A DNA stretch of 64,000 nt from Rhodobacter sp. (GTDB lineage Bacteria > Pseudomonadota > Alphaproteobacteria > Rhodobacterales > Rhodobacteraceae): positions 1-64,000 of the forward strand of contig JASJDP010000029.1 in the NCBI GenBank assembly GCA_030065095.1. Direction: 5' to 3'. Below, in pieces: positions 1 to 64,000 of this stretch. How positions within the stretch are numbered: position 1 is the stretch's first letter; each line of letters opens with the position of its first letter. The position numbers and the translations under genes were made by a program. Under the pieces are notes generated by a model. The model made no database searches. It was not told where the DNA came from and saw nothing but the letters and a program-made list of their open reading frames with translations.

Positions 1-322
1 TCGGAACCTCGCTTGCGGAAATCATCAGGGCCAGTGGCAGATCACCACGTGAACAGGCCGGACAGACGACTGTACTGACCAAACGCCGTAAAAACCGTCA
101 AAAAATGTCTTGCAATGCAGGGGCCATCCACAGAGGCCAATCGGTCTCGATGGCATGTCGCGCCACAGGCGTTCGACGGACGACCGAAACCGGGAAATTC
201 GCCAGATCACGCGAGCGTGAATATCCTACACCAGCGGTTGAGCTATTCTTCCCGTTAGAAGTCCGTGAGGCGCGTAAGGATCGGGCCAAACCGGTCGCAG
301 ATGTCCAGAATGGGAGTTGGAA
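1..322. other. Region without recognised gene
   Basis: No gene is recognised in this opening stretch. Short open frames exist on both strands, but none has a recognisable domain or a convincing ribosome binding site. The sequence GGGAG just before position 323 serves the downstream iorA-like gene, so the promoter of the iorA-iorB pair probably lies here. Confidence 0.5.
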
Positions 323-781
323 ATGATCGAATTCAAACTGAATGGAGAGGTGCGCCAGGTCGATCTCGACCCGGACATGCCTTTGCTATGGGTTCTCAGA
401 GACGAACTGAAGCTCACCGGCACCAAATTCGGCTGCGGGGTCGCCTCCTGCGGGGCCTGCACGGTGCATATCGACGGCGAGGCGACACGATCCTGCCAGG
501 CGCTGATCGGGGATCTTGACGGCGCCGAGATCGAGACCATCGAAGCGATCAGTTCACCGGCCGCACAAGCAATCCAGGCCGCTTGGGTCGAGTTGCAAGT
601 TCCGCAGTGCGGGTACTGCCAGTCGGGCCAGATCATGTCGGCCTCGGCATTGCTGACTGAAACGCCAAAGCCGACGGACGAGGACATCGACGCGGCGATG
701 GAAGGCAACCTTTGCCGCTGCGCCACCTATGCCCGCATCCGCAGCGCAATCCACCGCGCCGCCGAGATCATGGAGGCATAG
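323..781 (+). CDS. iorA: Isoquinoline 1-oxidoreductase-type alpha subunit, (2Fe-2S) protein
   Basis: Small electron-transfer subunit of a molybdenum hydroxylase, 152 aa. The N-terminal half is a plant-type 2Fe-2S ferredoxin fold with cysteines C38, C43, C46 and C58. The C-terminal half carries the second cluster ligands C96/C99 (CGYC) and C131/C133 (CRC), the arrangement of xanthine dehydrogenase-family small subunits. ATG 323 is chosen because GGGAG lies 6 nt upstream; an in-frame TTG at 317 is less likely. The large subunit starts 1 nt after the stop, so the two are co-translated. Family members without a FAD subunit hydroxylate N-heteroaromatics or oxidise aldehydes and pass electrons to cytochromes. 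The exact substrate cannot be read from the sequence. Confidence 0.88.
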
Positions 782-782
782 A

Positions 783-2969
783 ATGCTGCATTATCTGAAC
801 ACCAAGCCGCCCGTCTACAAACCCACCCGCCGGACCTTTCTGACAATGTCCGCCGGCGCCGTTGGCGGATTGCTGATCGGCGCCGTTGTGCCGCACCGCA
901 GTGTCGCCCAGAGCGCGGACGCCGGCGATGCAATAGTCACGCCCTTCGTTCACATCACGCCGGACAACCGCGTCATCGTGCTGAGCAAACATCTCGACAA
1001 GGGACAAGGCGCCGCGACCGGTCTGGCGACGTTGGTCGCCGAGGAACTCGATGCATCGGTCGAGCAGGTCGAGGCGGAGTTTGCACCGTCGAATCCCGAG
1101 GTCTACCAGAACTTCCTGTTCGGGGTGCAGGGCACCGGCGGCTCGACCGCCATGGCGAACTCCTTCGATCAATACAGGCAGGCGGGCGCCACCGTCCGCG
1201 CGATGCTTGTGAACGCGGCAGCAGGCGAATGGGGCCTGTCGGCAAGCGACATCACCGTCGCGAATGGAATCGTGTCGGGCGGCGGAAATTCTGCGACCTT
1301 CGGCGACCTTGCGGCCAAGGCCGCGATGCAGGAACCCCCGGCGGAGGTCACGCTGAAATCCCCCGACCAGTGGGTCTATATCGGCAAGTCCTTCCCGCGT
1401 GTCGAATTGCCCATGAAGACCCGTGGCAGTGTTGGGCTCTTTGGCATGGATGCCCAGCCCGACGACTGCCTGATCGCCGTCACCGCGCGGCCGCCGCGCT
1501 TTGGCGCGACCCTGGCTTCGATGGACGCCACCGAAGCGCTGGCGATCGACGGGGTCGAGCAGGTGCTTCAGGTTCCGCAAGGTGTGGCGGTCATCGCAAA
1601 CAACACCTGGACGGCGATGCAGGCCCGCGAGGCATTGGCGCTGGAGTGGACCGACGGATCGGGTGAAACCCGCGGGACCGACGATTTGCTGGCCGAGTTC
1701 CGCGCACTTCTCGACGAACCCGGCCTGCCGTCGGCCCCCCGCGGCGATGCTGCGGGCAAGCTGGCCGAAGCCGCGCAGGTGATCGAGGCCGAGTATGCCT
1801 TTCCCTATCTCGCCCATGCGCCGATGGAACCGCTGGACATGACGGTGCTCTATGACGGCCAGTCGGCGGTTTTCTGGGGCGGGTCGCAGATCCAGACCGT
1901 CGATCACGGCGCGGCCGCCGGTGTTCTGGGGCTGGACTTCCCGCAGGTGGCAATCAACACGCGCTGGGGCGGCGGTTCGTTCGGACGGCGCGCAACTCCG
2001 GATGCGCATCTGACGGTCGAAACCGCGATGATCGGCAAGGCCTGGCTGGATGCCGGCAACACAGCCCGTCCGATCAAGCTGGTCTATTCGCGCGAAGACG
2101 ACATCAAGGGTGGATATTACCGTCCGATGGCGCTGCACCGGGTCCGTGCCGGGCTTGATGCGGACGGTAACATCTCGGGCTGGGAACATCGGATCGTCAG
2201 CCAGAGCATCTTTACCGGCACCGGGTTCGAAAGTTTCGTCGTGCATGAAGGCGTCGACCATTCCACCGTCGAGGGCACCAGCGACACGACCTATGCGATC
2301 CCCGACCTGCATGTGGACGTGCACCATCCCCCGGTCGGCGTGCCGGTGCTCTGGTGGCGCTCGGTCGGGCATACGCATACGGCCTATGTCATGGAAACCA
2401 TGATGGACGAGCTCGCCCAGGCGGCGGGCCGCGATCCGGTAGAGTTCCGTCTGGCCTATCTGGGCGACGATGAGCGGCTGGCCGGTGTCTTGCGGCTGGC
2501 GGCCGAGAAGGCCGGGCCGGCCGGTCCCGAGGGGACCTTTCGCGGCGTCGCCGTGCACAAGAGCTTTAACAGCTACGTCGCCGAGGTCGCCGACGTTCGC
2601 ATGCGCGACGATGGCACGGTGAAGGTCGAAAAGGTCACCTGCGGTGTCGATTGCGGGGTGCCGATCAACCCCGACAATATCGTGGCGCAGGTTCAGGGCG
2701 GGATCGGGTATGGCCTGTCGGCGGTCCTTCGGGAAGAGATCACCATGACCGGCGGCGAGGTCGACCAGGAAAACTACCCCGATTACTTGCCGCTCCGGAT
2801 CACCGACATGCCGGAAGTCGAAGTTCATATCGTCGCGTCGACCGAACCGCCGACCGGCATTGGCGAACCGGGCACGCCGCCGATCGGTCCAGCCGTTGCG
2901 AACGCCATCTTCGCGGCGACAGGCCAGCGGTTGCGTGACCTGCCGTTGTCGAAGCACGGATTGGCTTGA
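783..2969 (+). CDS. iorB: Isoquinoline 1-oxidoreductase-type beta subunit, molybdopterin-binding
   Basis: Large catalytic subunit, 728 aa, of the same molybdenum hydroxylase as the preceding gene. A twin-arginine signal is visible (R16-R17-T-F-L followed by a hydrophobic stretch rich in Ala/Gly), so the complex is probably folded in the cytoplasm and exported to the periplasm. The C-terminus carries GEPGTPP, which contains the conserved active-site glutamate of the family. An in-frame ATG at 729 lies inside iorA; ATG 783 is preferred because it directly follows iorA and places the Tat motif at the N-terminus. No third (FAD or cytochrome) subunit gene and no molybdenum cofactor maturation gene lies next to the pair. 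The substrate is unknown; isoquinoline is the name of the family prototype only. Confidence 0.88.
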   Translation: MLHYLNTKPPVYKPTRRTFLTMSAGAVGGLLIGAVVPHRSVAQSADAGDAIVTPFVHITPDNRVIVLSKHLDKGQGAATGLATLVAEELDASVEQVEAEFAPSNPEVYQNFLFGVQGTGGSTAMANSFDQYRQAGATVRAMLVNAAAGEWGLSASDITVANGIVSGGGNSATFGDLAAKAAMQEPPAEVTLKSPDQWVYIGKSFPRVELPMKTRGSVGLFGMDAQPDDCLIAVTARPPRFGATLASMDATEALAIDGVEQVLQVPQGVAVIANNTWTAMQAREALALEWTDGSGETRGTDDLLAEFRALLDEPGLPSAPRGDAAGKLAEAAQVIEAEYAFPYLAHAPMEPLDMTVLYDGQSAVFWGGSQIQTVDHGAAAGVLGLDFPQVAINTRWGGGSFGRRATPDAHLTVETAMIGKAWLDAGNTARPIKLVYSREDDIKGGYYRPMALHRVRAGLDADGNISGWEHRIVSQSIFTGTGFESFVVHEGVDHSTVEGTSDTTYAIPDLHVDVHHPPVGVPVLWWRSVGHTHTAYVMETMMDELAQAAGRDPVEFRLAYLGDDERLAGVLRLAAEKAGPAGPEGTFRGVAVHKSFNSYVAEVADVRMRDDGTVKVEKVTCGVDCGVPINPDNIVAQVQGGIGYGLSAVLREEITMTGGEVDQENYPDYLPLRITDMPEVEVHIVASTEPPTGIGEPGTPPIGPAVANAIFAATGQRLRDLPLSKHGLA

Positions 2970-3323
2970 TCTAAGAAAGCGGTGGGCCGACAGGCCCACC
3001 CGACAATTCTTTCCAGCCAAAGAGCCGGCTGGCGCCCGGACACCGATCTGCAGACCCTTCGGCCTGTTCGTCGGCGCCACGCGCCAGAGTCAGATATCGC
3101 GCGCTCATCGTCCTCGCCGGCGAAAAACGCCCTGTTGGGGCGGCTGGATCACTTCGTGAAACAGGGGGCGATTCCGAGTGCCAGCCGTCTGATGGATTGC
3201 CGGCGGATTCGTTCGGCGCCGGTCCATACGGCCGTCCCGCCAAGATCTGCACTGCGCATGACCTTCGATGGGTCGGCGAGTTCCGGCATCGCAGCTCGGT
3301 ACCATTTGCACCGCCCCCCCAGA
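2970..3323. other. Gap between iorB and the decayed operon
   Basis: No gene is recognised. The stretch separates the convergent iorAB pair and the minus-strand DUF3726 operon. It may hold further remains of the Ldh-family gene whose first codons survive at 3324-3428, but I could not identify any in either strand. Confidence 0.4.
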
Positions 3324-3428
3324 TTAAGCGCTTTTGAATGAGACGCGCACATCAAGCCCATCGGCGATCAAAGCGCGAGACCTCAGGTCTTCGATCTCGG
3401 CAAGGCTCAGAATCCGGGTGTCAGTCAC
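3324..3428 (-). pseudogene. N-terminal remnant of an Ldh/Mdh-family oxidoreductase
   Basis: A 34-codon frame starts with GTG at 3428, just after the stop of the DUF3726 gene, and ends at a TAA (3324). Its first residues read TDTRILSLAEIEDL followed by a short RAL segment. This is the typical start of Ldh-family NAD(P)H oxidoreductases (malate/lactate dehydrogenase type, which includes delta1-pyrroline-2-carboxylate reductases). About 300 further residues expected of the family are missing. I read it as a deleted last gene of the operon. The assignment rests on one short motif, so it is tentative. Confidence 0.4.
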
Positions 3429-3440
3429 TTTGGCCTGACG

Positions 3441-4073
3441 TCAATCATTGTCGGTCAGGCCGGCACCGGCGCCCTTGAGCCGCGATTCTTCGGTAGCGGG
3501 CGCGTAGGTGCGATGCGCGTATGTGGCGAGAGTCGTCCAGGCACAGGGGTCGGGCTGTGCCCGGTGGCAACGCTGCTTCGGCCGACCGACCGTCCCGCCG
3601 AACCCAACGCTGGCCCATGGAGAGGCTTCTGAAATCGTACCGTTCAGACCGATCTCATCCCCATCGGTGGACAGTTTGGCACCGGGAAGTTCAAGCGTGA
3701 CGGTCTGTCCGACCTGCTGGGCCAGGAGCGCAGCGAACGGCGCCAGCAAGATCGGGTGCGCGATACCCCCGAGCCGAATGCAGTTTGCGGCACCCTCATG
3801 TGCGCGGTCGGAAATTGCGGTGCCTGTCGCCAACGGGCAAAGAGCTCCATCGGCCGCATTCCAGACCCCGCCACCCGGAACGGGCGACCAGTTGGCGACG
3901 TCTGTGCCATCGACTTTCTGCAAGAGCCCCGCCAGGGCGGCACACCCGTCGAAATCGTGCGCACACAGCCAGCGCGTCGCCTTGGCCGCCTCTTCGGCAA
4001 GACCCCAAGGGTAACCTGCGCCGCGCGCCGCCCTCTTGGCCGTCGCTTCGACCTCGTTCAACGACAGGCTCAC
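3441..4073 (-). CDS. DUF3726 domain-containing protein
   Basis: A 210-aa protein beginning with SLNEVEATAKRAARGAGY and W-G-L-A-E-E-A, the characteristic opening of the DUF3726 family found mainly in marine alphaproteobacteria. No catalytic motif is obvious and its function is unknown. Its start overlaps the stop of the upstream 561-aa gene by 4 bases (ATGA), which implies translational coupling in one operon with the unknown protein and the M19-like peptidase. The conserved neighbourhood suggests a role in the same catabolic pathway, but this is inference. Confidence 0.75.
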   Translation of the reverse strand: MSLSLNEVEATAKRAARGAGYPWGLAEEAAKATRWLCAHDFDGCAALAGLLQKVDGTDVANWSPVPGGGVWNAADGALCPLATGTAISDRAHEGAANCIRLGGIAHPILLAPFAALLAQQVGQTVTLELPGAKLSTDGDEIGLNGTISEASPWASVGFGGTVGRPKQRCHRAQPDPCAWTTLATYAHRTYAPATEESRLKGAGAGLTDND

Positions 4074-5755
4074 GCGGGAAGCTCCGGGTAGACCCAGTCA
4101 TCAGCATTCTCGGGGACGAGTTCCTCGGGATACGGTGCCCCCGCATACATGCAGATCCGCACCCAGCGATCGGAGCGCGGGTCGAAATGCGTTGCCCCGA
4201 AAAACGACAGCTTGGCGCGCAGCATATCGATCGGCATGACATCCTCGGCGATCGTGTTGTCCCGGATCTCGCCATAGGGCGCGATCCGGCTGATCTGCGC
4301 GCGGCGGATCGTGTGACGGTGTTCGGGATGCTTCAGCAGGAACCCGGCAATCGGGACGTTGTCGTCCCAGCCGCTCAGCGCCTCGAACGCCCGGGCCGCG
4401 TCCCGGGCCGGTGCAAGCGGTTGTTCGTAGTCCGCGATTGGTTCGTCAAAGCGTTCACCCAGCCGAGGCTCCAGTTTTTCTGCCGAGACGTACCAGGCGC
4501 GGGCACAGTTCCGTCTGCTCTGCCAATCCGTGCCAAGCGCCCAGCCGAAGCTGGTTTCGATGAGATCGCGGACCTCGGCCACACGCATCGATCCATCTAT
4601 CCGGAATGCATCGGTGTTGCTGTCGGCCATACAATTGGCCAGGCCGTCGACGATCTCGCTGTAGGGTTCCAGAATCAGCGATGCGACAAGTTCTTGTCCC
4701 TCTTCGCACAAAGCACCTTCGGCCCAGGTGAACAGGCGATCCCAAGGGTCGGGGCCATCCAGATGTCCCTGATCGACATATGTTCGAAGATCGCCGAGAT
4801 CGCGGTGCAAATCCGCGAGCTTGTCGATCTGGACCGGATGCTCGGACGTCCAACGCGCCACCGAAATCTCGCTCCGCGCAAGCTTTTCCAGGAACGTGGA
4901 TTTCGCTTCGGGGGTCGCAGAACGAAGTGACCGTACCCGCGATATCGCTTCTTCGCGCGCCATGATCCAGTTATTGAACAGGACTGGGTGGTTCACGATG
5001 AAGGGGGCCATCCCAAGACCCGTGGAATTCCCGATCCCAAGCCGCCGGGCGATCGCCGGGTCAAGGTCTGCAGAGCGGTCGCCCCCTTTCGCGCGGGCCA
5101 TGTGCTGAACCAGATCGCGCACGAAGGTGCGTGTCAGATAGACCGACAGCATCTCTGCCTGGAACGGCGCGTGCATTTCGGGCCGGTCGGCGATGTCCTC
5201 GCGGTCTGCTGCGCCGAACTTGCCCGAGCCGTAGACGGCGGTCGTCCGCATCAGATAGCCGACATTGTCGATCATGCGCTGGTCCGGCTGGCGCCCCGCG
5301 GCCAGTGCATCGACAACATGCGTCCACAGCCGAACCGACCGATTGGCGCGTGACAGAGAGAGTTCGTTCTCGCTGACCCGACCGGCTTCCTGCAGCGGGA
5401 CGTTTTGCGAAAGTCGGTCGATGTCGTCTTGGGTCGGAATGCCGTCAAACAGAGCAAAGGTTGCATCCCAGGCTTCGGCAATGACGCGGTCCGACCGCAA
5501 CTCGTCCGGCAGGTCATGCGCGAAAGCCACGAGCGAGTAGCTGCGCGAAGGGCCTGTCGCGGTGTAGACCGCTTGCCCGACACCTGATGCATCGATTTCG
5601 AACAGCGGTCGGGAAAACGACCAAGCCTCGTTCGCCATGCGACGGGTCAGAATGCGCATGAAACTCAGGCGGCACTGATGCAGAGAGCCCAACCGCCTGA
5701 GCGTCATAACCTGTGCCGGGTCCCGCCGGGCGATGTGGGGCGCGTTGGCGTTCAT
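4070..5755 (-). CDS. Conserved hypothetical protein, 561 aa
   Basis: I do not recognise a characterised family. The 561-aa product has no signal peptide, no membrane segment and no standard nucleotide-binding motif. It is rich in acidic residues and tryptophan and looks like a soluble cytoplasmic protein. It overlaps both neighbours by 4 bases (the dipeptidase-like gene upstream, DUF3726 downstream), so it is translated as part of that operon. The long intact frame, between degraded genes at the operon ends, suggests it has only recently lost or may still keep its function. Confidence 0.65.
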   Translation of the reverse strand: MNANAPHIARRDPAQVMTLRRLGSLHQCRLSFMRILTRRMANEAWSFSRPLFEIDASGVGQAVYTATGPSRSYSLVAFAHDLPDELRSDRVIAEAWDATFALFDGIPTQDDIDRLSQNVPLQEAGRVSENELSLSRANRSVRLWTHVVDALAAGRQPDQRMIDNVGYLMRTTAVYGSGKFGAADREDIADRPEMHAPFQAEMLSVYLTRTFVRDLVQHMARAKGGDRSADLDPAIARRLGIGNSTGLGMAPFIVNHPVLFNNWIMAREEAISRVRSLRSATPEAKSTFLEKLARSEISVARWTSEHPVQIDKLADLHRDLGDLRTYVDQGHLDGPDPWDRLFTWAEGALCEEGQELVASLILEPYSEIVDGLANCMADSNTDAFRIDGSMRVAEVRDLIETSFGWALGTDWQSRRNCARAWYVSAEKLEPRLGERFDEPIADYEQPLAPARDAARAFEALSGWDDNVPIAGFLLKHPEHRHTIRRAQISRIAPYGEIRDNTIAEDVMPIDMLRAKLSFFGATHFDPRSDRWVRICMYAGAPYPEELVPENADDWVYPELPA

Positions 5756-6729
5756 GACGTCGCGGGACCGAAATTATCCTTGAAGAACCGGTACCAGTTC
5801 CCGCCCATGATCCCGGCGACCTCGTCTTCGCTCAATCCGACGCTACGCAATCCCGACTCGATATTTCCGAAGTCACGACTGTCGCGAAACCATTCGGGCA
5901 TGTCCGGAAAGCCGGGATTGGACGCCGATCCCTCGCCATAGTCGATTTCCTTCGTCCAGCGCCCTGTCCGCATCCATTCCACTACACTGTCGGGCTGATC
6001 CTGGCAAAGATCGGAGCCGATCCCAAGATGTTCCGCGCCGAACTTGTCAGCGGTCCGGGCAATCATCTCGCAAAAGCCTTGAAGCGTGCAGCGGGATTTG
6101 TCCTTCAGGTGATGCGGATAGAGCGAGAACCCCAACATGCCGCCATTTTGCGTGACCGCCCGGATCACATCGTCTTTCTTATTGCGAAGGGCCGGAAACC
6201 AGGCGTGCGGATTGGCGTGGGTAATCGCGATCGGGCGATTCGAAACATCCGCCGCCTCGATGGTCGACCTGTCGGCGGAGTGGCTCATATCGATCACCAG
6301 CCCGACGCGGTTCATCTCCTTGATCACTTGCCGCCCCATGCGGGTAATGCCGGTGTCTTCGGTCTCGTAGCACCCGGTGGCCAGCAATGACTGGTTGTTA
6401 TACGTTAGCTGCATGAAACGCGCACCCAGCGTGTGCACGATCTCGACAAGCCCGATGTCATCCTCGATGGGGCTTGGGTTCTGAAAGCCGAAGAAGACCG
6501 CCGTGCGCCCCGTTTCCCGCGCCCTGTCGATGTCGCCGGCCCACAAACCCCTCGTTATCAAGTCGGGACAGGTCTCGAACCACCGGTTCCACCGCTCGAA
6601 ATTCAGGACGGCTTCGCGGAAAGTCTCGTGATAGGCGATCGTAACATGCACGGCATCGACGCCGCCTTCGCGCATTTGCCGGAAGATTTTTTCCGACCAG
6701 TTGGCGTATTGGAGCCCGTCGATGCGCAT
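5752..6729 (-). CDS. M19 (renal dipeptidase)-like protein with incomplete metal site
   Basis: A 325-aa protein of the membrane dipeptidase (peptidase M19) amidohydrolase fold. Recognisable are DMSHS (the His equivalent to human DPEP1 His198), THAN (His219 equivalent) and GIGSD (Asp288 equivalent). The N-terminal HxD metal ligands of the family are replaced by IDGLQY. The bridging glutamate region reads GFQNPS instead of G-x-E-G-G. The binuclear zinc site therefore looks reduced to one metal or altered, and true dipeptidase activity is doubtful. There is no signal peptide. The gene overlaps the aldehyde dehydrogenase remnant upstream by 1 base and the 561-aa gene downstream by 4 bases. Confidence 0.78.
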   Translation of the reverse strand: MRIDGLQYANWSEKIFRQMREGGVDAVHVTIAYHETFREAVLNFERWNRWFETCPDLITRGLWAGDIDRARETGRTAVFFGFQNPSPIEDDIGLVEIVHTLGARFMQLTYNNQSLLATGCYETEDTGITRMGRQVIKEMNRVGLVIDMSHSADRSTIEAADVSNRPIAITHANPHAWFPALRNKKDDVIRAVTQNGGMLGFSLYPHHLKDKSRCTLQGFCEMIARTADKFGAEHLGIGSDLCQDQPDSVVEWMRTGRWTKEIDYGEGSASNPGFPDMPEWFRDSRDFGNIESGLRSVGLSEDEVAGIMGGNWYRFFKDNFGPATS

Positions 6730-7142
6730 CAGGCCGGCGCGCCGTCGCTGATATCGGCGGTTTTGACCGTCGTATTGAATTCGGCCGTCGGAAGCTTGAC
6801 CGTGACGACCGAGGTCCGGTCGTTGCAGGGGAAATGCGTCGCGCGGTGCAAATCGCCGTCATCCACAACGGCAAGTGCGTTTTTGGACCCCTTCTCCAAT
6901 TGAACCTTGGTCAGGTTTTGAGCCGCAGCCGAGGCGATACGCTTCCCGACCGGAGCCGGTCCGATGACCGAAATTGCGTCGATCAGCGGACTTTCGACCA
7001 GCTTTTGGCCAGTCGAATGCCCCGATCGCATCGCAAGCGATACCAGACCTTTCGGGATGTCTTGCCGTCGCCTTGCCGGATGGATTGCGTTTTCCGCGGA
7101 AACCCGGTCGCCCGCGATCAGATTGAGGTTTGTGTCCGACAT
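6729..7142 (-). pseudogene. Aldehyde dehydrogenase with three internal in-frame deletions
   Basis: This 137-codon frame is a collage of aldehyde dehydrogenase pieces of the alpha-ketoglutarate semialdehyde dehydrogenase type. Residues 1-20 match the family N-terminus (NLNLIAGDRV). Residues about 25-97 match the central segment (RRQDIPKGL, LVESPLIDAIS, VGKRIA, NLTKVQLE, GSKNALAV). Residues 99-120 match a late segment (RATHF, VVTVKLPTA). Residues 121-137 match the extreme C-terminus (EFNTTVKTA). About 160, 150 and 25 residues appear lost at the junctions, including the catalytic-cysteine segment. All deletions keep the frame and translational coupling to the next gene. It cannot be an active dehydrogenase. 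The comparison is from memory of the family; an alignment would settle the junctions. Confidence 0.75.
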
Positions 7143-7359
7143 CATTGGCCCAGTTGACCGAATTCGATGGGATATGGTGGACGCCATTGGCGACATCAGT
7201 CAAACCCAATCTCATTACGTAAATTTAAGTCGCCTTCAAGCCTGGCGCTTACTCGCCGCCGAACACGGTCCAAGCGAAGTCATGTTACATAAATCTTGAC
7301 CCCTCCAGGATTCTGAAACATTTCGCTTGCGCCGAATCAAAAAAGAACTACACACTTCG

Positions 7360-7377
7360 ACCGAGCGGTCGGTCAAT
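7360..7377 (+). promoter_or_regulatory. Probable PaaR operator upstream of paaJ-paaE
   Basis: The sequence ACCGAGCGGTCGGTCAAT contains a nearly perfect 14-bp palindrome (ACCGAGCGGTCGGT, one mismatched pair). It ends 29 bp before the GTG of paaJ. An 18-bp copy with only two differences lies at 15586-15603 in front of the paaI-paaK-paaR operon. The size and symmetry fit a TetR-family operator, and paaR encodes such a regulator 6 kb away. Confidence 0.75.
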
Positions 7378-7406
7378 TCTGATGCGCTATGAGTTGGGAG
7401 GATTTC

Positions 7407-8609
7407 GTGGACGCTTTCGTTTGTGATGCGGTCCGAACGCCCATCGGGCGTTATGGCGGGACGCTGTCTTCCGTGCGAACCGATGATCTGGCGGCGATCC
7501 CGATTGCCGCGCTAAAGGACCGCAACCCCGGGGTCGATTGGGCCGCCGTCGACGACGTCATATTGGGTGACGCAAACCAGGCCGGTGAAAGCAACCGCAA
7601 CGTTGCGCGTATGGCCGCGTTACTGGCAGGTCTGCCTGTTGAGGTTCCGGGCACCACCATCAACAGGCTTTGTGCCAGCGGAATGGACGCGGTTGGCATG
7701 GCCGCGCGCGCTATCCGGGCGGGCGATTACGATCTGGCCATTGCCGGTGGCGTCGAAAGCATGAGCCGCGCGCCTTTCGTGATGCCCAAGGCCACAAGTG
7801 CCTTTTCCCGTGCCAATGCGGTCTATGACACCACAATCGGCTGGCGCCTGGTGAACCCGAGGATGCAGGACATGTACGGCATCGATTCGATGCCCGAGAC
7901 GGCCGACAACGTCGCGGCGGATTACCGTATCAGCCGTGCGGATCAGGATGCATTCGCCAACCGATCGCAATCGCGGTGGGCCGCGGCAGAGGCCGCGGGT
8001 CGCTTTGCCGAGGAAATCGTTCCAGTGACCGTGCCGCAACGCCGGGGAGATCCGATTGTCGTCGACACGGACGAACATCCGCGCCCCGGCACGACGGCGG
8101 AAAAGCTGGCCGGTCTGAAAGGTATCAACGGACCGGATCTGACAGTGACGGCCGGCAATGCCTCTGGCGTAAACGATGGCGCCGCCGCGCTTTTGCTGGC
8201 CAGCGAAGTCGCGGCCGGGAACAACGGGCTGGCGCCGATGGCGCGGATCGTCGGCATGTCCGTCGCCGGTGTGGCCCCGCGCGTTATGGGTATCGGACCG
8301 GTGCCGGCCACGCGCAAAGTCTTGGCGCGCGCCGGGCTAACCGTCGACCAGATGGATGTGATAGAGTTGAACGAGGCATTTGCTGCCCAGGGCCTGGCCA
8401 CGCTCCGAGAGTTGGGCGTGGCAGACGATGCCGCGCACGTGAACCCGAATGGCGGCGCGATCGCCATGGGCCATCCGCTGGGCATGTCGGGCGCGCGGCT
8501 GGTATTGACGGCGGCCTATCAGCTTCGCCGCACCGGCGGGCGGTATGCGCTTTGTACGATGTGCGTCGGCGTCGGCCAGGGTGCCGCGCTGATCCTAGAA
8601 CGCGTCTGA
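7407..8609 (+). CDS. paaJ: 3-oxoadipyl-CoA/3-oxo-5,6-didehydrosuberyl-CoA thiolase
   Basis: Acetyl-CoA acyltransferase of 400 aa that performs the two thiolysis steps of the phenylacetyl-CoA pathway (or the equivalent step of the beta-ketoadipate pathway, where it is called PcaF). The nucleophile lies in INRLCASG (C89). The second catalytic cysteine is C386 in CTMCVGVGQG, and the catalytic histidine is in NGGAIAMGHPLG. I choose GTG 7407 because TTGGGAGGA lies directly upstream; an upstream ATG at 7389 would place that site inside the coding region. The gene heads the paaA-E operon, with paaA 15 bp downstream, which supports the paaJ role. Confidence 0.9.
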   Translation: MDAFVCDAVRTPIGRYGGTLSSVRTDDLAAIPIAALKDRNPGVDWAAVDDVILGDANQAGESNRNVARMAALLAGLPVEVPGTTINRLCASGMDAVGMAARAIRAGDYDLAIAGGVESMSRAPFVMPKATSAFSRANAVYDTTIGWRLVNPRMQDMYGIDSMPETADNVAADYRISRADQDAFANRSQSRWAAAEAAGRFAEEIVPVTVPQRRGDPIVVDTDEHPRPGTTAEKLAGLKGINGPDLTVTAGNASGVNDGAAALLLASEVAAGNNGLAPMARIVGMSVAGVAPRVMGIGPVPATRKVLARAGLTVDQMDVIELNEAFAAQGLATLRELGVADDAAHVNPNGGAIAMGHPLGMSGARLVLTAAYQLRRTGGRYALCTMCVGVGQGAALILERV

Positions 8610-8624
8610 GGGAGGAGAAACCAG

Positions 8625-9617
8625 ATGTACGCTCAGATGGTAAAGAGCACTGGCCAGGGCGCGAAGACGCGCGATGAGATGACCGATGAAGAACGCGACT
8701 TTCAGGACCGGATAGACGCCGATATCAAGATCGAGCCGCGCGATTGGATGCCAGACGGGTATCGCAAGACGCTTATCCGCCAGATCGGCCAGCATGCGCA
8801 TTCCGAGATCGTCGGCCAATTGCCCGAGGGCAACTGGATCACCCGTGCACCGACACTGGAACGCAAGATGATCCTGCTGGCCAAGGTGCAGGACGAGGCC
8901 GGTCACGGACTTTACCTCTACTCTGCCGCCGAAACCCTGGGCGTCAGCCGCGACGACCTGACCGCGCAGCTTTTGAGCGGCAAGATGAAGTATTCGTCGA
9001 TCTTCAATTACCCGACGTTGACCTGGGCGGATATCGGGGCGGTCGGCTGGCTGGTCGACGGGGCGGCGATCATGAACCAGGTGCCTCTGCAACGCACGTC
9101 ATACGGGCCCTACGCGCGCGCGATGATCCGCATCTGCAAAGAGGAATCGTTCCACCAGCGCCAGGGCTACGACATCATGATGAAGATGGCGCAGGGCAGC
9201 CCGGAGCAAAGGAAAATGGCACAGGATGCGCTCAACCGGTTCTGGTACCCCTCGCTGATGATGTTCGGGCCATCGGACAAAGACAGCGTGCATTCGGCAC
9301 AGTCGATGGCATGGAAGATCAAGATCAACACCAATGACGAGCTGCGCCAGAAATTCGTCGACCAGACTGTGCCCCAGGCAGATTACCTGGGGCTGACAAT
9401 TCCGGACGAAAACCTGAAATGGAACGAAGAAACCGGCCGGCACGATTTTTCCGAGCCCGACTGGACCGAGTTTTTCGACGTCATCAAGGGCAACGGGCCC
9501 TGCAACACCGAACGCATGAACGCCCGCATGAAGGCATGGGAGGACGGCCAGTGGGTGCGTGACGGGCTTTTGGCACATGGCCGAAAGCGGGCCGCGGCCA
9601 ATGTTGCCGCCGAATAG
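8625..9617 (+). CDS. paaA: Phenylacetyl-CoA 1,2-epoxidase catalytic subunit PaaA
   Basis: Catalytic diiron subunit of the ring 1,2-epoxidase that converts phenylacetyl-CoA to its epoxide, 330 aa. It is a ferritin-like carboxylate-bridged protein. The helices carrying the metal ligands are visible in KVQDEAGHG and [11 protein letters not shown] (E-x2-H type). Length and sequence are typical for PaaA. A GGGAGGAG ribosome site precedes ATG 8625. It is followed by paaB, paaC, paaD and paaE in the canonical order. PaaA forms the core complex with PaaC and, with PaaB, receives electrons from PaaE. Confidence 0.95.
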
Positions 9618-9644
9618 CCCGCGCGGGCGAGGAGGATCAAAGCG

Positions 9645-9929
9645 ATGAAAAACGAATGGCCCCTTTGGGAGGTTTTCATCCGCGGGCAGCACGGGTTGAA
9701 CCATCGGCATGTCGGATCGTTGCACGCACCGGACGCCGAGATGGCGATCAGGAATGCGCGCGACGTTTATACCCGCCGCAACGAAGGCGTCTCGATCTGG
9801 GTGGTCGAGTCGCGCCATATCGCTGCCACGGCGCCGGGTGACAAGGGCCCGCTCTTTGAGCCGTCCGAAACCAAGGTGTATCGCCACCCGACCTTCTTCG
9901 ACATCCCCGACGAAGTGGGGCACATGTGA
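9645..9929 (+). CDS. paaB: Phenylacetyl-CoA epoxidase subunit PaaB
   Basis: Small 94-aa subunit of the multicomponent epoxidase. It starts with WPLWEVFIRGQ and contains the typical DAEMAIRNARDVYTRR segment. In characterised complexes PaaB bridges PaaAC heterodimers and is needed for electron transfer from PaaE. A GAGGAGG-type site lies before the ATG. The stop codon overlaps the paaC start (TGATG), which indicates translational coupling. Confidence 0.95.
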   Translation: MKNEWPLWEVFIRGQHGLNHRHVGSLHAPDAEMAIRNARDVYTRRNEGVSIWVVESRHIAATAPGDKGPLFEPSETKVYRHPTFFDIPDEVGHM

Positions 9930-10696
9930 TGGCGACACCGGACAATGCCGCACTTTTCCAGTTCCTGCTGCGGATGGGCGACAATACGCTGATCCTTGGT
10001 CACCGCGTGTCGGAATGGTGTGGCCTGGCGCCGGTTCTGGAAGAAGACATTGCGCTTGCCAACACAGCGCTGGACCTGATCGGCCAGACCCAGCTCTGGC
10101 TTGGCTATGCCGCCGATGTGCAGGGCGAGGGCAAGACAGCCGACGACCTGGCCTTTTTGCGCGATGTCTGGGATTTTCGCAACGTGTTGCTGGTGGAACT
10201 GCCGAACGGCGATTTCGGCCAGACGATCATGCGCCAGTTCCTGTTCGATGCCTGGGCGTCTATCATGCTGGCGCGGCTGCAGAAATCCAGCGATCAAACC
10301 GTGCGCGAGATTGCGGAGAAGGCATCGAAAGAGGTGTCCTATCACGTAGAGCGATCGGCCGGAACTGTGGTCGGCCTTGGAGACGGCACGGAGGAAAGCC
10401 ACAGCCGCATGCAAGCCGCGCTGGACTACCTTTTCCCTTATGTAGGCGAGCTGTTCCTCAGCGACGAGGTGGACGTGGCAATGATCCAAGCGGAAATCGC
10501 CCCGGATCCGGCCAGCCTGCGGGCGGAATACGACGCCCTGGTGGCCAAGATCATGGCCGAAGCCACTTTGACCGTTCCCGCGGACGCGTATGTTCACAAG
10601 GGCGGTCGAAGCGGCGCGCTCCATACCGAACACCTTGGGCATCTTCTGGCACAGATGCAGTGGCTCCAACGGGCCTATCCGGGATGCCGGTGGTGA
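9929..10696 (+). CDS. paaC: Phenylacetyl-CoA epoxidase structural subunit PaaC
   Basis: Ferritin-like subunit of 255 aa that pairs with PaaA but does not carry the functional diiron site in studied homologues. The sequence starts ATPDNAALFQFLLRMGDN and has the LGHRLSEW-like segment (LGHRVSEWCG) of PaaC. ATG 9929 is used because it overlaps the paaB stop; a GTG directly before it (9926) is an alternative. The stop lies 11 bp before the paaD ATG. Confidence 0.94.
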   Translation: MATPDNAALFQFLLRMGDNTLILGHRVSEWCGLAPVLEEDIALANTALDLIGQTQLWLGYAADVQGEGKTADDLAFLRDVWDFRNVLLVELPNGDFGQTIMRQFLFDAWASIMLARLQKSSDQTVREIAEKASKEVSYHVERSAGTVVGLGDGTEESHSRMQAALDYLFPYVGELFLSDEVDVAMIQAEIAPDPASLRAEYDALVAKIMAEATLTVPADAYVHKGGRSGALHTEHLGHLLAQMQWLQRAYPGCRW

Positions 10697-10707
10697 CGGA
10701 GGCGCCT

Positions 10708-11169
10708 ATGGGTCTGCCTGACGTGGCTGAGGTCTGGGACTGGCTGAGCACCATTCCCGATCCCGAGATCCCGGTGATCTCACTTGTTGATCTCGGTATC
10801 ATCCGCGATGTGGGATGGCGGGGCGACACGCTGGTTGTCACGGTGACCCCGACCTATTCCGGCTGCCCGGCCACGACGGTTATCAATCTGGACATCGACG
10901 CGGCGCTGCGTGCCCGGGGCATCAAAAAGCTTGAACTGAAACGCCAGCTCAGCCCGGCCTGGACGACCGGCTGGTTGACGGAAACCGGGCGCCGCAAGCT
11001 GGAAGAGTTCGGAATTGCACCGCCGCAGCCGGCTGGCGGACCGAGCCGCTGCCCGCGCTGCCACGGAGAAAACCTGGAAAGACTCAGCCAGTTTGGTTCG
11101 ACCCCCTGCAAGGCGCAGTGGCGCTGCCGGGATTGCCTGGAGCCCTTTGACTATTTCAAGTGCATCTAA
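10708..11169 (+). CDS. paaD: Phenylacetyl-CoA epoxidase assembly subunit PaaD
   Basis: A 153-aa MIP18/DUF59-family protein. The N-terminal part (VWDWLSTIPDPEIPVISLVD) is the iron-sulfur assembly-type DUF59 domain. The C-terminus contains a zinc-ribbon-like set of cysteines (CPRC about 40 residues from the end, then CRDC). It is thought to help metal-centre maturation of the epoxidase. GGAGG at 10698-10702 lies 5 nt before ATG 10708, so this start is preferred over ATG 10684, which would overlap paaC. Confidence 0.92.
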   Translation: MGLPDVAEVWDWLSTIPDPEIPVISLVDLGIIRDVGWRGDTLVVTVTPTYSGCPATTVINLDIDAALRARGIKKLELKRQLSPAWTTGWLTETGRRKLEEFGIAPPQPAGGPSRCPRCHGENLERLSQFGSTPCKAQWRCRDCLEPFDYFKCI

Positions 11170-11183
11170 GCGGAGAGGCCAAG

Positions 11184-12260
11184 ATGGCACGCTTTCACGA
11201 TCTGACCGTCACCGACGTCCGCAAAACCATCCGCGATGCCGTCGTGGTGACCCTGCGTCCCGAAAATGGTGCCGCCAAGGCGTTCGATTTCATCCAGGGC
11301 CAATACCTGACGTTTCGCCGAGACTTCGACGGCGAGGAGTTGCGGCGGTCCTATTCGATCTGCGCGGGCCGGGATGACGGTGTCCTGCAGGTCGGGATAA
11401 AACGGGTCGACGGCGGCGCCTTTTCGACCTGGGCCAATGACGAGCTGAAGCCCGGCGACAGGTTGCAGGCGATGCCGCCGATGGGCGGCTTTTTTGTCGA
11501 ACTCGCCCCCGAACGCGCGCGCCATTATCTGGGGTTCGCGGGCGGGTCCGGCATCACGCCGGTGCTTTCGATCCTCAAAACCACACTGGCGCGCGAACCG
11601 AAATCGTCCTTTAGCCTGGTCTATGCCAACAAGGGCGTGAGCTCGATCATGTTCCGCGAGGAACTGGAGGATCTGAAGAACCTTTATCTGGGCAGACTCA
11701 CCGTGATCCACGTGCTGGAAACCGACGCGCAGGAGATCGATCTTTTTACCGGGTTGGTAACGGCGGAAAAATGCGCCCAGCTCTTTGCCACCGGATGGAT
11801 CGATATCGACAACGTCGACACAGCATTCATCTGCGGCCCCGAACCGATGATGCTGGGCATCGCGGGTGCATTGCGCGAGGCCGGGCTCGACGACGGCCAG
11901 ATCAAGTTCGAGCTTTTCGCCTCGGCGCAGCCCGGCCGGGCCAAGCGCAACGCAGCCCCGAAGCATACCGCGAGCACGGCAAATCAGACGGTTTTCGCAA
12001 TCACCCTCGACGGAGCCACGCAGACAATAACGGTGTCCAAGGACACAAGCCTGTTGGACGCAGCCCTGGAAAACGCCATCGACGCGCCTTTTGCGTGCAG
12101 GGCCGGGGTTTGTTCAACCTGCCGCTGCCGCGTGCTGGAGGGCGAGGTTGAAATGAAGACCAACCATGCGCTTGAGGACTACGAAGTCGAGAAGGGATAT
12201 GTGCTTGCCTGCCAGTCGCACGCCATCACCGACACCGTTCGCGTCGATTTCGATCAGTAG
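11184..12260 (+). CDS. paaE: Phenylacetyl-CoA epoxidase reductase PaaE
   Basis: Electron-transfer subunit of 358 aa that moves electrons from NADPH through FAD and a 2Fe-2S cluster to PaaA. The first two thirds form a ferredoxin-NADP reductase module (RRSYSICAG for FAD binding, GFAGGSGITPVLS for the nucleotide). The C-terminal plant-type ferredoxin has CRAGVCSTCRCRV and a final cysteine in LACQS. A GGAGAGG site at 11172-11178 supports ATG 11184. Confidence 0.95.
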   Translation: MARFHDLTVTDVRKTIRDAVVVTLRPENGAAKAFDFIQGQYLTFRRDFDGEELRRSYSICAGRDDGVLQVGIKRVDGGAFSTWANDELKPGDRLQAMPPMGGFFVELAPERARHYLGFAGGSGITPVLSILKTTLAREPKSSFSLVYANKGVSSIMFREELEDLKNLYLGRLTVIHVLETDAQEIDLFTGLVTAEKCAQLFATGWIDIDNVDTAFICGPEPMMLGIAGALREAGLDDGQIKFELFASAQPGRAKRNAAPKHTASTANQTVFAITLDGATQTITVSKDTSLLDAALENAIDAPFACRAGVCSTCRCRVLEGEVEMKTNHALEDYEVEKGYVLACQSHAITDTVRVDFDQ

Positions 12261-12271
12261 GGGACCCTGCG

Positions 12272-13030
12272 ATGGCCGAAGACATGACGATAAGGGACTA
12301 CCTCGCCCGTGGCGGCAAGCTGACCAGCCCTGCGAATGTGCCGCCGCGCTATCGCGCTGAACTGATGAAGCTGATGGCCATCTTCGTCGATAGCGAACTG
12401 GCTGGTGCAGCCGGATTTGCCGACATGATCAACCAGGGTCCGGGCATCAAGGAACGGATCGCCGCCGCCAAGATCGTGATGGAAAAGACCGACAATGCCG
12501 GCAAGGTACTGCGGATCATGGGGGATTTCGGGGCCGACACGGCGCGGTACGCCAACCACCATCCCTGGGCGGCACGGCTTGACCGCGCGGCGGATATCGG
12601 CACGTCCCGGGGCGAGCACGACATGCGTCTGGCTTTGTTCAACTACCCGTTGGAAGGCTGGGGCGATGCGGTCGTGATGAACCTGCTCATGGGGCACGCA
12701 GTGACCATCCAACTCGAAGAATTCGGCAAGGTGTCGTACCAGCCGCTGGCCGAGGCGTTCCGGGCTATCCTCCCGGTCGAGAGGCGCCATGCCGAGCTGG
12801 CACAGGAAGGTTTGGCGCGCCTGCTTGAGCCCGCTTCCGACGGCCGCCTGCAAGCGTCGGTCGATTATTGGTGGCCGCGCGTTGCGGCCTCGTTTGGGGC
12901 CGCGGACTCTGCCCGGTTCGAATCGCTGCGTGAAATGGGGCTCCGCCACCAGAGCAATGCGGAGCTGCGCACCCGTTGGGAGGCGGAAGCGGCCGATATT
13001 CTGAAAGGCTTCGGTCTTCGCGGCCTGTGA
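12272..13030 (+). CDS. Additional PaaA/PaaC-like ferritin-fold protein
   Basis: A 252-aa protein annotated in relatives as a phenylacetic acid catabolic protein. It is all-helical and resembles PaaA and PaaC. The second ligand helix is partly kept (VERRHAELAQEG compares with EESFHQRQG of PaaA). The first half has EKTDNAGK where PaaA has QDEAGHG, so the metal-binding histidine there is missing. It lies 11 bp after paaE and is clearly part of the operon. It might be an extra structural or regulatory subunit of the epoxidase, or act on a different CoA ester. Its function is not established. Confidence 0.7.
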   Translation: MAEDMTIRDYLARGGKLTSPANVPPRYRAELMKLMAIFVDSELAGAAGFADMINQGPGIKERIAAAKIVMEKTDNAGKVLRIMGDFGADTARYANHHPWAARLDRAADIGTSRGEHDMRLALFNYPLEGWGDAVVMNLLMGHAVTIQLEEFGKVSYQPLAEAFRAILPVERRHAELAQEGLARLLEPASDGRLQASVDYWWPRVAASFGAADSARFESLREMGLRHQSNAELRTRWEAEAADILKGFGLRGL

Positions 13031-13078
13031 CCGGCGGATCCCGGACGCGGACGCTGCCGGACACCGGGCCCGAGCGGG

Positions 13079-13675
13079 TCAGATACCTTTCAATCCGTTC
13101 AGCGTCAGATCGGCGACAATCTTGGCGTAAGCTTCGCGCGCCTCGTTGCCGGCTCCGCTGTTCCACATGTAGTACCAGTTGAGCATGCCGAAGACGGACA
13201 TGGTTGCCGAGCGAAGCTTGACCTTGTCATTCCCCAGTGCGTCCGGGGCAATATCACGAAGAATATTTCCCAAAAACACGACCATATCGCGCTGGTACCC
13301 GCGCAAAACGATCTGCTGTTCCTCCGGCAGCCTGCCGACGCCGTCGATCTGAACCCGGTGTTCGTAATCCGACCCCTGATAGGCGAACAGTATATGGTGC
13401 GCCGCCCTATAAAGCCGTTCATCGGGGCTGAGCCCGGCAAGATCAATGCCGCAGATCAAGTCCCGCAGTTCGCTCAGATAGGTTTCCAGGATATCGTAAA
13501 GGATCGCGTCCTTGCTGTCGTAATAGTGATAGATATTGGCTTTGGAGATTCCGCAGGCCTCGGCAAGCTGGGTCATCGACGCACGATCGAAGCCTTCCGT
13601 GGCAAAGACCTTTGCGGCGTTGCTCAGGATCAATCCGCGTTTCTTGTCGTGGTCCTTTGCTATCGTGCGTGCCAC
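13079..13675 (-). CDS. paaR: TetR-family regulator PaaR
   Basis: A 198-aa TetR/AcrR-type repressor. The N-terminal helix-turn-helix is clear (MTQLAEACGISKANIYHYY, about residues 34-52) and the C-terminal domain would bind the effector. It lies 3 bp after paaK on the same strand, as the last gene of a paaI-paaK-paaR operon, and is convergent with the paaA-E operon. In related Betaproteobacteria and Thermus PaaR senses phenylacetyl-CoA and represses paa operons. Two near-identical palindromes at 7360 and 15586 are the likely binding sites. Confidence 0.85.
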   Translation of the reverse strand: MARTIAKDHDKKRGLILSNAAKVFATEGFDRASMTQLAEACGISKANIYHYYDSKDAILYDILETYLSELRDLICGIDLAGLSPDERLYRAAHHILFAYQGSDYEHRVQIDGVGRLPEEQQIVLRGYQRDMVVFLGNILRDIAPDALGNDKVKLRSATMSVFGMLNWYYMWNSGAGNEAREAYAKIVADLTLNGLKGI

Positions 13676-13678
13676 GAT

Positions 13679-14989
13679 CTACTCCCTGTCCCTCTTGTCG
13701 ACGACGCGTCTCGCCTTGCCCTGGCTACGCTCGACTTCGCCGGGCTCGCCGACAATGATTTCGGTCGAGACGCCCACCATGTCCTTAATGCGCTTGTTCA
13801 GCATCCTCGCGGCCGCGGTCTTGGCCATTTCGCCGGACGCGTCCGGCGACGCTTCGACATGAACGCGCATCGCGTCCATCCTGCCCGATTTGTAGAGCTC
13901 GATCTGGTAATGGGGTGCCAGGCCGCCGGTGGCCATCACCTGCTCCTCGATCTGGCTGGGAAAGACATTGACACCGCGCAGGATAATCATGTCGTCCGAC
14001 CGGCCGGTGATCTTGGCCATCCGGCGCATCGACCGCGCGGTGCCGGGCAGAAGCCGCGTCAGATCGCGGGTGCGGTAACGGATCATCGGCAAGGCTTCCT
14101 TGGTGAGCGTGGTAAAGACCAACTCGCCCTCCTCGCCATCGGGCAGCACCTCGCCGGTATCCGGATCGATGATCTCGGGGAGGAAATGATCTTCCCAGAT
14201 CACCGGACCATCCTTGGTCTCGACGCATTCGTTGGCCACGCCGGGGCCCATGATTTCGGACAGGCCGTAGATATCGACGGCGTGCATGTCGAACGCGTCC
14301 TCGACCTGACTGCGCATGGCATCCGTCCAGGGTTCGGCGCCGAAAATGCCGACTTTGAGCGAGCAGGCCCGGGGATCGAGGCCCTGTTTGAGAAACTGCT
14401 CGAGGATATTCAGCATGTAAGACGGCGTCACCATGATGCCGTCGGGCTTGAAATCCTGAATCAGGCTCACCTGCCTTTCGGTCTGTCCGCCCGACATCGG
14501 GATCACCGTGCATCCCAGCCGCTCGGCCCCGTAATGCGCGCCAAGCCCGCCGGTGAAAAGCCCATAACCATATGCGACATGCACCATCTCGCCCTTGCGG
14601 ATGCCGCTGGCACGGATCGAACGGGCGACGAGATCGGCCCAGTTGTCTATGTCGCCCCGGGTGTAACCGACCACGGTCGGCTTTCCCGTCGTCCCGGAAG
14701 ACGCGTGGATCCGCACGACCTCGCTTTTCGGCACGGCGAACAGGCCGAAGGGGTAATTGTCGCGCAGGTCGTTCTTGAGGGTGAACGGGAATTTCGAAAG
14801 ATCGGAAAGCTGACGCAGATCGTCGGGATGAACGCCCGCGTCGTCAAAGCGCGCCTTGTACATCGGCACGTTGTCATAGGCATGACGCACCGACCATTTC
14901 AGCCGTTCAAGCTGAAGCGCGCGAATCTCGTCAACCGACGCGATCTCGATCGGATCCAAATCATCTGTGTTCGGGGTCAGATCCTTCAT
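13679..14989 (-). CDS. paaK: Phenylacetate-CoA ligase
   Basis: AMP-forming acyl-CoA ligase of 436 aa that activates phenylacetate to phenylacetyl-CoA, the first step of the pathway. The adenylate-binding motif SSGTTGKPTVVGYT is present. Length is normal for PaaK. GGAGG sits 8 nt upstream of ATG 14989; a longer frame starting at 15019 is not preferred. It is the middle gene of the paaI-paaK-paaR unit. Confidence 0.95.
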   Translation of the reverse strand: MKDLTPNTDDLDPIEIASVDEIRALQLERLKWSVRHAYDNVPMYKARFDDAGVHPDDLRQLSDLSKFPFTLKNDLRDNYPFGLFAVPKSEVVRIHASSGTTGKPTVVGYTRGDIDNWADLVARSIRASGIRKGEMVHVAYGYGLFTGGLGAHYGAERLGCTVIPMSGGQTERQVSLIQDFKPDGIMVTPSYMLNILEQFLKQGLDPRACSLKVGIFGAEPWTDAMRSQVEDAFDMHAVDIYGLSEIMGPGVANECVETKDGPVIWEDHFLPEIIDPDTGEVLPDGEEGELVFTTLTKEALPMIRYRTRDLTRLLPGTARSMRRMAKITGRSDDMIILRGVNVFPSQIEEQVMATGGLAPHYQIELYKSGRMDAMRVHVEASPDASGEMAKTAAARMLNKRIKDMVGVSTEIIVGEPGEVERSQGKARRVVDKRDRE

Positions 14990-15015
14990 TGTGGTTTCCT
15001 CCAAACCCTTTCGGA

Positions 15016-15441
15016 TCACTCCTGGAAATGCTGGCCGTTGACCGTTCGCGACACGCCGCGGAATTCTGCGATCACGGCCGCATCCTGGTTGGTCACCCGA
15101 ACGTCATAGATGCCGCTGCGACCGGCGAGCGCCACTTCGGTGGCCGTTGCGGTCAACCGGTCACCGGCCTGTCCCGGCGTCAGATAGGAAATGGCCGCGT
15201 GCTGACCCACGGTGGATCGGTTTCGGCTGTTGCAGGCAAAGGCAAAGGCGCTATCGGCGAGCGAAAAGCTGACACCGCCGTGGCAGGTACCGTGGCCGTT
15301 GCAATGCTCGGGCCTGACCGTCATGGCCAATACTGCGCGGCCTTCGTCGACTTCGACGATCTCGATACCCAGCCACTGGCTTGCCGCATCCCCGGACCAG
15401 AGCGCAGCAGCGGATTTTTCGGCGCGTTGCTTTGGCGTCAT
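15016..15441 (-). CDS. paaI: Hydroxyphenylacetyl-CoA thioesterase PaaI
   Basis: Hotdog-fold thioesterase of 141 aa. The motif HGTCHGG and the aspartate in SLADSAFAFACNS match PaaI, which removes dead-end CoA esters and recycles CoA. It is the first gene of the minus-strand paa operon, 26 bp before paaK. The predicted PaaR operator lies about 145 bp upstream. Confidence 0.92.
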   Translation of the reverse strand: MTPKQRAEKSAAALWSGDAASQWLGIEIVEVDEGRAVLAMTVRPEHCNGHGTCHGGVSFSLADSAFAFACNSRNRSTVGQHAAISYLTPGQAGDRLTATATEVALAGRSGIYDVRVTNQDAAVIAEFRGVSRTVNGQHFQE

Positions 15442-15873
15442 CTTACCGTCTCTCGAAGCGGGGTGCGCGGGTTTCGCGGAACGCTGACACGCTTGTGGTG
15501 TCCTCCGTTCCTTCGCCTGAGGCTTTCGAATTATCGCTCATCTCCGGCTCGCCGATCGAACGCATCGAAAACACTACTTGCATAAACCGAACGGTTGGTC
15601 AATAAATTGTACCGATCGAAAAAGTGCTGTCGAAACCGCATGAATTCATGTCAGATCTGCCGCCGGTCCACGTAACATGTGAGGGAGATGTTGCACGGGT
15701 TGCCGTCAATGGCCCTGAGGGAAGTGCAGCCTTGCGCGTGGTGCGTTCGGGCCTGGTACAGGGTTTGACACCGGTTGACACACCCGCAGGTATCTATTCC
15801 GCCATGGCAACCAAGACACCGATGAACGCCGACCCAACCCGAATTCGTACGCCATTTATCTAGGGAGGATCCA
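15442..15873. other. Intergenic region between paaI and the TRAP transporter
   Basis: A 430-bp divergent promoter region. It holds the operator at 15586-15603 and a TTGACC hexamer overlapping it on the minus strand. A plus-strand frame from ATG 15648 begins with a segment (VTCEGDVARVAVNGPE, about 15669-15716) that resembles the first beta-strands of enoyl-CoA hydratases such as PaaG and then loses all similarity. This may be a remnant of a deleted paaG, but the match is short. Confidence 0.4.
15586..15603 (+). promoter_or_regulatory. Probable PaaR operator upstream of paaI-paaK-paaR
   Basis: ACCGAACGGTTGGTCAAT differs from the site at 7360-7377 at only two of 18 positions and keeps the imperfect palindrome. 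On the minus strand the overlapping TTGACC resembles a -35 element for paaI, so binding would block transcription and autoregulate paaR. It could also influence the divergent dctP operon. Confidence 0.72.
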
Positions 15874-16896
15874 ATGGCCAGACAGATCAAACTTACCTCG
15901 CTGCTTGCAGGCGCCGCGATCGCGTTTTCAGCATCCCTCGCCTGGGCTGCGGACTACACGCTGACCATCTCCAGCTGGGCGCCGCCAACCCACGGCATCA
16001 ACGCCAAAATGTGGCCGAAATTCGTCGAAATGGTCGAAGAGGCAACCGATGGGCGTGTGACCGCCGAGTTGAAACTTGGTATCGCCCCGCCCCCGGCCCA
16101 GATGGACCTGATTCAGGACGGCGCAGCCGACCTGTCGATCATCTTTCACGGCTATCAGGCGGGCCGGTTCGTCACCACCAAGCTCATCGAACTGCCGGGT
16201 TACGAAGGCAGCGCGGAAGACGCCTCGGTCGCGTATTGGAAGGCATACGAGCAGTATCTTTCCAAAGCCGACGAACATCGCGGCGTCAAGGTCGTTGCTC
16301 TGCACACGCATGGCCCCGCCCAGCTGCACAGCTCCGGCCAGATCACATCGCTCGAACAGGTTTCGGGTCTCAAGGTCCGCATTCCGGGCGGTGTCGGCGG
16401 CGATGTCGGCGCGGCGCTTGGCGCGACAGGCATTCAGGTGCCGGCCCCGAAGGTCTATGAAACGCTTGCCTCAAAGGCTGCTGACGGCGTGGTCATGCCG
16501 ATGGAATCCCGCAAGGGTTTCAAGCTGACCGAAGTGGCGCAGAACGTCTATGAGGTCCCGGGTGGCCTTTATCGCGGCTCGTTCGCCTTCATCATGAACG
16601 AAGACGCCTTTGCCGATCTTCCTGCCGATTTGCAGGCCGTGCTGGAAGAGCAAGTCTTTGGCGAGCCCTTGAGCCGCGAGATCGGCCGGATCTGGGACGA
16701 GATCGACACCATCGGCCGCGACGCGACCGAAGCCGATGCCAGCAATACCATCAACCGGGCGTCGGACGCAGACCTCGCCAAATTCCAGGAGATCGCGGGC
16801 GGCATCGTTTCAGCTGTGATCGAAGAAGTTGCCGGCGCGGGCGTCGATGCGCAGGCCGCCTATGATATGCTGAAATCCGAGCTGTCGGCCAACTGA
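15874..16896 (+). CDS. dctP: TRAP transporter substrate-binding protein (DctP family)
   Basis: Periplasmic solute receptor of 340 aa. A Sec signal peptide is visible (MARQIKLTSLLAGAAIAFSA, cleavage near AWA-ADYT). The mature part follows the DctP fold, with the specificity arginine plausibly in GLKVRIPGG. AGGGAGG precedes the ATG. The membrane subunits dctQ and dctM follow. Its place inside the paa locus suggests an aromatic or phenylacetate-like carboxylate as ligand, but this is inferred from context. Confidence 0.9.
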   Translation: MARQIKLTSLLAGAAIAFSASLAWAADYTLTISSWAPPTHGINAKMWPKFVEMVEEATDGRVTAELKLGIAPPPAQMDLIQDGAADLSIIFHGYQAGRFVTTKLIELPGYEGSAEDASVAYWKAYEQYLSKADEHRGVKVVALHTHGPAQLHSSGQITSLEQVSGLKVRIPGGVGGDVGAALGATGIQVPAPKVYETLASKAADGVVMPMESRKGFKLTEVAQNVYEVPGGLYRGSFAFIMNEDAFADLPADLQAVLEEQVFGEPLSREIGRIWDEIDTIGRDATEADASNTINRASDADLAKFQEIAGGIVSAVIEEVAGAGVDAQAAYDMLKSELSAN

Positions 16897-16905
16897 TCGG
16901 ACTAG

Positions 16906-16930
16906 GGCCCGTCGTTTCGTGCGATGGGCC
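16906..16930 (+). promoter_or_regulatory. Hairpin between dctP and dctQ
   Basis: GGCCCGTCG and CGATGGGCC form a 9-bp stem (one G-U pair) with a 7-nt loop. There is no T-run. Such structures after binding-protein genes usually stabilise the upstream mRNA or reduce read-through, so that the receptor is made in excess over the permease. Confidence 0.55.
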
Positions 16931-16968
16931 GCTTGCTGACCGTCGCTTGTATTCGCGGAGGCCCGAAG

Positions 16969-17475
16969 ATGAGATCGCTGCTGGCGCTGATCCGTCGTAT
17001 CGACCAAATCCCGATCCTGATCGCGTCCGCCGCCCTGTTCATTCTGATGGTCATGACCTTCTGCGACGTGATCCTGCGGTCGAGCTTCAATGCGCCGATC
17101 GAGGCGGCAACCGAGCTGACGCGCATTCTGGTGGCGATCACCGTGTTTGCGGTTCTCCCCCATGTGTCCGCCTCCAGCGGTCACATCAGCGTCGACCTGA
17201 CCGACCCGTTTTTCCAACGCTTCCATCTGGATCGTTGGCGAGACGGGATCATCTTTGTCGTCTGCGGGGGCTTGCTCTATTGGCCGACCCAACGGATCAT
17301 CACCTTGGCCGATCGCACGCGCGGATACGGTGATGTCACAGAGTATCTCGGGATCCCGCAACACTACATCATGTGGTTCATCGCGATTGCCACGGCGACA
17401 GCGGGGATCGCAATGGTCGTCTCCGGGTTGCTGAGGCTTATCGCTCCCGACCTCTTGAGAGCACGGGACCAATGA
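16969..17475 (+). CDS. dctQ: TRAP transporter small permease (DctQ family)
   Basis: Small membrane subunit of 168 aa with four predicted transmembrane helices, the first at about residues 15-35 (PILIASAALFILMVMTF). GGAGG at 16957-16961 lies 7 nt before ATG 16969, which is preferred over an in-frame ATG at 16924. The stop overlaps the dctM ATG (ATGA), so the two permease subunits are translationally coupled. Confidence 0.88.
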   Translation: MRSLLALIRRIDQIPILIASAALFILMVMTFCDVILRSSFNAPIEAATELTRILVAITVFAVLPHVSASSGHISVDLTDPFFQRFHLDRWRDGIIFVVCGGLLYWPTQRIITLADRTRGYGDVTEYLGIPQHYIMWFIAIATATAGIAMVVSGLLRLIAPDLLRARDQ

Positions 17476-18824
17476 CCGAAGCGCTGATTGGCCTGGCGCT
17501 GGTTCTGGGACTCGTGCTGCTGCGTCTGCCCATCGTCTTCGCCATGGGTCTCGTCGGCACGTTCGGCTTTGCCTATATGCGAGGTGGCAGCATCTTTGAC
17601 GGGCGTGGGCTGAAGGCCGCGATGTCGATGGTAGGGCGCCAGATCACAGACACCGCCCAGGACTATGGCCTCAGCGTTGTACCGCTTTTCATCCTGATGG
17701 GACTTTTCGTCAACAAGGGTGGCATGGCGCGCGAACTTTACGCCGTCTCCAACGCCTTTCTCGGCCATATGCGCGGTGGCATCGCGATGGCCACGGTCGC
17801 CGCCTGCGGGGGGTTCTCTGCAATCTGCGGGTCATCGCTGGCGACCGCGGCCACGATGTCGAAGGTCGCCATGCCCGAGATGCGCCGCTACGGCTATTCC
17901 GACGCGCTGTCGACGGCGTCGATCGCGGCGGGTGGAACGCTTGGCATCCTGATACCTCCCTCGGTCATTCTGGTGATCTACGGGCTGCTGACCGAAACCT
18001 CGATCGGCAAGCTTTTCATGGCGGGGATCGTGCCCGGCGTCATCGGCATCCTGTTCTACCTTTTCGCCGTGCGGTTTACCGTCTGGCGCAACCCGGATGC
18101 CGGACCGGCGGGCGAGCGCCACGACTGGCGCGAGCGCCTGGCCGCGCTGCGGTCGGTCTGGGCGGTGTTGCTTTTGTTTGTTCTGGTGATCGGCGGCCTC
18201 TACGGCGCCTTCGATTTCCACCCGTTGAACCTGACCTTCTCGCCGACCGAAGCCGCTGGCATGGGCGCGATGGGCGCGTTTCTGATCGCACTGTCGCGCG
18301 GCGGGTTGTCGGTCTCAAGCACGCTCGAAGTGCTGAAGGGCACGGCCTTCACCACCTCGGCCTTGTTCGCGGTGCTGATCGGCGCGCAGATCTTTTCCAA
18401 TTTCGTCAATTTCGCAGGCCTGCCAGAGGCGCTGATCGGCATCGTCACCGCTTATGATGTGGCCCCGTTTTCGGTGCTGCTGATGATCCTGGCGATCTAC
18501 ATCGTCCTGGGGTGCGTCTTCGAATCGCTTTCGATGCTGCTTCTGACGGTGCCGATCTTTTTCCCATTGGTCACGTCGCTTGGCTATGACCCGGTCTGGT
18601 TCGGCATCGTCGTGGTCGTGGTCACGGAAATCTCCCTGATCACGCCGCCGGTGGGACTGAACGTGTTCATCCTCAAGGGCGTCGTCGGCAATGTTTCGAC
18701 CGGCACGATCTTTCGCGGTGTGACACCCTTCTGGATTGCCGACATCTTCCGGCTTGCGCTGATCGTTCTGGTGCCCTGGCTGGTACTGGTCCTGCCGAAC
18801 CAGATGGGGGCGCTGGGGCACTGA
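17472..18824 (+). CDS. dctM: TRAP transporter large permease (DctM family)
   Basis: Large membrane subunit of 450 aa with about a dozen hydrophobic helices. Typical DctM segments are seen, such as VPLFILMGLFVNKGG near the N-terminus and GGTLGILIPPSVILVIYG in the middle. It uses the sodium gradient to import the ligand delivered by DctP. ATG 17472 overlaps the dctQ stop. The P450 gene starts 1 bp after its stop. Confidence 0.92.
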   Translation: MTEALIGLALVLGLVLLRLPIVFAMGLVGTFGFAYMRGGSIFDGRGLKAAMSMVGRQITDTAQDYGLSVVPLFILMGLFVNKGGMARELYAVSNAFLGHMRGGIAMATVAACGGFSAICGSSLATAATMSKVAMPEMRRYGYSDALSTASIAAGGTLGILIPPSVILVIYGLLTETSIGKLFMAGIVPGVIGILFYLFAVRFTVWRNPDAGPAGERHDWRERLAALRSVWAVLLLFVLVIGGLYGAFDFHPLNLTFSPTEAAGMGAMGAFLIALSRGGLSVSSTLEVLKGTAFTTSALFAVLIGAQIFSNFVNFAGLPEALIGIVTAYDVAPFSVLLMILAIYIVLGCVFESLSMLLLTVPIFFPLVTSLGYDPVWFGIVVVVVTEISLITPPVGLNVFILKGVVGNVSTGTIFRGVTPFWIADIFRLALIVLVPWLVLVLPNQMGALGH

Positions 18825-18825
18825 G

Positions 18826-20016
18826 ATGTTCGACCTGACCGCCCCGCCGGACGGATTTCACCAAGACCCCTATCCGTTCTATCGCGCCCTGCGCGAGGAG
18901 ACGCCGGTCTGCTGGCAGCCCGACGGAACGGTCCTCCTGTCACGCCACGCGGATCTGGACGAGGTTTATCGGGACACCAACCGGTTCATTTCGGACAAGA
19001 AGGCCGTGTTCGGCCCGAAATTCGGCGTCGGCTCGCCGCTTTATGAACATCACACGACCAGCCTGGTGTTCAACGACCCGCCGCTGCACACCCGTGTGCG
19101 CCGCGTGATGGTCGGGGCCATGAATCCCCGTGCGCTGGCTCAGATGGAACCGGGTTTGATTGCGCTGGTCGACGACCTGCTCGATCAGATGGCCGACAAG
19201 GTGCAGACCGAGCTGATCGCCGATTTCGCGGGAGCGATCCCGATCGAGGTGATCGGCAATCTCCTGGGCATTCCGCGCGATGAACGCGGACAGCTTCGCG
19301 ATTGGTCCCTGGCCATTCTTGGCGCGCTCGAGCCGCGCCTGACCGAGGAACAGATGGCGCGCGGCCACCGGGCCGTCAGCGATTTCAAGGCGTTCCTGCG
19401 GCACATCATCGAAGACCGGGCGGCCAGTCCCCGCGACCCGGAAACCGACGTGCTGACCCGCCTGATGCAGACCGAGGGCGAGCAACGGCTGACCGAGGTC
19501 GAGCTGTATCAGAACTGCATCTTCATCCTGAACGCCGGGCATGAGACCACGACCAATCTGATCGGAAACGCCCTTGCGCTGTTGGACCGGCATCGCGACA
19601 AGCGGGACCGGTTGATCGCAAACCCGGGGCTGATTGACACCGCGGTGGACGAGTTCCTTCGGATGGAAAGCCCCAATCAACTGGGCAACCGTCTGGCCGC
19701 GACGGATGTCGAATTCCACGGCGAAACGATCCCGGCGGGCACGGATATCCACCTCTGTATCGGGGCGGCCAATCGCGATCCGCGCCAGTTCGACGATCCC
19801 GACGACCTGCGGCTCGATCGCCGCCCGAACAAGCACCACGCCTTTGCCGGTGGCCCGCATACCTGTGTGGGCCTCACGCTGGCACGCATGGAGGGGCGCA
19901 TCGCGGTGGGCCGCTTTGTCGACCGCTATCCGAACTACACCATCGGCGCAGGCGCCGTACGCGGTGGCCGGCTGCGGTTTCGTGGCTTTGCGCATTTGCC
20001 CGCCCGACTAGATTGA
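18826..20016 (+). CDS. Cytochrome P450
   Basis: Soluble bacterial-type P450 of 396 aa. The heme-binding loop is FAGGPHTCVG with the axial cysteine C347. The I-helix oxygen motif is AGHETT, and the K-helix ExxR is EFLR. There is no membrane anchor. No ferredoxin or ferredoxin reductase gene lies beside it. It starts 1 bp after dctM and ends 9 bp before paaZ, so it is co-transcribed with transport and ring-cleavage genes. That suggests hydroxylation or O-demethylation of an imported aromatic acid feeding the paa pathway (inference). Confidence 0.88.
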   Translation: MFDLTAPPDGFHQDPYPFYRALREETPVCWQPDGTVLLSRHADLDEVYRDTNRFISDKKAVFGPKFGVGSPLYEHHTTSLVFNDPPLHTRVRRVMVGAMNPRALAQMEPGLIALVDDLLDQMADKVQTELIADFAGAIPIEVIGNLLGIPRDERGQLRDWSLAILGALEPRLTEEQMARGHRAVSDFKAFLRHIIEDRAASPRDPETDVLTRLMQTEGEQRLTEVELYQNCIFILNAGHETTTNLIGNALALLDRHRDKRDRLIANPGLIDTAVDEFLRMESPNQLGNRLAATDVEFHGETIPAGTDIHLCIGAANRDPRQFDDPDDLRLDRRPNKHHAFAGGPHTCVGLTLARMEGRIAVGRFVDRYPNYTIGAGAVRGGRLRFRGFAHLPARLD

Positions 20017-20025
20017 GGACAGATC

Positions 20026-22056
20026 ATGACCGTTCGACTGGTTTCAAGCTTTGCCGCAGGCGAATGGATCGCACCGGGCACGGGCGCGCGGGACATCGCC
20101 AGCGCGATCACCGGCGATATCATCGCATGCGCCGGCAATGACGCGCTGGATGTGCAGGCCATGCTGGATCATGCCCGCAGCATGGGCGGGCCGGCGCTGC
20201 GCAAGATGACGTTTCACGACCGCGCTCGCATGCTCAAGGCGCTGGCACTCCATCTGGGCCAGCACAAACAGGCGATGTACGAACTATCCTTCGACACCGG
20301 CGCGACGCAGTCGGATCACCTGATCGACATCGACGGCGGGATCGGCACGATGTTCGTCTTTGCCTCGAAGGGACGGCGCGAGATGCCGGACGGGCATGTG
20401 TATCTCGACGGCGACGTCGAACAGCTGAGCCGCAACGGAACCTTCTTGGGCCAGCATATCTGCACGCCGTTGCAGGGTGTCGCGGTTCACATCAACGCCT
20501 ACAATTTTCCGGTCTGGGGCATGCTGGAAAAACTGGCGCCGACGCTCTTGGCCGGCGTACCGGCGATCGTAAAGCCCGCCACCAGTTCCTGCTATGTGAC
20601 CGAACTGTGCGTGCGGCTGATGCTCGCCAGCGGCATTCTGCCGGCCGGCGCGCTGCAACTGGTCACCGGAGGGCTGGGTAACATGCTGGACCGGTTGACC
20701 TGTCAGGATGTCGTCAGTTTCACCGGCTCGGCCAATACCGCGCTAAAGCTGCGCTCGGCCCCGCATATCCTGGAAAACTCGGTGAGGTTCGTTGCCGAGC
20801 AGGACAGTCTCAATGCCTCGATCCTTGGTCCCGACGCCCAGCCGGATACACCGGAGTTTGACCTGTTCATCAAGGAAACCTGCCGCGAGATGATCACCAA
20901 GGCTGGCCAGAAATGCACTGCGATCCGCCGGATCATTGTTCCGGAGGCACAGGTTTCGTCGGTGATCGAGGCGCTCTCGGCCCGGCTGACTGCTATTTCG
21001 ATCGGCGATCCGAGAATGGAAACGACCCAAATGGGCGCGCTGATATCAAGCGGTCAGAAACATGATGTTCTGGAGAAGGCCGGTATCATCGAGCGCGAAG
21101 CCGAGCGGGTCTTTGCCGCGCCCGAAGACTTCGCCGTGCATGGCGCCGACCCCGAGCGCGGCGCCTTTGTGCCGCCCATGCTGTTTCACTGTGCCAACCC
21201 GGATGCGGCGCAGCGAGTGCATGACACCGAAGCCTTTGGTCCTGTCTCGACACTCATGGGGTACCGCGATGCGGGCCACGCCATCGCGTTGGCGAACAAG
21301 GGTCAGGGGTCGCTGGTCGCCTCGATCATCACTCACGATCGCGAATTTGCCCGAGAGGCCGCCTTGGGCGCGGGCGCGTACCATGGGCGCCTTTACTTCA
21401 ACAATCGCGACTCGATGACGGAAAGCACCGGCCACGGCTCTCCTTTACCGCACATGGTCCACGGTGGTCCGGGCCGCGCTGGAGGCGGCGAGGAACTGGG
21501 AGGCATCCGCGGCGTAAAACACTATATGCAGCGCACTGCGGTCCAGGGCAGCCCGGACATCCTGACGGCCATCGGCGAACGATGGGTGCCGGGCGCAACC
21601 GAACGCACTGGACCTGCTCACCCGTTTACCCGCAAGTTCGGTGAGTTGGCGATCGGCGAAACCGTTCATACCGCTTCGCGCGAGGTCACGCTCGAGGACA
21701 TCGAGCATTTTGCCGAGTTCACCGGCGATACATTCTACGCCCACATGGATGAAGGCGCAGCCAGGCGGAACCCGTTCTTTCCCGGCCGGGTGGCGCATGG
21801 CTATCTGCTCCTTGGCTTTGCCGCGGGCCTTTTCGTGGAGCCGGGCGAAGGCCCGGTTCTGGCCAACACCGGGCTTGACGGTTTGCGGTTCAAGAAACCC
21901 GTCGAGCCTGGCGACGCGATCAAAGTGCAGCTTTCAGTCAAACATAAGACACCGCGCAATGAAGAATACGGTGAAGTCCGCTGGCATGTCGCGCTGACCA
22001 ACCAGAACGATGATCCCGTTGCCGAGTATGATTTGCTGACGATGAACGCCTATTGA
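20026..22056 (+). CDS. paaZ: Bifunctional oxepin-CoA hydrolase / semialdehyde dehydrogenase PaaZ
   Basis: A 676-aa fusion that opens the oxepin-CoA ring and oxidises the resulting aldehyde. Residues 1 to about 520 are an aldehyde dehydrogenase with the catalytic C297 in AGQKCTA and the base E258 in VAEQDS. The C-terminal 150 residues are a MaoC/R-specific hydratase-like hotdog domain with [11 protein letters not shown] and RVAHGY. Length matches E. coli PaaZ (681 aa). The gene is 9 bp downstream of the P450 and 31 bp upstream of paaX. Confidence 0.95.
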
Positions 22057-22087
22057 GGCGCGCAACCGGGCCGCTTATAGTCGGACC

Positions 22088-22870
22088 ATGCAACCTCTTG
22101 GCACGCAAGAAAAAATAGACCTCTTGCTGCAATGCGGCCGGATGAAGGTCTGGTCGATGATCGTGACGATCCTTGGCGATCTCTGTCGGTCCCGCCAGGA
22201 TACGATACCCAGCAAATCCCTGCACCGGCTCACCGGCCGAATGGGCGTGTCCGATCAGGCGGTTCGCGTCGCGCTTCACCGCTTGCGACGGAACGGATGG
22301 GTCGAAAGTCAGCAGACGGGGCGGGAATCCAGTTACTCTCTATCGGAAATCGGATGGGGTGAAACCCAGCGGGTGCGCGGCCAGATCTACCCGGAGCCTG
22401 CAGCAGAACATCCGGACGCCTGCCTTATCGTGGCCCCGTCAGCGGATTTGTTGCCCGATGATGCCCTGATCGTGGCGCCTCGCACCGCCGTGGTCGACCA
22501 CCCGCCAAACCCAATGCCGAAAGAGGTTCTGGTCACAAAGCTCGATCCGGGGCATCTGCCGGATTGGCTGGTCGAACTCCTGGCCGGTAAATCGTTGCGC
22601 GAAGACTACGCCACACTGGCTGAAATTGTCGCGAGGGTCGTTCACCCCCCCGATACCGCCAGCATGCTGGACGCGACCGTCTTGCGCCTGTTGATCTTGC
22701 ATCAATGGCGGCGGCTCAGGCTGCGGCACAGCACTTTGCCCGACAGTCTTCTTGGGCCCGACTGGGAAGGGGCGCGCGCGCGCGCATCCGTCATGCAGGC
22801 ACTGAAGAAATTCAAAAGGCCAAGGGTCGAAGAGCTTTCCGAAGTCGGGACCACGGCGGCCTCCGGCTAG
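22088..22870 (+). CDS. paaX: PaaX-family transcriptional regulator
   Basis: A 260-aa protein with the PaaX architecture: an N-terminal winged-helix segment (RMKVWSMIVTILGD, then GVSDQAVRVALHRLRRNGWV) and a longer effector domain. In E. coli PaaX represses paa operons and is released by phenylacetyl-CoA. Here it is the last gene of the dctPQM-P450-paaZ-paaX unit. The locus therefore carries two regulator types (PaaR and PaaX). Confidence 0.88.
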   Translation: MQPLGTQEKIDLLLQCGRMKVWSMIVTILGDLCRSRQDTIPSKSLHRLTGRMGVSDQAVRVALHRLRRNGWVESQQTGRESSYSLSEIGWGETQRVRGQIYPEPAAEHPDACLIVAPSADLLPDDALIVAPRTAVVDHPPNPMPKEVLVTKLDPGHLPDWLVELLAGKSLREDYATLAEIVARVVHPPDTASMLDATVLRLLILHQWRRLRLRHSTLPDSLLGPDWEGARARASVMQALKKFKRPRVEELSEVGTTAASG

Positions 22871-22936
22871 AATAAGCTATCCTATGGACTGTCCTTCACG
22901 GCTGACGTCGTCACCGTCCGGACCGGGGCCGCTTGC

Positions 22937-24184
22937 CTAACGGACCAGTGCCGCCTTCAGGCCTGCGACCGGAAAACAGGTTGCGGGATTGCCATTCGCC
23001 TCTTGCCAGCGGCCGATCGAGCGGCGGGTCTTGAACCCCGGGAGCCCATCGGCGCCGCCGACGTCGTGGCCGCGGGCCTCCAGGGCCCGTTGCATGGCGG
23101 CGATGTCAGACCGCAGAAGCCCGCCGACATCCCCCCACCTTCCGTTAAAATCGCCCATACCGTACTGGATGCGGTCGCCGACATGGCCGACAAACAAGGC
23201 GTAAAGGTCGCTGAAGTTGTAGTCCTTCAATACGTAGAAATTGGGAGTGACGATAAAGGCCGGGCCGTAGCGGCCTGCGGGCATCAGCAGGAAACCTTGA
23301 CCGCGGAGTTCGTTCTTTGGGAAGGGGCGGCCAGAGACGCGCTCGATACCCATCGCTTGCCATTTGCGGATTGTTCGACCTTGGTCCGGGCCTTCGAGCG
23401 TGCACGAGACGTCTGCGGGCACCTTGACCTCGAACCCCCAGTCGCGGCTCTTTTGCCAGCCGTGCCGGGAGAGGTATTTCGCAATCGACGCGATTGTGTC
23501 TGCTTCGGATTGCCAGATGTCGGCATGGCCGTCGCCGTCGCCGTCTGCCGCGTATTTCAGGAAACTGGTGGGCATGAATTGCGGCTGGCCCAGGGCTCCG
23601 GCCCAGCTGGATTTCATCGTGCGGGCGGGTGCGTGGCGGGCCTGAGCGACCTGCAGAAGAGCAATGAGTTCCTCTGTGAAATAGGCCGCGCGCGTGCTCA
23701 TGAAGCCCTTGGTGCCGAGCACCTGGAAGGCGTTGTGCGGGATGGAGGCGCGGCCATAGCCGCTCTCGCGGCCCCAGATTGCCAGGATGATGCGGCCGGG
23801 AACGCCGGTTGCGCGCTCTGCCGCGGCGAGGGCCCTGGAATGGCGCTCGGCCATCCGCCGCCCTGTCGCCGTGGCGCTATCGAGCGTTCCGCGGCTAAAA
23901 TACTTGGCCGGGGCGCCGAATTCGGCCTGGCTAGAGCTACGTGACGAGGCGGTCGCGCCCGGTGGCACCAGGTCGGGGAGCTTCCAGTTGAGTGTAACGC
24001 CTGCAAAGGCGACATCGAAGGTGCTGCGCGACACGCCCTTGGCGCGGGCTCGGGGCCAAATGGTCTGGGCCAGCCACACCTGGAACTGTCGCTCCACGGC
24101 GGCGCGGTCCTGGGCAAGGCCGGGAGTCGTAAGAAGGGCGATGGCGACCAGCCAGAAAAGGGCGCGGAACCTCGTCATAGGCAT
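22937..24184 (-). CDS. Lytic murein transglycosylase (MltB-like)
   Basis: Secreted cell-wall enzyme of 415 aa that cleaves peptidoglycan glycan strands. A signal peptide covers about residues 1-25 (ALFWLVAIALLTT core, cut after LAQ). The catalytic domain is of the SLT_2/MltB type, with the acid E140 in WGRESGYG and the family segment GALGQPQFMPTSFL. The C-terminus is a peptidoglycan-binding domain. There is no lipobox, so it is soluble in the periplasm. It is convergent with paaX. Confidence 0.9.
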   Translation of the reverse strand: MPMTRFRALFWLVAIALLTTPGLAQDRAAVERQFQVWLAQTIWPRARAKGVSRSTFDVAFAGVTLNWKLPDLVPPGATASSRSSSQAEFGAPAKYFSRGTLDSATATGRRMAERHSRALAAAERATGVPGRIILAIWGRESGYGRASIPHNAFQVLGTKGFMSTRAAYFTEELIALLQVAQARHAPARTMKSSWAGALGQPQFMPTSFLKYAADGDGDGHADIWQSEADTIASIAKYLSRHGWQKSRDWGFEVKVPADVSCTLEGPDQGRTIRKWQAMGIERVSGRPFPKNELRGQGFLLMPAGRYGPAFIVTPNFYVLKDYNFSDLYALFVGHVGDRIQYGMGDFNGRWGDVGGLLRSDIAAMQRALEARGHDVGGADGLPGFKTRRSIGRWQEANGNPATCFPVAGLKAALVR

Positions 24185-24245
24185 GTATTAGACCGCCGTT
24201 CGCTGGCAGTTCAACCGCAGCCATGGCCGGCGCGCGAAGGCTCGC

Positions 24246-25838
24246 CTAGCCATAGCTGGCCAGAATCTCCCTGAGATCCTGCAACGTGTTGGCCTCTTGG
24301 ATCGGTTTGTCGTGACGCCAGCGCGCGATGCGTGGAAAACGAAGGGCGATACCGGATTTATGGCGCGGGCTGGCTTGGATGCCTTCGAAGTGAATTTCGA
24401 AGACATAGGTGGGTGTCACGGCTCGGACCGGGCCGTAGCGATCGATGGTGTTCTTTCTAACCCATTGGGTGATCTGACGAAATTCAGCATCTGTCAGTCC
24501 GGAGTAAGCCTTGGTGAAAGGCACGAGGTTGCCCGCGTCCCATACTGCAAAGGTGAAGTCGGTAAAAAGATTGGCGCGGCGGCCGTGGCCTTGTTGTGCG
24601 TAGATCATGACGGCGTCGACGCTTAGCGGATCGACCTTCCATTTCCACCAGTCGCCTTTTTTGCGGCCGATTTGGTAGGCGCTGTCCTTGCGCTTCAGCA
24701 TCAGGCCCTCGGCGCCAAGCGCGCGGCTCTTCGCGCGGGCTTGCGCGAGGTGGCGCCAATTGGCCGCGTCGAGCGCGGGCGAGAGCCGGATGGGTGCCGT
24801 GTTCGGAAGGCCTTCGATAAGGTTCTCAAGCAGGGTACGGCGGGCGGCGAGGGGGGTGGCGCGAAGGTCTTCTCCTTGCCATTCCAACAAATCGTACGCC
24901 TTCAAGATCACTGGCGCTTCGGCGAGGAGCTTTTTGGGGACGGTTTTGCGGCCAATCCTTTTCTGGAGCGCCGAAAAGGACAGCGGGGAGGCATCTTTCC
25001 AAGCAAGGATCTCGCCGTCAATCACCGTACCCGGGGGGACGAAGTCGACGGCCGCGGCGAGTTCGGGGAACCGGTCCGTCATCAGATCTTCACCGCGGGA
25101 CCACACGAAGTGCTGGCCACCGCGCAGGACCAACTGGCCGCGGATACCATCCCATTTGTGCTCGGCGAGCCAGTCGGTGACGGGGCCGAGATCCTCCGGC
25201 GCGGTGTCGAGCTGGTAGGCGAGATAGAATGGATAGGGTCTGGAAAGTTCGGCTGCGGGATCGTCGGCTTCGACGAGGGCATGGAAGCTGGTCCTATCCG
25301 GTGTCCAGTCTCCCATCAGGCGGTGAGCGAGGGCGGCCTCGTCATGCCCGGTGGCTTGCGCCAATGCGCGGGTCATGAGCTTTTGGCTGACACCGATGCG
25401 GAAGCCGCCGGTGATCAGCTTGTTGAAAAGAAACCTTTCCGTCGAGCCGAGCTGATCCCAGGCATCTAGGATGGCTGCCTTGCGGGCGGGTTCATCCCGC
25501 GCAGCCAGGGCACGGATTTCAGTGATCCAATGGGTGAGGGAGCGGTCGGATGTCCGGGTCGCCGGTGGCAGAATCAGCGCGATGGTTTCGGCCAGGTCGC
25601 CGACAATGGGGTAGCATTCTTCGAACAGCCAAAGGGGGATCCGGGCCGCTTCCGCAGCCCACTCGCGCAAGGACGTGGTGGTCACGGTCCGGCGCGGGCG
25701 CCGGCCGGACAGCAACGCGATGGTCCAAAGCTTGTCATCGTCGGGTGCGTCACGGAAATAGCCGGCCAGCGCGGTGACCTTGGCGTTTGTCTTGGTTGTC
25801 TGATCGAGCGCGGCGAAGAGCTTGGCGAAGCGATTCAT
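24246..25838 (-). CDS. ATP-dependent DNA ligase (cisplatin damage response type)
   Basis: A 530-aa ATP-dependent ligase. The nucleotidyl-transfer lysine is K228 in EHKWDGIRG. Later motifs include VIDGEIL (motif III) and EGLMLKR with KWK (motifs IV-V). An N-terminal helical domain precedes the core. The family is associated in many Proteobacteria with an exonuclease of the metallo-beta-lactamase fold, which is the next upstream gene here (55 bp gap). It is thought to act in repair of crosslink or break damage. ATG 25838 is used; the frame stays open further upstream but only with overlap into the exonuclease gene. The Lhr-type helicase and PdeM phosphoesterase often found nearby are absent. 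Confidence 0.9.
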   Translation of the reverse strand: MNRFAKLFAALDQTTKTNAKVTALAGYFRDAPDDDKLWTIALLSGRRPRRTVTTTSLREWAAEAARIPLWLFEECYPIVGDLAETIALILPPATRTSDRSLTHWITEIRALAARDEPARKAAILDAWDQLGSTERFLFNKLITGGFRIGVSQKLMTRALAQATGHDEAALAHRLMGDWTPDRTSFHALVEADDPAAELSRPYPFYLAYQLDTAPEDLGPVTDWLAEHKWDGIRGQLVLRGGQHFVWSRGEDLMTDRFPELAAAVDFVPPGTVIDGEILAWKDASPLSFSALQKRIGRKTVPKKLLAEAPVILKAYDLLEWQGEDLRATPLAARRTLLENLIEGLPNTAPIRLSPALDAANWRHLAQARAKSRALGAEGLMLKRKDSAYQIGRKKGDWWKWKVDPLSVDAVMIYAQQGHGRRANLFTDFTFAVWDAGNLVPFTKAYSGLTDAEFRQITQWVRKNTIDRYGPVRAVTPTYVFEIHFEGIQASPRHKSGIALRFPRIARWRHDKPIQEANTLQDLREILASYG

Positions 25839-25893
25839 AGCGCGAAGTCCGCGATGGGACTCCGACGGGGTCCGCGTATGAACTCGGTATGGG

Positions 25894-26907
25894 TCATGCG
25901 GCTGAATCCGGCTCGGCGGTTTCGAGGCTTTCGCCCTCGAATTCGGTCTCGACCTCTTGCGCGTCGTAGCCTTGGGTTTCGAGCCAGCGGCGGAACTGGG
26001 CGGTGTAGCCGTGTGTGACGAGCACGCGTTCGGCACCGGTTTCGCGGATGGCAGCGTTGAGGCCGGGCCAGTCGGCGTGGTCCGAGATTACGAAACCGCG
26101 GTCGGCGGCGCGGCGGCGGCGTACACCGCGCAAGCGCATCCAGCCCGAGGCGAAGGCCGTGGACGTCGCGCCGAAGCGGTTGGCCCAGGCCGAGCCCAAG
26201 GCCGAGGGCGGGGCAAGGACCACGGCGCCCGGATGGCGTTTTGGGTCGGTGTCGGGGGTGACGCGGATCGTCGCGGGGAGGGCGATGCCCTGGGCGCGAA
26301 GCACCTCGTTGGTGTTTTCGATGGCCCCGTGGGTGAGAATCGGACCGATGGCGGCATCGAGCATCGTCAGAATGCGCTGGGCCTTGCCCAACGAATAAGC
26401 GCCGAGGATCGGAGTGCGGCCCGCGGCGACGGTGTCCGCCCACCATCGGTTGATGTCTTGCGCGACTTCGGCTTGGGGCGTCCAGGTGAAGACCGGCAGG
26501 CCGAAGGTGCATTCGGTGATGAATGTGTCGGCCTGTACCGGCTCGAACGGTTCGCAAAGCCCGTCGGGCTCAAGCTTGTAGTCCCCCGAGACGACCCAGA
26601 CCTCGCCACTGACCGCGACACGGATCTGGGCCGAGCCGGGCACGTGGCCGGCGGGGTGGAACGAGACCGTGGCGCCGTCGATGCGGCGTTCCTCGCCGTA
26701 GCGCATCGTATCGAGGTCGATCTGGCCGAGACGATGCCGGATGACGGGCGCGGCCGGTCCGGTGCACAGATAACGGCGGTGGCCGGGGCGGGCATGATCT
26801 GCGTGACCATGGGTGATCAGCGCGCGGTCCACGGGGCGCCACGGATCGATGTGGAAACCGCCCGCCTCGCAATAGATGCCTTCGGGAGTGACGCTGAGCA
26901 CGGCCAT
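25894..26907 (-). CDS. Ligase-associated DNA exonuclease (MBL fold)
   Basis: A 337-aa metallo-beta-lactamase/beta-CASP-type nuclease. The metal-binding motif HGHADH (H33, H35, D37, H38) is intact. Further ligands are expected in HPAGHVPGS and SGDYKLE, and a C-terminal histidine in ISDHADW. The family is the regular partner of the ATP-dependent ligase encoded downstream, so both probably act in one repair pathway. ATG 26907 begins the recognisable domain; a longer frame upstream has atypical Arg/Pro-rich composition and is rejected. Confidence 0.88.
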   Translation of the reverse strand: MAVLSVTPEGIYCEAGGFHIDPWRPVDRALITHGHADHARPGHRRYLCTGPAAPVIRHRLGQIDLDTMRYGEERRIDGATVSFHPAGHVPGSAQIRVAVSGEVWVVSGDYKLEPDGLCEPFEPVQADTFITECTFGLPVFTWTPQAEVAQDINRWWADTVAAGRTPILGAYSLGKAQRILTMLDAAIGPILTHGAIENTNEVLRAQGIALPATIRVTPDTDPKRHPGAVVLAPPSALGSAWANRFGATSTAFASGWMRLRGVRRRRAADRGFVISDHADWPGLNAAIRETGAERVLVTHGYTAQFRRWLETQGYDAQEVETEFEGESLETAEPDSAA

Positions 26908-27226
26908 GGCCAGCAGTATAGCGCTGCACGTCCTTGAGGCGAGATGCGATCGGGCTGGGCGCTCCGGCGCGGGACGTGCCGCCGACGGTGGCCTTGGGTC
27001 CGCGCCTCTGGCCGGGTTCCCGCCCTCCCGCCCCGCCCGGCTCGAGGCGCGGCGCTTCACGCGGAAGGCGGACAACGGTTTCCGAGGCGGGTCTCGCGTA
27101 TTTTCACCAAGATGAGGAGGCGCCATATGCACCCCGGCGATGAAGAAATGGGCGCTGGCACCGGGGTCTCGCCGAAAACCCGGGCGCGCCGTTGCAATTT
27201 CCCGGTTAAGGCGCAAAGACTTGGCC
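26908..27226. other. Divergent promoter region
   Basis: Separates the minus-strand repair genes from the plus-strand ATP-grasp operon. No gene, RNA or strong inverted repeat is recognised. Promoters for both directions are expected here. Confidence 0.5.
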
Positions 27227-28645
27227 ATGGGCGAGGCGCGATACTTCAACGAAATGGAAACCGGGGGCGCCGTCCGGGCACCCTATCGCGGGCTCGAGGG
27301 CTGGAGCCGCGAGATGCCCGCCGGGCTGCGCAGTCTGAAACAGTCCGAGGCGGAGGCGCTGTTCCGGCGGATCGGGATCACATTCGCGGTGTACGGCGAG
27401 GGTGGCGATCCGGACCGGCTGATTCCGTTCGACATGTTTCCGCGGGTGTTTTCGGCGGATGAATGGCGCAAACTGGAGCGGGGCATCAAGCAACGGGCGC
27501 GGGCGCTGAACGCGTTTCTCTGCGACGTCTACGGGCGCGGCGAGATCGTGAGGGCGGGGCGGGTTCCGGCGTCGTTGGTGTATCAGAACGAAGCCTTCGA
27601 GAAGGCGGTGTGTGGCGTACGCCCGCCGCGGAACGTCTACAGTCATATCGTGGGCATCGATCTGGTACGGACCGGGCCGGACGAGTTCTTTGTGCTGGAG
27701 GACAATTGCCGCACGCCGTCGGGCGTGTCCTATATGCTGGAGAACCGCGAGATCATGATGCGGATGTTTCCGGCGCTGTTCCAGGAGAACCGGATCGCGC
27801 CGGTCGAACAGTATCCGCGTGCGTTGAAGCGCACGCTGTCGAGCGTGGCCCCGAAGAAATGCGAGGGCGAGCCGAATGTGGTGATCCTGACGCCGGGGCA
27901 TTTCAATTCCGCTTACTACGAGCACACCTTTCTGGCCGATATGATGGGGGTCGAACTGGTCGAGGGGCAGGATCTGTTCGTCGACGGCGATTTCGTCTGG
28001 ATGAAGACCACCGAGGGCCCGCGGAAGGTTGACGTGATCTATCGCCGGATCGACGACGCGTTTCTCGATCCGCTGTGTTTCAGGCCCGACAGCATGCTGG
28101 GTGTGCCGGGGTTGATGAACGTCTACCGCTCGGGCGGCGTGGCCTTGGCCTCGGCGCCCGGGGCGGGGGTGGCCGATGACAAGGCGATCTATACTTTCGT
28201 GCCCGAGATGGTGCGGTTCTATCTGGGTGAGGAGCCGATCCTGCAGAATGTTCCGACCTGGCAATGCGCCAAGCCGGACGAATGCAGATATGTACTGGAA
28301 CATCTCGCCGAACTGGTGGTGAAGGAGGTGCATGGCTCCGGCGGATATGGGATGCTGGTGGGACCGAAATCCTCGGAGAGCCAGATCGCGGCGTTCCGGG
28401 CGAAGATCGAGGAGGATCCGGCGAACTATATCGCACAGCCGACCCTGGCACTGTCGACCTGCCCGACCTTCGTGGACGAGGGGATTGCGCCCAGGCATGT
28501 GGACCTGCGCCCGTACTGTCTGGTGGGGCAGGATATCGAACTGGTGCCCGGCGGGTTGACCCGGGTGGCGCTGGTCGAGGGTTCGCTGGTGGTGAACTCG
28601 TCGCAAGGTGGCGGGGTCAAGGACACCTGGGTCATGGCGGAATGA
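27227..28645 (+). CDS. Circularly permuted ATP-grasp protein
   Basis: A 472-aa member of the circularly permuted ATP-grasp type 2 family, predicted to form peptide or isopeptide bonds. Family blocks such as FVLEDNCRTPSGVSYMLENR and KEVHGSGGYGMLVGP are present. It is the first gene of a conserved four-gene cluster with an alpha-E protein, a transglutaminase-like protein and the Anbu protease. The substrate is unknown in the literature. ATG 27227 is preferred because the recognisable domain begins there; an in-frame ATG at 27140 would add 29 basic residues. Confidence 0.88.
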   Translation: MGEARYFNEMETGGAVRAPYRGLEGWSREMPAGLRSLKQSEAEALFRRIGITFAVYGEGGDPDRLIPFDMFPRVFSADEWRKLERGIKQRARALNAFLCDVYGRGEIVRAGRVPASLVYQNEAFEKAVCGVRPPRNVYSHIVGIDLVRTGPDEFFVLEDNCRTPSGVSYMLENREIMMRMFPALFQENRIAPVEQYPRALKRTLSSVAPKKCEGEPNVVILTPGHFNSAYYEHTFLADMMGVELVEGQDLFVDGDFVWMKTTEGPRKVDVIYRRIDDAFLDPLCFRPDSMLGVPGLMNVYRSGGVALASAPGAGVADDKAIYTFVPEMVRFYLGEEPILQNVPTWQCAKPDECRYVLEHLAELVVKEVHGSGGYGMLVGPKSSESQIAAFRAKIEEDPANYIAQPTLALSTCPTFVDEGIAPRHVDLRPYCLVGQDIELVPGGLTRVALVEGSLVVNSSQGGGVKDTWVMAE

Positions 28646-28646
28646 C

Positions 28647-29600
28647 ATGCTGAGCCGGACGGCGGAGAACCTGTTCTGGATCGGCCGCTATCTGGAGCGG
28701 GCCGAGACCAAGGCGCGGCTGTTGGAGGTGGGCGCGCGCACGGCGCTCTTGCCGAACATCGGCGGCGGGTACCGCAACGAGTGGGAGTCGATCCTGTCGG
28801 CCAGCGGGACAGCGGGGGCCTTTGCCGAAAAATACGGCGATGTGGTGCAGCGGAACGTCGAAAGCCACATGTTTTTCGATGGCGACAATCCATCATCGGT
28901 GGCGTCCTGCATCACGGCCGCGCGGGAAAACGGACGGATCGTGCGCACGGCGCTGACGGGGCAGGTGTGGGATGCCCTCAACAGCGCCTATCAGGAACTG
29001 AAAGAATTGCAGCGGACCGAACGGTCGGCGCTGCCGTTGCCCGACATCACCGAGTGGACGATGCGGACGACGGCGCTGGTTCGGGGGGCCATCGCGGCGT
29101 CGCAGCTGCGCAACGACGGCTACCGGTTCATGCATCTTGGATTTGCGCTGGAGCGGGCGGATTCGACGGCGCGGTTACTGGATGTGAAGTATTACGTGCT
29201 GCTGCCCGAGGTCAGCTATGTCGGATCAGGCCTCGACAACTATCAGTGGATGACCCTGCTTCGTTCGCTTTCCAGCTACCGGGCGTTCAGCTGGGCCTAT
29301 GGCGGCGAGATCACGGCGGCGAAGATCGCAGATTTTCTGATCTTGAACCCGCAATGTCCGCGGTCGCTTTTGACATGCGTTTCCTCGGCGGCGGATCAAC
29401 TGGATTCGCTGGCGCGCAGTTACGGCAACAGCACCGAGGCGCAGTCTTATGTGCGCGGTCTTCTGGGCGAGTTTGCCGAGGCGCGGGTGGAAGAGATTTT
29501 CGACGAGGGGCTGCACGAGTTCCTGTCGCGTTTCATCGAGAATATCGCCTCGTTAAGCGGGGTGATCCACCGCAGCTACCTGACGGGACGGCCGGTATGA
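28647..29600 (+). CDS. Alpha-E domain-containing protein
   Basis: A 317-aa all-helical protein of the alpha-E family (first residues MLSRTAENLFWIGRYLERAE are diagnostic). Members are nearly always encoded with the circularly permuted ATP-grasp protein and a transglutaminase. Its biochemical role is not known; it may present a modified peptide substrate. It starts 1 bp after the ATP-grasp stop and overlaps the transglutaminase start by 4 bp. Confidence 0.9.
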   Translation: MLSRTAENLFWIGRYLERAETKARLLEVGARTALLPNIGGGYRNEWESILSASGTAGAFAEKYGDVVQRNVESHMFFDGDNPSSVASCITAARENGRIVRTALTGQVWDALNSAYQELKELQRTERSALPLPDITEWTMRTTALVRGAIAASQLRNDGYRFMHLGFALERADSTARLLDVKYYVLLPEVSYVGSGLDNYQWMTLLRSLSSYRAFSWAYGGEITAAKIADFLILNPQCPRSLLTCVSSAADQLDSLARSYGNSTEAQSYVRGLLGEFAEARVEEIFDEGLHEFLSRFIENIASLSGVIHRSYLTGRPV

Positions 29601-30409
29601 GGCTGCAGGTGGCGCATAAGACGATCTACCGGTTCGACCGGCCGATCCGGGGTGTGGTTCAGTCGCACCGGCTGACCCCCAGCCGTTTCGACGGGCAGAC
29701 GACGCTGTCGTGGGAGGTGACGGTGGAGGGCGGCAGCCACGGCGCGGGGTTCCGCGACGGGGCGGGGGATCTTATCGATACGGTCAGCGTGCGCGGTAAG
29801 GTGGATGCGCTCACCATCGGCGTGTCGGGGGTGGTCGACACGGTGGATCTGTCGGGCGTGCTGCGTGGGCACCGCGAGAGTGTGCCGCCCCTTGTTTATT
29901 TGCGCCGGACGCGGGCGACGCGGGCGGACCGCGCAATCGACGAACTGGCGCGGGCCGCGGTGGCTGGGCGGGACAACGTTCTGAACCAGGCGCACGGGCT
30001 GAGCCAGATGGTCAGCGAGACCGTGGAGTACCGCCCAGGCGAGACCCATGCCGAGACGACGGCGGCCGAGGCGCTGGCGCATGGGTACGGCGTGTGCCAG
30101 GACCATGCGCATGTCATGGTGGCCGTCGCGATCTCGGCCGGGATCCCGGCTCGCTATGTTGCCGGGTATCTCTATTCGGCTGCCGGCGACGAGATGGCCG
30201 AGGCCAGCCATGCCTGGGCCGAGCTGTACGTTCCCGATCTGGGCTGGGTCGGGTTCGACGCGTCCAACGGCTGCTGTCCGGATGAGCGCTATATCCGGCT
30301 GGGATCGGGCTATGACGCGCAGGATGCGGCGCCGATCCGGGGTGTGGCGCATGGTGCGGCGGAGGAGCAGCTGGACGTCGACGTCAGTGTACAGCAGGTA
30401 CAGCAGTAA
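29597..30409 (+). CDS. Transglutaminase-like protease family protein
   Basis: A 270-aa protein with a bacterial transglutaminase N-terminal region followed by the cysteine protease-like core. The catalytic triad is clear: C167 in YGVCQDHAH, H205 in ASHAWAE and D221 in GFDASN. Family members may cleave or crosslink peptides. It overlaps the alpha-E gene and precedes the Anbu gene by 33 bp. It probably processes the product of the ATP-grasp enzyme, but this is inference. Confidence 0.9.
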   Translation: MRLQVAHKTIYRFDRPIRGVVQSHRLTPSRFDGQTTLSWEVTVEGGSHGAGFRDGAGDLIDTVSVRGKVDALTIGVSGVVDTVDLSGVLRGHRESVPPLVYLRRTRATRADRAIDELARAAVAGRDNVLNQAHGLSQMVSETVEYRPGETHAETTAAEALAHGYGVCQDHAHVMVAVAISAGIPARYVAGYLYSAAGDEMAEASHAWAELYVPDLGWVGFDASNGCCPDERYIRLGSGYDAQDAAPIRGVAHGAAEEQLDVDVSVQQVQQ

Positions 30410-30442
30410 CCTTGCTTTACCCGCGGCCGGGCAGGAGAGGGC

Positions 30443-31168
30443 ATGACCTATTGCGTGGGGCTTTTGCTGGATGCGGGCATGGTGTTGCTCAGCGACACCC
30501 GCACCAATGCCGGTCTCGACAACATCGCCACCTACCGCAAGATGTTCGTCTTTGAAGATCCCGGCGAGCGGGTGGTTGCCGTCATGACGGCAGGATCGCT
30601 CAGCGTCACGCAGACCACGATCGCGCAGCTGGACGAGGCGATACAGGACCACGATCCCGGGGCGCCGCCATCGATCATGAACGCCGAGACGATGCTGCAG
30701 GTCGCCGGGATCGTGGGCAACCGGCTGGCCGCGGTGTCGGCGGACGTGAAATCGAAGATGAGCGCCGGGCAGGAAACGGCCAGCGCCTCGATGATCGTGG
30801 CAGGCCAGCGGCGCGGCGGCGCGATGCGGATGTTTCTGGTTTATCCCGAGGGCAATTTCATCGAGGCCACGCCGGACACGCCGTTTCTGCAGATCGGCGA
30901 GCACAAATACGGCAAACCGATCCTGGACCGTGTGGTACGGCCCTGGACGTCGCTGGCGGAGGCACAAAAGGCGGTGCTGCTGAGCATGGATTCGACGCTT
31001 CGGTCGAACCTGTCTGTGGGCATGCCGCTGGATCTGGCGGTGATGCAGAAGGATGCCTGCCGGGTGACGTACGAGCGCCGGATCGAGGCGCAGGACGAGG
31101 TGTTTCAGAAAATGTCGAACGCCTGGAGCCAGGCCTTGCGCGACGCCTTCGTACGGATCGAGATCTGA
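30443..31168 (+). CDS. Proteasome-type protease (Anbu)
   Basis: A 241-aa N-terminal nucleophile hydrolase of the Anbu (ancestral beta subunit) group, related to HslV and proteasome beta subunits. The sequence begins MTYCVG, so removal of Met would expose the Thr2 nucleophile. LSDTRTNAG follows the usual beta-subunit pattern. Anbu forms open helical rings in studied bacteria. No ATPase partner gene is nearby. A GGAGAGG site supports ATG 30443. It closes the four-gene cluster that begins at 27227. Confidence 0.9.
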   Translation: MTYCVGLLLDAGMVLLSDTRTNAGLDNIATYRKMFVFEDPGERVVAVMTAGSLSVTQTTIAQLDEAIQDHDPGAPPSIMNAETMLQVAGIVGNRLAAVSADVKSKMSAGQETASASMIVAGQRRGGAMRMFLVYPEGNFIEATPDTPFLQIGEHKYGKPILDRVVRPWTSLAEAQKAVLLSMDSTLRSNLSVGMPLDLAVMQKDACRVTYERRIEAQDEVFQKMSNAWSQALRDAFVRIEI

Positions 31169-31366
31169 GAGCGGCTGGCGGCGATCCGATTGTCGCGCTG
31201 CCGCGCGGCTCTATTCCTGCCGGCAGCGGGGCGACGCCCTGTCGCTGCCGCAGTGGCGGGTGCGACGTGGACTTTGCGTATTTGAAACGAGAAGAAGCCC
31301 GGGACGGGGTTGTGATTGGCCGCCCGCTGCGCCAGCGTGGCAGGCGGTCGTCGAGGGAGGATAGCG

Positions 31367-32134
31367 ATGCGGACGGGCGGGTTTCGGCAACGAATGCTGG
31401 CGGGAGAGATTTTAGCGGGGACGTTTCTGAAGACGCCGGCCTACGAGATGGTCGAAGTGCTGGCACTGTCCGGGCTCGACTTCGTTTGTCTCGACGCCGA
31501 ACATGCGCCTTTCGACCGGGGGCGGCTGGATGCCTGTCTGGCGCTGGCGCGGGCGCTCGATTTTCCGGCCTTGGTACGGGTGGGATCGGGCTCGGCAGAA
31601 AATATCCTGCAGGCGCTGGACTCCGGCGCTGTTGGGCTGGTGGTGCCGCATGTGTTTTCGGTCGAGAGAGCGGAAGAGATCGCGCGGGCGGCGCGGTTCG
31701 GACATCATGGGCGCGGCTATGCGGGCTCGACGCGGTGGGCGGGGTACACCGCGCGCAAGATGCCGGATCTGCTGACGCAATCACGCGACGAGACGGTTGT
31801 GATTGCGCAGATCGAAGAACCGGAGGGCGTACGGTCGGCCGCTGACATCGCGGCCGTTACGGGCATTGACGGATTGTTCGTGGGTCCGGCCGATTTGTCG
31901 GTGGCGTATGGCAAAACGGATCAGGGATCGGAGGACTTGCTGACCGCGTTGCGTGATGTAGGGACCGCGGCGCAGGCGGCCGGCAAGGCCTATATGAGCT
32001 TTGTGCCGGACGTGGCGAAGGCCAAGGAGTGGGCGGCCTATGGGATGACGACGTTCTTTCTCGCCTCCGAACAGTCCTGGGTTCTGGCGGGCGCACGCGG
32101 TGCGGCGCAGGGTGTGCACAGTATCCGTGGATAA
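31367..32134 (+). CDS. HpcH/HpaI-family aldolase
   Basis: Class II pyruvate-dependent aldolase of 255 aa. The catalytic histidine is in DAEHAPFD. Metal ligands are the glutamate in QIEEPEG and the aspartate in GPADLS. Such enzymes cleave 4-hydroxy-2-oxo acids to pyruvate plus an aldehyde. A GGGAGG site at 31355-31360 supports ATG 31367. The gene stands alone, with about 200 bp free upstream, and no catabolic partner lies close by, so its substrate is open. Confidence 0.87.
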   Translation: MRTGGFRQRMLAGEILAGTFLKTPAYEMVEVLALSGLDFVCLDAEHAPFDRGRLDACLALARALDFPALVRVGSGSAENILQALDSGAVGLVVPHVFSVERAEEIARAARFGHHGRGYAGSTRWAGYTARKMPDLLTQSRDETVVIAQIEEPEGVRSAADIAAVTGIDGLFVGPADLSVAYGKTDQGSEDLLTALRDVGTAAQAAGKAYMSFVPDVAKAKEWAAYGMTTFFLASEQSWVLAGARGAAQGVHSIRG

Positions 32135-32281
32135 GCCGAAGTCAGTGAACCACTATACCGGGGATTATCGGCCTGAAGTCGCCATTCGCAACCAGTCTTC
32201 TGGCGCGGCCCCTCAAGAGACATGCAATGTCGGCTCCGGGCCTGACCCGGTCCAACGAAGCCTTTCTACCAGAGCCGTGAC

Positions 32282-33217
32282 CTAGGAACTGGCCGCGAAA
32301 TGGGCGCCGATGCCCGAGAAGATCCGTGCGCGTGTCGCCGGGGTTTCCATCAGCACCTCGTGCTCGGCGCCCTCTACAACCTCCAGCTTGCCGCCCGGCC
32401 AGTGGGCCATTCGGACGCGAATCGGGGCCGTGTCGACCACGCGCTCGTTGCTGCCGACCCAGGTAAGGACCGGAATATCCGGTGACGGCTCGCGCGCCAT
32501 GGCGCGGGTTTCGCGAAGCGCCTCGTAGAGCCAATGCAGGCTGGGCCCGCCGAGGGCGAGGTCGGGATGCTCCGTGACCTGGGTCAGCATCGCCTCGAAC
32601 ATGCTGCGGTCGGTGGTCAGCACGTTGCCCTCGAAGGCCGCGTCGCGCACATAGGTTTCAGGCTTGGTGCCGGGGGCATAGCGGTGGCCGAAGCCGGCGC
32701 GGCGCGAGGCCCAGGAAAGGCTCCACGCAACGGGGCGCAGCAAGCCGGTAATCGCGATGCCCCACATGGGCGCCGAGAAGACGGCGGCCCTGACCGGCAG
32801 GCCCTGCATGCACGCGCGCAGCCCGATGGCGCCGCCCATGGAGTGAGCGACGAGGTAGTAGGGTTCCGGCAGGCCGTGGGCGCTGACGGCGTCCAGCATC
32901 GCCGCCACGTCCATCTGGTAATCGGAAAAATGCATCACGTGACCGGTGTTGCGGTCGTCGAGCGCCCTGTCAGCCAAGCCCTGCCCGCGCCAGTCGATGG
33001 CGGCCATGGCGTAGCCGAGTTCGGCGAAGTCGCCGGCTGTGGCGCCGTACTTTTCGATGTACTCCGTGCGGCCGGGGAACAAGAGCACGGTGCCCTTGCC
33101 GCCATCCGGCCAGTAGGCCGCCCGCAGGCGCACGCCGTCCGACGCCGTCAGCCATTCGGCCTCTGCCCCCGGCGGACCGTCGGCGACGTCGCCATAAAAT
33201 GGCGCGGCCGCGGCCAT
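32282..33217 (-). CDS. Alpha/beta hydrolase (lysophospholipase-like)
   Basis: A 311-aa serine hydrolase. The nucleophile elbow is AHSMGG (S126), preceded by the family segment AIDWRGQGLAD. The acid is probably in ERVVD and the histidine in GAEHEVL near the C-terminus. It resembles monoacylglycerol lipase/lysophospholipase L2-type enzymes. No signal peptide is seen. It lies 1 bp after the SCP2 gene on the same strand, which suggests both handle lipid or acyl substrates. Confidence 0.85.
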   Translation of the reverse strand: MAAAAPFYGDVADGPPGAEAEWLTASDGVRLRAAYWPDGGKGTVLLFPGRTEYIEKYGATAGDFAELGYAMAAIDWRGQGLADRALDDRNTGHVMHFSDYQMDVAAMLDAVSAHGLPEPYYLVAHSMGGAIGLRACMQGLPVRAAVFSAPMWGIAITGLLRPVAWSLSWASRRAGFGHRYAPGTKPETYVRDAAFEGNVLTTDRSMFEAMLTQVTEHPDLALGGPSLHWLYEALRETRAMAREPSPDIPVLTWVGSNERVVDTAPIRVRMAHWPGGKLEVVEGAEHEVLMETPATRARIFSGIGAHFAASS

Positions 33218-33218
33218 G

Positions 33219-33506
33219 TCAGCCGAGGACCGAGGCTAGCTTCATCGCCATCCCCATATCGCCGTCGACGCTTAGCTTGCCCGTCATGAAGGCGGCGGTC
33301 GGGTTGGTGTCGCCGTCGAGGATGCCCTTGAAGGTGTCCACGTCCGCCGTCAGCGTGACATCTGCCTCCTCATCGCCCGCTCGGGCGCCGTTGGCATCCA
33401 GCATGATTGCGCCTTCGTCCTCGATCACGAATTTCGCAAGGCCGTCGAAGCCTCCGCTCATCTTATCATTCAATGCCGCCACGGCGGTTTCAATCACGTC
33501 GCTCAT
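33219..33506 (-). CDS. SCP2 sterol-binding domain protein
   Basis: A 95-aa protein consisting of one SCP2 (sterol carrier) domain. The C-terminal part contains GDTNPTAAFMTGKLSVDGD, which is typical for bacterial single-domain SCP2 proteins. They probably bind acyl-CoA or other lipids. It is co-directional with and 1 bp upstream of the hydrolase. ATG 33506 fits the domain length; a frame extending to 33545 is less likely. Confidence 0.85.
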   Translation of the reverse strand: MSDVIETAVAALNDKMSGGFDGLAKFVIEDEGAIMLDANGARAGDEEADVTLTADVDTFKGILDGDTNPTAAFMTGKLSVDGDMGMAMKLASVLG

Positions 33507-33573
33507 GCGCTCGCTCCCATCAATTTGACCCGCGGGGTCTCGCATTTCGCCGCAGGTACGCTACAGTCGCGTT

Positions 33574-34134
33574 ATGGTTCGTTTCGCAGACTACTTCAAA
33601 CCTGTCGTGGCGGCATTTGCGCTGTCGCTGGCGATTCCCGCACCCGCGCCGGCGCAAGAGGCCGATCTGGGCCAGATGATGGCGGACCTGGCGGATCCGG
33701 AAACCGAGAACTGGCAGTCGCTGGAACGGCGGATTCGGACGGAATGGTCGAAATCGGGGTCCCCGGCGATGGACCTGCTGTTGCAGCGCGGGCAGAAGGC
33801 GCTGGAGGAAGAGGATTACGACAAGGCGCTGGAGCATCTGACGGCGCTGACCGATCATGCGCCGGGATTTGCCGAAGGCTGGAATGCGCGGGCCACGGCA
33901 TTTTTCCACAAAAAGATGTACGGTCCCGCGATGGAGTCGATCGGCAAGGCGCTGACGCTGAATCCGAACCATTTTGCCGCGATCACGGGACTCGCGGTGA
34001 TGTTGCAGGAGATGGGGTACGAAAAGGACGCGCTGGAGGCGTGGCGGGCGCTGCAAGCTATACATCCGCACCGGCCCGAACTAAAGGACGCCATCGAGAA
34101 GCTGGAAAAAACGACCGGGGGCGTCCGGCTCTAG
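33574..34134 (+). CDS. Secreted tetratricopeptide repeat protein
   Basis: A 186-aa protein with an N-terminal signal peptide (VVAAFALSLAIPAPAPAQ, cut near residue 28). Two to three TPR units follow between about residues 68 and 170 (LLLQRGQKALEEEDYDKALE, then AWNARA-like and FAAITGLAVMLQEMG repeats). It is probably a periplasmic protein-protein interaction module. It is 18 bp upstream of the helicase gene on the same strand. Confidence 0.85.
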   Translation: MVRFADYFKPVVAAFALSLAIPAPAPAQEADLGQMMADLADPETENWQSLERRIRTEWSKSGSPAMDLLLQRGQKALEEEDYDKALEHLTALTDHAPGFAEGWNARATAFFHKKMYGPAMESIGKALTLNPNHFAAITGLAVMLQEMGYEKDALEAWRALQAIHPHRPELKDAIEKLEKTTGGVRL

Positions 34135-34152
34135 CGGCAAAAGGGCAGTGGC

Positions 34153-37100
34153 ATGGCCGAGCAGTCGAGGATCGTCGCGGTCCTGGGCCCGACCAATACC
34201 GGAAAGACGCATTATGCGATCGAGCGGATGCTGGGTTATCGCACCGGCATCATCGGTCTGCCGCTGCGGCTTCTGGCGCGCGAGGTCTACGACAAGATCG
34301 TCAGCCTGCGGGGTCCATCGGTGGTGGCGCTGGTCACCGGCGAGGAACGAATCGTACCGGAACGGACGCAATACTGGGTCTGTACGGTCGAAGCGATGCC
34401 CGAAGGGATCGGGCAGGATTTTCTGGCCGTGGACGAGATCCAGCTTTGTGCCGACCCCGAACGTGGGCATGTCTTCACCGACCGCCTGCTGCGGGCGCGC
34501 GGCAGGCACGAGACGCTTTTTCTGGGTTCCGACACCATGCGCGGGGCGATTGCGGCCCAGGTGCCCCGGGTGCAGTTCCAGCGGCGCGAGCGGTTTTCGA
34601 CGCTGACCTATTCGGGCGCGAAAAAGATCAGCCGGATGCAGCCGAGATCGGCCATCGTCGGGTTCTCGGTAGACCAGGTCTATGCCATCGCCGAGCTGTT
34701 GCGCCGGCAAAAGGGCGGGGCGGCCGTGGTGATGGGTGCGCTGAGCCCCCGGACGCGCAACGCCCAGGTGCAGATGTACCAGGATGGCGACGTCGACTAC
34801 CTCGTGGCGACGGATGCCATCGGCATGGGCTTGAACCTCGACATCAACCACGTGGCGTTTTCCTCGACGCGGAAATTCGACGGGCGGCGGATGCGCGATC
34901 TGGCACCGAACGAACTGGCGCAAATCGCGGGCCGGGCGGGGCGGCACATGAACGATGGAACCTTCGGGGTCACCGGCGAGGCGCGTCCCCTGGACGACGG
35001 TGTCGCGTCCGCAATCATGGAGCATCGATTTGCACCCATCCGCAAGCTGCAGTGGCGCAACGCGCGGCTGGCGTTCGGATCGATCGATGCGCTGGTGAAC
35101 TCGCTGGAGGCCGGGACCGACGACGAATGGCTGACCCGGGCGCGCGAGGCCGATGACCTCATGGCCCTGAAATCGCTTGCGGATCTCGGCGAGATACGGG
35201 AACGCTGCGGCGATGCGCGGGGCGTCAGGCTGTTGTGGGATGTCTGCCGGATCCCGGATTTCCGGGGAATTTCCCATGCCGAGCATGCCGGGCTTTTAGA
35301 GCAGATTTTCCGGTTCCTGCATGAACTTGGCCGCGTGCCCGACGATTGGCTGGCGCGGCAGGTAAAGCGCATCGACCGGACCGACGGCGATATCGACGCG
35401 CTGTCGAAAAGACTGGCGTATATAAGGACATGGACCTATGTCGCGCAGCGCAGCGGCTGGGTCGATGATGAAAGCCATTGGCGCGGGGCGACCCGCGCGG
35501 TAGAAGACCGATTGTCGGACGCGCTGCACGAGCGTCTGACGCAAAGATTTGTGGACCGGCGGACCTCTGTCTTGCTTCGCCGGCTCAAACAGAAGGAGAG
35601 CCTGGTGGCCGAGGTGAACGACAAGGGCGAAGTGACCGTCGAGGGCCAGTTCGTGGGCAGGCTGGAAGGTTTCCGATTCCAGCAGGATGCCTCTGCCGGC
35701 CCCGATGAGGCCAAGACATTGCGGCAGGCCTCGCTGCAGGCGCTTAGACCTGAATTCCACCTGCGCGCCGACCGGTTCTACAATGCGCCGGACACCGAGA
35801 TCGACTTTACCGATCAGGGCGGCCTGATGTGGGGCGAACATGCCGTCGGTAAGCTGACAGCAGGGGCCGAACCGATGAAACCGGTCGCCGAAGCCTTTGC
35901 AGATGAAGAGGCTGGGCCCGAAGTGGTCCAAAAGGTGCAGCGGCGGCTGCAGCATTTCATCGACCGTAAGGTCGCGACGCTGTTCGAACCGTTGATGAAC
36001 CTGCAGCGCGACGAGACGCTTGGCGGGCTGGCGCGCGGCTTTGCGTTCCGCATGGTCGAGGCATTGGGCGTTCTGCCGCGCGATCAGGTGGCCGGCGAGG
36101 TCAAGGATCTGGATCAGGAGGCGCGGGGCACGCTGCGCAAGCACGGGATCCGGTTCGGGCAGTTCACCATTTTCATGCCGCTGTTGCTGAAACCGGCGCC
36201 GACGAGGTTGCGCTTGGTCCTGTGGTCGCTGAGCCAGGGCCTGGAGGAATTCCCCGAAAGCCCGCCGCCGGGGCTGGTGACGATCCCCGCCGACGAGACC
36301 GCGCCCGAAGCCTATCATACGATGGCGGGGTACCGCGGAGCCGGGAAGCGGGCGGTCAGGATCGATATGCTGGAGCGGCTGGCGGATATGCTGCGGGCCG
36401 AAGATAGCCGCGGCGGGTTCGAGGCGAAGCCGGACATGCTGTCGATCACCGGCATGACGCTGGAGCAATTCGCCGATCTGATGCAGGGGCTCGGCTATGC
36501 GGCTGAGCGGGGCGAGCGTGAGAAGAAACGGGTCCCTCCCGTGCAGGGGGGAAGCGAGGTCGATGCACAGCCCGGCGCCGATCGTGGGCCGGAGCCGCAC
36601 CCTGGCGCTAGCGGGGCCAGTGAGACCGAGGCCGTTCCAGAGGCCGGCGGAGTTATGCCGGAGACAGCCGAAAATGTCGATCATCTGGACGGTGGCGGTG
36701 CGTCTGAGGCCGAGGCCCAGCCGCACGCGGATAACGGGCCCGAGGCGCATCCCGGTGCGGCGGGTGCCAGCGAGGTCGAGGCCGGAGCACCAGCGAAAGA
36801 TGCGGTATCGGCGACAGGCGATATCGACCATCCCGAAATAGCGGGTGCGTCCGAAGCGGAAGCGCAGCCGGAGAACGATCGCCCGCCAGAGCCGCATCCG
36901 GGCGCCGAAGGGGCAAGCGAGGCCGATGCGATGCCGGGTGCCGACGGGGTGACGGCGGCGGAGGCGGTGCATGTGGACCACCTCGACGGCGGCGGAGCGT
37001 CGTCGGTCGAGGCCCAGCCGGAGGCTGAGGATGAGGCCGAAACCGCGCCGCATCCCGGCGCGGAAGGCGCCAGCGAAGTCGACGCGATGAATGGTACGGC

Positions 37101-37380
37101 TGGCGCGGCGGCCACAGAGACCCCTGTCGCGGACGGGCCGGAGACCGAGGTGTTCTACACCTTCCGCTGGGGCGGCTTCGTCCGCAAGCGCGAGGCCGGT
37201 GGCCGCGCGCGCGGCTCTCAGGGGAAAGGCAAGCCGAAGGCCAGGCCGAAGGGCAAACGCCCGCCGAAAGATGGTCCGCAGCAGACCAAGAGCCGCGAGG
37301 CGCGGCCGCCGAAGAAAGACAGGATCGACCCCACCAATCCCTTTGCAGCGGCGCTGATGGGTCTCAGGGACAAGACCTGA
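34153..37380 (+). CDS. Suv3-like DEAD/DEAH RNA helicase with repeat-rich acidic tail
   Basis: A 1075-aa superfamily 2 helicase related to mitochondrial Suv3. Walker A is GPTNTGKT (12-19), the Walker B box is DEIQ (94-97), and motif VI is QIAGRAGRH. The helicase core occupies roughly the first 300 residues, followed by a Suv3-type helical region up to about residue 790. Residues about 800-985 are a low-complexity acidic segment with repeated HPGAxGASE and HLDGGGAS units. The last 60 residues are very basic (many K/R/P) and end in TNPFAAALMGLRDKT. The tail is longer than usual and may bind RNA or an exonuclease partner. The S4 gene begins 1 bp after the stop. Confidence 0.88.
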   Translation: MAEQSRIVAVLGPTNTGKTHYAIERMLGYRTGIIGLPLRLLAREVYDKIVSLRGPSVVALVTGEERIVPERTQYWVCTVEAMPEGIGQDFLAVDEIQLCADPERGHVFTDRLLRARGRHETLFLGSDTMRGAIAAQVPRVQFQRRERFSTLTYSGAKKISRMQPRSAIVGFSVDQVYAIAELLRRQKGGAAVVMGALSPRTRNAQVQMYQDGDVDYLVATDAIGMGLNLDINHVAFSSTRKFDGRRMRDLAPNELAQIAGRAGRHMNDGTFGVTGEARPLDDGVASAIMEHRFAPIRKLQWRNARLAFGSIDALVNSLEAGTDDEWLTRAREADDLMALKSLADLGEIRERCGDARGVRLLWDVCRIPDFRGISHAEHAGLLEQIFRFLHELGRVPDDWLARQVKRIDRTDGDIDALSKRLAYIRTWTYVAQRSGWVDDESHWRGATRAVEDRLSDALHERLTQRFVDRRTSVLLRRLKQKESLVAEVNDKGEVTVEGQFVGRLEGFRFQQDASAGPDEAKTLRQASLQALRPEFHLRADRFYNAPDTEIDFTDQGGLMWGEHAVGKLTAGAEPMKPVAEAFADEEAGPEVVQKVQRRLQHFIDRKVATLFEPLMNLQRDETLGGLARGFAFRMVEALGVLPRDQVAGEVKDLDQEARGTLRKHGIRFGQFTIFMPLLLKPAPTRLRLVLWSLSQGLEEFPESPPPGLVTIPADETAPEAYHTMAGYRGAGKRAVRIDMLERLADMLRAEDSRGGFEAKPDMLSITGMTLEQFADLMQGLGYAAERGEREKKRVPPVQGGSEVDAQPGADRGPEPHPGASGASETEAVPEAGGVMPETAENVDHLDGGGASEAEAQPHADNGPEAHPGAAGASEVEAGAPAKDAVSATGDIDHPEIAGASEAEAQPENDRPPEPHPGAEGASEADAMPGADGVTAAEAVHVDHLDGGGASSVEAQPEAEDEAETAPHPGAEGASEVDAMNGTAGAAATETPVADGPETEVFYTFRWGGFVRKREAGGRARGSQGKGKPKARPKGKRPPKDGPQQTKSREARPPKKDRIDPTNPFAAALMGLRDKT

Positions 37381-37381
37381 C

Positions 37382-37756
37382 GTGGACACTCCGCGCCCGA
37401 CGGTCCGAATCGACAAATGGCTTTGGTATGCGCGGTTCTTCAAGACCCGCGGTCTGGCGACCAGGACGGTTGCAGGCGGTCATGTGCGGGTGAATTCCCA
37501 GCGGGTGGCCAAACCGGCCTACGCCGTCGGGCCCGGAGACACGCTCACCTTCCCGCAGGCCCGCACGATCCGGGTCGTGCGGATCGTCGACACCGGCACC
37601 CGTCGCGGGCCGGCACCGGAGGCACAGGCGCTCTACGAGGATCTGACCCCGCAGGCAGAAAGGCTGCGGCAGGCCCCGTCGTTCGACGGTGGCGGGCGGC
37701 CCACGAAAAAGGATCGCCGAAAGGCGGATGCCTTGCGTTCCGGCGACCTTGAATGA
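37382..37756 (+). CDS. S4 RNA-binding domain protein (Hsp15-like)
   Basis: A 124-aa protein with one S4 domain (RIDKWLWYARFFKTRGLATR through GHVRVNSQRV) and a basic C-terminal tail. It resembles Hsp15/HslR, which rescues stalled 50S subunits carrying nascent chains. It starts with GTG 1 bp after the helicase stop, so the two are probably co-translated and may act together on RNA. Confidence 0.9.
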   Translation: MDTPRPTVRIDKWLWYARFFKTRGLATRTVAGGHVRVNSQRVAKPAYAVGPGDTLTFPQARTIRVVRIVDTGTRRGPAPEAQALYEDLTPQAERLRQAPSFDGGGRPTKKDRRKADALRSGDLE

Positions 37757-37807
37757 TCCGTGCGGCTGAATTAGCTAGGCCGTTGAAAGAGGCTCCCGGA
37801 TGCGCGC

Positions 37808-38146
37808 ATGACCTATATCGTCAATGACAACTGCATTGCCTGCAAGTACACCGACTGTGTCGAGGTTTGCCCCGTGGATTGTTTCTACGAGGGCGAGAAC
37901 ATGCTGGTGATCCATCCGGACGAATGCATCGATTGCGGCGTCTGCGAACCCGAATGCCCGGCCGAGGCGATTCTGCCGGATACTGAACCCGACACCGAGA
38001 AATGGGTCGAGTTCAACCGTAAGTATTCCGAACTTTGGCCGGTCATCATCACCAAGAAGGATCCGCTGCCGGATGCCGAGGCGCGGGATGGTGAAACCGG
38101 AAAGCTGGAGAAATACTTCTCGGAAAACCCCGGCGAAGGCGGCTGA
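37808..38146 (+). CDS. fdxA: 7Fe-type ferredoxin FdxA
   Basis: A 112-aa ferredoxin with two cluster-binding regions. The N-terminal [14 protein letters not shown] holds most 3Fe-4S ligands and [12 protein letters not shown] the 4Fe-4S ligands. A C-terminal extension of about 50 residues is typical for alphaproteobacterial FdxA. The product carries low-potential electrons in the cytoplasm. It stands between the S4 gene and carD. Confidence 0.94.
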
Positions 38147-38450
38147 TCTGTGGCGATTCGTTGCGTCAGCAACGCTGACGCAGTGAAACGGGGGGTGATT
38201 GTGCAAGGTTTTCAGACCTAGATCTTTGAAAGATTGGGCGTTTTTTTTCTTTCTGCGCCACGGCGCTTTGAATACCTGCGGAATTCTGCTATATTATTAC
38301 TACATCGACGCTGTTAACCGCATGCCGCCCAGGGGGAGTTTCCCCGGGGACGGTTTTTTTGGCGCAGAATCACGGGGCGCGCCAAGACAGGTTGAGGTGT
38401 ATCTGTTGGGGGCCGAAGGTCTGAGGGGACCTGTCGAGGAAGGACGTGGT
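38147..38450. other. fdxA-carD intergenic region
   Basis: No gene is recognised. A perfect 9-bp inverted repeat (TGCGTCAGC / GCTGACGCA, loop AAC) lies at 38162-38182 just after fdxA. It is not followed by a T-run, so it may be a weak terminator or an mRNA-stabilising hairpin. An AT-rich segment with an eight-T run (near 38241-38248) and a promoter-like pair at 38268-38295 precede carD by about 155 bp, leaving a long 5' leader. Confidence 0.55.
38268..38295 (+). promoter_or_regulatory. Sigma70-like promoter of carD
   Basis: TTGAAT (38268-38273) and TATATT (38290-38295) are separated by 16 bp in an unusually AT-rich island of this GC-rich window. Transcription would begin near 38302, about 150 nt before the carD ATG. 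Confidence 0.6.
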
Positions 38451-38960
38451 ATGAGCAAGACGAAGAGACAAGAATTTCGCCCGAACGAGTTCGTGGTGTA
38501 TCCGGCCCATGGCGTGGGCAAGATCGTTTCCATCGAGAAGCAGGAGATCGCCGGTATCGAACTGGAACTGTTCGTGATCTCGTTCGAGAAGGACAAGATG
38601 ACATTGCGGGTGCCGACGCATAAGGCGACCGAAGTCGGCATGCGTTCGCTGTCGTCGCCCGACGTGGTTTCGAAGGCGATGACCACGCTGAAGGGCAAGG
38701 CCAAGGTCAAGCGGGCGATGTGGTCGCGCCGCGCACAGGAATACGAGCAAAAAATCAACTCGGGCGATCTGATCGCGATTGCGGAAGTGGTGCGCGACCT
38801 GCATCGCACCGATGATCAGCGAGAGCAGAGCTATTCCGAGCGCCAGCTTTACGAGGCGGCGCTGGAGCGTCTGACCCGCGAGGTTGCCGCGGTGTCGGGC
38901 TCGGACGAGATGGCCGCGCAGAAACAGGTGGACGACGTTCTGGTGAGCCGCGCGGCCTGA
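38451..38960 (+). CDS. carD: CarD-family transcriptional regulator
   Basis: A 169-aa CarD/CdnL protein. The N-terminal RNA polymerase-interacting Tudor-like domain (FVVYPAHGVGKIVSIEKQEI) is followed by a helical DNA-binding domain. It binds the polymerase beta subunit and stabilises open promoter complexes, mainly at rRNA and housekeeping promoters. ATG 38451 follows an AGGA-type site. A strong terminator lies 25 bp after the stop. Confidence 0.93.
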   Translation: MSKTKRQEFRPNEFVVYPAHGVGKIVSIEKQEIAGIELELFVISFEKDKMTLRVPTHKATEVGMRSLSSPDVVSKAMTTLKGKAKVKRAMWSRRAQEYEQKINSGDLIAIAEVVRDLHRTDDQREQSYSERQLYEAALERLTREVAAVSGSDEMAAQKQVDDVLVSRAA

Positions 38961-38984
38961 TCGGTTGGGCTTTCGGGATTAGAG

Positions 38985-39008
38985 ACCGCCGCCTTCGGGC
39001 GGCGGTTT
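38985..39008 (+). terminator. Rho-independent terminator after carD
   Basis: ACCGCCGCC and GGCGGCGGT form a perfect 9-bp GC-rich stem closed by the very stable TTCG tetraloop, followed by a short T-run. It lies 25 bp after the carD stop. Confidence 0.85.
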
Positions 39009-39089
39009 CCATTTGCGGGGCATGTTAACCAGACCACGCCCCCCGGGACGGTGTTTCGCATTTCTGGCACCCGGCCCCGGCACGCGGGG

Positions 39090-39686
39090 TCACTTGGTGA
39101 CCAGCGGTTCGCGTTGACCGGGGCGGATCACCGCCGGGTCGTAGGGTTTTCGGGCAAAGACCGTGCGCACCATCGGGGCGAAATGCTCGATCGGCAGGGT
39201 ATCGTAGGCAGGATCGAAGCTGGACTGGTCCCAGCGGGCGCAGAAGTCGACGCAGTCGTCGTAGTAGGGGTGACCGGCATAAGTCTGGCGTTTTTCGGGG
39301 TCGGCGCCGACATGCTTGCCGAAATAGACGAGCTGAAAATCGCCGTGTTTTTCAACGACCCAGGCGCATTGTTCGCGCACGAACGGGCGCAGTATGGCGG
39401 CGGCGTATTCATCGTGATTGTACGGTGCATAAATGTCGCCGATGTCGTGCAGCAGTACCGAGACGATCCAGTCGATATCGGCGCCGTCGCGTTCCGCACG
39501 GGTGGCGGATTGCAGGGAATGGCCGAGGCGTGTGATCTGGTAGCCTGAAAGGCTGTCGTCAAGCTCGACCAGCGCCTTCAGCAGGCGGTCGGCGGTGCCG
39601 GCGGCGTAGTCGGTTTCATGTTCGGCCAGGAAGGCATAGTCTTCGGCGTCGCCGTCCGCCATCTGCGTAAACTTCACATGTTCCAT
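39090..39686 (-). CDS. HD-domain protein, PhnZ-like candidate diiron oxygenase
   Basis: A 198-aa HD-domain protein. The pattern GHSLQSATRAERDGADIDW then LLHDIGD strongly resembles PhnZ, a mixed-valent diiron oxygenase of phosphonate breakdown. Likely metal ligands are H56, H80-D81, H91, H114 and D153 (in RWDQ), which match the spacing of the PhnZ set. The lid glutamate of PhnZ corresponds to Y49 here, so the substrate probably differs. The start overlaps the stop of the PhyH-type dioxygenase (ATGA), and PhnY-PhnZ is likewise a dioxygenase-HD pair. Relatives are usually annotated simply as HD phosphohydrolases. No phosphonate transporter is nearby. Confidence 0.75.
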   Translation of the reverse strand: MEHVKFTQMADGDAEDYAFLAEHETDYAAGTADRLLKALVELDDSLSGYQITRLGHSLQSATRAERDGADIDWIVSVLLHDIGDIYAPYNHDEYAAAILRPFVREQCAWVVEKHGDFQLVYFGKHVGADPEKRQTYAGHPYYDDCVDFCARWDQSSFDPAYDTLPIEHFAPMVRTVFARKPYDPAVIRPGQREPLVTK

Positions 39687-40579
39687 CAGCTTGCCTTTCC
39701 ATAGATATTGCCGGCGCCGCCGCTGGCCGTGCCGCGCATCATCACCTTGGCCTGAGCCTGGCGGATGTCTTCGTAAAGTGCCAGCGCGTCACGGCTAAAA
39801 TTCCCGGTCGGCACGGGCACGTGGATGAAGTTGCCAAGCGTGTCGGCGCCACGCGCGGGAAGGGCATAGTCGGTATCACCGACCTCTTGCGCAACATCGG
39901 GACGGCAGTAGCGGACCACCAGCGCGATACGGCGGTCATCGGATGTGTTGGGACCCGAACCGTGGATCGTCAACCCGTGGTGCAGCGACATCTGGCCGGG
40001 ATGGATTTCGATGGCAACCCTTTCCTTGGCCGCGACGTCGGCACGTACCTCCTGCCCGCGGCTGAGAAGGTTGTTTGCGTCGAATGTATCGTCATGCGCC
40101 AGGATGGCGTTTTTATGCGACCCCCTGGCAAAGTTCATACAGCCCGATGCCGGCGTGGAGGGCGACAGGGCGATCCATGCGGTCACCAGCCCGTCGGTCG
40201 CACCAAGACCCCAGTAGGTCAGGTCCTGATGCATCGTGACGATCTGATCCGTGCGCGGTTCCTTGATGAAGAACTCAGCCGAGTAGACCAGGATATCCGG
40301 GCCGAGGATGCCCTCGACCGCGTCAAGGACGGTGGGGTGCGTGGCGAGGCGGGCGGCCATCGGCATCACCACGTGGGCGTTGACGCGCTTATAGGTGTTC
40401 AGCGGAAGGGGAAGATCCGCGTCGAGCCAGTCGCGTTCGATTCGTTCCAGTTCGGCACGGAAGGCGGCAGCCTCGGCCGGGGTCAGAACCTCGATCGGGA
40501 AAAGAAAGCCTTCGTCCCAGTACCGGGCGGCAAGCGCCGGACCGAGCTGTCCGTTCTGAACGGGAAGGTTGGCGAGCAC
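39686..40579 (-). CDS. Phytanoyl-CoA dioxygenase (PhyH) family protein
   Basis: Fe(II)/2-oxoglutarate oxygenase of 297 aa. The iron ligands are H117 and D119 in MHQDLTYWG and probably H206 in LTIHGSGPN. R216 or R217 would bind 2-oxoglutarate. GTG 40579 is chosen because GGAGG lies 5 nt upstream; the frame continues upstream with no good site. It is translationally coupled to the HD-domain gene. A likely scheme is hydroxylation by this enzyme and oxidative cleavage by its partner, as in PhnY/PhnZ, but the substrate is unknown. Confidence 0.85.
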   Translation of the reverse strand: MLANLPVQNGQLGPALAARYWDEGFLFPIEVLTPAEAAAFRAELERIERDWLDADLPLPLNTYKRVNAHVVMPMAARLATHPTVLDAVEGILGPDILVYSAEFFIKEPRTDQIVTMHQDLTYWGLGATDGLVTAWIALSPSTPASGCMNFARGSHKNAILAHDDTFDANNLLSRGQEVRADVAAKERVAIEIHPGQMSLHHGLTIHGSGPNTSDDRRIALVVRYCRPDVAQEVGDTDYALPARGADTLGNFIHVPVPTGNFSRDALALYEDIRQAQAKVMMRGTASGGAGNIYGKAS

Positions 40580-40771
40580 GGTGACCTCCAGCGGTTTCGA
40601 ATTTGCGCGACGGTCGAACGGCATAGGCCACGGGTCTGTTCTGTTTTCGACCTGCGGGTCGGAATCAGAACGGTGTATCCCATGCTCTGTGCCAATGGCA
40701 CCGAACCGCTGGACACCGCTGCCTGCAAGGCTAGTGTCCGCCGAACAGCAGCATTTGCCGGGAGTATGGGA

Positions 40772-43072
40772 ATGGAAAAGTTCGGAAAGAGCCAGCCGGT
40801 CACGCGGTTCGAGGATGTGCGGTTCCTGACCGGCGAGGGACGCTACGTCGACGATATCGCGCCGGAGGGTGCGCTTCACGCCTTCTTTCTGCGCAGCCAG
40901 GTGGCGCATGCCGAGATCACCGCGCTGAACACTGCCGAGGCTTCGACGGTCGAGGGCGTGCATCTGGTCCTGACCGCTGCCGATCTCGAAGCGGCGGGCA
41001 TCGATCTGTCCATGCAGGGTACGACGGTGCCGAACCGCGATGGCAGCAAGGGTGCGGCGCCATTGCGCCCGGTCCTTGCCAAGGGGCGTGTGCGGTTCGT
41101 TGGCGAGCCCGTGGCGATGATCGTGGCCGACACATTGACGCAGGCCAAGGAAGCCGCCGAATTGATCGAACTGGAGCTTGACGAGCTGGAGGCCCATGTC
41201 GCGGTTGCCGCGGGTGGTCCGACAATCCACGACGAAGCACCGGACAACGTGGCGTTCGACTTTGCCTTCGGCGATGCCGAGGCGACGGAAACCGCGTTCG
41301 ACGCGGCAACGCATACGGTCAAGCTGCGCATCGACGACAACCGCGTCATCGTGAACTCGATGGAGCCGCGCGGTGCCTATGCGGAATGGGCGGACGATGG
41401 CCGGGTCCACCTGTGTTTCAACGGGCAGGGCGTCTGGGGGATGAAGACGCATCTGGCCCGGAACTACGGATTGGATCCTGAACAGGTGCGGATCACCAAC
41501 CCGGATGTGGGCGGCGGGTTCGGGATGAAGGCGATGCCATACCCGGAGTATTTCGTCCTGCCGCAAGCCGCACGGCTTCTTGGCCGGCCGGTGCGCTGGA
41601 TGTCCGAGCGAACCGAGGCGATGCTGTCCGACAATGCGGGCCGCGACCTTGTGTCCGTCGCCGAGTTGGCGTTCGACGAAAATCTAAGGATCACGGCCTA
41701 TCGGGTGAATTCGGTCTGCAACATGGGGGCCTATAACTCCTACTTCGCCCAGGCGATCCAGACAAACCTGTTCCTGCGGGTGCTCATGGGAACCTACGAC
41801 GTTCAGACCGCCTATATGGGTGCTGTCGGCGTTTTCACGAATACCACTCAGGTCGATGCCTATCGCGGGGCCGGACGGCCCGAAGCGATCTATGTGCTCG
41901 AGCGTGTCATTGACTACGCGGCCCGCGAGTTGGGGGTCGATCCGTGGGAGCTGCGCCGCCGGAACTTCATTCCAGCGGACAAGTTTCCCTACCGGACCGT
42001 CACGGGCGAATTGTACGATGTGGGCGATTTCAACAAGGTTTTGACGCGCGTCTCGGTGGAATGCGATAAGGCGGGCTTTGCCGCGCGCAAGGCGGAAAGC
42101 GCGGCGCAGGGCAAGCTGCGCGGTCTGGGCCTTTGCTATTACATCGAGTCGATCCTGGGCGATCCCTCGGAGCATACGCAAGTGACGTTCAATGACGACG
42201 GCACGGCGTCGATCTTCGTCGGGACCCAGTCGAACGGGCAGGGGCACGAGACGGTGTTCGCGCAATTCCTGAGCGATCAGACCGGCATTCCGGTGGACCA
42301 AATCACCTTCGTTCAGGGGGACAGCGATCTGATCCCCGAGGGTGGCGGCACCGGCGGATCGAGATCGGTCACGACGCAAAACAATGCCACGCTGGCCACG
42401 GTCGGGGCGATGGTGACAGCCTATTCCGAGTTTCTGGCGGGCGAGATGGGCGTCGATCCCGGCGCGGTGGAGTTCGATGACGAAACCTTTCGGGTGGCCG
42501 GGTCGAATCTGCGGCCGACCTTTCTGGAGGCCGCCGCGATGGCGCGTGCGGCGGGCCGCGACGACCTGTTGAAGTTTCGTGAGAAAGCGACGCTTCCCGG
42601 GCGCAGCTATCCCAACGGTGCCCATGTGGCCGAGGTCGAGATTGATCGCCAAACCGGGGTGTTGGAGGTTGTGAAATACACCGTCACGGATGATTTCGGC
42701 AATCTGATCAATCCCTTGCTGGCCGAGGGGCAGGTTCATGGCGGGGTCGCGCAGGGCATCGGCCAGGCCGTGACCGAACGCGTGGTTTACGACGACTCCG
42801 GTCAGCTGCTCACCGCAACGTTCATGGACTATGGCATGCCGCGCGCCGATGATATGCCGATGATCGCGTTTACCACCGAACCGGTCCCGTCGACGGCAAA
42901 CGCCATGGGCATGAAGGGCTGTGGCGAGGCTGGGACAGTTGGCGCCCTTGCGGCGGTGGCCAATGCGGTGCTTGATGCGGTCTGGGAGACGGGCCTGCGC
43001 CAGGTGGACATGCCGTTCACCCCGTGCCGGGTTTGGGAGATGCTGAGCGAAACCAGGATTGCGGCTGAGTGA
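40772..43072 (+). CDS. Xanthine dehydrogenase-family molybdopterin subunit (form II CoxL-like)
   Basis: Large catalytic subunit of 766 aa of a molybdenum hydroxylase. DVGGGFGMK is the molybdopterin-binding segment, and KGCGEAG near the C-terminus carries the active-site glutamate. The loop AYRGAGR is the signature of form II CoxL-like proteins and not of true carbon monoxide dehydrogenase. There is no Tat signal, so it is cytoplasmic. CGGGAG 7 nt upstream supports ATG 40772 over the adjacent ATG 40766. No small (2Fe-2S) or medium (FAD) subunit gene is adjacent, which is unusual. Confidence 0.88.
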   Translation: MEKFGKSQPVTRFEDVRFLTGEGRYVDDIAPEGALHAFFLRSQVAHAEITALNTAEASTVEGVHLVLTAADLEAAGIDLSMQGTTVPNRDGSKGAAPLRPVLAKGRVRFVGEPVAMIVADTLTQAKEAAELIELELDELEAHVAVAAGGPTIHDEAPDNVAFDFAFGDAEATETAFDAATHTVKLRIDDNRVIVNSMEPRGAYAEWADDGRVHLCFNGQGVWGMKTHLARNYGLDPEQVRITNPDVGGGFGMKAMPYPEYFVLPQAARLLGRPVRWMSERTEAMLSDNAGRDLVSVAELAFDENLRITAYRVNSVCNMGAYNSYFAQAIQTNLFLRVLMGTYDVQTAYMGAVGVFTNTTQVDAYRGAGRPEAIYVLERVIDYAARELGVDPWELRRRNFIPADKFPYRTVTGELYDVGDFNKVLTRVSVECDKAGFAARKAESAAQGKLRGLGLCYYIESILGDPSEHTQVTFNDDGTASIFVGTQSNGQGHETVFAQFLSDQTGIPVDQITFVQGDSDLIPEGGGTGGSRSVTTQNNATLATVGAMVTAYSEFLAGEMGVDPGAVEFDDETFRVAGSNLRPTFLEAAAMARAAGRDDLLKFREKATLPGRSYPNGAHVAEVEIDRQTGVLEVVKYTVTDDFGNLINPLLAEGQVHGGVAQGIGQAVTERVVYDDSGQLLTATFMDYGMPRADDMPMIAFTTEPVPSTANAMGMKGCGEAGTVGALAAVANAVLDAVWETGLRQVDMPFTPCRVWEMLSETRIAAE

Positions 43073-44117
43073 ACGCATACGGGGCTGGCTGCGGCTACGC
43101 CCCCGGGTAGAAACCTCCCCCGCGACGCTGACGCGGGGCCGGGTGGACCATGTGGTCATTCTGGACGGCACGATGTCGACCCTGGCCGAGGGCTGCGAAA
43201 CGAATGCCGGGCTGCTCTACAAGCTGCTGTGCGAAGAAGTGCCGGCTGCGCGGCTGTCGCTGCGTTACGAGGCCGGGATTCAGTGGCAAAGCTGGCGCAC
43301 CTCGCGCGATGTGATCGAGGGGCGCGGGATCAACCGGCAGATCCGGAGGGTTTATGGATTTATCGCATCGCGCTACCGTCCGGGCGACAGGATCTTTCTG
43401 TTCGGCTATTCGCGCGGGGCCTATGCGGTTCGGTCACTGGCCGGCGTGATCGATTCCGTGGGGCTCTTGACGCCCGAGCACGCGACGGTGCGAAATATCC
43501 GCCAAGTCTACCGCTACTACCAGATGAATGCATCAGGACCGTCGTCGGATGTCTTCCGCCGCCGCTACTGCCATCAGGACGCGCCGATCGAGATGGTCGG
43601 TGTCTGGGACACCGTCAAGGCGTTGGGCCTGCGGCTGCCGGTCATCTGGCGCTGGACCGAGACGCCGCACCGGTTCCACAACCACGATCTGGGGGGCCAT
43701 ATCCGGCATGGCTTTCATGCTTTGGCCCGCGACGAGACCCGCGAGGCCTACGCGCCGGTCCTGTGGCGGACACATGACGACTGGCAAGGTGTGGTCGAGC
43801 AGGTCTGGTTCCGCGGCAGCCATGGGGATGTGGGCGGGCAGCTCGATGGCTACGAACCGGCGCGGCCCTTGTCGAATATTCCATTGGTCTGGATGCTTGA
43901 ACGGGCCGAAATGTGCGGCTTGCCGTTGCCCGGCGGCTGGCGGGCGCGATTTCCCTGCGATCCCGATGCCCCGTCGGTCGGAACCATGCGTGGCTGGGGT
44001 AAGCTTTTCGTTGCCAGGCGCCGGCGGCGCGTCGGGCTGGATCCGTCGGAAAGCCTGCATCCCACCGCGCTCGGCACCGCGGAGGACGCCGCTGCCGGCG
44101 GTGCCGAACCGGCCTGA
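43059..44117 (+). CDS. DUF2235 alpha/beta hydrolase-like protein
   Basis: A 352-aa protein of the DUF2235 (phospholipase-like) family. Typical blocks are VVILDGTMS, FGYSRGAYAVRSLAG with the nucleophile serine, VGVWDTVKALG, and WFRGSHGDVGG with the catalytic aspartate/histidine region. The first credible start is TTG 43059, overlapping the preceding gene by 14 bp; the exact start is uncertain. The family includes type VI secretion lipase effectors, but no secretion or immunity gene lies next to this one, so a housekeeping lipase-like role is as likely. Confidence 0.78.
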   Translation: MRLSERIRGWLRLRPRVETSPATLTRGRVDHVVILDGTMSTLAEGCETNAGLLYKLLCEEVPAARLSLRYEAGIQWQSWRTSRDVIEGRGINRQIRRVYGFIASRYRPGDRIFLFGYSRGAYAVRSLAGVIDSVGLLTPEHATVRNIRQVYRYYQMNASGPSSDVFRRRYCHQDAPIEMVGVWDTVKALGLRLPVIWRWTETPHRFHNHDLGGHIRHGFHALARDETREAYAPVLWRTHDDWQGVVEQVWFRGSHGDVGGQLDGYEPARPLSNIPLVWMLERAEMCGLPLPGGWRARFPCDPDAPSVGTMRGWGKLFVARRRRRVGLDPSESLHPTALGTAEDAAAGGAEPA

Positions 44118-44119
44118 CC

Positions 44120-44605
44120 TTAGCCCGGCTTCATGATGATGCAGGTGGTCGAGCCCGTGGCATAGATCTTTCCGTCAGCGGCGCCGCGGATCTCTCCACG
44201 GGCGACCCCGGTGGACCGGCCGGCGTGCTGGATCACGCCCTCGGCGACGATTTCGGTTCCGAGCGGGATTGGGCGGGTGATGTTCACCTTGTATTCCAGC
44301 GTCGTGTAGACCGAGCCCTTGGGCACCGTGGTCATCACCGCGCAGGCCATGCAGCTGTCGAGCAACGTGCCGTACCAGCCACCATGCACCGTGCCCATCG
44401 GATTGCAGACCGGGAATTCCGGCGTTCCGCGGAACAGGACGCGGCCCTCGTCAACGGTATCGAGGTAGTAGCCCATGAGGCCCGAGATCGGCGGAGCGGA
44501 GATGCGGCCCTCGAGGATGCCGCGCATGAACTCGAGGCCCGACATCGACAGCACCGTCTGGGCGTCAGGAAGATCGCGGTCGGTTTCGGCGATGAAATGG
44601 GTCAT
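44120..44605 (-). CDS. PaaI-family thioesterase
   Basis: Hotdog-fold acyl-CoA thioesterase of 161 aa. The motif GTVHGGWYGTLLDSCMACA has the HGG and catalytic aspartate pattern of the PaaI group. Its sequence differs from the PaaI in the paa locus, so it is a paralogue with another acyl-CoA as substrate. It is convergent with the DUF2235 gene, and about 100 bp separate it from metF. Confidence 0.86.
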   Translation of the reverse strand: MTHFIAETDRDLPDAQTVLSMSGLEFMRGILEGRISAPPISGLMGYYLDTVDEGRVLFRGTPEFPVCNPMGTVHGGWYGTLLDSCMACAVMTTVPKGSVYTTLEYKVNITRPIPLGTEIVAEGVIQHAGRSTGVARGEIRGAADGKIYATGSTTCIIMKPG

Positions 44606-44711
44606 GGCGCGGCTCCGTTTGGACACCGCAGCGGTGGCACCCGAAAGCGGGAATGCCAAGAGTTTTCGGGGTGTGGGAAACAATTCTTCGGCGAAGAATT
44701 GTGCGCAGGTA

Positions 44712-45578
44712 TCAGGCGACGTCGCGCAGTTCCAGGTCGGGCACGATGCCAAGGGCGTGTGCCACCTCGCGCGTCAGGTGCGGTTTGTTGAGCGTGTAGA
44801 AATGCAGATCTTCGACGCCGCCCTCGATCAGGTCGGTACAAAGCTCGGTACAGACCGCGATGGCCAAGAGATCGTGCCGGTCGTCGCGGATCGCCGTTTC
44901 AAAAGCCTCGGCCAGCCAGCCCGGCACCGTCGCGCCGCAGCGGGCGGCGAATTTCCGAACGCCGTTCCAGTTCTCGATCGGCAGGATACCCGGGATAATC
45001 GGCGCCTCGATACCTGCCCTGGCGCAGGCATCGCGGAAGCGAAAGAATGTCTCTGTCTCGAAGAAGAACTGTGTGATCGCCGACGTGGCCCCGGCATCGA
45101 TCTTGCGCTTCAGCCAGTCGACGTCCGCGGCCGCGCTCGCGGCCTCGGGATGCGGATCGGGATAGGCGCCGACGCGGATATGAAATTCTTGCCGTTCCGC
45201 AAGCGCCGCGATCAACTCACAACTATCCGCAAAGCCGTCGGGATGCGGCGTGAACCTGCCCTGGCCCTTTGGCGGGTCGCCCCGCAACGCGACGATTTCG
45301 GTGACGCCGTCGGCGGCGTAGCTGTCGGCGATGGCAAGGGTTTCTTCGCGCGACGCCTCGACACAGGTCAAATGCGCGGCGACATTCAGCCCGTAATGTT
45401 TGTGGATGGTCGTGACCGCGTCATGGGTCAGATCACGCGTCGTGCCGCCGGCGCCATATGTGACAGAGACGAATTCGGGGGCAAGCGGCGCCAGCGTTTG
45501 CACCGTGTCCCAAAGCCGGAATGACGCATCGAGCGATTGCGGCGGGAAGAATTCGAATGACAGGCGGGGCGGGGTCAT
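44712..45578 (-). CDS. metF: 5,10-methylenetetrahydrofolate reductase
   Basis: FAD-dependent reductase of 288 aa that makes 5-methyl-THF for methionine synthesis. The N-terminus LSFEFFPPQS contains the catalytic glutamate of the family. VTYGAGG, LRGDPP and ITQFFFE are further hallmarks. ATG 45578 begins the domain; the frame extends upstream without family similarity. A MetR-like gene is divergently transcribed across an 80-bp region with an inverted repeat. Confidence 0.93.
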   Translation of the reverse strand: MTPPRLSFEFFPPQSLDASFRLWDTVQTLAPLAPEFVSVTYGAGGTTRDLTHDAVTTIHKHYGLNVAAHLTCVEASREETLAIADSYAADGVTEIVALRGDPPKGQGRFTPHPDGFADSCELIAALAERQEFHIRVGAYPDPHPEAASAAADVDWLKRKIDAGATSAITQFFFETETFFRFRDACARAGIEAPIIPGILPIENWNGVRKFAARCGATVPGWLAEAFETAIRDDRHDLLAIAVCTELCTDLIEGGVEDLHFYTLNKPHLTREVAHALGIVPDLELRDVA

Positions 45579-45632
45579 GGGCAGGGTGTCCTTTCCTGAG
45601 ACCCTTGTCCCACACGCCCCCATGTGAGACAA

Positions 45633-45660
45633 ATTCATAATCCTCAACAAGGTTATGAAT
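45633..45660. promoter_or_regulatory. Inverted repeat between metF and the LysR gene
   Basis: ATTCATAA (45633-45640) and TTATGAAT (45653-45660) are perfect inverted copies separated by 12 bp. The TTCAT/ATGAA core resembles MetR half sites (TGAA-N5-TTCA). The right arm overlaps the regulator's start codon, so binding would autoregulate the regulator and control metF. Confidence 0.65.
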
Positions 45661-46591
45661 GAAACCGCAAATGCATCTGGAATTCCGGCATCTCCGAACG
45701 ATCAAGGCGATCCACGAGGCGGGCGGTCTGGCGCGTGCGGCGGATTTGATGAACATCACGCAGTCTGCACTCAGTCACCAGGTGAAGGGGCTCGAGGAGC
45801 AGGCGGGTGTCGAGCTTTTTGTCCGGCGCACCAAGCCATTGCGCCTGTCGTCGGCGGGGATGCGGTTGTTGAAACTGGCCGAAAGGGTGCTGCCCGAGGT
45901 CGAGGCGCTGGAAGAGGATTTCCGCAGCTTGCAGGCGGGCAAGTCGGGGCGGCTGCATATCGCCATCGAGTGCCATGCCTGTTTCGAATGGCTGTTTCCG
46001 GTGCTCGAGCAGTTTCGCAAGGCCTGGCCGGACGTGGATGTCGATATCCGCCCCGGTCTTGCCTTTGATGCCATGCCGGCATTGCAGCGCGAAGAGGTGG
46101 ATCTTGTGGTCTCGTCGGATCCCGAGGATCTGAACGGCGTGGATTTCACCCCGCTTTTCGACTACGAGCCGGTCTTCGTCGCCTCTGCGCAGCATCCCCT
46201 GGCGCAGAAGGACTTTGTCGTGGCCGAGGATTTCCGGGGCGAAATGCTGATCACCTACCCGGTGGAACGCGCGCGGCTCGACGTGTTCAGCCAGCTTCTG
46301 ACACCTGCCAAGGTCGAGCCTCGGGGCATCCGGCAAGTGGAACTGACGGCGGTGATCCTGTTGTTGGTTGCGTCGAACCGGGGGGTGGCGGTGCTGCCCG
46401 ACTGGGTTGTGCGCGAAGTGAAATATCACTCGGACTATGTCACCAGACCTCTGACGGCTGGCGGGATCACCCGCCGCCTTTATGCGGCGACACGGGACGA
46501 CGATACGACCAAGCCCTTCATGGCGCACCTGCTCCGGCTGGCGCGGACCGAGCCGGTCAAGTTGCAGCGCGCGGCGTCGGCCTCCGGTTGA
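45659..46591 (+). CDS. metR: LysR-family regulator (MetR-like)
   Basis: A 310-aa LysR-type regulator. The helix-turn-helix covers roughly residues 10-65 (LRTIKAIHEAGGLARAAD, LNITQSALSHQVKG-like). The C-terminal part is a periplasmic-binding-protein fold for the co-inducer. It is divergent from metF, and the sequence matches MetR, which uses homocysteine as co-inducer. ATG 45659 has an AAGG site 6 nt upstream; ATG 45671 is an alternative that gives the common MHLEFRHLR start. Confidence 0.87.
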   Translation: MKPQMHLEFRHLRTIKAIHEAGGLARAADLMNITQSALSHQVKGLEEQAGVELFVRRTKPLRLSSAGMRLLKLAERVLPEVEALEEDFRSLQAGKSGRLHIAIECHACFEWLFPVLEQFRKAWPDVDVDIRPGLAFDAMPALQREEVDLVVSSDPEDLNGVDFTPLFDYEPVFVASAQHPLAQKDFVVAEDFRGEMLITYPVERARLDVFSQLLTPAKVEPRGIRQVELTAVILLLVASNRGVAVLPDWVVREVKYHSDYVTRPLTAGGITRRLYAATRDDDTTKPFMAHLLRLARTEPVKLQRAASASG

Positions 46592-46694
46592 GACGGCCAA
46601 GAATTATCTTGGATTGCCACCGGTTGCGTGCAAGCTTTCGCCAGCGGATCCCCGATGCATGGCGGTTCCGCAAATAGCTTTGGGGAGGGGAAGC

Positions 46695-47156
46695 ATGAGA
46701 TTTTTAAAAGGCTGCATTGGGTTTGGGGGATTTGCGGCGGCAGTCCTGGCGAGTGCGCCGCATGCGGCAGCAGAGGCCACGGGTGTCTTTGATGTCGACA
46801 TCGGCAAGGCTTGCTGGTTTGCCGGCTACACCAATTCGGCGGCTGTCTGGACCGTCACGGTTAAGGACGGCGATGACATCGTTTTGGTGCTGGAAGGGTC
46901 CGGGGTGAATTTCGCACCGATGAACGTCGCGCAGGGCAACGCCCGGTTCGACGTCAAGTCCGGTGTTTCGGCATCGTTCAAGGCTACCTATGGGGGCAGC
47001 GCGCTGAACGGCAGGGTCAAATTCATGAACGGGCTGATCCCGAGCGACAGCGGCGACCCGGCCTTGTTTCACACAACGGTCGGCGGTGAGGATTCGACCG
47101 ACGATGACTGGCAGGATCTGGTCCTGAACGTCACCTGCCTGCATCACGCTGGGTAG
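46695..47156 (+). CDS. Secreted hypothetical protein
   Basis: A 153-aa protein with a clear signal peptide (hydrophobic GFGGFAAAVLASA, cut near AAAEA). The mature part is rich in V, T, D and G and has two cysteines far apart (in KACWFAG and NVTCLHH), which could form a disulfide. Alternating beta-strand patterns suggest an all-beta fold. No family is recognised. A strong GGGGAGGGG site precedes ATG 46695. Confidence 0.7.
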   Translation: MRFLKGCIGFGGFAAAVLASAPHAAAEATGVFDVDIGKACWFAGYTNSAAVWTVTVKDGDDIVLVLEGSGVNFAPMNVAQGNARFDVKSGVSASFKATYGGSALNGRVKFMNGLIPSDSGDPALFHTTVGGEDSTDDDWQDLVLNVTCLHHAG

Positions 47157-47458
47157 ACGCTGGGTTCATTGGCATTATCGCCCGGCGGCGGTGTTCTATC
47201 GACAGATCCCCGGGGACGGGCGAGGTGGCGATATGACTGGCCGAACGTGGTCGGAGAGTGGCCCTATGGGCGCTGCCGGCCGTCCTGGAATAGCGGCATC
47301 TCTGGTCTGCCGATCCCGACGCACTGTCGGGCAGAGGCGGATACGAGGCAACCGGTTGCCCATCTCGACGACCTGTGCCGCACCAGCCCCTTGCAGTGGC
47401 ACTTGGCATCGGCGCCGGGCTGACCTATAGCGCCCCTCTGACGGCAAGGGGCAGGGCG
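47157..47458. other. Region without recognised gene
   Basis: No gene or RNA is recognised in these 300 bases. Short open frames on both strands have no domain and no ribosome site. A promoter for the inositol monophosphatase gene is expected near the end. Confidence 0.45.
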
Positions 47459-48247
47459 ATGCAGGGCAGTGCCAATCTCAATTTGATGATCAAGGCGGCC
47501 CGAAAGGCCGGTCGCAGCCTTTTGAAGGATTTCCGCGAAGTCGAGAATCTGCAGGTGTCGATGAAGGGTGCCGGCGATTTCGTCAGCCGGGCCGATATCG
47601 CCAGTGAAAAGATCATTCGCGAAGAACTGCTTGGCGCGCGCCCGAATTACGGCTGGCTGGCGGAAGAGGGCGGCGCCATTGCGGGCGCGGACCCCACGCG
47701 GCGCTGGATCGTGGACCCGCTCGACGGCACGACGAACTTTTTGCACGCGCTGCCGCAATGGGCTGTGTCGATCGCGCTGGAACACAAGGGAGAGATCGTG
47801 GCGGGGGTGGTCTATGATCCGCCGAACGACGAGCTTTATATCGCCGAAAAGGGACAGGGGGCCTGGATGAACCAGACCCGGCTGCGGGTCTCGGCCCGGA
47901 GCCGGATGATCGAGTCATTGTTCGCCACGGGATTGCCCTTTGGCGGGCGCGGCGATCTGCCGGAGACGATTCGCGAGCTTAGCCGCCTGCTGCCGGTTTG
48001 TTCGGGTGTGCGCCGCTTCGGCGCGGCGGCGCTGGATCTGGCCTATGTGGCGGCGGGGCGGTTCGATGGGTTCTGGGAGCGGCGGCTGAACGCCTGGGAC
48101 ATTGCCGCCGGCCTGATTCTGATCCGTGAAGCGGGCGGGCTGGCGGAACCGCTGCGCCCCGGCGGCGATATGCTGGAGGATGGCGAGTTGATCTGTGCCA
48201 ACGAGCGGATTTTCGAACAATTCGCTCGGATCGTGCGGGACAGTTAA
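47459..48247 (+). CDS. suhB: Inositol monophosphatase family protein
   Basis: A 262-aa Mg-dependent phosphatase. The metal-binding motifs are LAEEGG, DPLDGTTNF and, near the C-terminus, LNAWDIAAG. Members hydrolyse inositol-1-phosphate and in bacteria (SuhB) also take part in rRNA antitermination. ATG 47459 is preceded by an AGGGGCAGGG-type site; an in-frame upstream extension is not conserved in character. Confidence 0.9.
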   Translation: MQGSANLNLMIKAARKAGRSLLKDFREVENLQVSMKGAGDFVSRADIASEKIIREELLGARPNYGWLAEEGGAIAGADPTRRWIVDPLDGTTNFLHALPQWAVSIALEHKGEIVAGVVYDPPNDELYIAEKGQGAWMNQTRLRVSARSRMIESLFATGLPFGGRGDLPETIRELSRLLPVCSGVRRFGAAALDLAYVAAGRFDGFWERRLNAWDIAAGLILIREAGGLAEPLRPGGDMLEDGELICANERIFEQFARIVRDS

Positions 48248-48311
48248 TCACATTCGCACAGTACCGTCCGGTTCCGTAATACTGCCACATTTCCACGGCA
48301 AGACCGGGGTC

Positions 48312-48515
48312 ATGACATGGTTGCAGCATATACTTCTGAAATTCTGCCGGGCAGCCCGCGACGACAGCGGTGCGGTGACGGTTGATTGGGTCGTGTTGAC
48401 GGCTGCGGTCGTCGGACTGACAATTGCACTGTTCACGACGATCGGCTCGGAAAGCCAGGATCACGGCAACCGGATCGCGACGGTGATGTCGTCGTACAGC
48501 ATCCCGACCTACTGA
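48312..48515 (+). CDS. Small pilin-like membrane peptide
   Basis: A 67-aa peptide with a single N-terminal hydrophobic helix after a short positive segment. The sequence DDSGAVTVDWVVLTAAVVG resembles the processing region of Flp/type IVb prepilins, where cleavage occurs after Gly and an acidic residue occupies position +5 (Asp here instead of Glu). Similar one-helix proteins occur next to tad loci or alone in Rhodobacteraceae. No tad genes are present here. Its 3' end overlaps the convergent GFA gene by 7 bp. Confidence 0.6.
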   Translation: MTWLQHILLKFCRAARDDSGAVTVDWVVLTAAVVGLTIALFTTIGSESQDHGNRIATVMSSYSIPTY

Positions 48516-48892
48516 TCGCCGGAGGTTTTGTCCGACGGATGGTTGATGCCGTCGGTCCAGGGGATCGGTTCCAGGTCGCGCGGGTTGACGCCGTTGAGCG
48601 CCCCCAGATTCACGCCGTATTCATTGGGGTTCGATCGGCGTTTGTGATGCGTGTAGATGCCGCACACAGAACAGAAATAGTGTTTCGCCGTCATCGTATT
48701 CCACTGGTAGAGCGACAGTTTGTCGGCACCCTTGACGATCCGCACCCCGTCCAGAGGTGCGGTGACGGCTGCGGCGCCGCGCCGGCGGCAAAATGAACAG
48801 TCGCAACGCCGGGCGGTCGCCAGCCCATCGGACAACTGCACCTCCAACTCGACGGCGCCGCAGTGGCAGGTCAGCTTTTGCGGATCGCTCAT
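48509..48892 (-). CDS. GFA family zinc-binding protein
   Basis: A 127-aa protein of the glutathione-dependent formaldehyde-activating (GFA/CENP-V) family. Conserved zinc cysteines are seen in LTCHCGAVE, CDCSFCRRRG and FCSVCGIYTHH. The function of this branch is mostly unknown. Its start overlaps the stop of the rhomboid gene by 4 bp, so the two are co-translated. Confidence 0.88.
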   Translation of the reverse strand: MSDPQKLTCHCGAVELEVQLSDGLATARRCDCSFCRRRGAAAVTAPLDGVRIVKGADKLSLYQWNTMTAKHYFCSVCGIYTHHKRRSNPNEYGVNLGALNGVNPRDLEPIPWTDGINHPSDKTSGDQ

Positions 48893-49638
48893 CGGCGGTC
48901 TCTCTGGATCTTGGGAATTCGGCTACGGCTGAGGTTGTATTTCGCTTCTGGATGTGCCGGATGGCCATGGGTCTTGGACCAATAGCCGGTGCCGCCCAGA
49001 CGCAGCCAGACCGGAACGGTCAGCACGAGCCCCACGATGAAACCGCCGGCATGGGCCCAGTAGGCCACGCCCCCCGCCGACATATCCGCGCCCACGCCGC
49101 TGAACAGCTGCAGCGCGAACCAGATGCCCAGCATGATCCAGGCCGGGATCGGGAAGATCTTGAAGATGATGATGAAGATGAACAGGACGTCGACCCGTGC
49201 GCGGGGATATAACAAAAGGTAGCCCCCCATCACGCCCGCAATCGCGCCAGAGGCCCCGACCGTGGGCACCGGCGACCAGGGGGCGGCAAGGACATGCATC
49301 AGCCCGGCGCCGATTCCGCTGGCAAGGTAGAACATCAAAAATCCGACATGCCCCATGTCCTCTTCCAGGTTGTCACCGAATATCCAGAGAAACAGCATGT
49401 TCCCGGCAAGGTGCAGAAATCCCGCATGCAGGAACATGGACGTCACAAGGCCATGTATGCGTGCCCCATCCGCGACTGCTGCAGGGATCAGCGCCCAGTC
49501 GAAGAAAAACACCTGCAACGCGCGTTCGTCCGAGAAGAGCGGCCAGGTGAGCAGGAAGATCAGGATGTTCGCCGCCATCAGCGCATAGGTCACGAACGGC
49601 GTCTTGCCGGATGGATTATGGTCGCGGATCGGAAACAT
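48889..49638 (-). CDS. Rhomboid family intramembrane serine protease
   Basis: A 249-aa membrane protein with six to seven transmembrane helices. The catalytic serine is in GASGAIAG and the catalytic histidine in YWAHAGGF. The loop preceding the second half has HLAGNMLFLWIFGDNLE, typical for rhomboids. It cleaves transmembrane substrates within the membrane. Substrates are unknown. Confidence 0.9.
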   Translation of the reverse strand: MFPIRDHNPSGKTPFVTYALMAANILIFLLTWPLFSDERALQVFFFDWALIPAAVADGARIHGLVTSMFLHAGFLHLAGNMLFLWIFGDNLEEDMGHVGFLMFYLASGIGAGLMHVLAAPWSPVPTVGASGAIAGVMGGYLLLYPRARVDVLFIFIIIFKIFPIPAWIMLGIWFALQLFSGVGADMSAGGVAYWAHAGGFIVGLVLTVPVWLRLGGTGYWSKTHGHPAHPEAKYNLSRSRIPKIQRDRR

Positions 49639-49762
49639 TGCGTTGGGCCCTCGCGCTGCGCGTTACCTTTGAACCCCACACGCGCGCCTGCGCCAAGAGT
49701 TTTCGGAAAACGCCTGGCATATTCCCGGAATGACCTTGGCCACCATGGTGCCCGGCCCGCGG

Positions 49763-52700
49763 TCAGTCTGCAGAGATCTGGGCCAGCAGTTCGGCATTGC
49801 CGCCAGAGGCGGTGGTGTCGACGCAGACATGGCGTTCCAACAGCACGTCAGGCGCCTCGATCGCGCCGGTGATCAGCGGCAGGATCGGGCCGGTACGCCG
49901 CGCGAGGGCCCGGGCATAGGCGCGGGCCTTGGCATCATCGCCCCACCAGACCACACCCGAGATCCCAGAGACGGCCTGCACGAGTTCGGGTGCCACGCTG
50001 CCCCCCGCCGCGGCAGCCACGCCGCCGTGACCTTCGACTGCGCGGGCCTGGTGTTGTTCGGCTTCCCGCCCGGGGCCGAGACACAGCAACGGTGCGCGGG
50101 GCACACGGCTAAGGCGGTTCGATTCGCCGGTGGGGCCGGGCAGGTCGACGACGTCACGGCGCGACCCAGCGGGTTTGGTGGCGTCGATAGCGGCCTGCAG
50201 GGCCGCGAAGTCAAGGTCTGAACCCGACGCGGTGCTGAATGTCACCCGCGTGGCGGCTGCGAAGCGGGTCAGGTAGTCCGGCCCGCCTGCCTTGGGGCCG
50301 GTGCCGGACAGGCCTTCGCCGCCAAACGGCTGGCTGCCGACGATCGCGCCGATCTGGTTGCGGTTGATGTAGATGTTGCCGACAGGCAGCCGCTCGACGA
50401 TGTGTTGTACGCGGTCGTCTATGCGTGTGTGCAAGCCGAAGGTCAGGCCATAGCCGGAATGCGTGATGTCGTCGATCACGGCGTCGAGTTGGTCGGCATG
50501 ATAGGTCGCCATGTGCAGGACCGGGCCGAAGACCTCGCGTTCTATGTCGAGGATCCCGTTCACTTCGATCACTGTCGGCGGGACGAAGTGGCCCTTTGTT
50601 CCAATCGGCAGCTCTTTGACGATCGATCCGTCCGTGCGTGCGACCGCGAGATAGGCGTCGATCCCCGCCTTGGCCTCGGCGTCGATCAGCGGGCCGATAT
50701 CGGTCGCCAGGTCCCAGGGCTGACCCAGGACCAGGGCGTCCATGGCGCCGAACAGCATCTCGCGAAAGCCTTCCGCGATGTCCTCCTGCACATAAAGGCA
50801 CCGCAGGGCCGAGCAGCGCTGGCCTGCCGATTGGAACGCCGACTGCACGATATCGCGGACGGCCTGTTCGGCCAGTGCCGTGGAATCGACGATCATTGCG
50901 TTCAGCCCGCCGGTTTCGGCGATCAGCGGGGCGCCCGGGGAAAGATTATCCGCCATGGCCCGGCGGATCGCGTGGGCGGTTTCGGTCGAGCCGGTAAAGG
51001 CCACGCCTGCGACGCGCGGATCCGACGTCAAAGCTGTGCCGACCGTCGGACCGTCGCCGGGCAGAAGCTGAAGCACGGTTCGGGGCACGCCCGCCGCGTG
51101 CAAAAGGCGCACGGTCTCATAGGCGATCAGCGGTGTCTGTTCGGCCGGTTTTGCCAGCACGCCGTTGCCCGTGGCAAGCGCGCCCGCAATCTGGCCGGTG
51201 AAAATCGCCAGCGGAAAGTTCCACGGGCTGATGCAGGCGAAGACGCCTCGTGGCGGGCGATCGAAAATCTTCGCGCGGGCGCCATAGTAGCGAAGGAAAT
51301 CGACCGCCTCGCGCAGCTCTCCCACGGCGTCCGGCAAGGTCTTGCCCGCCTCGCGGGCGAGCAGTGCAAAGAGCCTGCCGAAATGCTGTTCATAGAGGTC
51401 AGCCGCCCGGTTCAGCACATTCGCGCGTTCCGCAACCGGCGCGTCCCAATACGTGGCCGACGCGATGGCGTCGGCCACGTCCACCGCCGCCGCGTTCCTC
51501 ACTTCACCCACCAGATCGGCGGGGTCGGCCGGATTGCGGTGGGACTGCGGCGTCTCGCCCAGCGGATCGACGGCCAGCAAGGGTTCGGCGGTGAACAACG
51601 TATCGAGGAAGGGCGCGCGCGCGGCGTCGATCTTTGCCAGGGTCGGGCGGTGGGCCAGGTCCCAGCCCATCGAATTGGCGCGTTCGGGACGAAAGAGGTC
51701 GGGGCCGCGGCGGATCCGGACCGGTGCCGTCCCGACGGTTTCGAACGGATCGGCGGCCACGGTTTCGGGCGGCACGTCCTCGTCCACGATCTGGTTGACG
51801 AAAGAGCTGTTGGCCCCGTTTTCCAACAGCCGCCGAACCAGATAGGCCAGAAGATCGCGATGTGCGCCGACCGGAGCATAGATCCTGCAATTGAGATCAC
51901 CGCGCGCCATCAAAAGCTCGTGCAGGCGGTCGCCCATTCCGTGCAGCTTTTGGAATTCGAACCCACGTTGCTCGCCCGCCATATACAGGATCGCAGCCGC
52001 GGTATGCGCATTGTGGGTGGCGAATTGCGGGTAGATGCGCCGGGTCATGCCCAAGAGTTTCCGGGCATTGGCGATGTAAGAGATGTCGGTTGCTTGCTTG
52101 CGGGTGAAGACCGGGAAGCCGTCGATTCCGGCGACCTGCGCGCGTTTGATTTCGGTGTCCCAATAGGCACCCTTGACGAGGCGTACGGTAAGCCGCCGGT
52201 CATGGCGTTCTGCCAGCAGGTAGAGCCAGTCGAGAACGTCGCCACAGCGTGGCCCGTAGGCCTGAACCACTATGCCGAACCCATCCCAACCGGCCAGCGC
52301 CTCGTCGGCGATCACCGCGTCGATCACGTCGAGCGACAAGGACAGCCGGTCAGCTTCTTCGGCGTCTATGCTCAGACCCATACCGGCCGCGCGCGCCCGC
52401 GCGGCCAGATCGGCGACCCGCGGAACCAGTTCTGCCATCACGCGCGTCTTCTGTGCCTCTTCGAAGCGTGGGTGCAGGGCGGAGAGTTTGATCGAAATGC
52501 CGGGGTTTCGACGCACGTCCTTGTGCGTGCAGGCCTTTGCGATGGACGCGATCGCATCCCGGTAGGCCTTGTGATAACGCCCGGCGTCGGCCTCGGTGCG
52601 CGCGGCCTCGCCCAGCATGTCGTAGGAGTAGGTGTATCCCCTGGACTCCAACGTCTCGGCCCGGTTCATCGCCGCTTCGATCGATTCTCCAAGCACGAAT

Positions 52701-53212
52701 TGGCGTCCCATCTCGCGCATTGCGCGGGCCACCGCCGCGCGGATCACCGGTTCGCCCAATCGCTTCACGGCACCGCGCAGCGCGCCCGCGATCCCCGGCT
52801 GGTCATCATCCAGCACCCGGCCGGTCAGCATCAGTGCCCAGGTCGACGCGTTCACCAGGCTTGACGACGAATGGCCCAGATGCCTGCCCCAGTCGCTTGG
52901 CGCGATCTTGTCCTCGATCAGCGCATCGATGGTTTCGGCATCGGGCACCCGAAGCAGAGCTTCGGCCAGGCACATCAGGGCGATGCCCTCGTCGGTCGAC
53001 AGGCCGTATTCCGCCAGAAACACTTCCATCAGTCCCGGGCGGGCTGAGCCGCGGATATCGCGCACCAGGCGTGCCGCCTGCTTGCTGATATCGGCCCGGT
53101 CCTGTTGCGAGAGCGCGGCAGCATCGATGAGAGCCGCAAGTACCGCATCTTCGTCGGCGTAGGTGTTTCGATCGATGCGGTTACGCAATGCGTCAAGTGA
53201 GTCGAGTGGCAT
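49763..53212 (-). CDS. putA: Bifunctional proline dehydrogenase / P5C dehydrogenase
   Basis: A 1149-aa enzyme that oxidises proline to glutamate in two channelled steps. Residues about 80-470 are the FAD-dependent proline dehydrogenase barrel (for example TVRLVKGAYWDTEIKRAQ). Residues about 540-990 are the NAD-dependent aldehyde dehydrogenase with the catalytic cysteine in GQRCSALRC. The C-terminal 130 residues form the extra conserved domain of longer PutA proteins. There is no N-terminal ribbon-helix-helix, so it is not a DNA-binding repressor. The Lrp-type putR often found divergently is absent. An ATG at 53212 starts the frame. Confidence 0.94.
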   Translation of the reverse strand: MPLDSLDALRNRIDRNTYADEDAVLAALIDAAALSQQDRADISKQAARLVRDIRGSARPGLMEVFLAEYGLSTDEGIALMCLAEALLRVPDAETIDALIEDKIAPSDWGRHLGHSSSSLVNASTWALMLTGRVLDDDQPGIAGALRGAVKRLGEPVIRAAVARAMREMGRQFVLGESIEAAMNRAETLESRGYTYSYDMLGEAARTEADAGRYHKAYRDAIASIAKACTHKDVRRNPGISIKLSALHPRFEEAQKTRVMAELVPRVADLAARARAAGMGLSIDAEEADRLSLSLDVIDAVIADEALAGWDGFGIVVQAYGPRCGDVLDWLYLLAERHDRRLTVRLVKGAYWDTEIKRAQVAGIDGFPVFTRKQATDISYIANARKLLGMTRRIYPQFATHNAHTAAAILYMAGEQRGFEFQKLHGMGDRLHELLMARGDLNCRIYAPVGAHRDLLAYLVRRLLENGANSSFVNQIVDEDVPPETVAADPFETVGTAPVRIRRGPDLFRPERANSMGWDLAHRPTLAKIDAARAPFLDTLFTAEPLLAVDPLGETPQSHRNPADPADLVGEVRNAAAVDVADAIASATYWDAPVAERANVLNRAADLYEQHFGRLFALLAREAGKTLPDAVGELREAVDFLRYYGARAKIFDRPPRGVFACISPWNFPLAIFTGQIAGALATGNGVLAKPAEQTPLIAYETVRLLHAAGVPRTVLQLLPGDGPTVGTALTSDPRVAGVAFTGSTETAHAIRRAMADNLSPGAPLIAETGGLNAMIVDSTALAEQAVRDIVQSAFQSAGQRCSALRCLYVQEDIAEGFREMLFGAMDALVLGQPWDLATDIGPLIDAEAKAGIDAYLAVARTDGSIVKELPIGTKGHFVPPTVIEVNGILDIEREVFGPVLHMATYHADQLDAVIDDITHSGYGLTFGLHTRIDDRVQHIVERLPVGNIYINRNQIGAIVGSQPFGGEGLSGTGPKAGGPDYLTRFAAATRVTFSTASGSDLDFAALQAAIDATKPAGSRRDVVDLPGPTGESNRLSRVPRAPLLCLGPGREAEQHQARAVEGHGGVAAAAGGSVAPELVQAVSGISGVVWWGDDAKARAYARALARRTGPILPLITGAIEAPDVLLERHVCVDTTASGGNAELLAQISAD

Positions 53213-53504
53213 TTACGGTCCTCCAGCTCAGACCAGTTTAGCGCAAGTTTGACCGGGGCTCGGCCCAAAATAGCCGATCACATAGAGAAACTGGCCAAAA
53301 CTCCAGGATTCAGCGATGCCGGCGAACTGCCCGATCTCAACCGCCTCGACCACGCGTTTCCGCATGTGCTGTCTTTTGATGAACGTCACGGTCAGTGTCT
53401 GGCGCCCGGAATAATTCCCAAATCTATGATAGCGTGTTTGCCATTGAATACACTGCGTTTTCACCTTGGCGATCCATAGATCAGCCGGTATAGCGTTGGG
53501 GTGT

Positions 53505-53792
53505 GCGGGCGTGGCGGAATGGTAGACGCATCGGACTTAAGTGATTGAGTGCGCCGATTGGGAAACTGCGGCGTAGAACTGCTCAAATTCGGGGAAACCT
53601 GTCAGATGGCAATCCCGAACCAAGCCCTTCGGGGAAGGTGTAGAGACTAGACGGGCAGCACCTAAGGCATGGCTAAGGTGAAGGGATAGTCCAGACCACA
53701 AACGCCCATGCGGGCGGCGGCGAAAGCCGTAGCTGGTAAGAAAATCCGTGGGGCGCAAGCCCGTGGGGGTTCGAGTCCCCCCGCCCGTACCA
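53505..53792 (+). tRNA. tRNA-Leu(UAA), interrupted by a group I intron
   Basis: The exons are 53505-53538 and 53741-53792. After removal of the intron they fold into a class II tRNA. The acceptor pairs GCGGGCG with CGCCCGT (first pair G-U). The D-arm is GCG/CGC. The anticodon loop is C-T-T-A-A-A-A with anticodon UAA. The long variable arm is GGGC-GCAA-GCCC. The T-arm is GGGGG-TTCGAGT-CCCCC, and CCA is encoded (53790-53792). The intron sits between U34 and A35, the same position as in cyanobacterial tRNA-Leu(UAA). Confidence 0.92.
53539..53740 (+). ncRNA. Group I intron in tRNA-Leu(UAA)
   Basis: The 202-nt insertion shows group I hallmarks. P1 pairs ACTT at the 5' exon end (53535-53538) with GAGT (53547-53550), giving the required U-G at the splice site. 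The intron ends with G (53740, omega G). Core segments GGCAATCC, AGAGACTAGACGGG (P7 and G-binding site) and GATAGTCC (P7 3' strand) match the known tRNA-Leu introns. CACCT/AGGTG forms P8. It has no open reading frame for a homing endonuclease. Confidence 0.88.
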
Positions 53793-53901
53793 ACCTGCAA
53801 CTTGTGCTGGAATAACCGACTAACTTACTGAAGGGTATGGTGGTTTTATTGGGGTTCGGTATTCGTATCGTGCCCGTCGCGACGATGTTCGTTCCGGCCA
53901 T

Positions 53902-53988
53902 TCAGAAGGCTTGGAACGACACTTCGAACAGTTCGTTGTCCGATTCCGATATGCTGGAACCGTCCCATGGGTGGTGGCCGGTCTCGGA
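53902..53988 (-). other. Coding-like 28-codon stretch directly after the M50 protease stop
   Basis: In the same frame as the M50 gene, 28 sense codons follow its TGA before the next TGA (53902). There is no start codon at the beginning. The encoded residues are acidic and serine-rich (SISESDNELFEVSFQAF at the end), and 21 of 28 codons end in G or C, as in real genes of this window. It may be the remains of a longer C-terminus, a scaffold-peptide remnant, or chance. Confidence 0.3.
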
Positions 53989-55164
53989 TCATCCCATGAA
54001 AAACCGCCACAGCAGTCGCAATCCGTGAATCACACCCAGCGCGACGACCGATAGCATCGCCAAACGTGTCAGCAGCACCAGAACCCCGAACCCGCCCAGC
54101 GGCGTGAAGAGCTCGGCCCTGCCGCCTTCGCGCAACCGCTTGCGCAGCGACCAGACGTGCCGGGTGGCGCGGGTGTAGTAACCGGGTTGTCCGATCGCTT
54201 CGGACACCAGAAGATAGGCGTCGCCCTTGTTCGTCGGGATCAGCGTCGGAACCATCGTGAAGAGCGGCAACAGCGCCGCCGACAACACAATGTCGGCCAT
54301 GGTCGGGTGTTGGATCACGTTCCACAGCACAGCGCCAAGGCCAAAGAACGACAGGTTCACCAGTGGCCCGGCGATGACCGTAAACACCTTGTCGCCATAG
54401 CCGAGAGCTGACCAGATCGCCTGATCCGGTTTTGCCCAGCCGACAAACAGCATGCGCCGCCGCCCGATGCCCACCTCACGCATCGGCACGCCCTTGGCCA
54501 TACAGGCCAATGCATGGCCAAATTCGTGCAAGGTCATCACCGTGAACCAGACAGGGTAGAACAGAAACACCCACCAGACGGTGTTCAGCAGCCGTGGAAA
54601 CTGCCCCCAAACCGCGGTCTGCTGCTGAAACGAGAGCACCCAGCCCCAGGCCACAAGCAGGCCAAGACAGGCCAAGACCCCCAAACCCGCCGGCCGCCGC
54701 AAAAAGGCCAGCAGGGGCCCAAGGCTGCGATCCGTGTCGTCCAGGTTGAAAATCACTTTGGGGGGGCGGCGTCGCGCCAATCCGTATTCGATCCCCGCAA
54801 AGGGATCGACCTTTTGCTCCGCGCCCTGACCCGCATGTACCAGAAACCCCAGGGACCGCATCTTGTCCTCGAACGTTCCGAGCGCATCCGGTTTCATCCG
54901 GCCCCCGGAGGTTGCCGCAAACGCGGTCAGAACCGCCTCTGTATCGCGCGTCCCATCATAAAGCCGCAAGAGCGTCAGCTGCCTTGGGTGCAACCGCACG
55001 CGCAGGTCGCGGTCGGGCAGGTAGACCTCGGATTTGCCATCGGGCCCGACCCCGCCCGTTTCGACAAAGCCCGCAGCCGCGAAATGCGCACTGGCCGACA
55101 CGCGTGCCAAGGTCGCCGGATCGGTCTGTCTGTCCGCCAGTGCCGTCGCACCATCCTCGGGCAT
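53989..55164 (-). CDS. Membrane M50 metalloprotease with PqqD-like domain (TglG-like candidate)
   Basis: A 391-aa protein. Residues about 45-112 look like a PqqD-type peptide-recognition domain (LHPRQLTLLRLYDGTRDTE, then LGFLVHAG). Transmembrane helices begin at about residue 160. The site-2-protease motif HEFGH (H213, E214, H217) lies in the membrane, with D315 in TNKGD as third ligand. This is suited to cleaving a modified amino acid from a carrier peptide inside the membrane. It is the last gene of the operon, and its ATG directly follows the stop of the methyltransferase gene. In the 3-thiaglutamate pathway a membrane protease releases the product; the parallel is inference. Confidence 0.82.
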   Translation of the reverse strand: MPEDGATALADRQTDPATLARVSASAHFAAAGFVETGGVGPDGKSEVYLPDRDLRVRLHPRQLTLLRLYDGTRDTEAVLTAFAATSGGRMKPDALGTFEDKMRSLGFLVHAGQGAEQKVDPFAGIEYGLARRRPPKVIFNLDDTDRSLGPLLAFLRRPAGLGVLACLGLLVAWGWVLSFQQQTAVWGQFPRLLNTVWWVFLFYPVWFTVMTLHEFGHALACMAKGVPMREVGIGRRRMLFVGWAKPDQAIWSALGYGDKVFTVIAGPLVNLSFFGLGAVLWNVIQHPTMADIVLSAALLPLFTMVPTLIPTNKGDAYLLVSEAIGQPGYYTRATRHVWSLRKRLREGGRAELFTPLGGFGVLVLLTRLAMLSVVALGVIHGLRLLWRFFMG

Positions 55165-56151
55165 TCAGCCCCCCTGCCCAACGGCGACCGCGCCCTGCGC
55201 GGCCAACTTACGCGCCGTGTCCTCGCGGATGGCAAGAAAATGCGCCGCGATCTCGTCACGGGTTCGCGTCGGCGCCTCGGATGCCGCACCAGAGGCGCGG
55301 GCAATGCAGAACACCCCGCCGGGCCGTGTCTGTCCGGACAAAAGCTCTTCGGTCACCAGTTCCGGCACCCAGCCGAACCGGGACAGGGCCGCGGGCAGGC
55401 TGTGACGGTCGAAGTAACGGCGATGCGTGTGGCTGAAACAGCCTTCGATCCTGCTGAACCCCAGCGCCCGGCCTTCGACGACGATCAGCGCATCCGGGGC
55501 GCTGGCCTGGCGGCAGATCGTCAGCACCCGCCCCAGATCGAACACGTGCTCGAGCGAGCCGGTGATGATGATCAGATCGACACTTTCCCGCGCAAGCTGC
55601 ATGTCTTCGGCATAGAGGCAATCCACCGGCAGCTTCAGCCGGTCGCGCCCGAACATGGCAAATCCCAGATCCGGGTCGGTGCCGTATACTTCCCAGCCCC
55701 GGTCCCGAAACGCCACCATCAGCCCGCCGCAGGAACATCCCACATCCAAAAGGCGCCCCGGCGCAGACAGATGGTCTGCGATGTTGCCGTACAGCTGCCG
55801 TCCGCGATGCACTTGGTCGGCAACGAACGCCTTCTCGGGCGTCGTCCGGCCGAACAGCACGGACCGGTAGTGCTTTTCATAGAAGTCGCGGTAGAACCGC
55901 TCTTCAAACCGCTCGCTGTGAAACACGTACCCGCAATCCCGGCAGCCGTGCACCGGCAGGCGCCCGAACCGGTCCTTGCCGATATCGATATCGTCCTGGA
56001 TCACCTCCAGATCTTCGCTGCCGCATATTTCGCAAGGAATGCTGAAATACCGGTAATCGTCCGCCATGCCGATATTGGCGAGGTAGCGATGCGCGTGGTC
56101 CGGCAGAGGTGCAGGCCTATTTGACACAAAGAAAGCCTTCGAAGCAGACAT
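55165..56151 (-). CDS. Class I SAM methyltransferase with N-terminal zinc ribbon
   Basis: A 328-aa methyltransferase. The N-terminal segment carries CEIC and CRDC (about residues 40-73), a zinc-binding module. The Rossmann core has LLDVGCSCGG as motif I (about residue 137) and GTDPD as the acidic residue motif. Proteins of this domain order methylate sugars or small molecules. Its start overlaps the CmoA-like gene by 35 bp; a GTG at 56127 is an alternative start with a better site. In this operon it is a candidate methyl- or carboxymethyltransferase of the peptide-bound intermediate. Confidence 0.8.
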   Translation of the reverse strand: MSASKAFFVSNRPAPLPDHAHRYLANIGMADDYRYFSIPCEICGSEDLEVIQDDIDIGKDRFGRLPVHGCRDCGYVFHSERFEERFYRDFYEKHYRSVLFGRTTPEKAFVADQVHRGRQLYGNIADHLSAPGRLLDVGCSCGGLMVAFRDRGWEVYGTDPDLGFAMFGRDRLKLPVDCLYAEDMQLARESVDLIIITGSLEHVFDLGRVLTICRQASAPDALIVVEGRALGFSRIEGCFSHTHRRYFDRHSLPAALSRFGWVPELVTEELLSGQTRPGGVFCIARASGAASEAPTRTRDEIAAHFLAIREDTARKLAAQGAVAVGQGG

Positions 56152-56842
56152 ATTTGAAGATCGACATCACATCGACGAACCCGGCACGCTTGAACAGGTC
56201 CAGGTTGCCCTGGGTCGAAAACGGTTCGAGCACGCCTTTCAGGCTCTTGGTCTTGCCCAGAATCTCGCTTGCCGAATAGCCCTGCTCCAGCTTGTAGTCG
56301 ACATAGATGCCGCTCATCATGTCCTGAAACCGGGCATCTGGGGCACGAACCTTTTCGAACACGATAAAGGCGCCTCCCCAATTCAGTGCATTGTAAATCC
56401 GGTCGACGAATTGCTGGCGTTCGCGCGGGCGGATGAACTGCATCGTGTAATAGGATACGATGAAATCTGTCGGCTCGAAGTCGAACTCCGCCGCGCTGGC
56501 ATGGGCAAACGTCAGATTGTCGTGCCCGGTCGAACTGCGCCTGGCTTCGTCGACCATCTCCTTGGCCACATCGAGCCCCACCCAATCGGTGCGCGGATAA
56601 CGTTCGGCCAGCTTCCGGGTCAGCGCCCCGGTCGAAGACCCGACCTCGTATCCGACCGAACCGGGCTGCACGAAATAGTTGCTCAGCGCCAGCGTTAGAT
56701 CATGCCCGTCCAGATAATAGGGCACAGATTTGCGCACATGGTCGTTGAACGTCTTCGGTGTGTTGCCTCCAAAGGTCCACGCCCCGTCGCCGGCTTCGAT
56801 ATCGTCACCGACGGTCGCCACCCTTTCCTTGATCGTGCCCAT
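56117..56842 (-). CDS. CmoA-like class I SAM methyltransferase
   Basis: A 241-aa methyltransferase whose layout follows CmoA, the carboxy-SAM synthase: HVRKSVPYY near the N-terminus, YFVQPGSVGYEVGSSTGALT as motif I, YYTMQFIRPRERQQ, then GYSASEI and a final FEGFLCVK. The arginine that binds the carboxylate in E. coli CmoA (R199 in SQKRS, from memory) corresponds to threonine in GKTKS, so it may be a normal methyltransferase or use a different donor. It lies 12 bp after the MFS gene. Confidence 0.78.
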   Translation of the reverse strand: MGTIKERVATVGDDIEAGDGAWTFGGNTPKTFNDHVRKSVPYYLDGHDLTLALSNYFVQPGSVGYEVGSSTGALTRKLAERYPRTDWVGLDVAKEMVDEARRSSTGHDNLTFAHASAAEFDFEPTDFIVSYYTMQFIRPRERQQFVDRIYNALNWGGAFIVFEKVRAPDARFQDMMSGIYVDYKLEQGYSASEILGKTKSLKGVLEPFSTQGNLDLFKRAGFVDVMSIFKYVCFEGFLCVK

Positions 56843-56854
56843 CCGGACGCCTCC

Positions 56855-58057
56855 CTATACACGTGCTCCTTTGGTCGCCATCCGGTGCAGCGTCCGAAAG
56901 ACGACGATGGCTGAATTCACGACTGCCAGGGCCAGAACCATCGACAGCATCGCCTCGATCCCCGACGAAACGATCAGGTTGCCCGCCACCAGCGGAAATC
57001 CGAAGACACCGACAAAATAGGCCAGCGAAAACAGAAGCAGCGATTGCGGCATCCGTCCCTCGGGCGCCTCGTTCGCGGCCAGCCCGTTGATCACCGAATA
57101 GGTCAGGCCATAACCAACGCCCAAAACCGCCGCTGCCGCCAGATAGGCCAGCGGGCTGTTCGTTACGGTCATGAACAGAATGATCGAAATCAGCGTCAGG
57201 CTCGTCAGAACCAGAAGCGAAAAAAACGGATCCTTCCTGACGACATATCCCGCCAGCAGCATCCGGCACAGAATGGCTGCCACCATGAATCCGATGAAAA
57301 ATAGCGAATAATCAAACCCGTAATACGCCGCATAGCTGGTCTGGAAACTCGACAATCCGCCGAAGATCGCGCCACCGATGCCCACCATCACAATCGAGTA
57401 GATCGCGTGTGATGCCACGACCTCGCGCGTAGCCCGCAACGATATCCGGCTGACATGCGGCACGATCTTGTCGCTGTCGATCAGCCGCTGGTGCAGCCAT
57501 AGATAAAGCGCGCCGCCGATCAGACTGGCCACAGCGGCAAACACGAAAGCCGATTCAACCGGCAGTTCCATCGCTGTTGCCACCCGCCCGATGATCGGTC
57601 CTGTGCCGATGCCGCTCATCATCGAGCCCGACAAAAGCGCAAAGAACTTCACCCGCCGCTCCGGCTCGATGATCGCTGCCACCAGAATGGGACCGAGCGT
57701 GTAGAAGGTGCCCCAGCCGATGCCCAGCACGAAGCCCATGACGATCAGGCCCAGCCCCGCGGACGAGACCAGCGCAAATCCCAGCCCGGACGCCGCCAGA
57801 AACAGTGCGGAAAGCGCCACCGCCCGGGCCGACCCAAGCATGTCGCCGATATGGCCGGACAGGATGACAAGGATCACGGTGCTGACCGTCGCAGCCGAAA
57901 TGATCAGCCCCGCCATCGCCTCGTCCCCGCCGCGCTGACCCACCAGCATCGGGATCAGAAAGGTTACCCCGTAGGCGATGGAAAGCAGGTAGCCGCCGAT
58001 GCACAGAATGGCAAATTCGCCACCGGCAACGCGGGGCTGAGAATAGGTCTCGCTCAT
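56855..58057 (-). CDS. MFS transporter
   Basis: A 400-aa major facilitator with about 12 hydrophobic helices. The loop between helices 2 and 3 has the usual GxLaDrxG-like pattern (GHIGDMLGSARAV). A basic central loop (HQRLIDSDKIVPHVSR) divides the two halves. Within this operon it is the probable exporter of the final small molecule. Its ATG overlaps the stop of the LanB-like gene by 4 bp. Confidence 0.85.
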   Translation of the reverse strand: MSETYSQPRVAGGEFAILCIGGYLLSIAYGVTFLIPMLVGQRGGDEAMAGLIISAATVSTVILVILSGHIGDMLGSARAVALSALFLAASGLGFALVSSAGLGLIVMGFVLGIGWGTFYTLGPILVAAIIEPERRVKFFALLSGSMMSGIGTGPIIGRVATAMELPVESAFVFAAVASLIGGALYLWLHQRLIDSDKIVPHVSRISLRATREVVASHAIYSIVMVGIGGAIFGGLSSFQTSYAAYYGFDYSLFFIGFMVAAILCRMLLAGYVVRKDPFFSLLVLTSLTLISIILFMTVTNSPLAYLAAAAVLGVGYGLTYSVINGLAANEAPEGRMPQSLLLFSLAYFVGVFGFPLVAGNLIVSSGIEAMLSMVLALAVVNSAIVVFRTLHRMATKGARV

Positions 58058-60291
58058 GTCTGGTCCTGTCCTGCGATGAAACTCATGCGGAATTCCGCCG
58101 TGAAGGCGCCCCTTTGATCGGCAAACAGCAGGTCGTCGCGGGCCGGCAGCATTTCCGACAGGCTGAATTCGGGCACTTTTCTACAGTGTTTGACCAGTGC
58201 ATCGACCGCCAGCGGATTCCGGAAGTCGACATAGATCGGCTTGGGCTCTTCGGGGACAACCGCGAACACGAAGCGCGGCAGCCCGGCCGTCTCTGCCCAA
58301 TTGGCAATTGCGGCAAAGCACTCCGGCGCCTCGCCGGGTCTCTCGGTCTTCGGCAGATCGGCGGTCCGGAAATTCCATTGCCGGCGCTGAAACACCACGC
58401 GGCCGACACGTAACCGCTCTCTGCGCGACCGGCCGGCCAAGTCACCGGCCAGGGCGAACAGCGCCTTGTGCAGGTGTCCTGCCATCGCGGTCAGCAGCGG
58501 TACACGAATGCTGCGCGCGGGCACGACCAGTTCGATACAGGTCGTCCCCTGTTCCACTTGGCATCCTGCCGCAGTGATCACCTTTCCGGCGTCCAGCCGC
58601 GAAGCCTGTCCGGGCAAGGTGATTTCAAGCAGGTCGGCACAGTCCGGCAGGTTGACGTTGGACCGCTGATAGGTCTCCGGCGGATCGCACATGACAGGCG
58701 TCGGGCCGGCCAGAATCCTGCCAAGATCGTCTTCGATCCCGGCATCCTTCGGCCGGAACGGTGCCGCAACATGCTGCCCGACCATGTAGATGCCCGGATG
58801 GGTTTCTCCGATCACGACCGAAAAATCGCCTGCCGCCACAGCATCGGCATCCCTGGCCATGACCATGATGTCGGGCGAGTGCACATTTCTCCATGGCAGC
58901 GTGGCAATCACGCGGTCCGGCGCCGGCAGCTGTTCGAAAAACGCTTGCAGCCCGACCGGCGCAAAGCAAAGCTCTCCTCGCTGCTCGCCGCCCAGTCCGC
59001 TGTCGGCAAATTGCTCGGCGGTGCTCCAAAGCTGCCGCAAATCGGCGCGCTGCCGCTTTACAATCGCGGAAACGACATCCCCGGCACCCGACAGCGCTTT
59101 CAGAAAAGTTAAGAACCCTGCGCTCCCGTCCGGTGCGACCGAGCCCAAAACCTCGCCGTAGGCGTCATCCAATGCCGCTGCAACCCGATCCACCAGACAG
59201 GTATAGGCCGACAGAAGCGGCGCCAGATCGCGGGTTATGCCGTCGGCGGTCGTGCGCGACAGCGTCAGATCCACCTTGCGTTGGGCATCCTCGTAGGTCG
59301 GAAACCGCCCGACATACATCGCACCCGCCTTCCGCTCCAGATCGACACCCCAACCCTGCGCCATCGCACCGACGCGGCCCAGCGTCTCGGCCCGCGCGGC
59401 ACCGGTCAGGGTTTGCGCCTCGCGGCATATCCCGGCCAGTTCGCCCAACCGGGCCGACCACGTTTCAAGGCGCGGCGAGACCCGAAACGCGCCAACGCGA
59501 TCCGCAAGCCAGTCCATCGGGTGTTTATGAACGGTGGGAACGACGATGTCGGTCACGATGACACCCTTTTCCAGCATCTTGGAGGCGAATCCCGACACCG
59601 GCAGGTCGGCCCGAATGACAGGATCTTCGGTCGCCTGGCGCCGGGCGATATCCTGTAAAAGTGCGATCTGCCCGGGTTTCAGCGCCACGCGACGATCGAC
59701 AGGCACAATCACCGCATCCGGCGTCAGCGCCACACCGCTGTTCAATCGGACCGGCAGTGCCGCCTGTACCTGGGGATCCGCGGCAATCTGATCGGCGATA
59801 CGCTGCACGAACCAGTGCTCGAAGAACACGCGCCGGTCGGCATCGGGGCGGGTGTCGATCACCTCGAAACAATCGCCCGATCCGTCCGCTGCGATCCTTC
59901 CCCAGCTCATCGGTCCGAAAAACGAACACGTGTCGTTCTTGGCGCACAGGCGCTGCATATACATCCAGTAGAGCCGCAATCTCTGACGGTTGCGGCTGTT
60001 GATCCGGCCCAGATCGCATTCGCTCAACCGTTGCACACGGTCCAGCGCATCCGGGTTCGAAAGCCCGATCGCTTCGGCGACAAGCTCATCCCGCGCCAAC
60101 CCGACAAACGCCTCCTGGCAGACCGTCAGATCGGTTGAGAACCAATCCGTCAGCGCGCCTTCGTCCTGCGGATCGACCGGGCAGGCGCAGGTCTCCAGCC
60201 AAGCCAGCGGAAACCCGGCCGAGCGCATCCAGAAGGATGCTGACGCGGTCCAGCCAAGCGCGACATGGGGTTGAAGATCCGCGTGTTTCAT
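58054..60291 (-). CDS. Short LanB-like protein, candidate peptide aminoacyl-tRNA ligase
   Basis: A 745-aa protein of the lantibiotic dehydratase N-terminal (tRNA-dependent glutamylation) family. The segment RLYWMYMQRLCAKNDTCSFF followed by GPMSWG corresponds to the conserved SR-x-TPFG region of LanB proteins. The separate glutamate-elimination domain (about 300 residues) of full LanB is missing, and no gene for it lies nearby. Short LanB proteins of this kind add an amino acid from charged tRNA to the C-terminus of a carrier peptide (PEARL, for example TglB). It lies between the MNIO partner (6 bp) and the MFS gene (overlap), in one operon. Confidence 0.78.
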   Translation of the reverse strand: MKHADLQPHVALGWTASASFWMRSAGFPLAWLETCACPVDPQDEGALTDWFSTDLTVCQEAFVGLARDELVAEAIGLSNPDALDRVQRLSECDLGRINSRNRQRLRLYWMYMQRLCAKNDTCSFFGPMSWGRIAADGSGDCFEVIDTRPDADRRVFFEHWFVQRIADQIAADPQVQAALPVRLNSGVALTPDAVIVPVDRRVALKPGQIALLQDIARRQATEDPVIRADLPVSGFASKMLEKGVIVTDIVVPTVHKHPMDWLADRVGAFRVSPRLETWSARLGELAGICREAQTLTGAARAETLGRVGAMAQGWGVDLERKAGAMYVGRFPTYEDAQRKVDLTLSRTTADGITRDLAPLLSAYTCLVDRVAAALDDAYGEVLGSVAPDGSAGFLTFLKALSGAGDVVSAIVKRQRADLRQLWSTAEQFADSGLGGEQRGELCFAPVGLQAFFEQLPAPDRVIATLPWRNVHSPDIMVMARDADAVAAGDFSVVIGETHPGIYMVGQHVAAPFRPKDAGIEDDLGRILAGPTPVMCDPPETYQRSNVNLPDCADLLEITLPGQASRLDAGKVITAAGCQVEQGTTCIELVVPARSIRVPLLTAMAGHLHKALFALAGDLAGRSRRERLRVGRVVFQRRQWNFRTADLPKTERPGEAPECFAAIANWAETAGLPRFVFAVVPEEPKPIYVDFRNPLAVDALVKHCRKVPEFSLSEMLPARDDLLFADQRGAFTAEFRMSFIAGQDQT

Positions 60292-60297
60292 TCCGTC

Positions 60298-61134
60298 TCA
60301 ACCGCTCAACGCGACAGCCCGGATCTTGGCAAACTTGGCATAGGATCCGATATTTTCACGGACGAAGTCCTGCGTCACCGTGCCCGTGGCCAGCCGCGCG
60401 GCCGCGTCGAAATCGGCCGCCTGTATGCGTGCAAACCTGTGTTTCTGCGTGGGATCCGGCAGATATGCCGCAAAAAAACAGACCTCCTTCGGAAGGTCGG
60501 GCAACGCCGCGGCGGATGTGCCTTTCGCCGCGAATAGCGGCGCGATGTCGAATTCGGTTGCAACCGTGCGCGCGCGCCCGGTCCAGACCGGCATCCGGCC
60601 CTTCTCCAGCCCTGCAAGAATGGCAGCCCGATCGGGCACCGGCTCGTCCCAGACGCGTTCATCCAGATCGGCTGCAGCGCGCAAGACCTCGACCGCGGCG
60701 GTTTCGAGCTTTGCCACCGACGCCAGCGGTGCAATGTCCGCGCCGAACCGGCTCTGCCGCAACCAGGCCAGGATTTTCGCACACAGCCGGTAGACGAACG
60801 GCCCGTCGTCCAGCCAGCCGGTGTCATCATAATAGGCCTCGGCCACTTCGCGGATGTCGCAGCCGTGGGCAAGCAGAACACGATGCGTCAACGGAGCCCC
60901 CAACTCGACGGCGTTGATGAACGCGCTGACAACCCGGAACCGGTAGGAGGTCACAAACCATTCGGCATCCTTGAAATGGGCCTGATAATAGCGCGCGACC
61001 TCTGCCTCCTCGCCGGCAAATCCGGTCTTTGCCAGATCGTCGTCCAGCGTGCCGTTCCGAAGCGTGGCCTGCAAGTCCGGTTCCTGTAGGATCCTGCGCC
61101 AGACATTCCATGTGGTTTCCGCGGCCAGGCTCAT
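60298..61134 (-). CDS. Probable partner protein of the MNIO enzyme
   Basis: A 278-aa protein without a recognised catalytic motif. It starts with aromatic residues (WNVWRRILQEPDL) and is largely helical, with RYYQAHFKDAEWFVTSYRFR. DUF692/MNIO enzymes nearly always need such a small partner that binds the peptide substrate, as in TglH-TglI or MbnB-MbnC. Its ATG overlaps the stop of the MNIO gene by 4 bp, which supports a one-to-one complex. The assignment rests mostly on context. Confidence 0.6.
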   Translation of the reverse strand: MSLAAETTWNVWRRILQEPDLQATLRNGTLDDDLAKTGFAGEEAEVARYYQAHFKDAEWFVTSYRFRVVSAFINAVELGAPLTHRVLLAHGCDIREVAEAYYDDTGWLDDGPFVYRLCAKILAWLRQSRFGADIAPLASVAKLETAAVEVLRAAADLDERVWDEPVPDRAAILAGLEKGRMPVWTGRARTVATEFDIAPLFAAKGTSAAALPDLPKEVCFFAAYLPDPTQKHRFARIQAADFDAAARLATGTVTQDFVRENIGSYAKFAKIRAVALSG

Positions 61135-62108
61135 GCGACGGTCTCCAGCACCTGCTTTCGCGTGCTGAACCGGCTTTCCGGACCATATGCCTTGTCCCAG
61201 ATCGACATGGCGATCTCGAGATCGCGCATGATGAAGTCCTTGTCACCCTCCTCGCCCATGATCCGGGTATCGGGGTGATGCGCCTGCCCTTGGTATTCCA
61301 GAAAAACGCCACCCGGACGGCTGCGCGCCAGGACGTATTCCAGCATCTGCCAGACCTCGTCGGGAACCGGGCTGTCGTGCCAGTCGTGATACACGCCCTC
61401 ATGCCAGCTTCCACCCGCCACATGGATGCTGACAATCCGATCAAGCGGGATCGTGTTCAGATAGTTCCGGGCCGAAAACCCATCCAGATTGATCGAGTTG
61501 GCGTAGATATTGTGCAGATCGACATGCAGATAAGTCCCGGATTTCTCGACCAGTCGGGCCAGAAATTCGGCCTCCTCCATCTCGCCACCCGGGCACGGCA
61601 GGTAGTAGGCCGCGTTTTCATGCGCCAGCGGCATGCCGTAATACTCCTGCAAGCGCCGGGCCCGATCGGCCAGCCGGTCAATTTCCGCGTGCGAAAATTG
61701 TACCGGGCTGCTCCAGATATCGAGCCAGGAGTCGTCTCCATAGAACATGTGATTGGCCACCCAGGGCGAGTTCAGCTTTTTAGCCAGTGGCACATGGCGG
61801 CGCACCGCCGGCGTCTCCTCCAGCGGGCCGAAACCGAAATCGCAACCATAGTTGGAATGGGCCACCAACGGGCATTTCCGGGCCAGGTCCTGCATCCGTT
61901 CGGCAAATCCCGGCAACATCAGATACGGCCCGTCGAGCGCACCCATGATGGAATCCAGCAGCACTTCGAACGCATCTACGTCACACTCATCAAACGGAAA
62001 CCAGTCGAGGATTTCCGGGTTGTACTGAATGCCGATGCCCAACGGTTCCACGACCGGTGCCGGCTGCCGGGCGACAGCGGTTCGCGTCATATCCAGGTCG
62101 ATGCTCAT
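61131..62108 (-). CDS. DUF692 / MNIO multinuclear iron oxidative enzyme
   Basis: A 325-aa TIM-barrel metalloenzyme of the DUF692 family. The start LGIGIQYNPEILDW is typical. Likely iron ligands are H84, H120, E164 (HENAAYY), D197/N200 (DLHNIY), H229 (IHVAGG), D242 and H244 (DWHDSP) and E271. Such enzymes oxidatively rearrange cysteine residues or other side chains in carrier peptides (MbnB, TglH). ATG 62108 overlaps the decarboxylase stop (ATGA). A frame extending to 62204 lies inside the decarboxylase gene and is rejected. Confidence 0.85.
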   Translation of the reverse strand: MSIDLDMTRTAVARQPAPVVEPLGIGIQYNPEILDWFPFDECDVDAFEVLLDSIMGALDGPYLMLPGFAERMQDLARKCPLVAHSNYGCDFGFGPLEETPAVRRHVPLAKKLNSPWVANHMFYGDDSWLDIWSSPVQFSHAEIDRLADRARRLQEYYGMPLAHENAAYYLPCPGGEMEEAEFLARLVEKSGTYLHVDLHNIYANSINLDGFSARNYLNTIPLDRIVSIHVAGGSWHEGVYHDWHDSPVPDEVWQMLEYVLARSRPGGVFLEYQGQAHHPDTRIMGEEGDKDFIMRDLEIAMSIWDKAYGPESRFSTRKQVLETVA

Positions 62109-63499
62109 GCTGTCTGACTCCCAAACGCCTGTGTCAATGTGTCGGTCACGATGTTCAGATCGCCGTCCCCGGTCTGCCAGTTGCTCGCGGCAAGCCGGAA
62201 GCAAAAGCGACCCTTGTAGGTGGTCGGCGTCATGAACAGCCGGCCACTGCCGTTGATCCGCTGCAGCAGGTCGCGGTTCCGCGCATCCACCGTTTCGTCC
62301 TCATAGCTGCCGCGGAAACAGACGATGTTGAGCCGCGTCTCAGCCAGCCGCTCGAAATCCTGCGAGGCATCGATCCAGTCCGACAAGCGTCGTGCGAACC
62401 GGCAGTTATCCTCGAAAATCCGGCGAAACCCGGCCCGGCCATAGGCCTGCAAGCTTAGATACAGCGGCAGCGCCCGATAGCGCCGCGACTGTTCGACCGC
62501 GCGGTTCATGAACGCCGGCAGAGTGCCGTCCTTGGGCACATAGGGGGCGTCTGCGGAAAACGACATCTCCTGCCGGTCCATATGCCGCGAGAAGGCCAGC
62601 CCGCAGTCATAGGGCAGGTTGAGCCACTTATGCCCATCGACGGACAGGGAATCGGCCCGCTCCATCCCCGCGGCAAGATGCGCATACTCCGGCAACGACC
62701 GGGCGAAGGCACCGAATGCCCCATCGACATGCAGCCACGCCCCATGTCGTTCGCACAGATCGGCCACCTCTGGAAGCGCGTCAAAATCACCGGTGTTCAC
62801 CGTGCCCGCGCTGGCCACAACAATCTTTTGCGTCCCGGGGCGGCTGGCCAGCGCCTCGGCCAAAGCTGCGGTGTCGACCGCTTCGCGGCCCGGAAGGCTC
62901 GGCACCTCGCAAAGGTTGCGCCGCCCCAGGCCAAGCGTACTCATCGCCTTGTGAATGCTGGTATGTGGGGTGCCCGCGAAAACCGTGATCCGAGGCGCGC
63001 CGGCAATCCCGTCCTCGGCAATGTCGTATCCTGCCTGCTGGCCGCACCATTGCCGCGCCCCGGCAAGGCAGGCCAGATTGGCCGCCGAGGTGCCCGTTAC
63101 CAGAACGCCCGAAAGCTCGTCCCGCGGCAGAGCCAACAGGTCAAGCACCTGTGCCAGCGCCAACTCCTCGATATACGCGGCGATGGAATGCCGCTCGGTG
63201 GCCACGTTCTGATCCAGATACGGTACCAGAATATCGGCGGTCAGCGCCGCCGGGGTCACCCCGCCGGTGACAAACCCGAAATAGCGCGGCCCGGAGGACC
63301 GGCTGTGCTGGCCGCCATGGCTGCTCCAATACGTCTCCAGCGCCTCAAGCTCTCCCACGCCGGCCTCGGGCAGTGCCGGGAAGGTCGAGGGGCAGGCATG
63401 CCCCACGTCAACAACGGCGCCATCGGCATTGCCGCGCAGAAAACTGCGGCCAATTTCCAGCGCGCGGCGCTCGGCATCCAATGAATTGTCTGCAAACAT
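62105..63499 (-). CDS. Pyridoxal-phosphate-dependent decarboxylase
   Basis: A 464-aa group II (aromatic amino acid/glutamate-type) decarboxylase. The cofactor lysine is K291 in SVDGHKWLN and the pyridine-nitrogen aspartate is D259 in HVDGAFG. GTSAANLACL contacts the phosphate. It lies 62 bp after the aminotransferase and overlaps the MNIO gene by 4 bp, so it belongs to the same operon. Decarboxylases are not part of the 3-thiaglutamate pathway as I remember it, so it points to a different precursor or end product, for example an amine. Confidence 0.85.
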   Translation of the reverse strand: MFADNSLDAERRALEIGRSFLRGNADGAVVDVGHACPSTFPALPEAGVGELEALETYWSSHGGQHSRSSGPRYFGFVTGGVTPAALTADILVPYLDQNVATERHSIAAYIEELALAQVLDLLALPRDELSGVLVTGTSAANLACLAGARQWCGQQAGYDIAEDGIAGAPRITVFAGTPHTSIHKAMSTLGLGRRNLCEVPSLPGREAVDTAALAEALASRPGTQKIVVASAGTVNTGDFDALPEVADLCERHGAWLHVDGAFGAFARSLPEYAHLAAGMERADSLSVDGHKWLNLPYDCGLAFSRHMDRQEMSFSADAPYVPKDGTLPAFMNRAVEQSRRYRALPLYLSLQAYGRAGFRRIFEDNCRFARRLSDWIDASQDFERLAETRLNIVCFRGSYEDETVDARNRDLLQRINGSGRLFMTPTTYKGRFCFRLAASNWQTGDGDLNIVTDTLTQAFGSQTA

Positions 63500-63561
63500 G
63501 ACGGCTCTTTCCTGTTGAACCGGTGTCCGACGCCGATGATCGTCGCGAATACTTTGAGAGG

Positions 63562-63666
63562 TCAGGCGAAGACGCGGCTTTCGACCACCTCGACATCGTC
63601 GAGATCGAAATCCTCAAACTCGTCGTCGGAACCGGCGGTAAAGACCTGTTCCAGCGCCGTATCCAT
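63562..63666 (-). other. Acidic scaffold-like tail of the aminotransferase
   Basis: The last 34 codons begin with an in-frame ATG (63666) without ribosome binding site. From about residue 13 they contain 11 acidic residues in 18 (GSDDEFEDFDLDDVEVVE) and end with SRVFA. Class III aminotransferases normally lack this extension. Its composition is like a leader or scaffold peptide with a free C-terminus for tRNA-dependent extension. Confidence 0.4.
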
Positions 63667-64000
63667 CGCGTTGACGATTGTATCGACATTTTCGCGTGTG
63701 CAGATCAGCGCCGGGCTCAGAAGCAGGGTGTTGTTGTAGCCCGCGATGCTCCGGTTGGATGCGCCGATCAGAACCCCCTGATCGCGGCAGCCTTTCACGA
63801 CCGCTCGAATATCCGCTTCCGCCACCGGCTCCTTGCTTGTGCGGTCCTTGACCAGTTCGATCCCTGCAAACAAGCCCAGACCGCGCACATCGCCGACCGC
63901 CTCGTGCCGGCCCATCAGCTGGTGCAGCGCCTGCTGCAGATACGCACCCACATCGCGGCTGTTGGCCAGCAGATCCTCGTCCTCGATGATCCGCATGTTT
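63562..64000 (-). CDS. Class III aminotransferase, C-terminal part (runs off window)
   Basis: The frame is open to the window edge, so the N-terminal two thirds including the PLP lysine are not visible. The visible part has the class III C-terminal pattern: DEDLLANSRDVG, VRGLGLFAGIELVKD and LLLSPALICTRENVD. The usual end of the fold is reached about 35 residues before the stop. The remaining tail is very acidic and ends in SRVFA. The gene is the most upstream visible member of the minus-strand operon. Confidence 0.85.
   Translation of the reverse strand, partial: NMRIIEDEDLLANSRDVGAYLQQALHQLMGRHEAVGDVRGLGLFAGIELVKDRTSKEPVAEADIRAVVKGCRDQGVLIGASNRSIAGYNNTLLLSPALICTRENVDTIVNAMDTALEQVFTAGSDDEFEDFDLDDVEVVESRVFA

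Follow-up and report, generated by a model that had tools for sequence, protein, structure and literature searches.

The 64,000-nucleotide stretch of Rhodobacter sp. DNA analysed here, which we call the window, carries at its right end a minus-strand operon of nine genes, all of them uninterrupted open reading frames. The first encodes a class III aminotransferase resembling taurine/hypotaurine–pyruvate aminotransferase (Pfam PF00202, Aminotran_3), of which the C-terminal third (63562..64000, minus strand) falls within the window. Its stop codon occupies positions 63562–63564 and its start lies past the window edge at contig base 65010, giving a protein of 482 amino acids (full frame L003:13563-15011). 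There follow, all on the minus strand, genes for a PLP group II decarboxylase (62105..63499; PF00282), a TglH-like MNIO (DUF692) catalytic subunit (61131..62108; PF05114), a TglI-like partner of TglH (60298..61134), a 745-residue, TglB-like small LanB protein (58054..60291; Lant_dehydr_N), an MFS transporter (56855..58057; MFS_1), a TglE-like carboxy-SAM synthase homologous to CmoA (56117..56842), a TglF-like carboxymethyltransferase with the SAM methyltransferase fold (55165..56151; Methyltransf_23) and a TglG/TmoG-like M50 membrane metalloprotease with an HEFGH motif (53989..55164). The start of the MNIO gene was set at the ATG that it has in common with its counterpart in a second genome, G192, described below. 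Another minus-strand frame, at 53537–53800, contains GTRTPTGLRPTDFLTSYGF; such frames are frequently encountered near RNA genes as spurious open reading frames, and ARAGORN found no tRNA in 53000–54200.

Comparison with tgl and tmo clusters

The operon was compared with six of eight loci at which separate TglA-like carriers were found (see below), in stretches of 17.6–19 kb, the Trinickia loci L017 and L018 being left out. In each of the six, the carrier is flanked by the G-like and H genes, and B, I, E-like and F-like genes are also there. The window MNIO is 61–68% identical to the carrier-adjacent MNIO proteins of these clusters, and the corresponding values are 28–38% for the TglI-like protein, 53–59% for the CmoA homologue and 44–51% for the TglF-like protein. 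The M50 protease is 27–31% identical to the M50 genes of the six tgl-like and of three tmo-like clusters, its Peptidase_M50 score falling below the Pfam gathering score, and its predicted role is to release the finished amino acid from the carrier.

The LanB protein, for which no PDB relative was found at E ≤ 1, can be aligned with TglB/TmoB-like proteins, and residues equivalent to TglB Arg10, Glu801 and Arg803, the importance of which is described in the part of PMC11962472 available to us, are conserved in it. Positions were assigned with the P. cerasi protein standing in for the numbering used in the publication; the published Glu542 could not be mapped onto the window protein, P. cerasi having Asp at 542. 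With the Lant_dehydr_N domain and the three key residues, the protein is predicted to be a PEARL, a small LanB able to extend the C-terminus of a peptide. The MNIO and its partner would form a TglHI-type pair, the TglI-like protein matching NF058584 with an E-value of 1.9e-29 and a score of 102.9 bits against a cut-off of 450 bits. Likewise, the TglE- and TglF-like proteins would supply both of these enzymes of the 3-thiaglutamate pathway, the former matching the NCBIfam CmoA model (E=5.6e-37) below its cut-off. The best NCBIfam matches of the MNIO are to other MNIO families, again below cut-off; for the PEARL, NCBIfam gave no match at all. Given these sub-threshold matches of the TglI-like, CmoA-like, M50 and MNIO proteins, and a PEARL with no NCBIfam model, the product of the operon is not certain to be 3-thiaglutamate.

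The tgl clusters of Pseudomonas, which make 3-thiaglutamate by means of TglA–TglI, share with the window the PEARL, TglH, TglI, the CmoA-like protein, the second methyltransferase, the candidate M50 protease and the carrier end. In three of them (L066, L067 and L068), a PLP decarboxylase (54–56% identical to that of the window) and an MFS transporter (54–55%) adjoin the tgl-like genes; the P. cerasi decarboxylase lies in two frames. Their carrier, however, is a separate gene next to tglH (open frames of 60, 60 and 82 aa), whereas in the window it would be the tail of the aminotransferase, and the Pseudomonas clusters examined are without such an aminotransferase. Indeed, none of the six carrier clusters has an aminotransferase of this kind in its 17.6–19 kb, and its best matches at E ≤ 1e-60 in the eight carrier genomes do not exceed 38% identity. 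The tmo cluster of Tistrella mobilis, which makes 3-thiahomoleucine, resembles the window in its carrier, Cys-adding PEARL, H, I and M50 protease, but there the carrier is separate and a radical SAM enzyme and a methyltransferase replace E and F, as described in the accessible part of PMC9303977. Since relatives of the B, H, I, E, F and G proteins are found in all six clusters, which are without the aminotransferase, the window cluster is, by its gene content, a complete tgl-like set in which the carrier appears to have been moved onto an added aminotransferase. A daptide pathway, suggested by matches of the aminotransferase end and the M50 protease to daptide models below cut-off, was rejected on account of the tgl-type carrier and remaining enzymes.

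The C-terminal tail of the aminotransferase

The initial annotation had pointed to a strongly acidic tail of 30 residues on the aminotransferase and proposed that it is a carrier peptide fused to the enzyme. The acidity stands, with 10 Asp or Glu among the last 21 residues, as does the ending, ESRVFA; the length has to be revised to about 25 residues (458–482; window 63565–63639). These comprise a seven-residue linker between core and carrier, TAGSDDE (residues 458–464; 63619..63639, minus strand), and a TglA-like end, FEDFDLDDVEVVESRVFA (residues 465–482; 63565..63618, minus strand). Relatives on plasmids, some of them annotated as Tpa, the taurine/hypotaurine–pyruvate aminotransferase, are 65–71% identical over 93–94% of the query, but they end at query residue 456–459 and have no carrier tail (30 matches listed of 1938 records). 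Whole-genome relatives of 63–70% identity give alignments that reach residue 453–468, and those extending past 459 mostly cross a stop codon. We inspected 31 aminotransferase loci, namely the window gene, 22 relatives at 63–70% identity and 8 at 33–40%. The carrier tail is absent from all 30 of the others, among them L002, a 67% identical paralogue in the same genome, so that the tail was not seen on aminotransferases of unrelated genomic context.

The enzyme itself is probably active, with a specificity near that of taurine–pyruvate aminotransferase, because it keeps the AKG context of the lysine and 169 of the 185 positions that are invariant in 21 relatives (L046, a partial match, was omitted from this comparison). 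Among the 25 NCBIfam models listed for it, of 71 matched, none reached its cut-off.

For comparison with TglA, residues 33–50 of that carrier, FEEFDLDDIEVIESKVFA, were taken from the residue names of the TglA variants given in the part of PMC9016710 at hand. The last 18 residues of the aminotransferase align with them without gaps, with 14 of 18 identical and Ala as the final residue in both; the four differences (E/D, I/V, I/V and K/R) are all conservative. This alignment, which had been proposed at the outset, covers a stretch sufficient for TglHI according to the same source. Its BLOSUM62 score is 81, the self-score being 89, while the maximum in 200,000 shuffles was 54 and the next-best score among the ends of 424 open reading frames of at least 80 aa in the surroundings was 16.

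A chance likeness would be conceivable for the last four residues, since the core C-terminus of many relatives reads ...RVFG or similar, and once, in L030, ...RVFA; these four letters prove nothing alone, and only the 18-residue match is diagnostic. It is from such core endings that one might take the tail for an ordinary acidic C-terminal extension of an aminotransferase subfamily, unrelated to carriers. The 18-residue match, however, comes after the end of the core, no shuffled sequence approached its score, and the other aminotransferase loci inspected lack the tail altogether. This explanation is already contradicted, and we give it next to no weight.

The residues on which the tgl enzymes depend are also present. 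In the portion of PMC9016710 available, TglHI is reported to require Phe36 of TglA, Leu38 is also important, activity is barely detectable once Asp37 and Asp39 are both lost, and the changes tried at Ala50 lower or abolish it. The equivalents F468, L470, D469/D471 and A482 are all retained, and with them the FxLD motif and the conserved C-terminus of a carrier. The shortest TglA fragment active with TglHI is given as residues 33–51, 19 residues in all, in what could be seen of PMC10880893, and the accessible text of PMC9016710 records TglHI activity even with a 17-mer and acceptance of 12 carrier residues by TglB. Judged by these lengths, the aminotransferase tail is long enough for both enzymes. 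The N-terminal parts of carriers of this kind are described as dispensable (PMC9303977, available in part), and another PEARL accepted, in part, three folded proteins, eGFP, lysozyme and MBP, when they bore a 14-residue scaffold tag (PMC11962472, likewise). A PDB sequence search with a 28-residue tail gave no match.

TglHI activity on TglA depends on the FxLD motif (PMC9016710, in the part seen), the presence of which would also suit a tail that serves as a docking signal to TglHI or the PEARL, with another, unrecognised carrier as the true substrate. A dock, however, would need neither an exact C-terminal VFA nor a free Ala, and both are invariant in nine aligned sequences (the window tail, the tail in G192 and seven separate carriers); nor does the draft genome hold a second TglA-like sequence at E ≤ 10. 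We therefore regard docking as improbable and the tail itself as the likely carrier.

Separate carriers and a second fusion

The initial annotation had seen no precursor-peptide gene in the operon, and this was borne out both upstream and in the draft genome. No stand-alone scaffold gene is seen upstream of the aminotransferase: the next long open reading frame is L003:15280-16278, and none of the three short minus-strand frames lying between the two ends like a carrier. An upstream scaffold gene, which would have lain beyond position 64000 of the window, was therefore rejected, the tail itself giving a single match when used as a query at E ≤ 10 in the 5.34-Mb draft assembly. As this genome is a draft in 62 contigs (99.57% complete), a carrier may be hidden in an assembly gap; one of very different sequence may also exist. 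We also rejected a separate peptide beginning at the internal ATG (63666). By eye we agree with the earlier observation that this codon lacks a ribosome site, and in G192 the Met is replaced by Ile, which argues against a separately started peptide.

Just upstream of the ribosome site of the aminotransferase gene there is a long, nearly perfect hairpin (L003:15023-15074, contig about 65022–65073, outside the window), and a folding energy of −107.3 kcal/mol (z −2.5) was calculated for the 280-base leader. The hairpin could act as an attenuator or terminate transcription of the gene upstream; in Rfam the leader had a single match, at chance level and far below the gathering score of the family. 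Elsewhere in the same genome, on contig C40, L010:10427-12739 encodes a second small LanB, 29–31% identical to the window PEARL over two stretches. It keeps the E-x-R end, a 2-oxoglutarate-dioxygenase-like frame was noted nearby by eye, and the locus is possibly another PEARL-type cluster.

A scan of genome_contigs (84,980 species) for endings of the tail type returned nine loci, eight of which are TglA-like carrier genes, so that the same end does occur on stand-alone peptides in homologous clusters; the ninth, L012, is a false match that reads on beyond the motif. The eight belong to Pseudomonas (three), Trinickia (three), Oxalobacteraceae (one) and a Sorangium MAG (one); apart from the last, we take them to represent seven other Pseudomonadota. 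The open frames at L011 and L017 total 118 and 195 codons, and the start was taken at a likely internal Met, which for L017 is the same Met as in its Trinickia relatives. The scan does not cover every genome, since G192, whose tail fits the pattern, is missing from its nine loci. A carrier ending in FDLEDVEIIESKVFA (...ESKVFA) was also found beside MNIO, TglI-like, LanB and M50 genes in the genomes G421, G549 and G646, clusters that we infer to be of the tmo type. All the carriers seen outside the source genome and G192 are separate genes, and here the short carrier peptide of a pearlin cluster would be replaced by an in-frame C-terminal fusion; whether a separate short carrier defines the pearlin class is a matter of definition.

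G192, from another genus of the same family, carries FEDFDLDDIEVVESRVFA in frame on an aminotransferase, and the gene order there matches that of the window: aminotransferase with tail, decarboxylase, H, I and B. The PEARL was detected in 2 of 390 genomes of an order sample and in 2 of 394 of a family sample, two overlapping and incomplete samples in which the positives are the same pair, the source genome and G192. Genus searches, in which one and two genomes were reachable, yielded no third fusion. No relative of the TglI-like protein was found by the protein scan of genome_contigs or by a plasmid search; its family occurs in 1 of 398 genomes of a phylum sample, the source genome only, and in 4 of 385 of a class sample, the source genome and three tmo-like genomes.

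The G192 copy (L009:5717-11859) is a decaying cluster, with transposase-like frames, recognised by eye, directly after the truncated PEARL gene. Its aminotransferase has two in-frame stops and is missing about 258 residues, the decarboxylase is interrupted by a frame change and at least one stop, and the PEARL stops at the equivalent of Arg803; the tail, on the other hand, is intact and shares the reading frame of the last 80 residues. The 19 kb read around the cluster contained no E, F, G or transporter gene. Only two genomes have the fusion, and with the G192 genes broken a single intact example is known.

On comparing the two genomes, dN in the tail is 0.040, the lowest of seven pieces, although the tail has only 21 codons (two amino-acid and five silent changes) and dS is near saturation. 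The adjoining core gives a dN of 0.159, the N-terminal part 0.140 and the other genes 0.074 to 0.254, and dN is well below dS (0.6–1.8, near saturation) in all seven pieces. In the PEARL the raw numbers of changed codons are about equal, 242 amino-acid and 241 silent. From its presence in both genomes, the fusion appears to be older than the split of the two genera. Selection has probably maintained it over most of the period after the genomes parted, as dN is well below dS, the tail included, though this is read from 21 tail codons with dS near saturation.

Such a pattern is not what would be expected if the fusion were a relic of a decaying cluster, in which carrier and aminotransferase had come together by chance and the pathway had ceased to operate. 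That account draws on the broken aminotransferase, decarboxylase and PEARL end in G192 and on the genes lacking from the 19 kb around them; against it stand the nine uninterrupted genes of the window and the excess of dS over dN throughout, and we consider it very unlikely. Overall, we conclude with good confidence that the tail is the carrier for a pearlin pathway of the 3-thiaglutamate type and that it is joined in frame to a taurine–pyruvate-aminotransferase-like enzyme. The proposal of a fused carrier made at the outset thus gains support, at the level of sequence, from the match to the TglA end, the eight separate carriers, the enzyme set of the operon, the want of a separate carrier in the draft genome and the occurrence of the fusion in two genera.

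A proposed cycle on the enzyme C-terminus and its implications

The individual reactions and the product of the cycle that we propose are inferred. The PEARL would activate the C-terminal carboxylate of Ala482 and add Cys from Cys-tRNA, after which TglH and TglI, bound to the FxLDD part of the tail, would remove the β-carbon of the Cys to leave a 2-mercaptoglycine residue. TglE would make carboxy-SAM and TglF would carboxymethylate the thiol; TglE is a CmoA homologue and TglF transfers a carboxymethyl group in the portion of PMC10491745 available. The M50 protease would then release 3-thiaglutamate, leaving the aminotransferase free for another round. As long as the amino group of the residue is held in an amide on the carrier, neither PLP enzyme should act on it by the usual chemistry. 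It is conceivable that the amino acid, once released, is processed by the decarboxylase and then the aminotransferase along a GABA-shunt-like route. We would also raise, tentatively, the idea that the aminotransferase is both a catalyst and a covalent platform, a folded PLP enzyme whose own C-terminus is lengthened by tRNA-dependent ligation, with the added residue then rebuilt into a 3-thia amino acid and released, and which converts this amino acid further together with the decarboxylase, the unstable product being made and consumed on one particle.

Borosins offer a parallel in that a substrate peptide is fused to the C-terminus of a pathway enzyme (PMC7878506, as far as accessible). There, however, the fused enzyme modifies its own peptide, which becomes the product, whereas the aminotransferase tail would be acted on by other enzymes and serve repeatedly as a carrier. 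Among the literature matches listed, in a search to which subscription journals were mostly outside the scope, no report of a carrier–enzyme fusion of this kind appeared.

In the pearlin pathways described in the sources available to us, a small free peptide is the platform on which the amino acid is assembled. A natural fusion of carrier and enzyme, if true, would mean that PEARLs and TglHI work in nature on the C-terminus of a folded protein, which for the PEARL accords with the tag experiments made with another PEARL in the accessible part of PMC11962472. It would provide a ready-made construct for the C-terminal labelling of proteins, and it would tie a specific aminotransferase to a tgl-type pathway.
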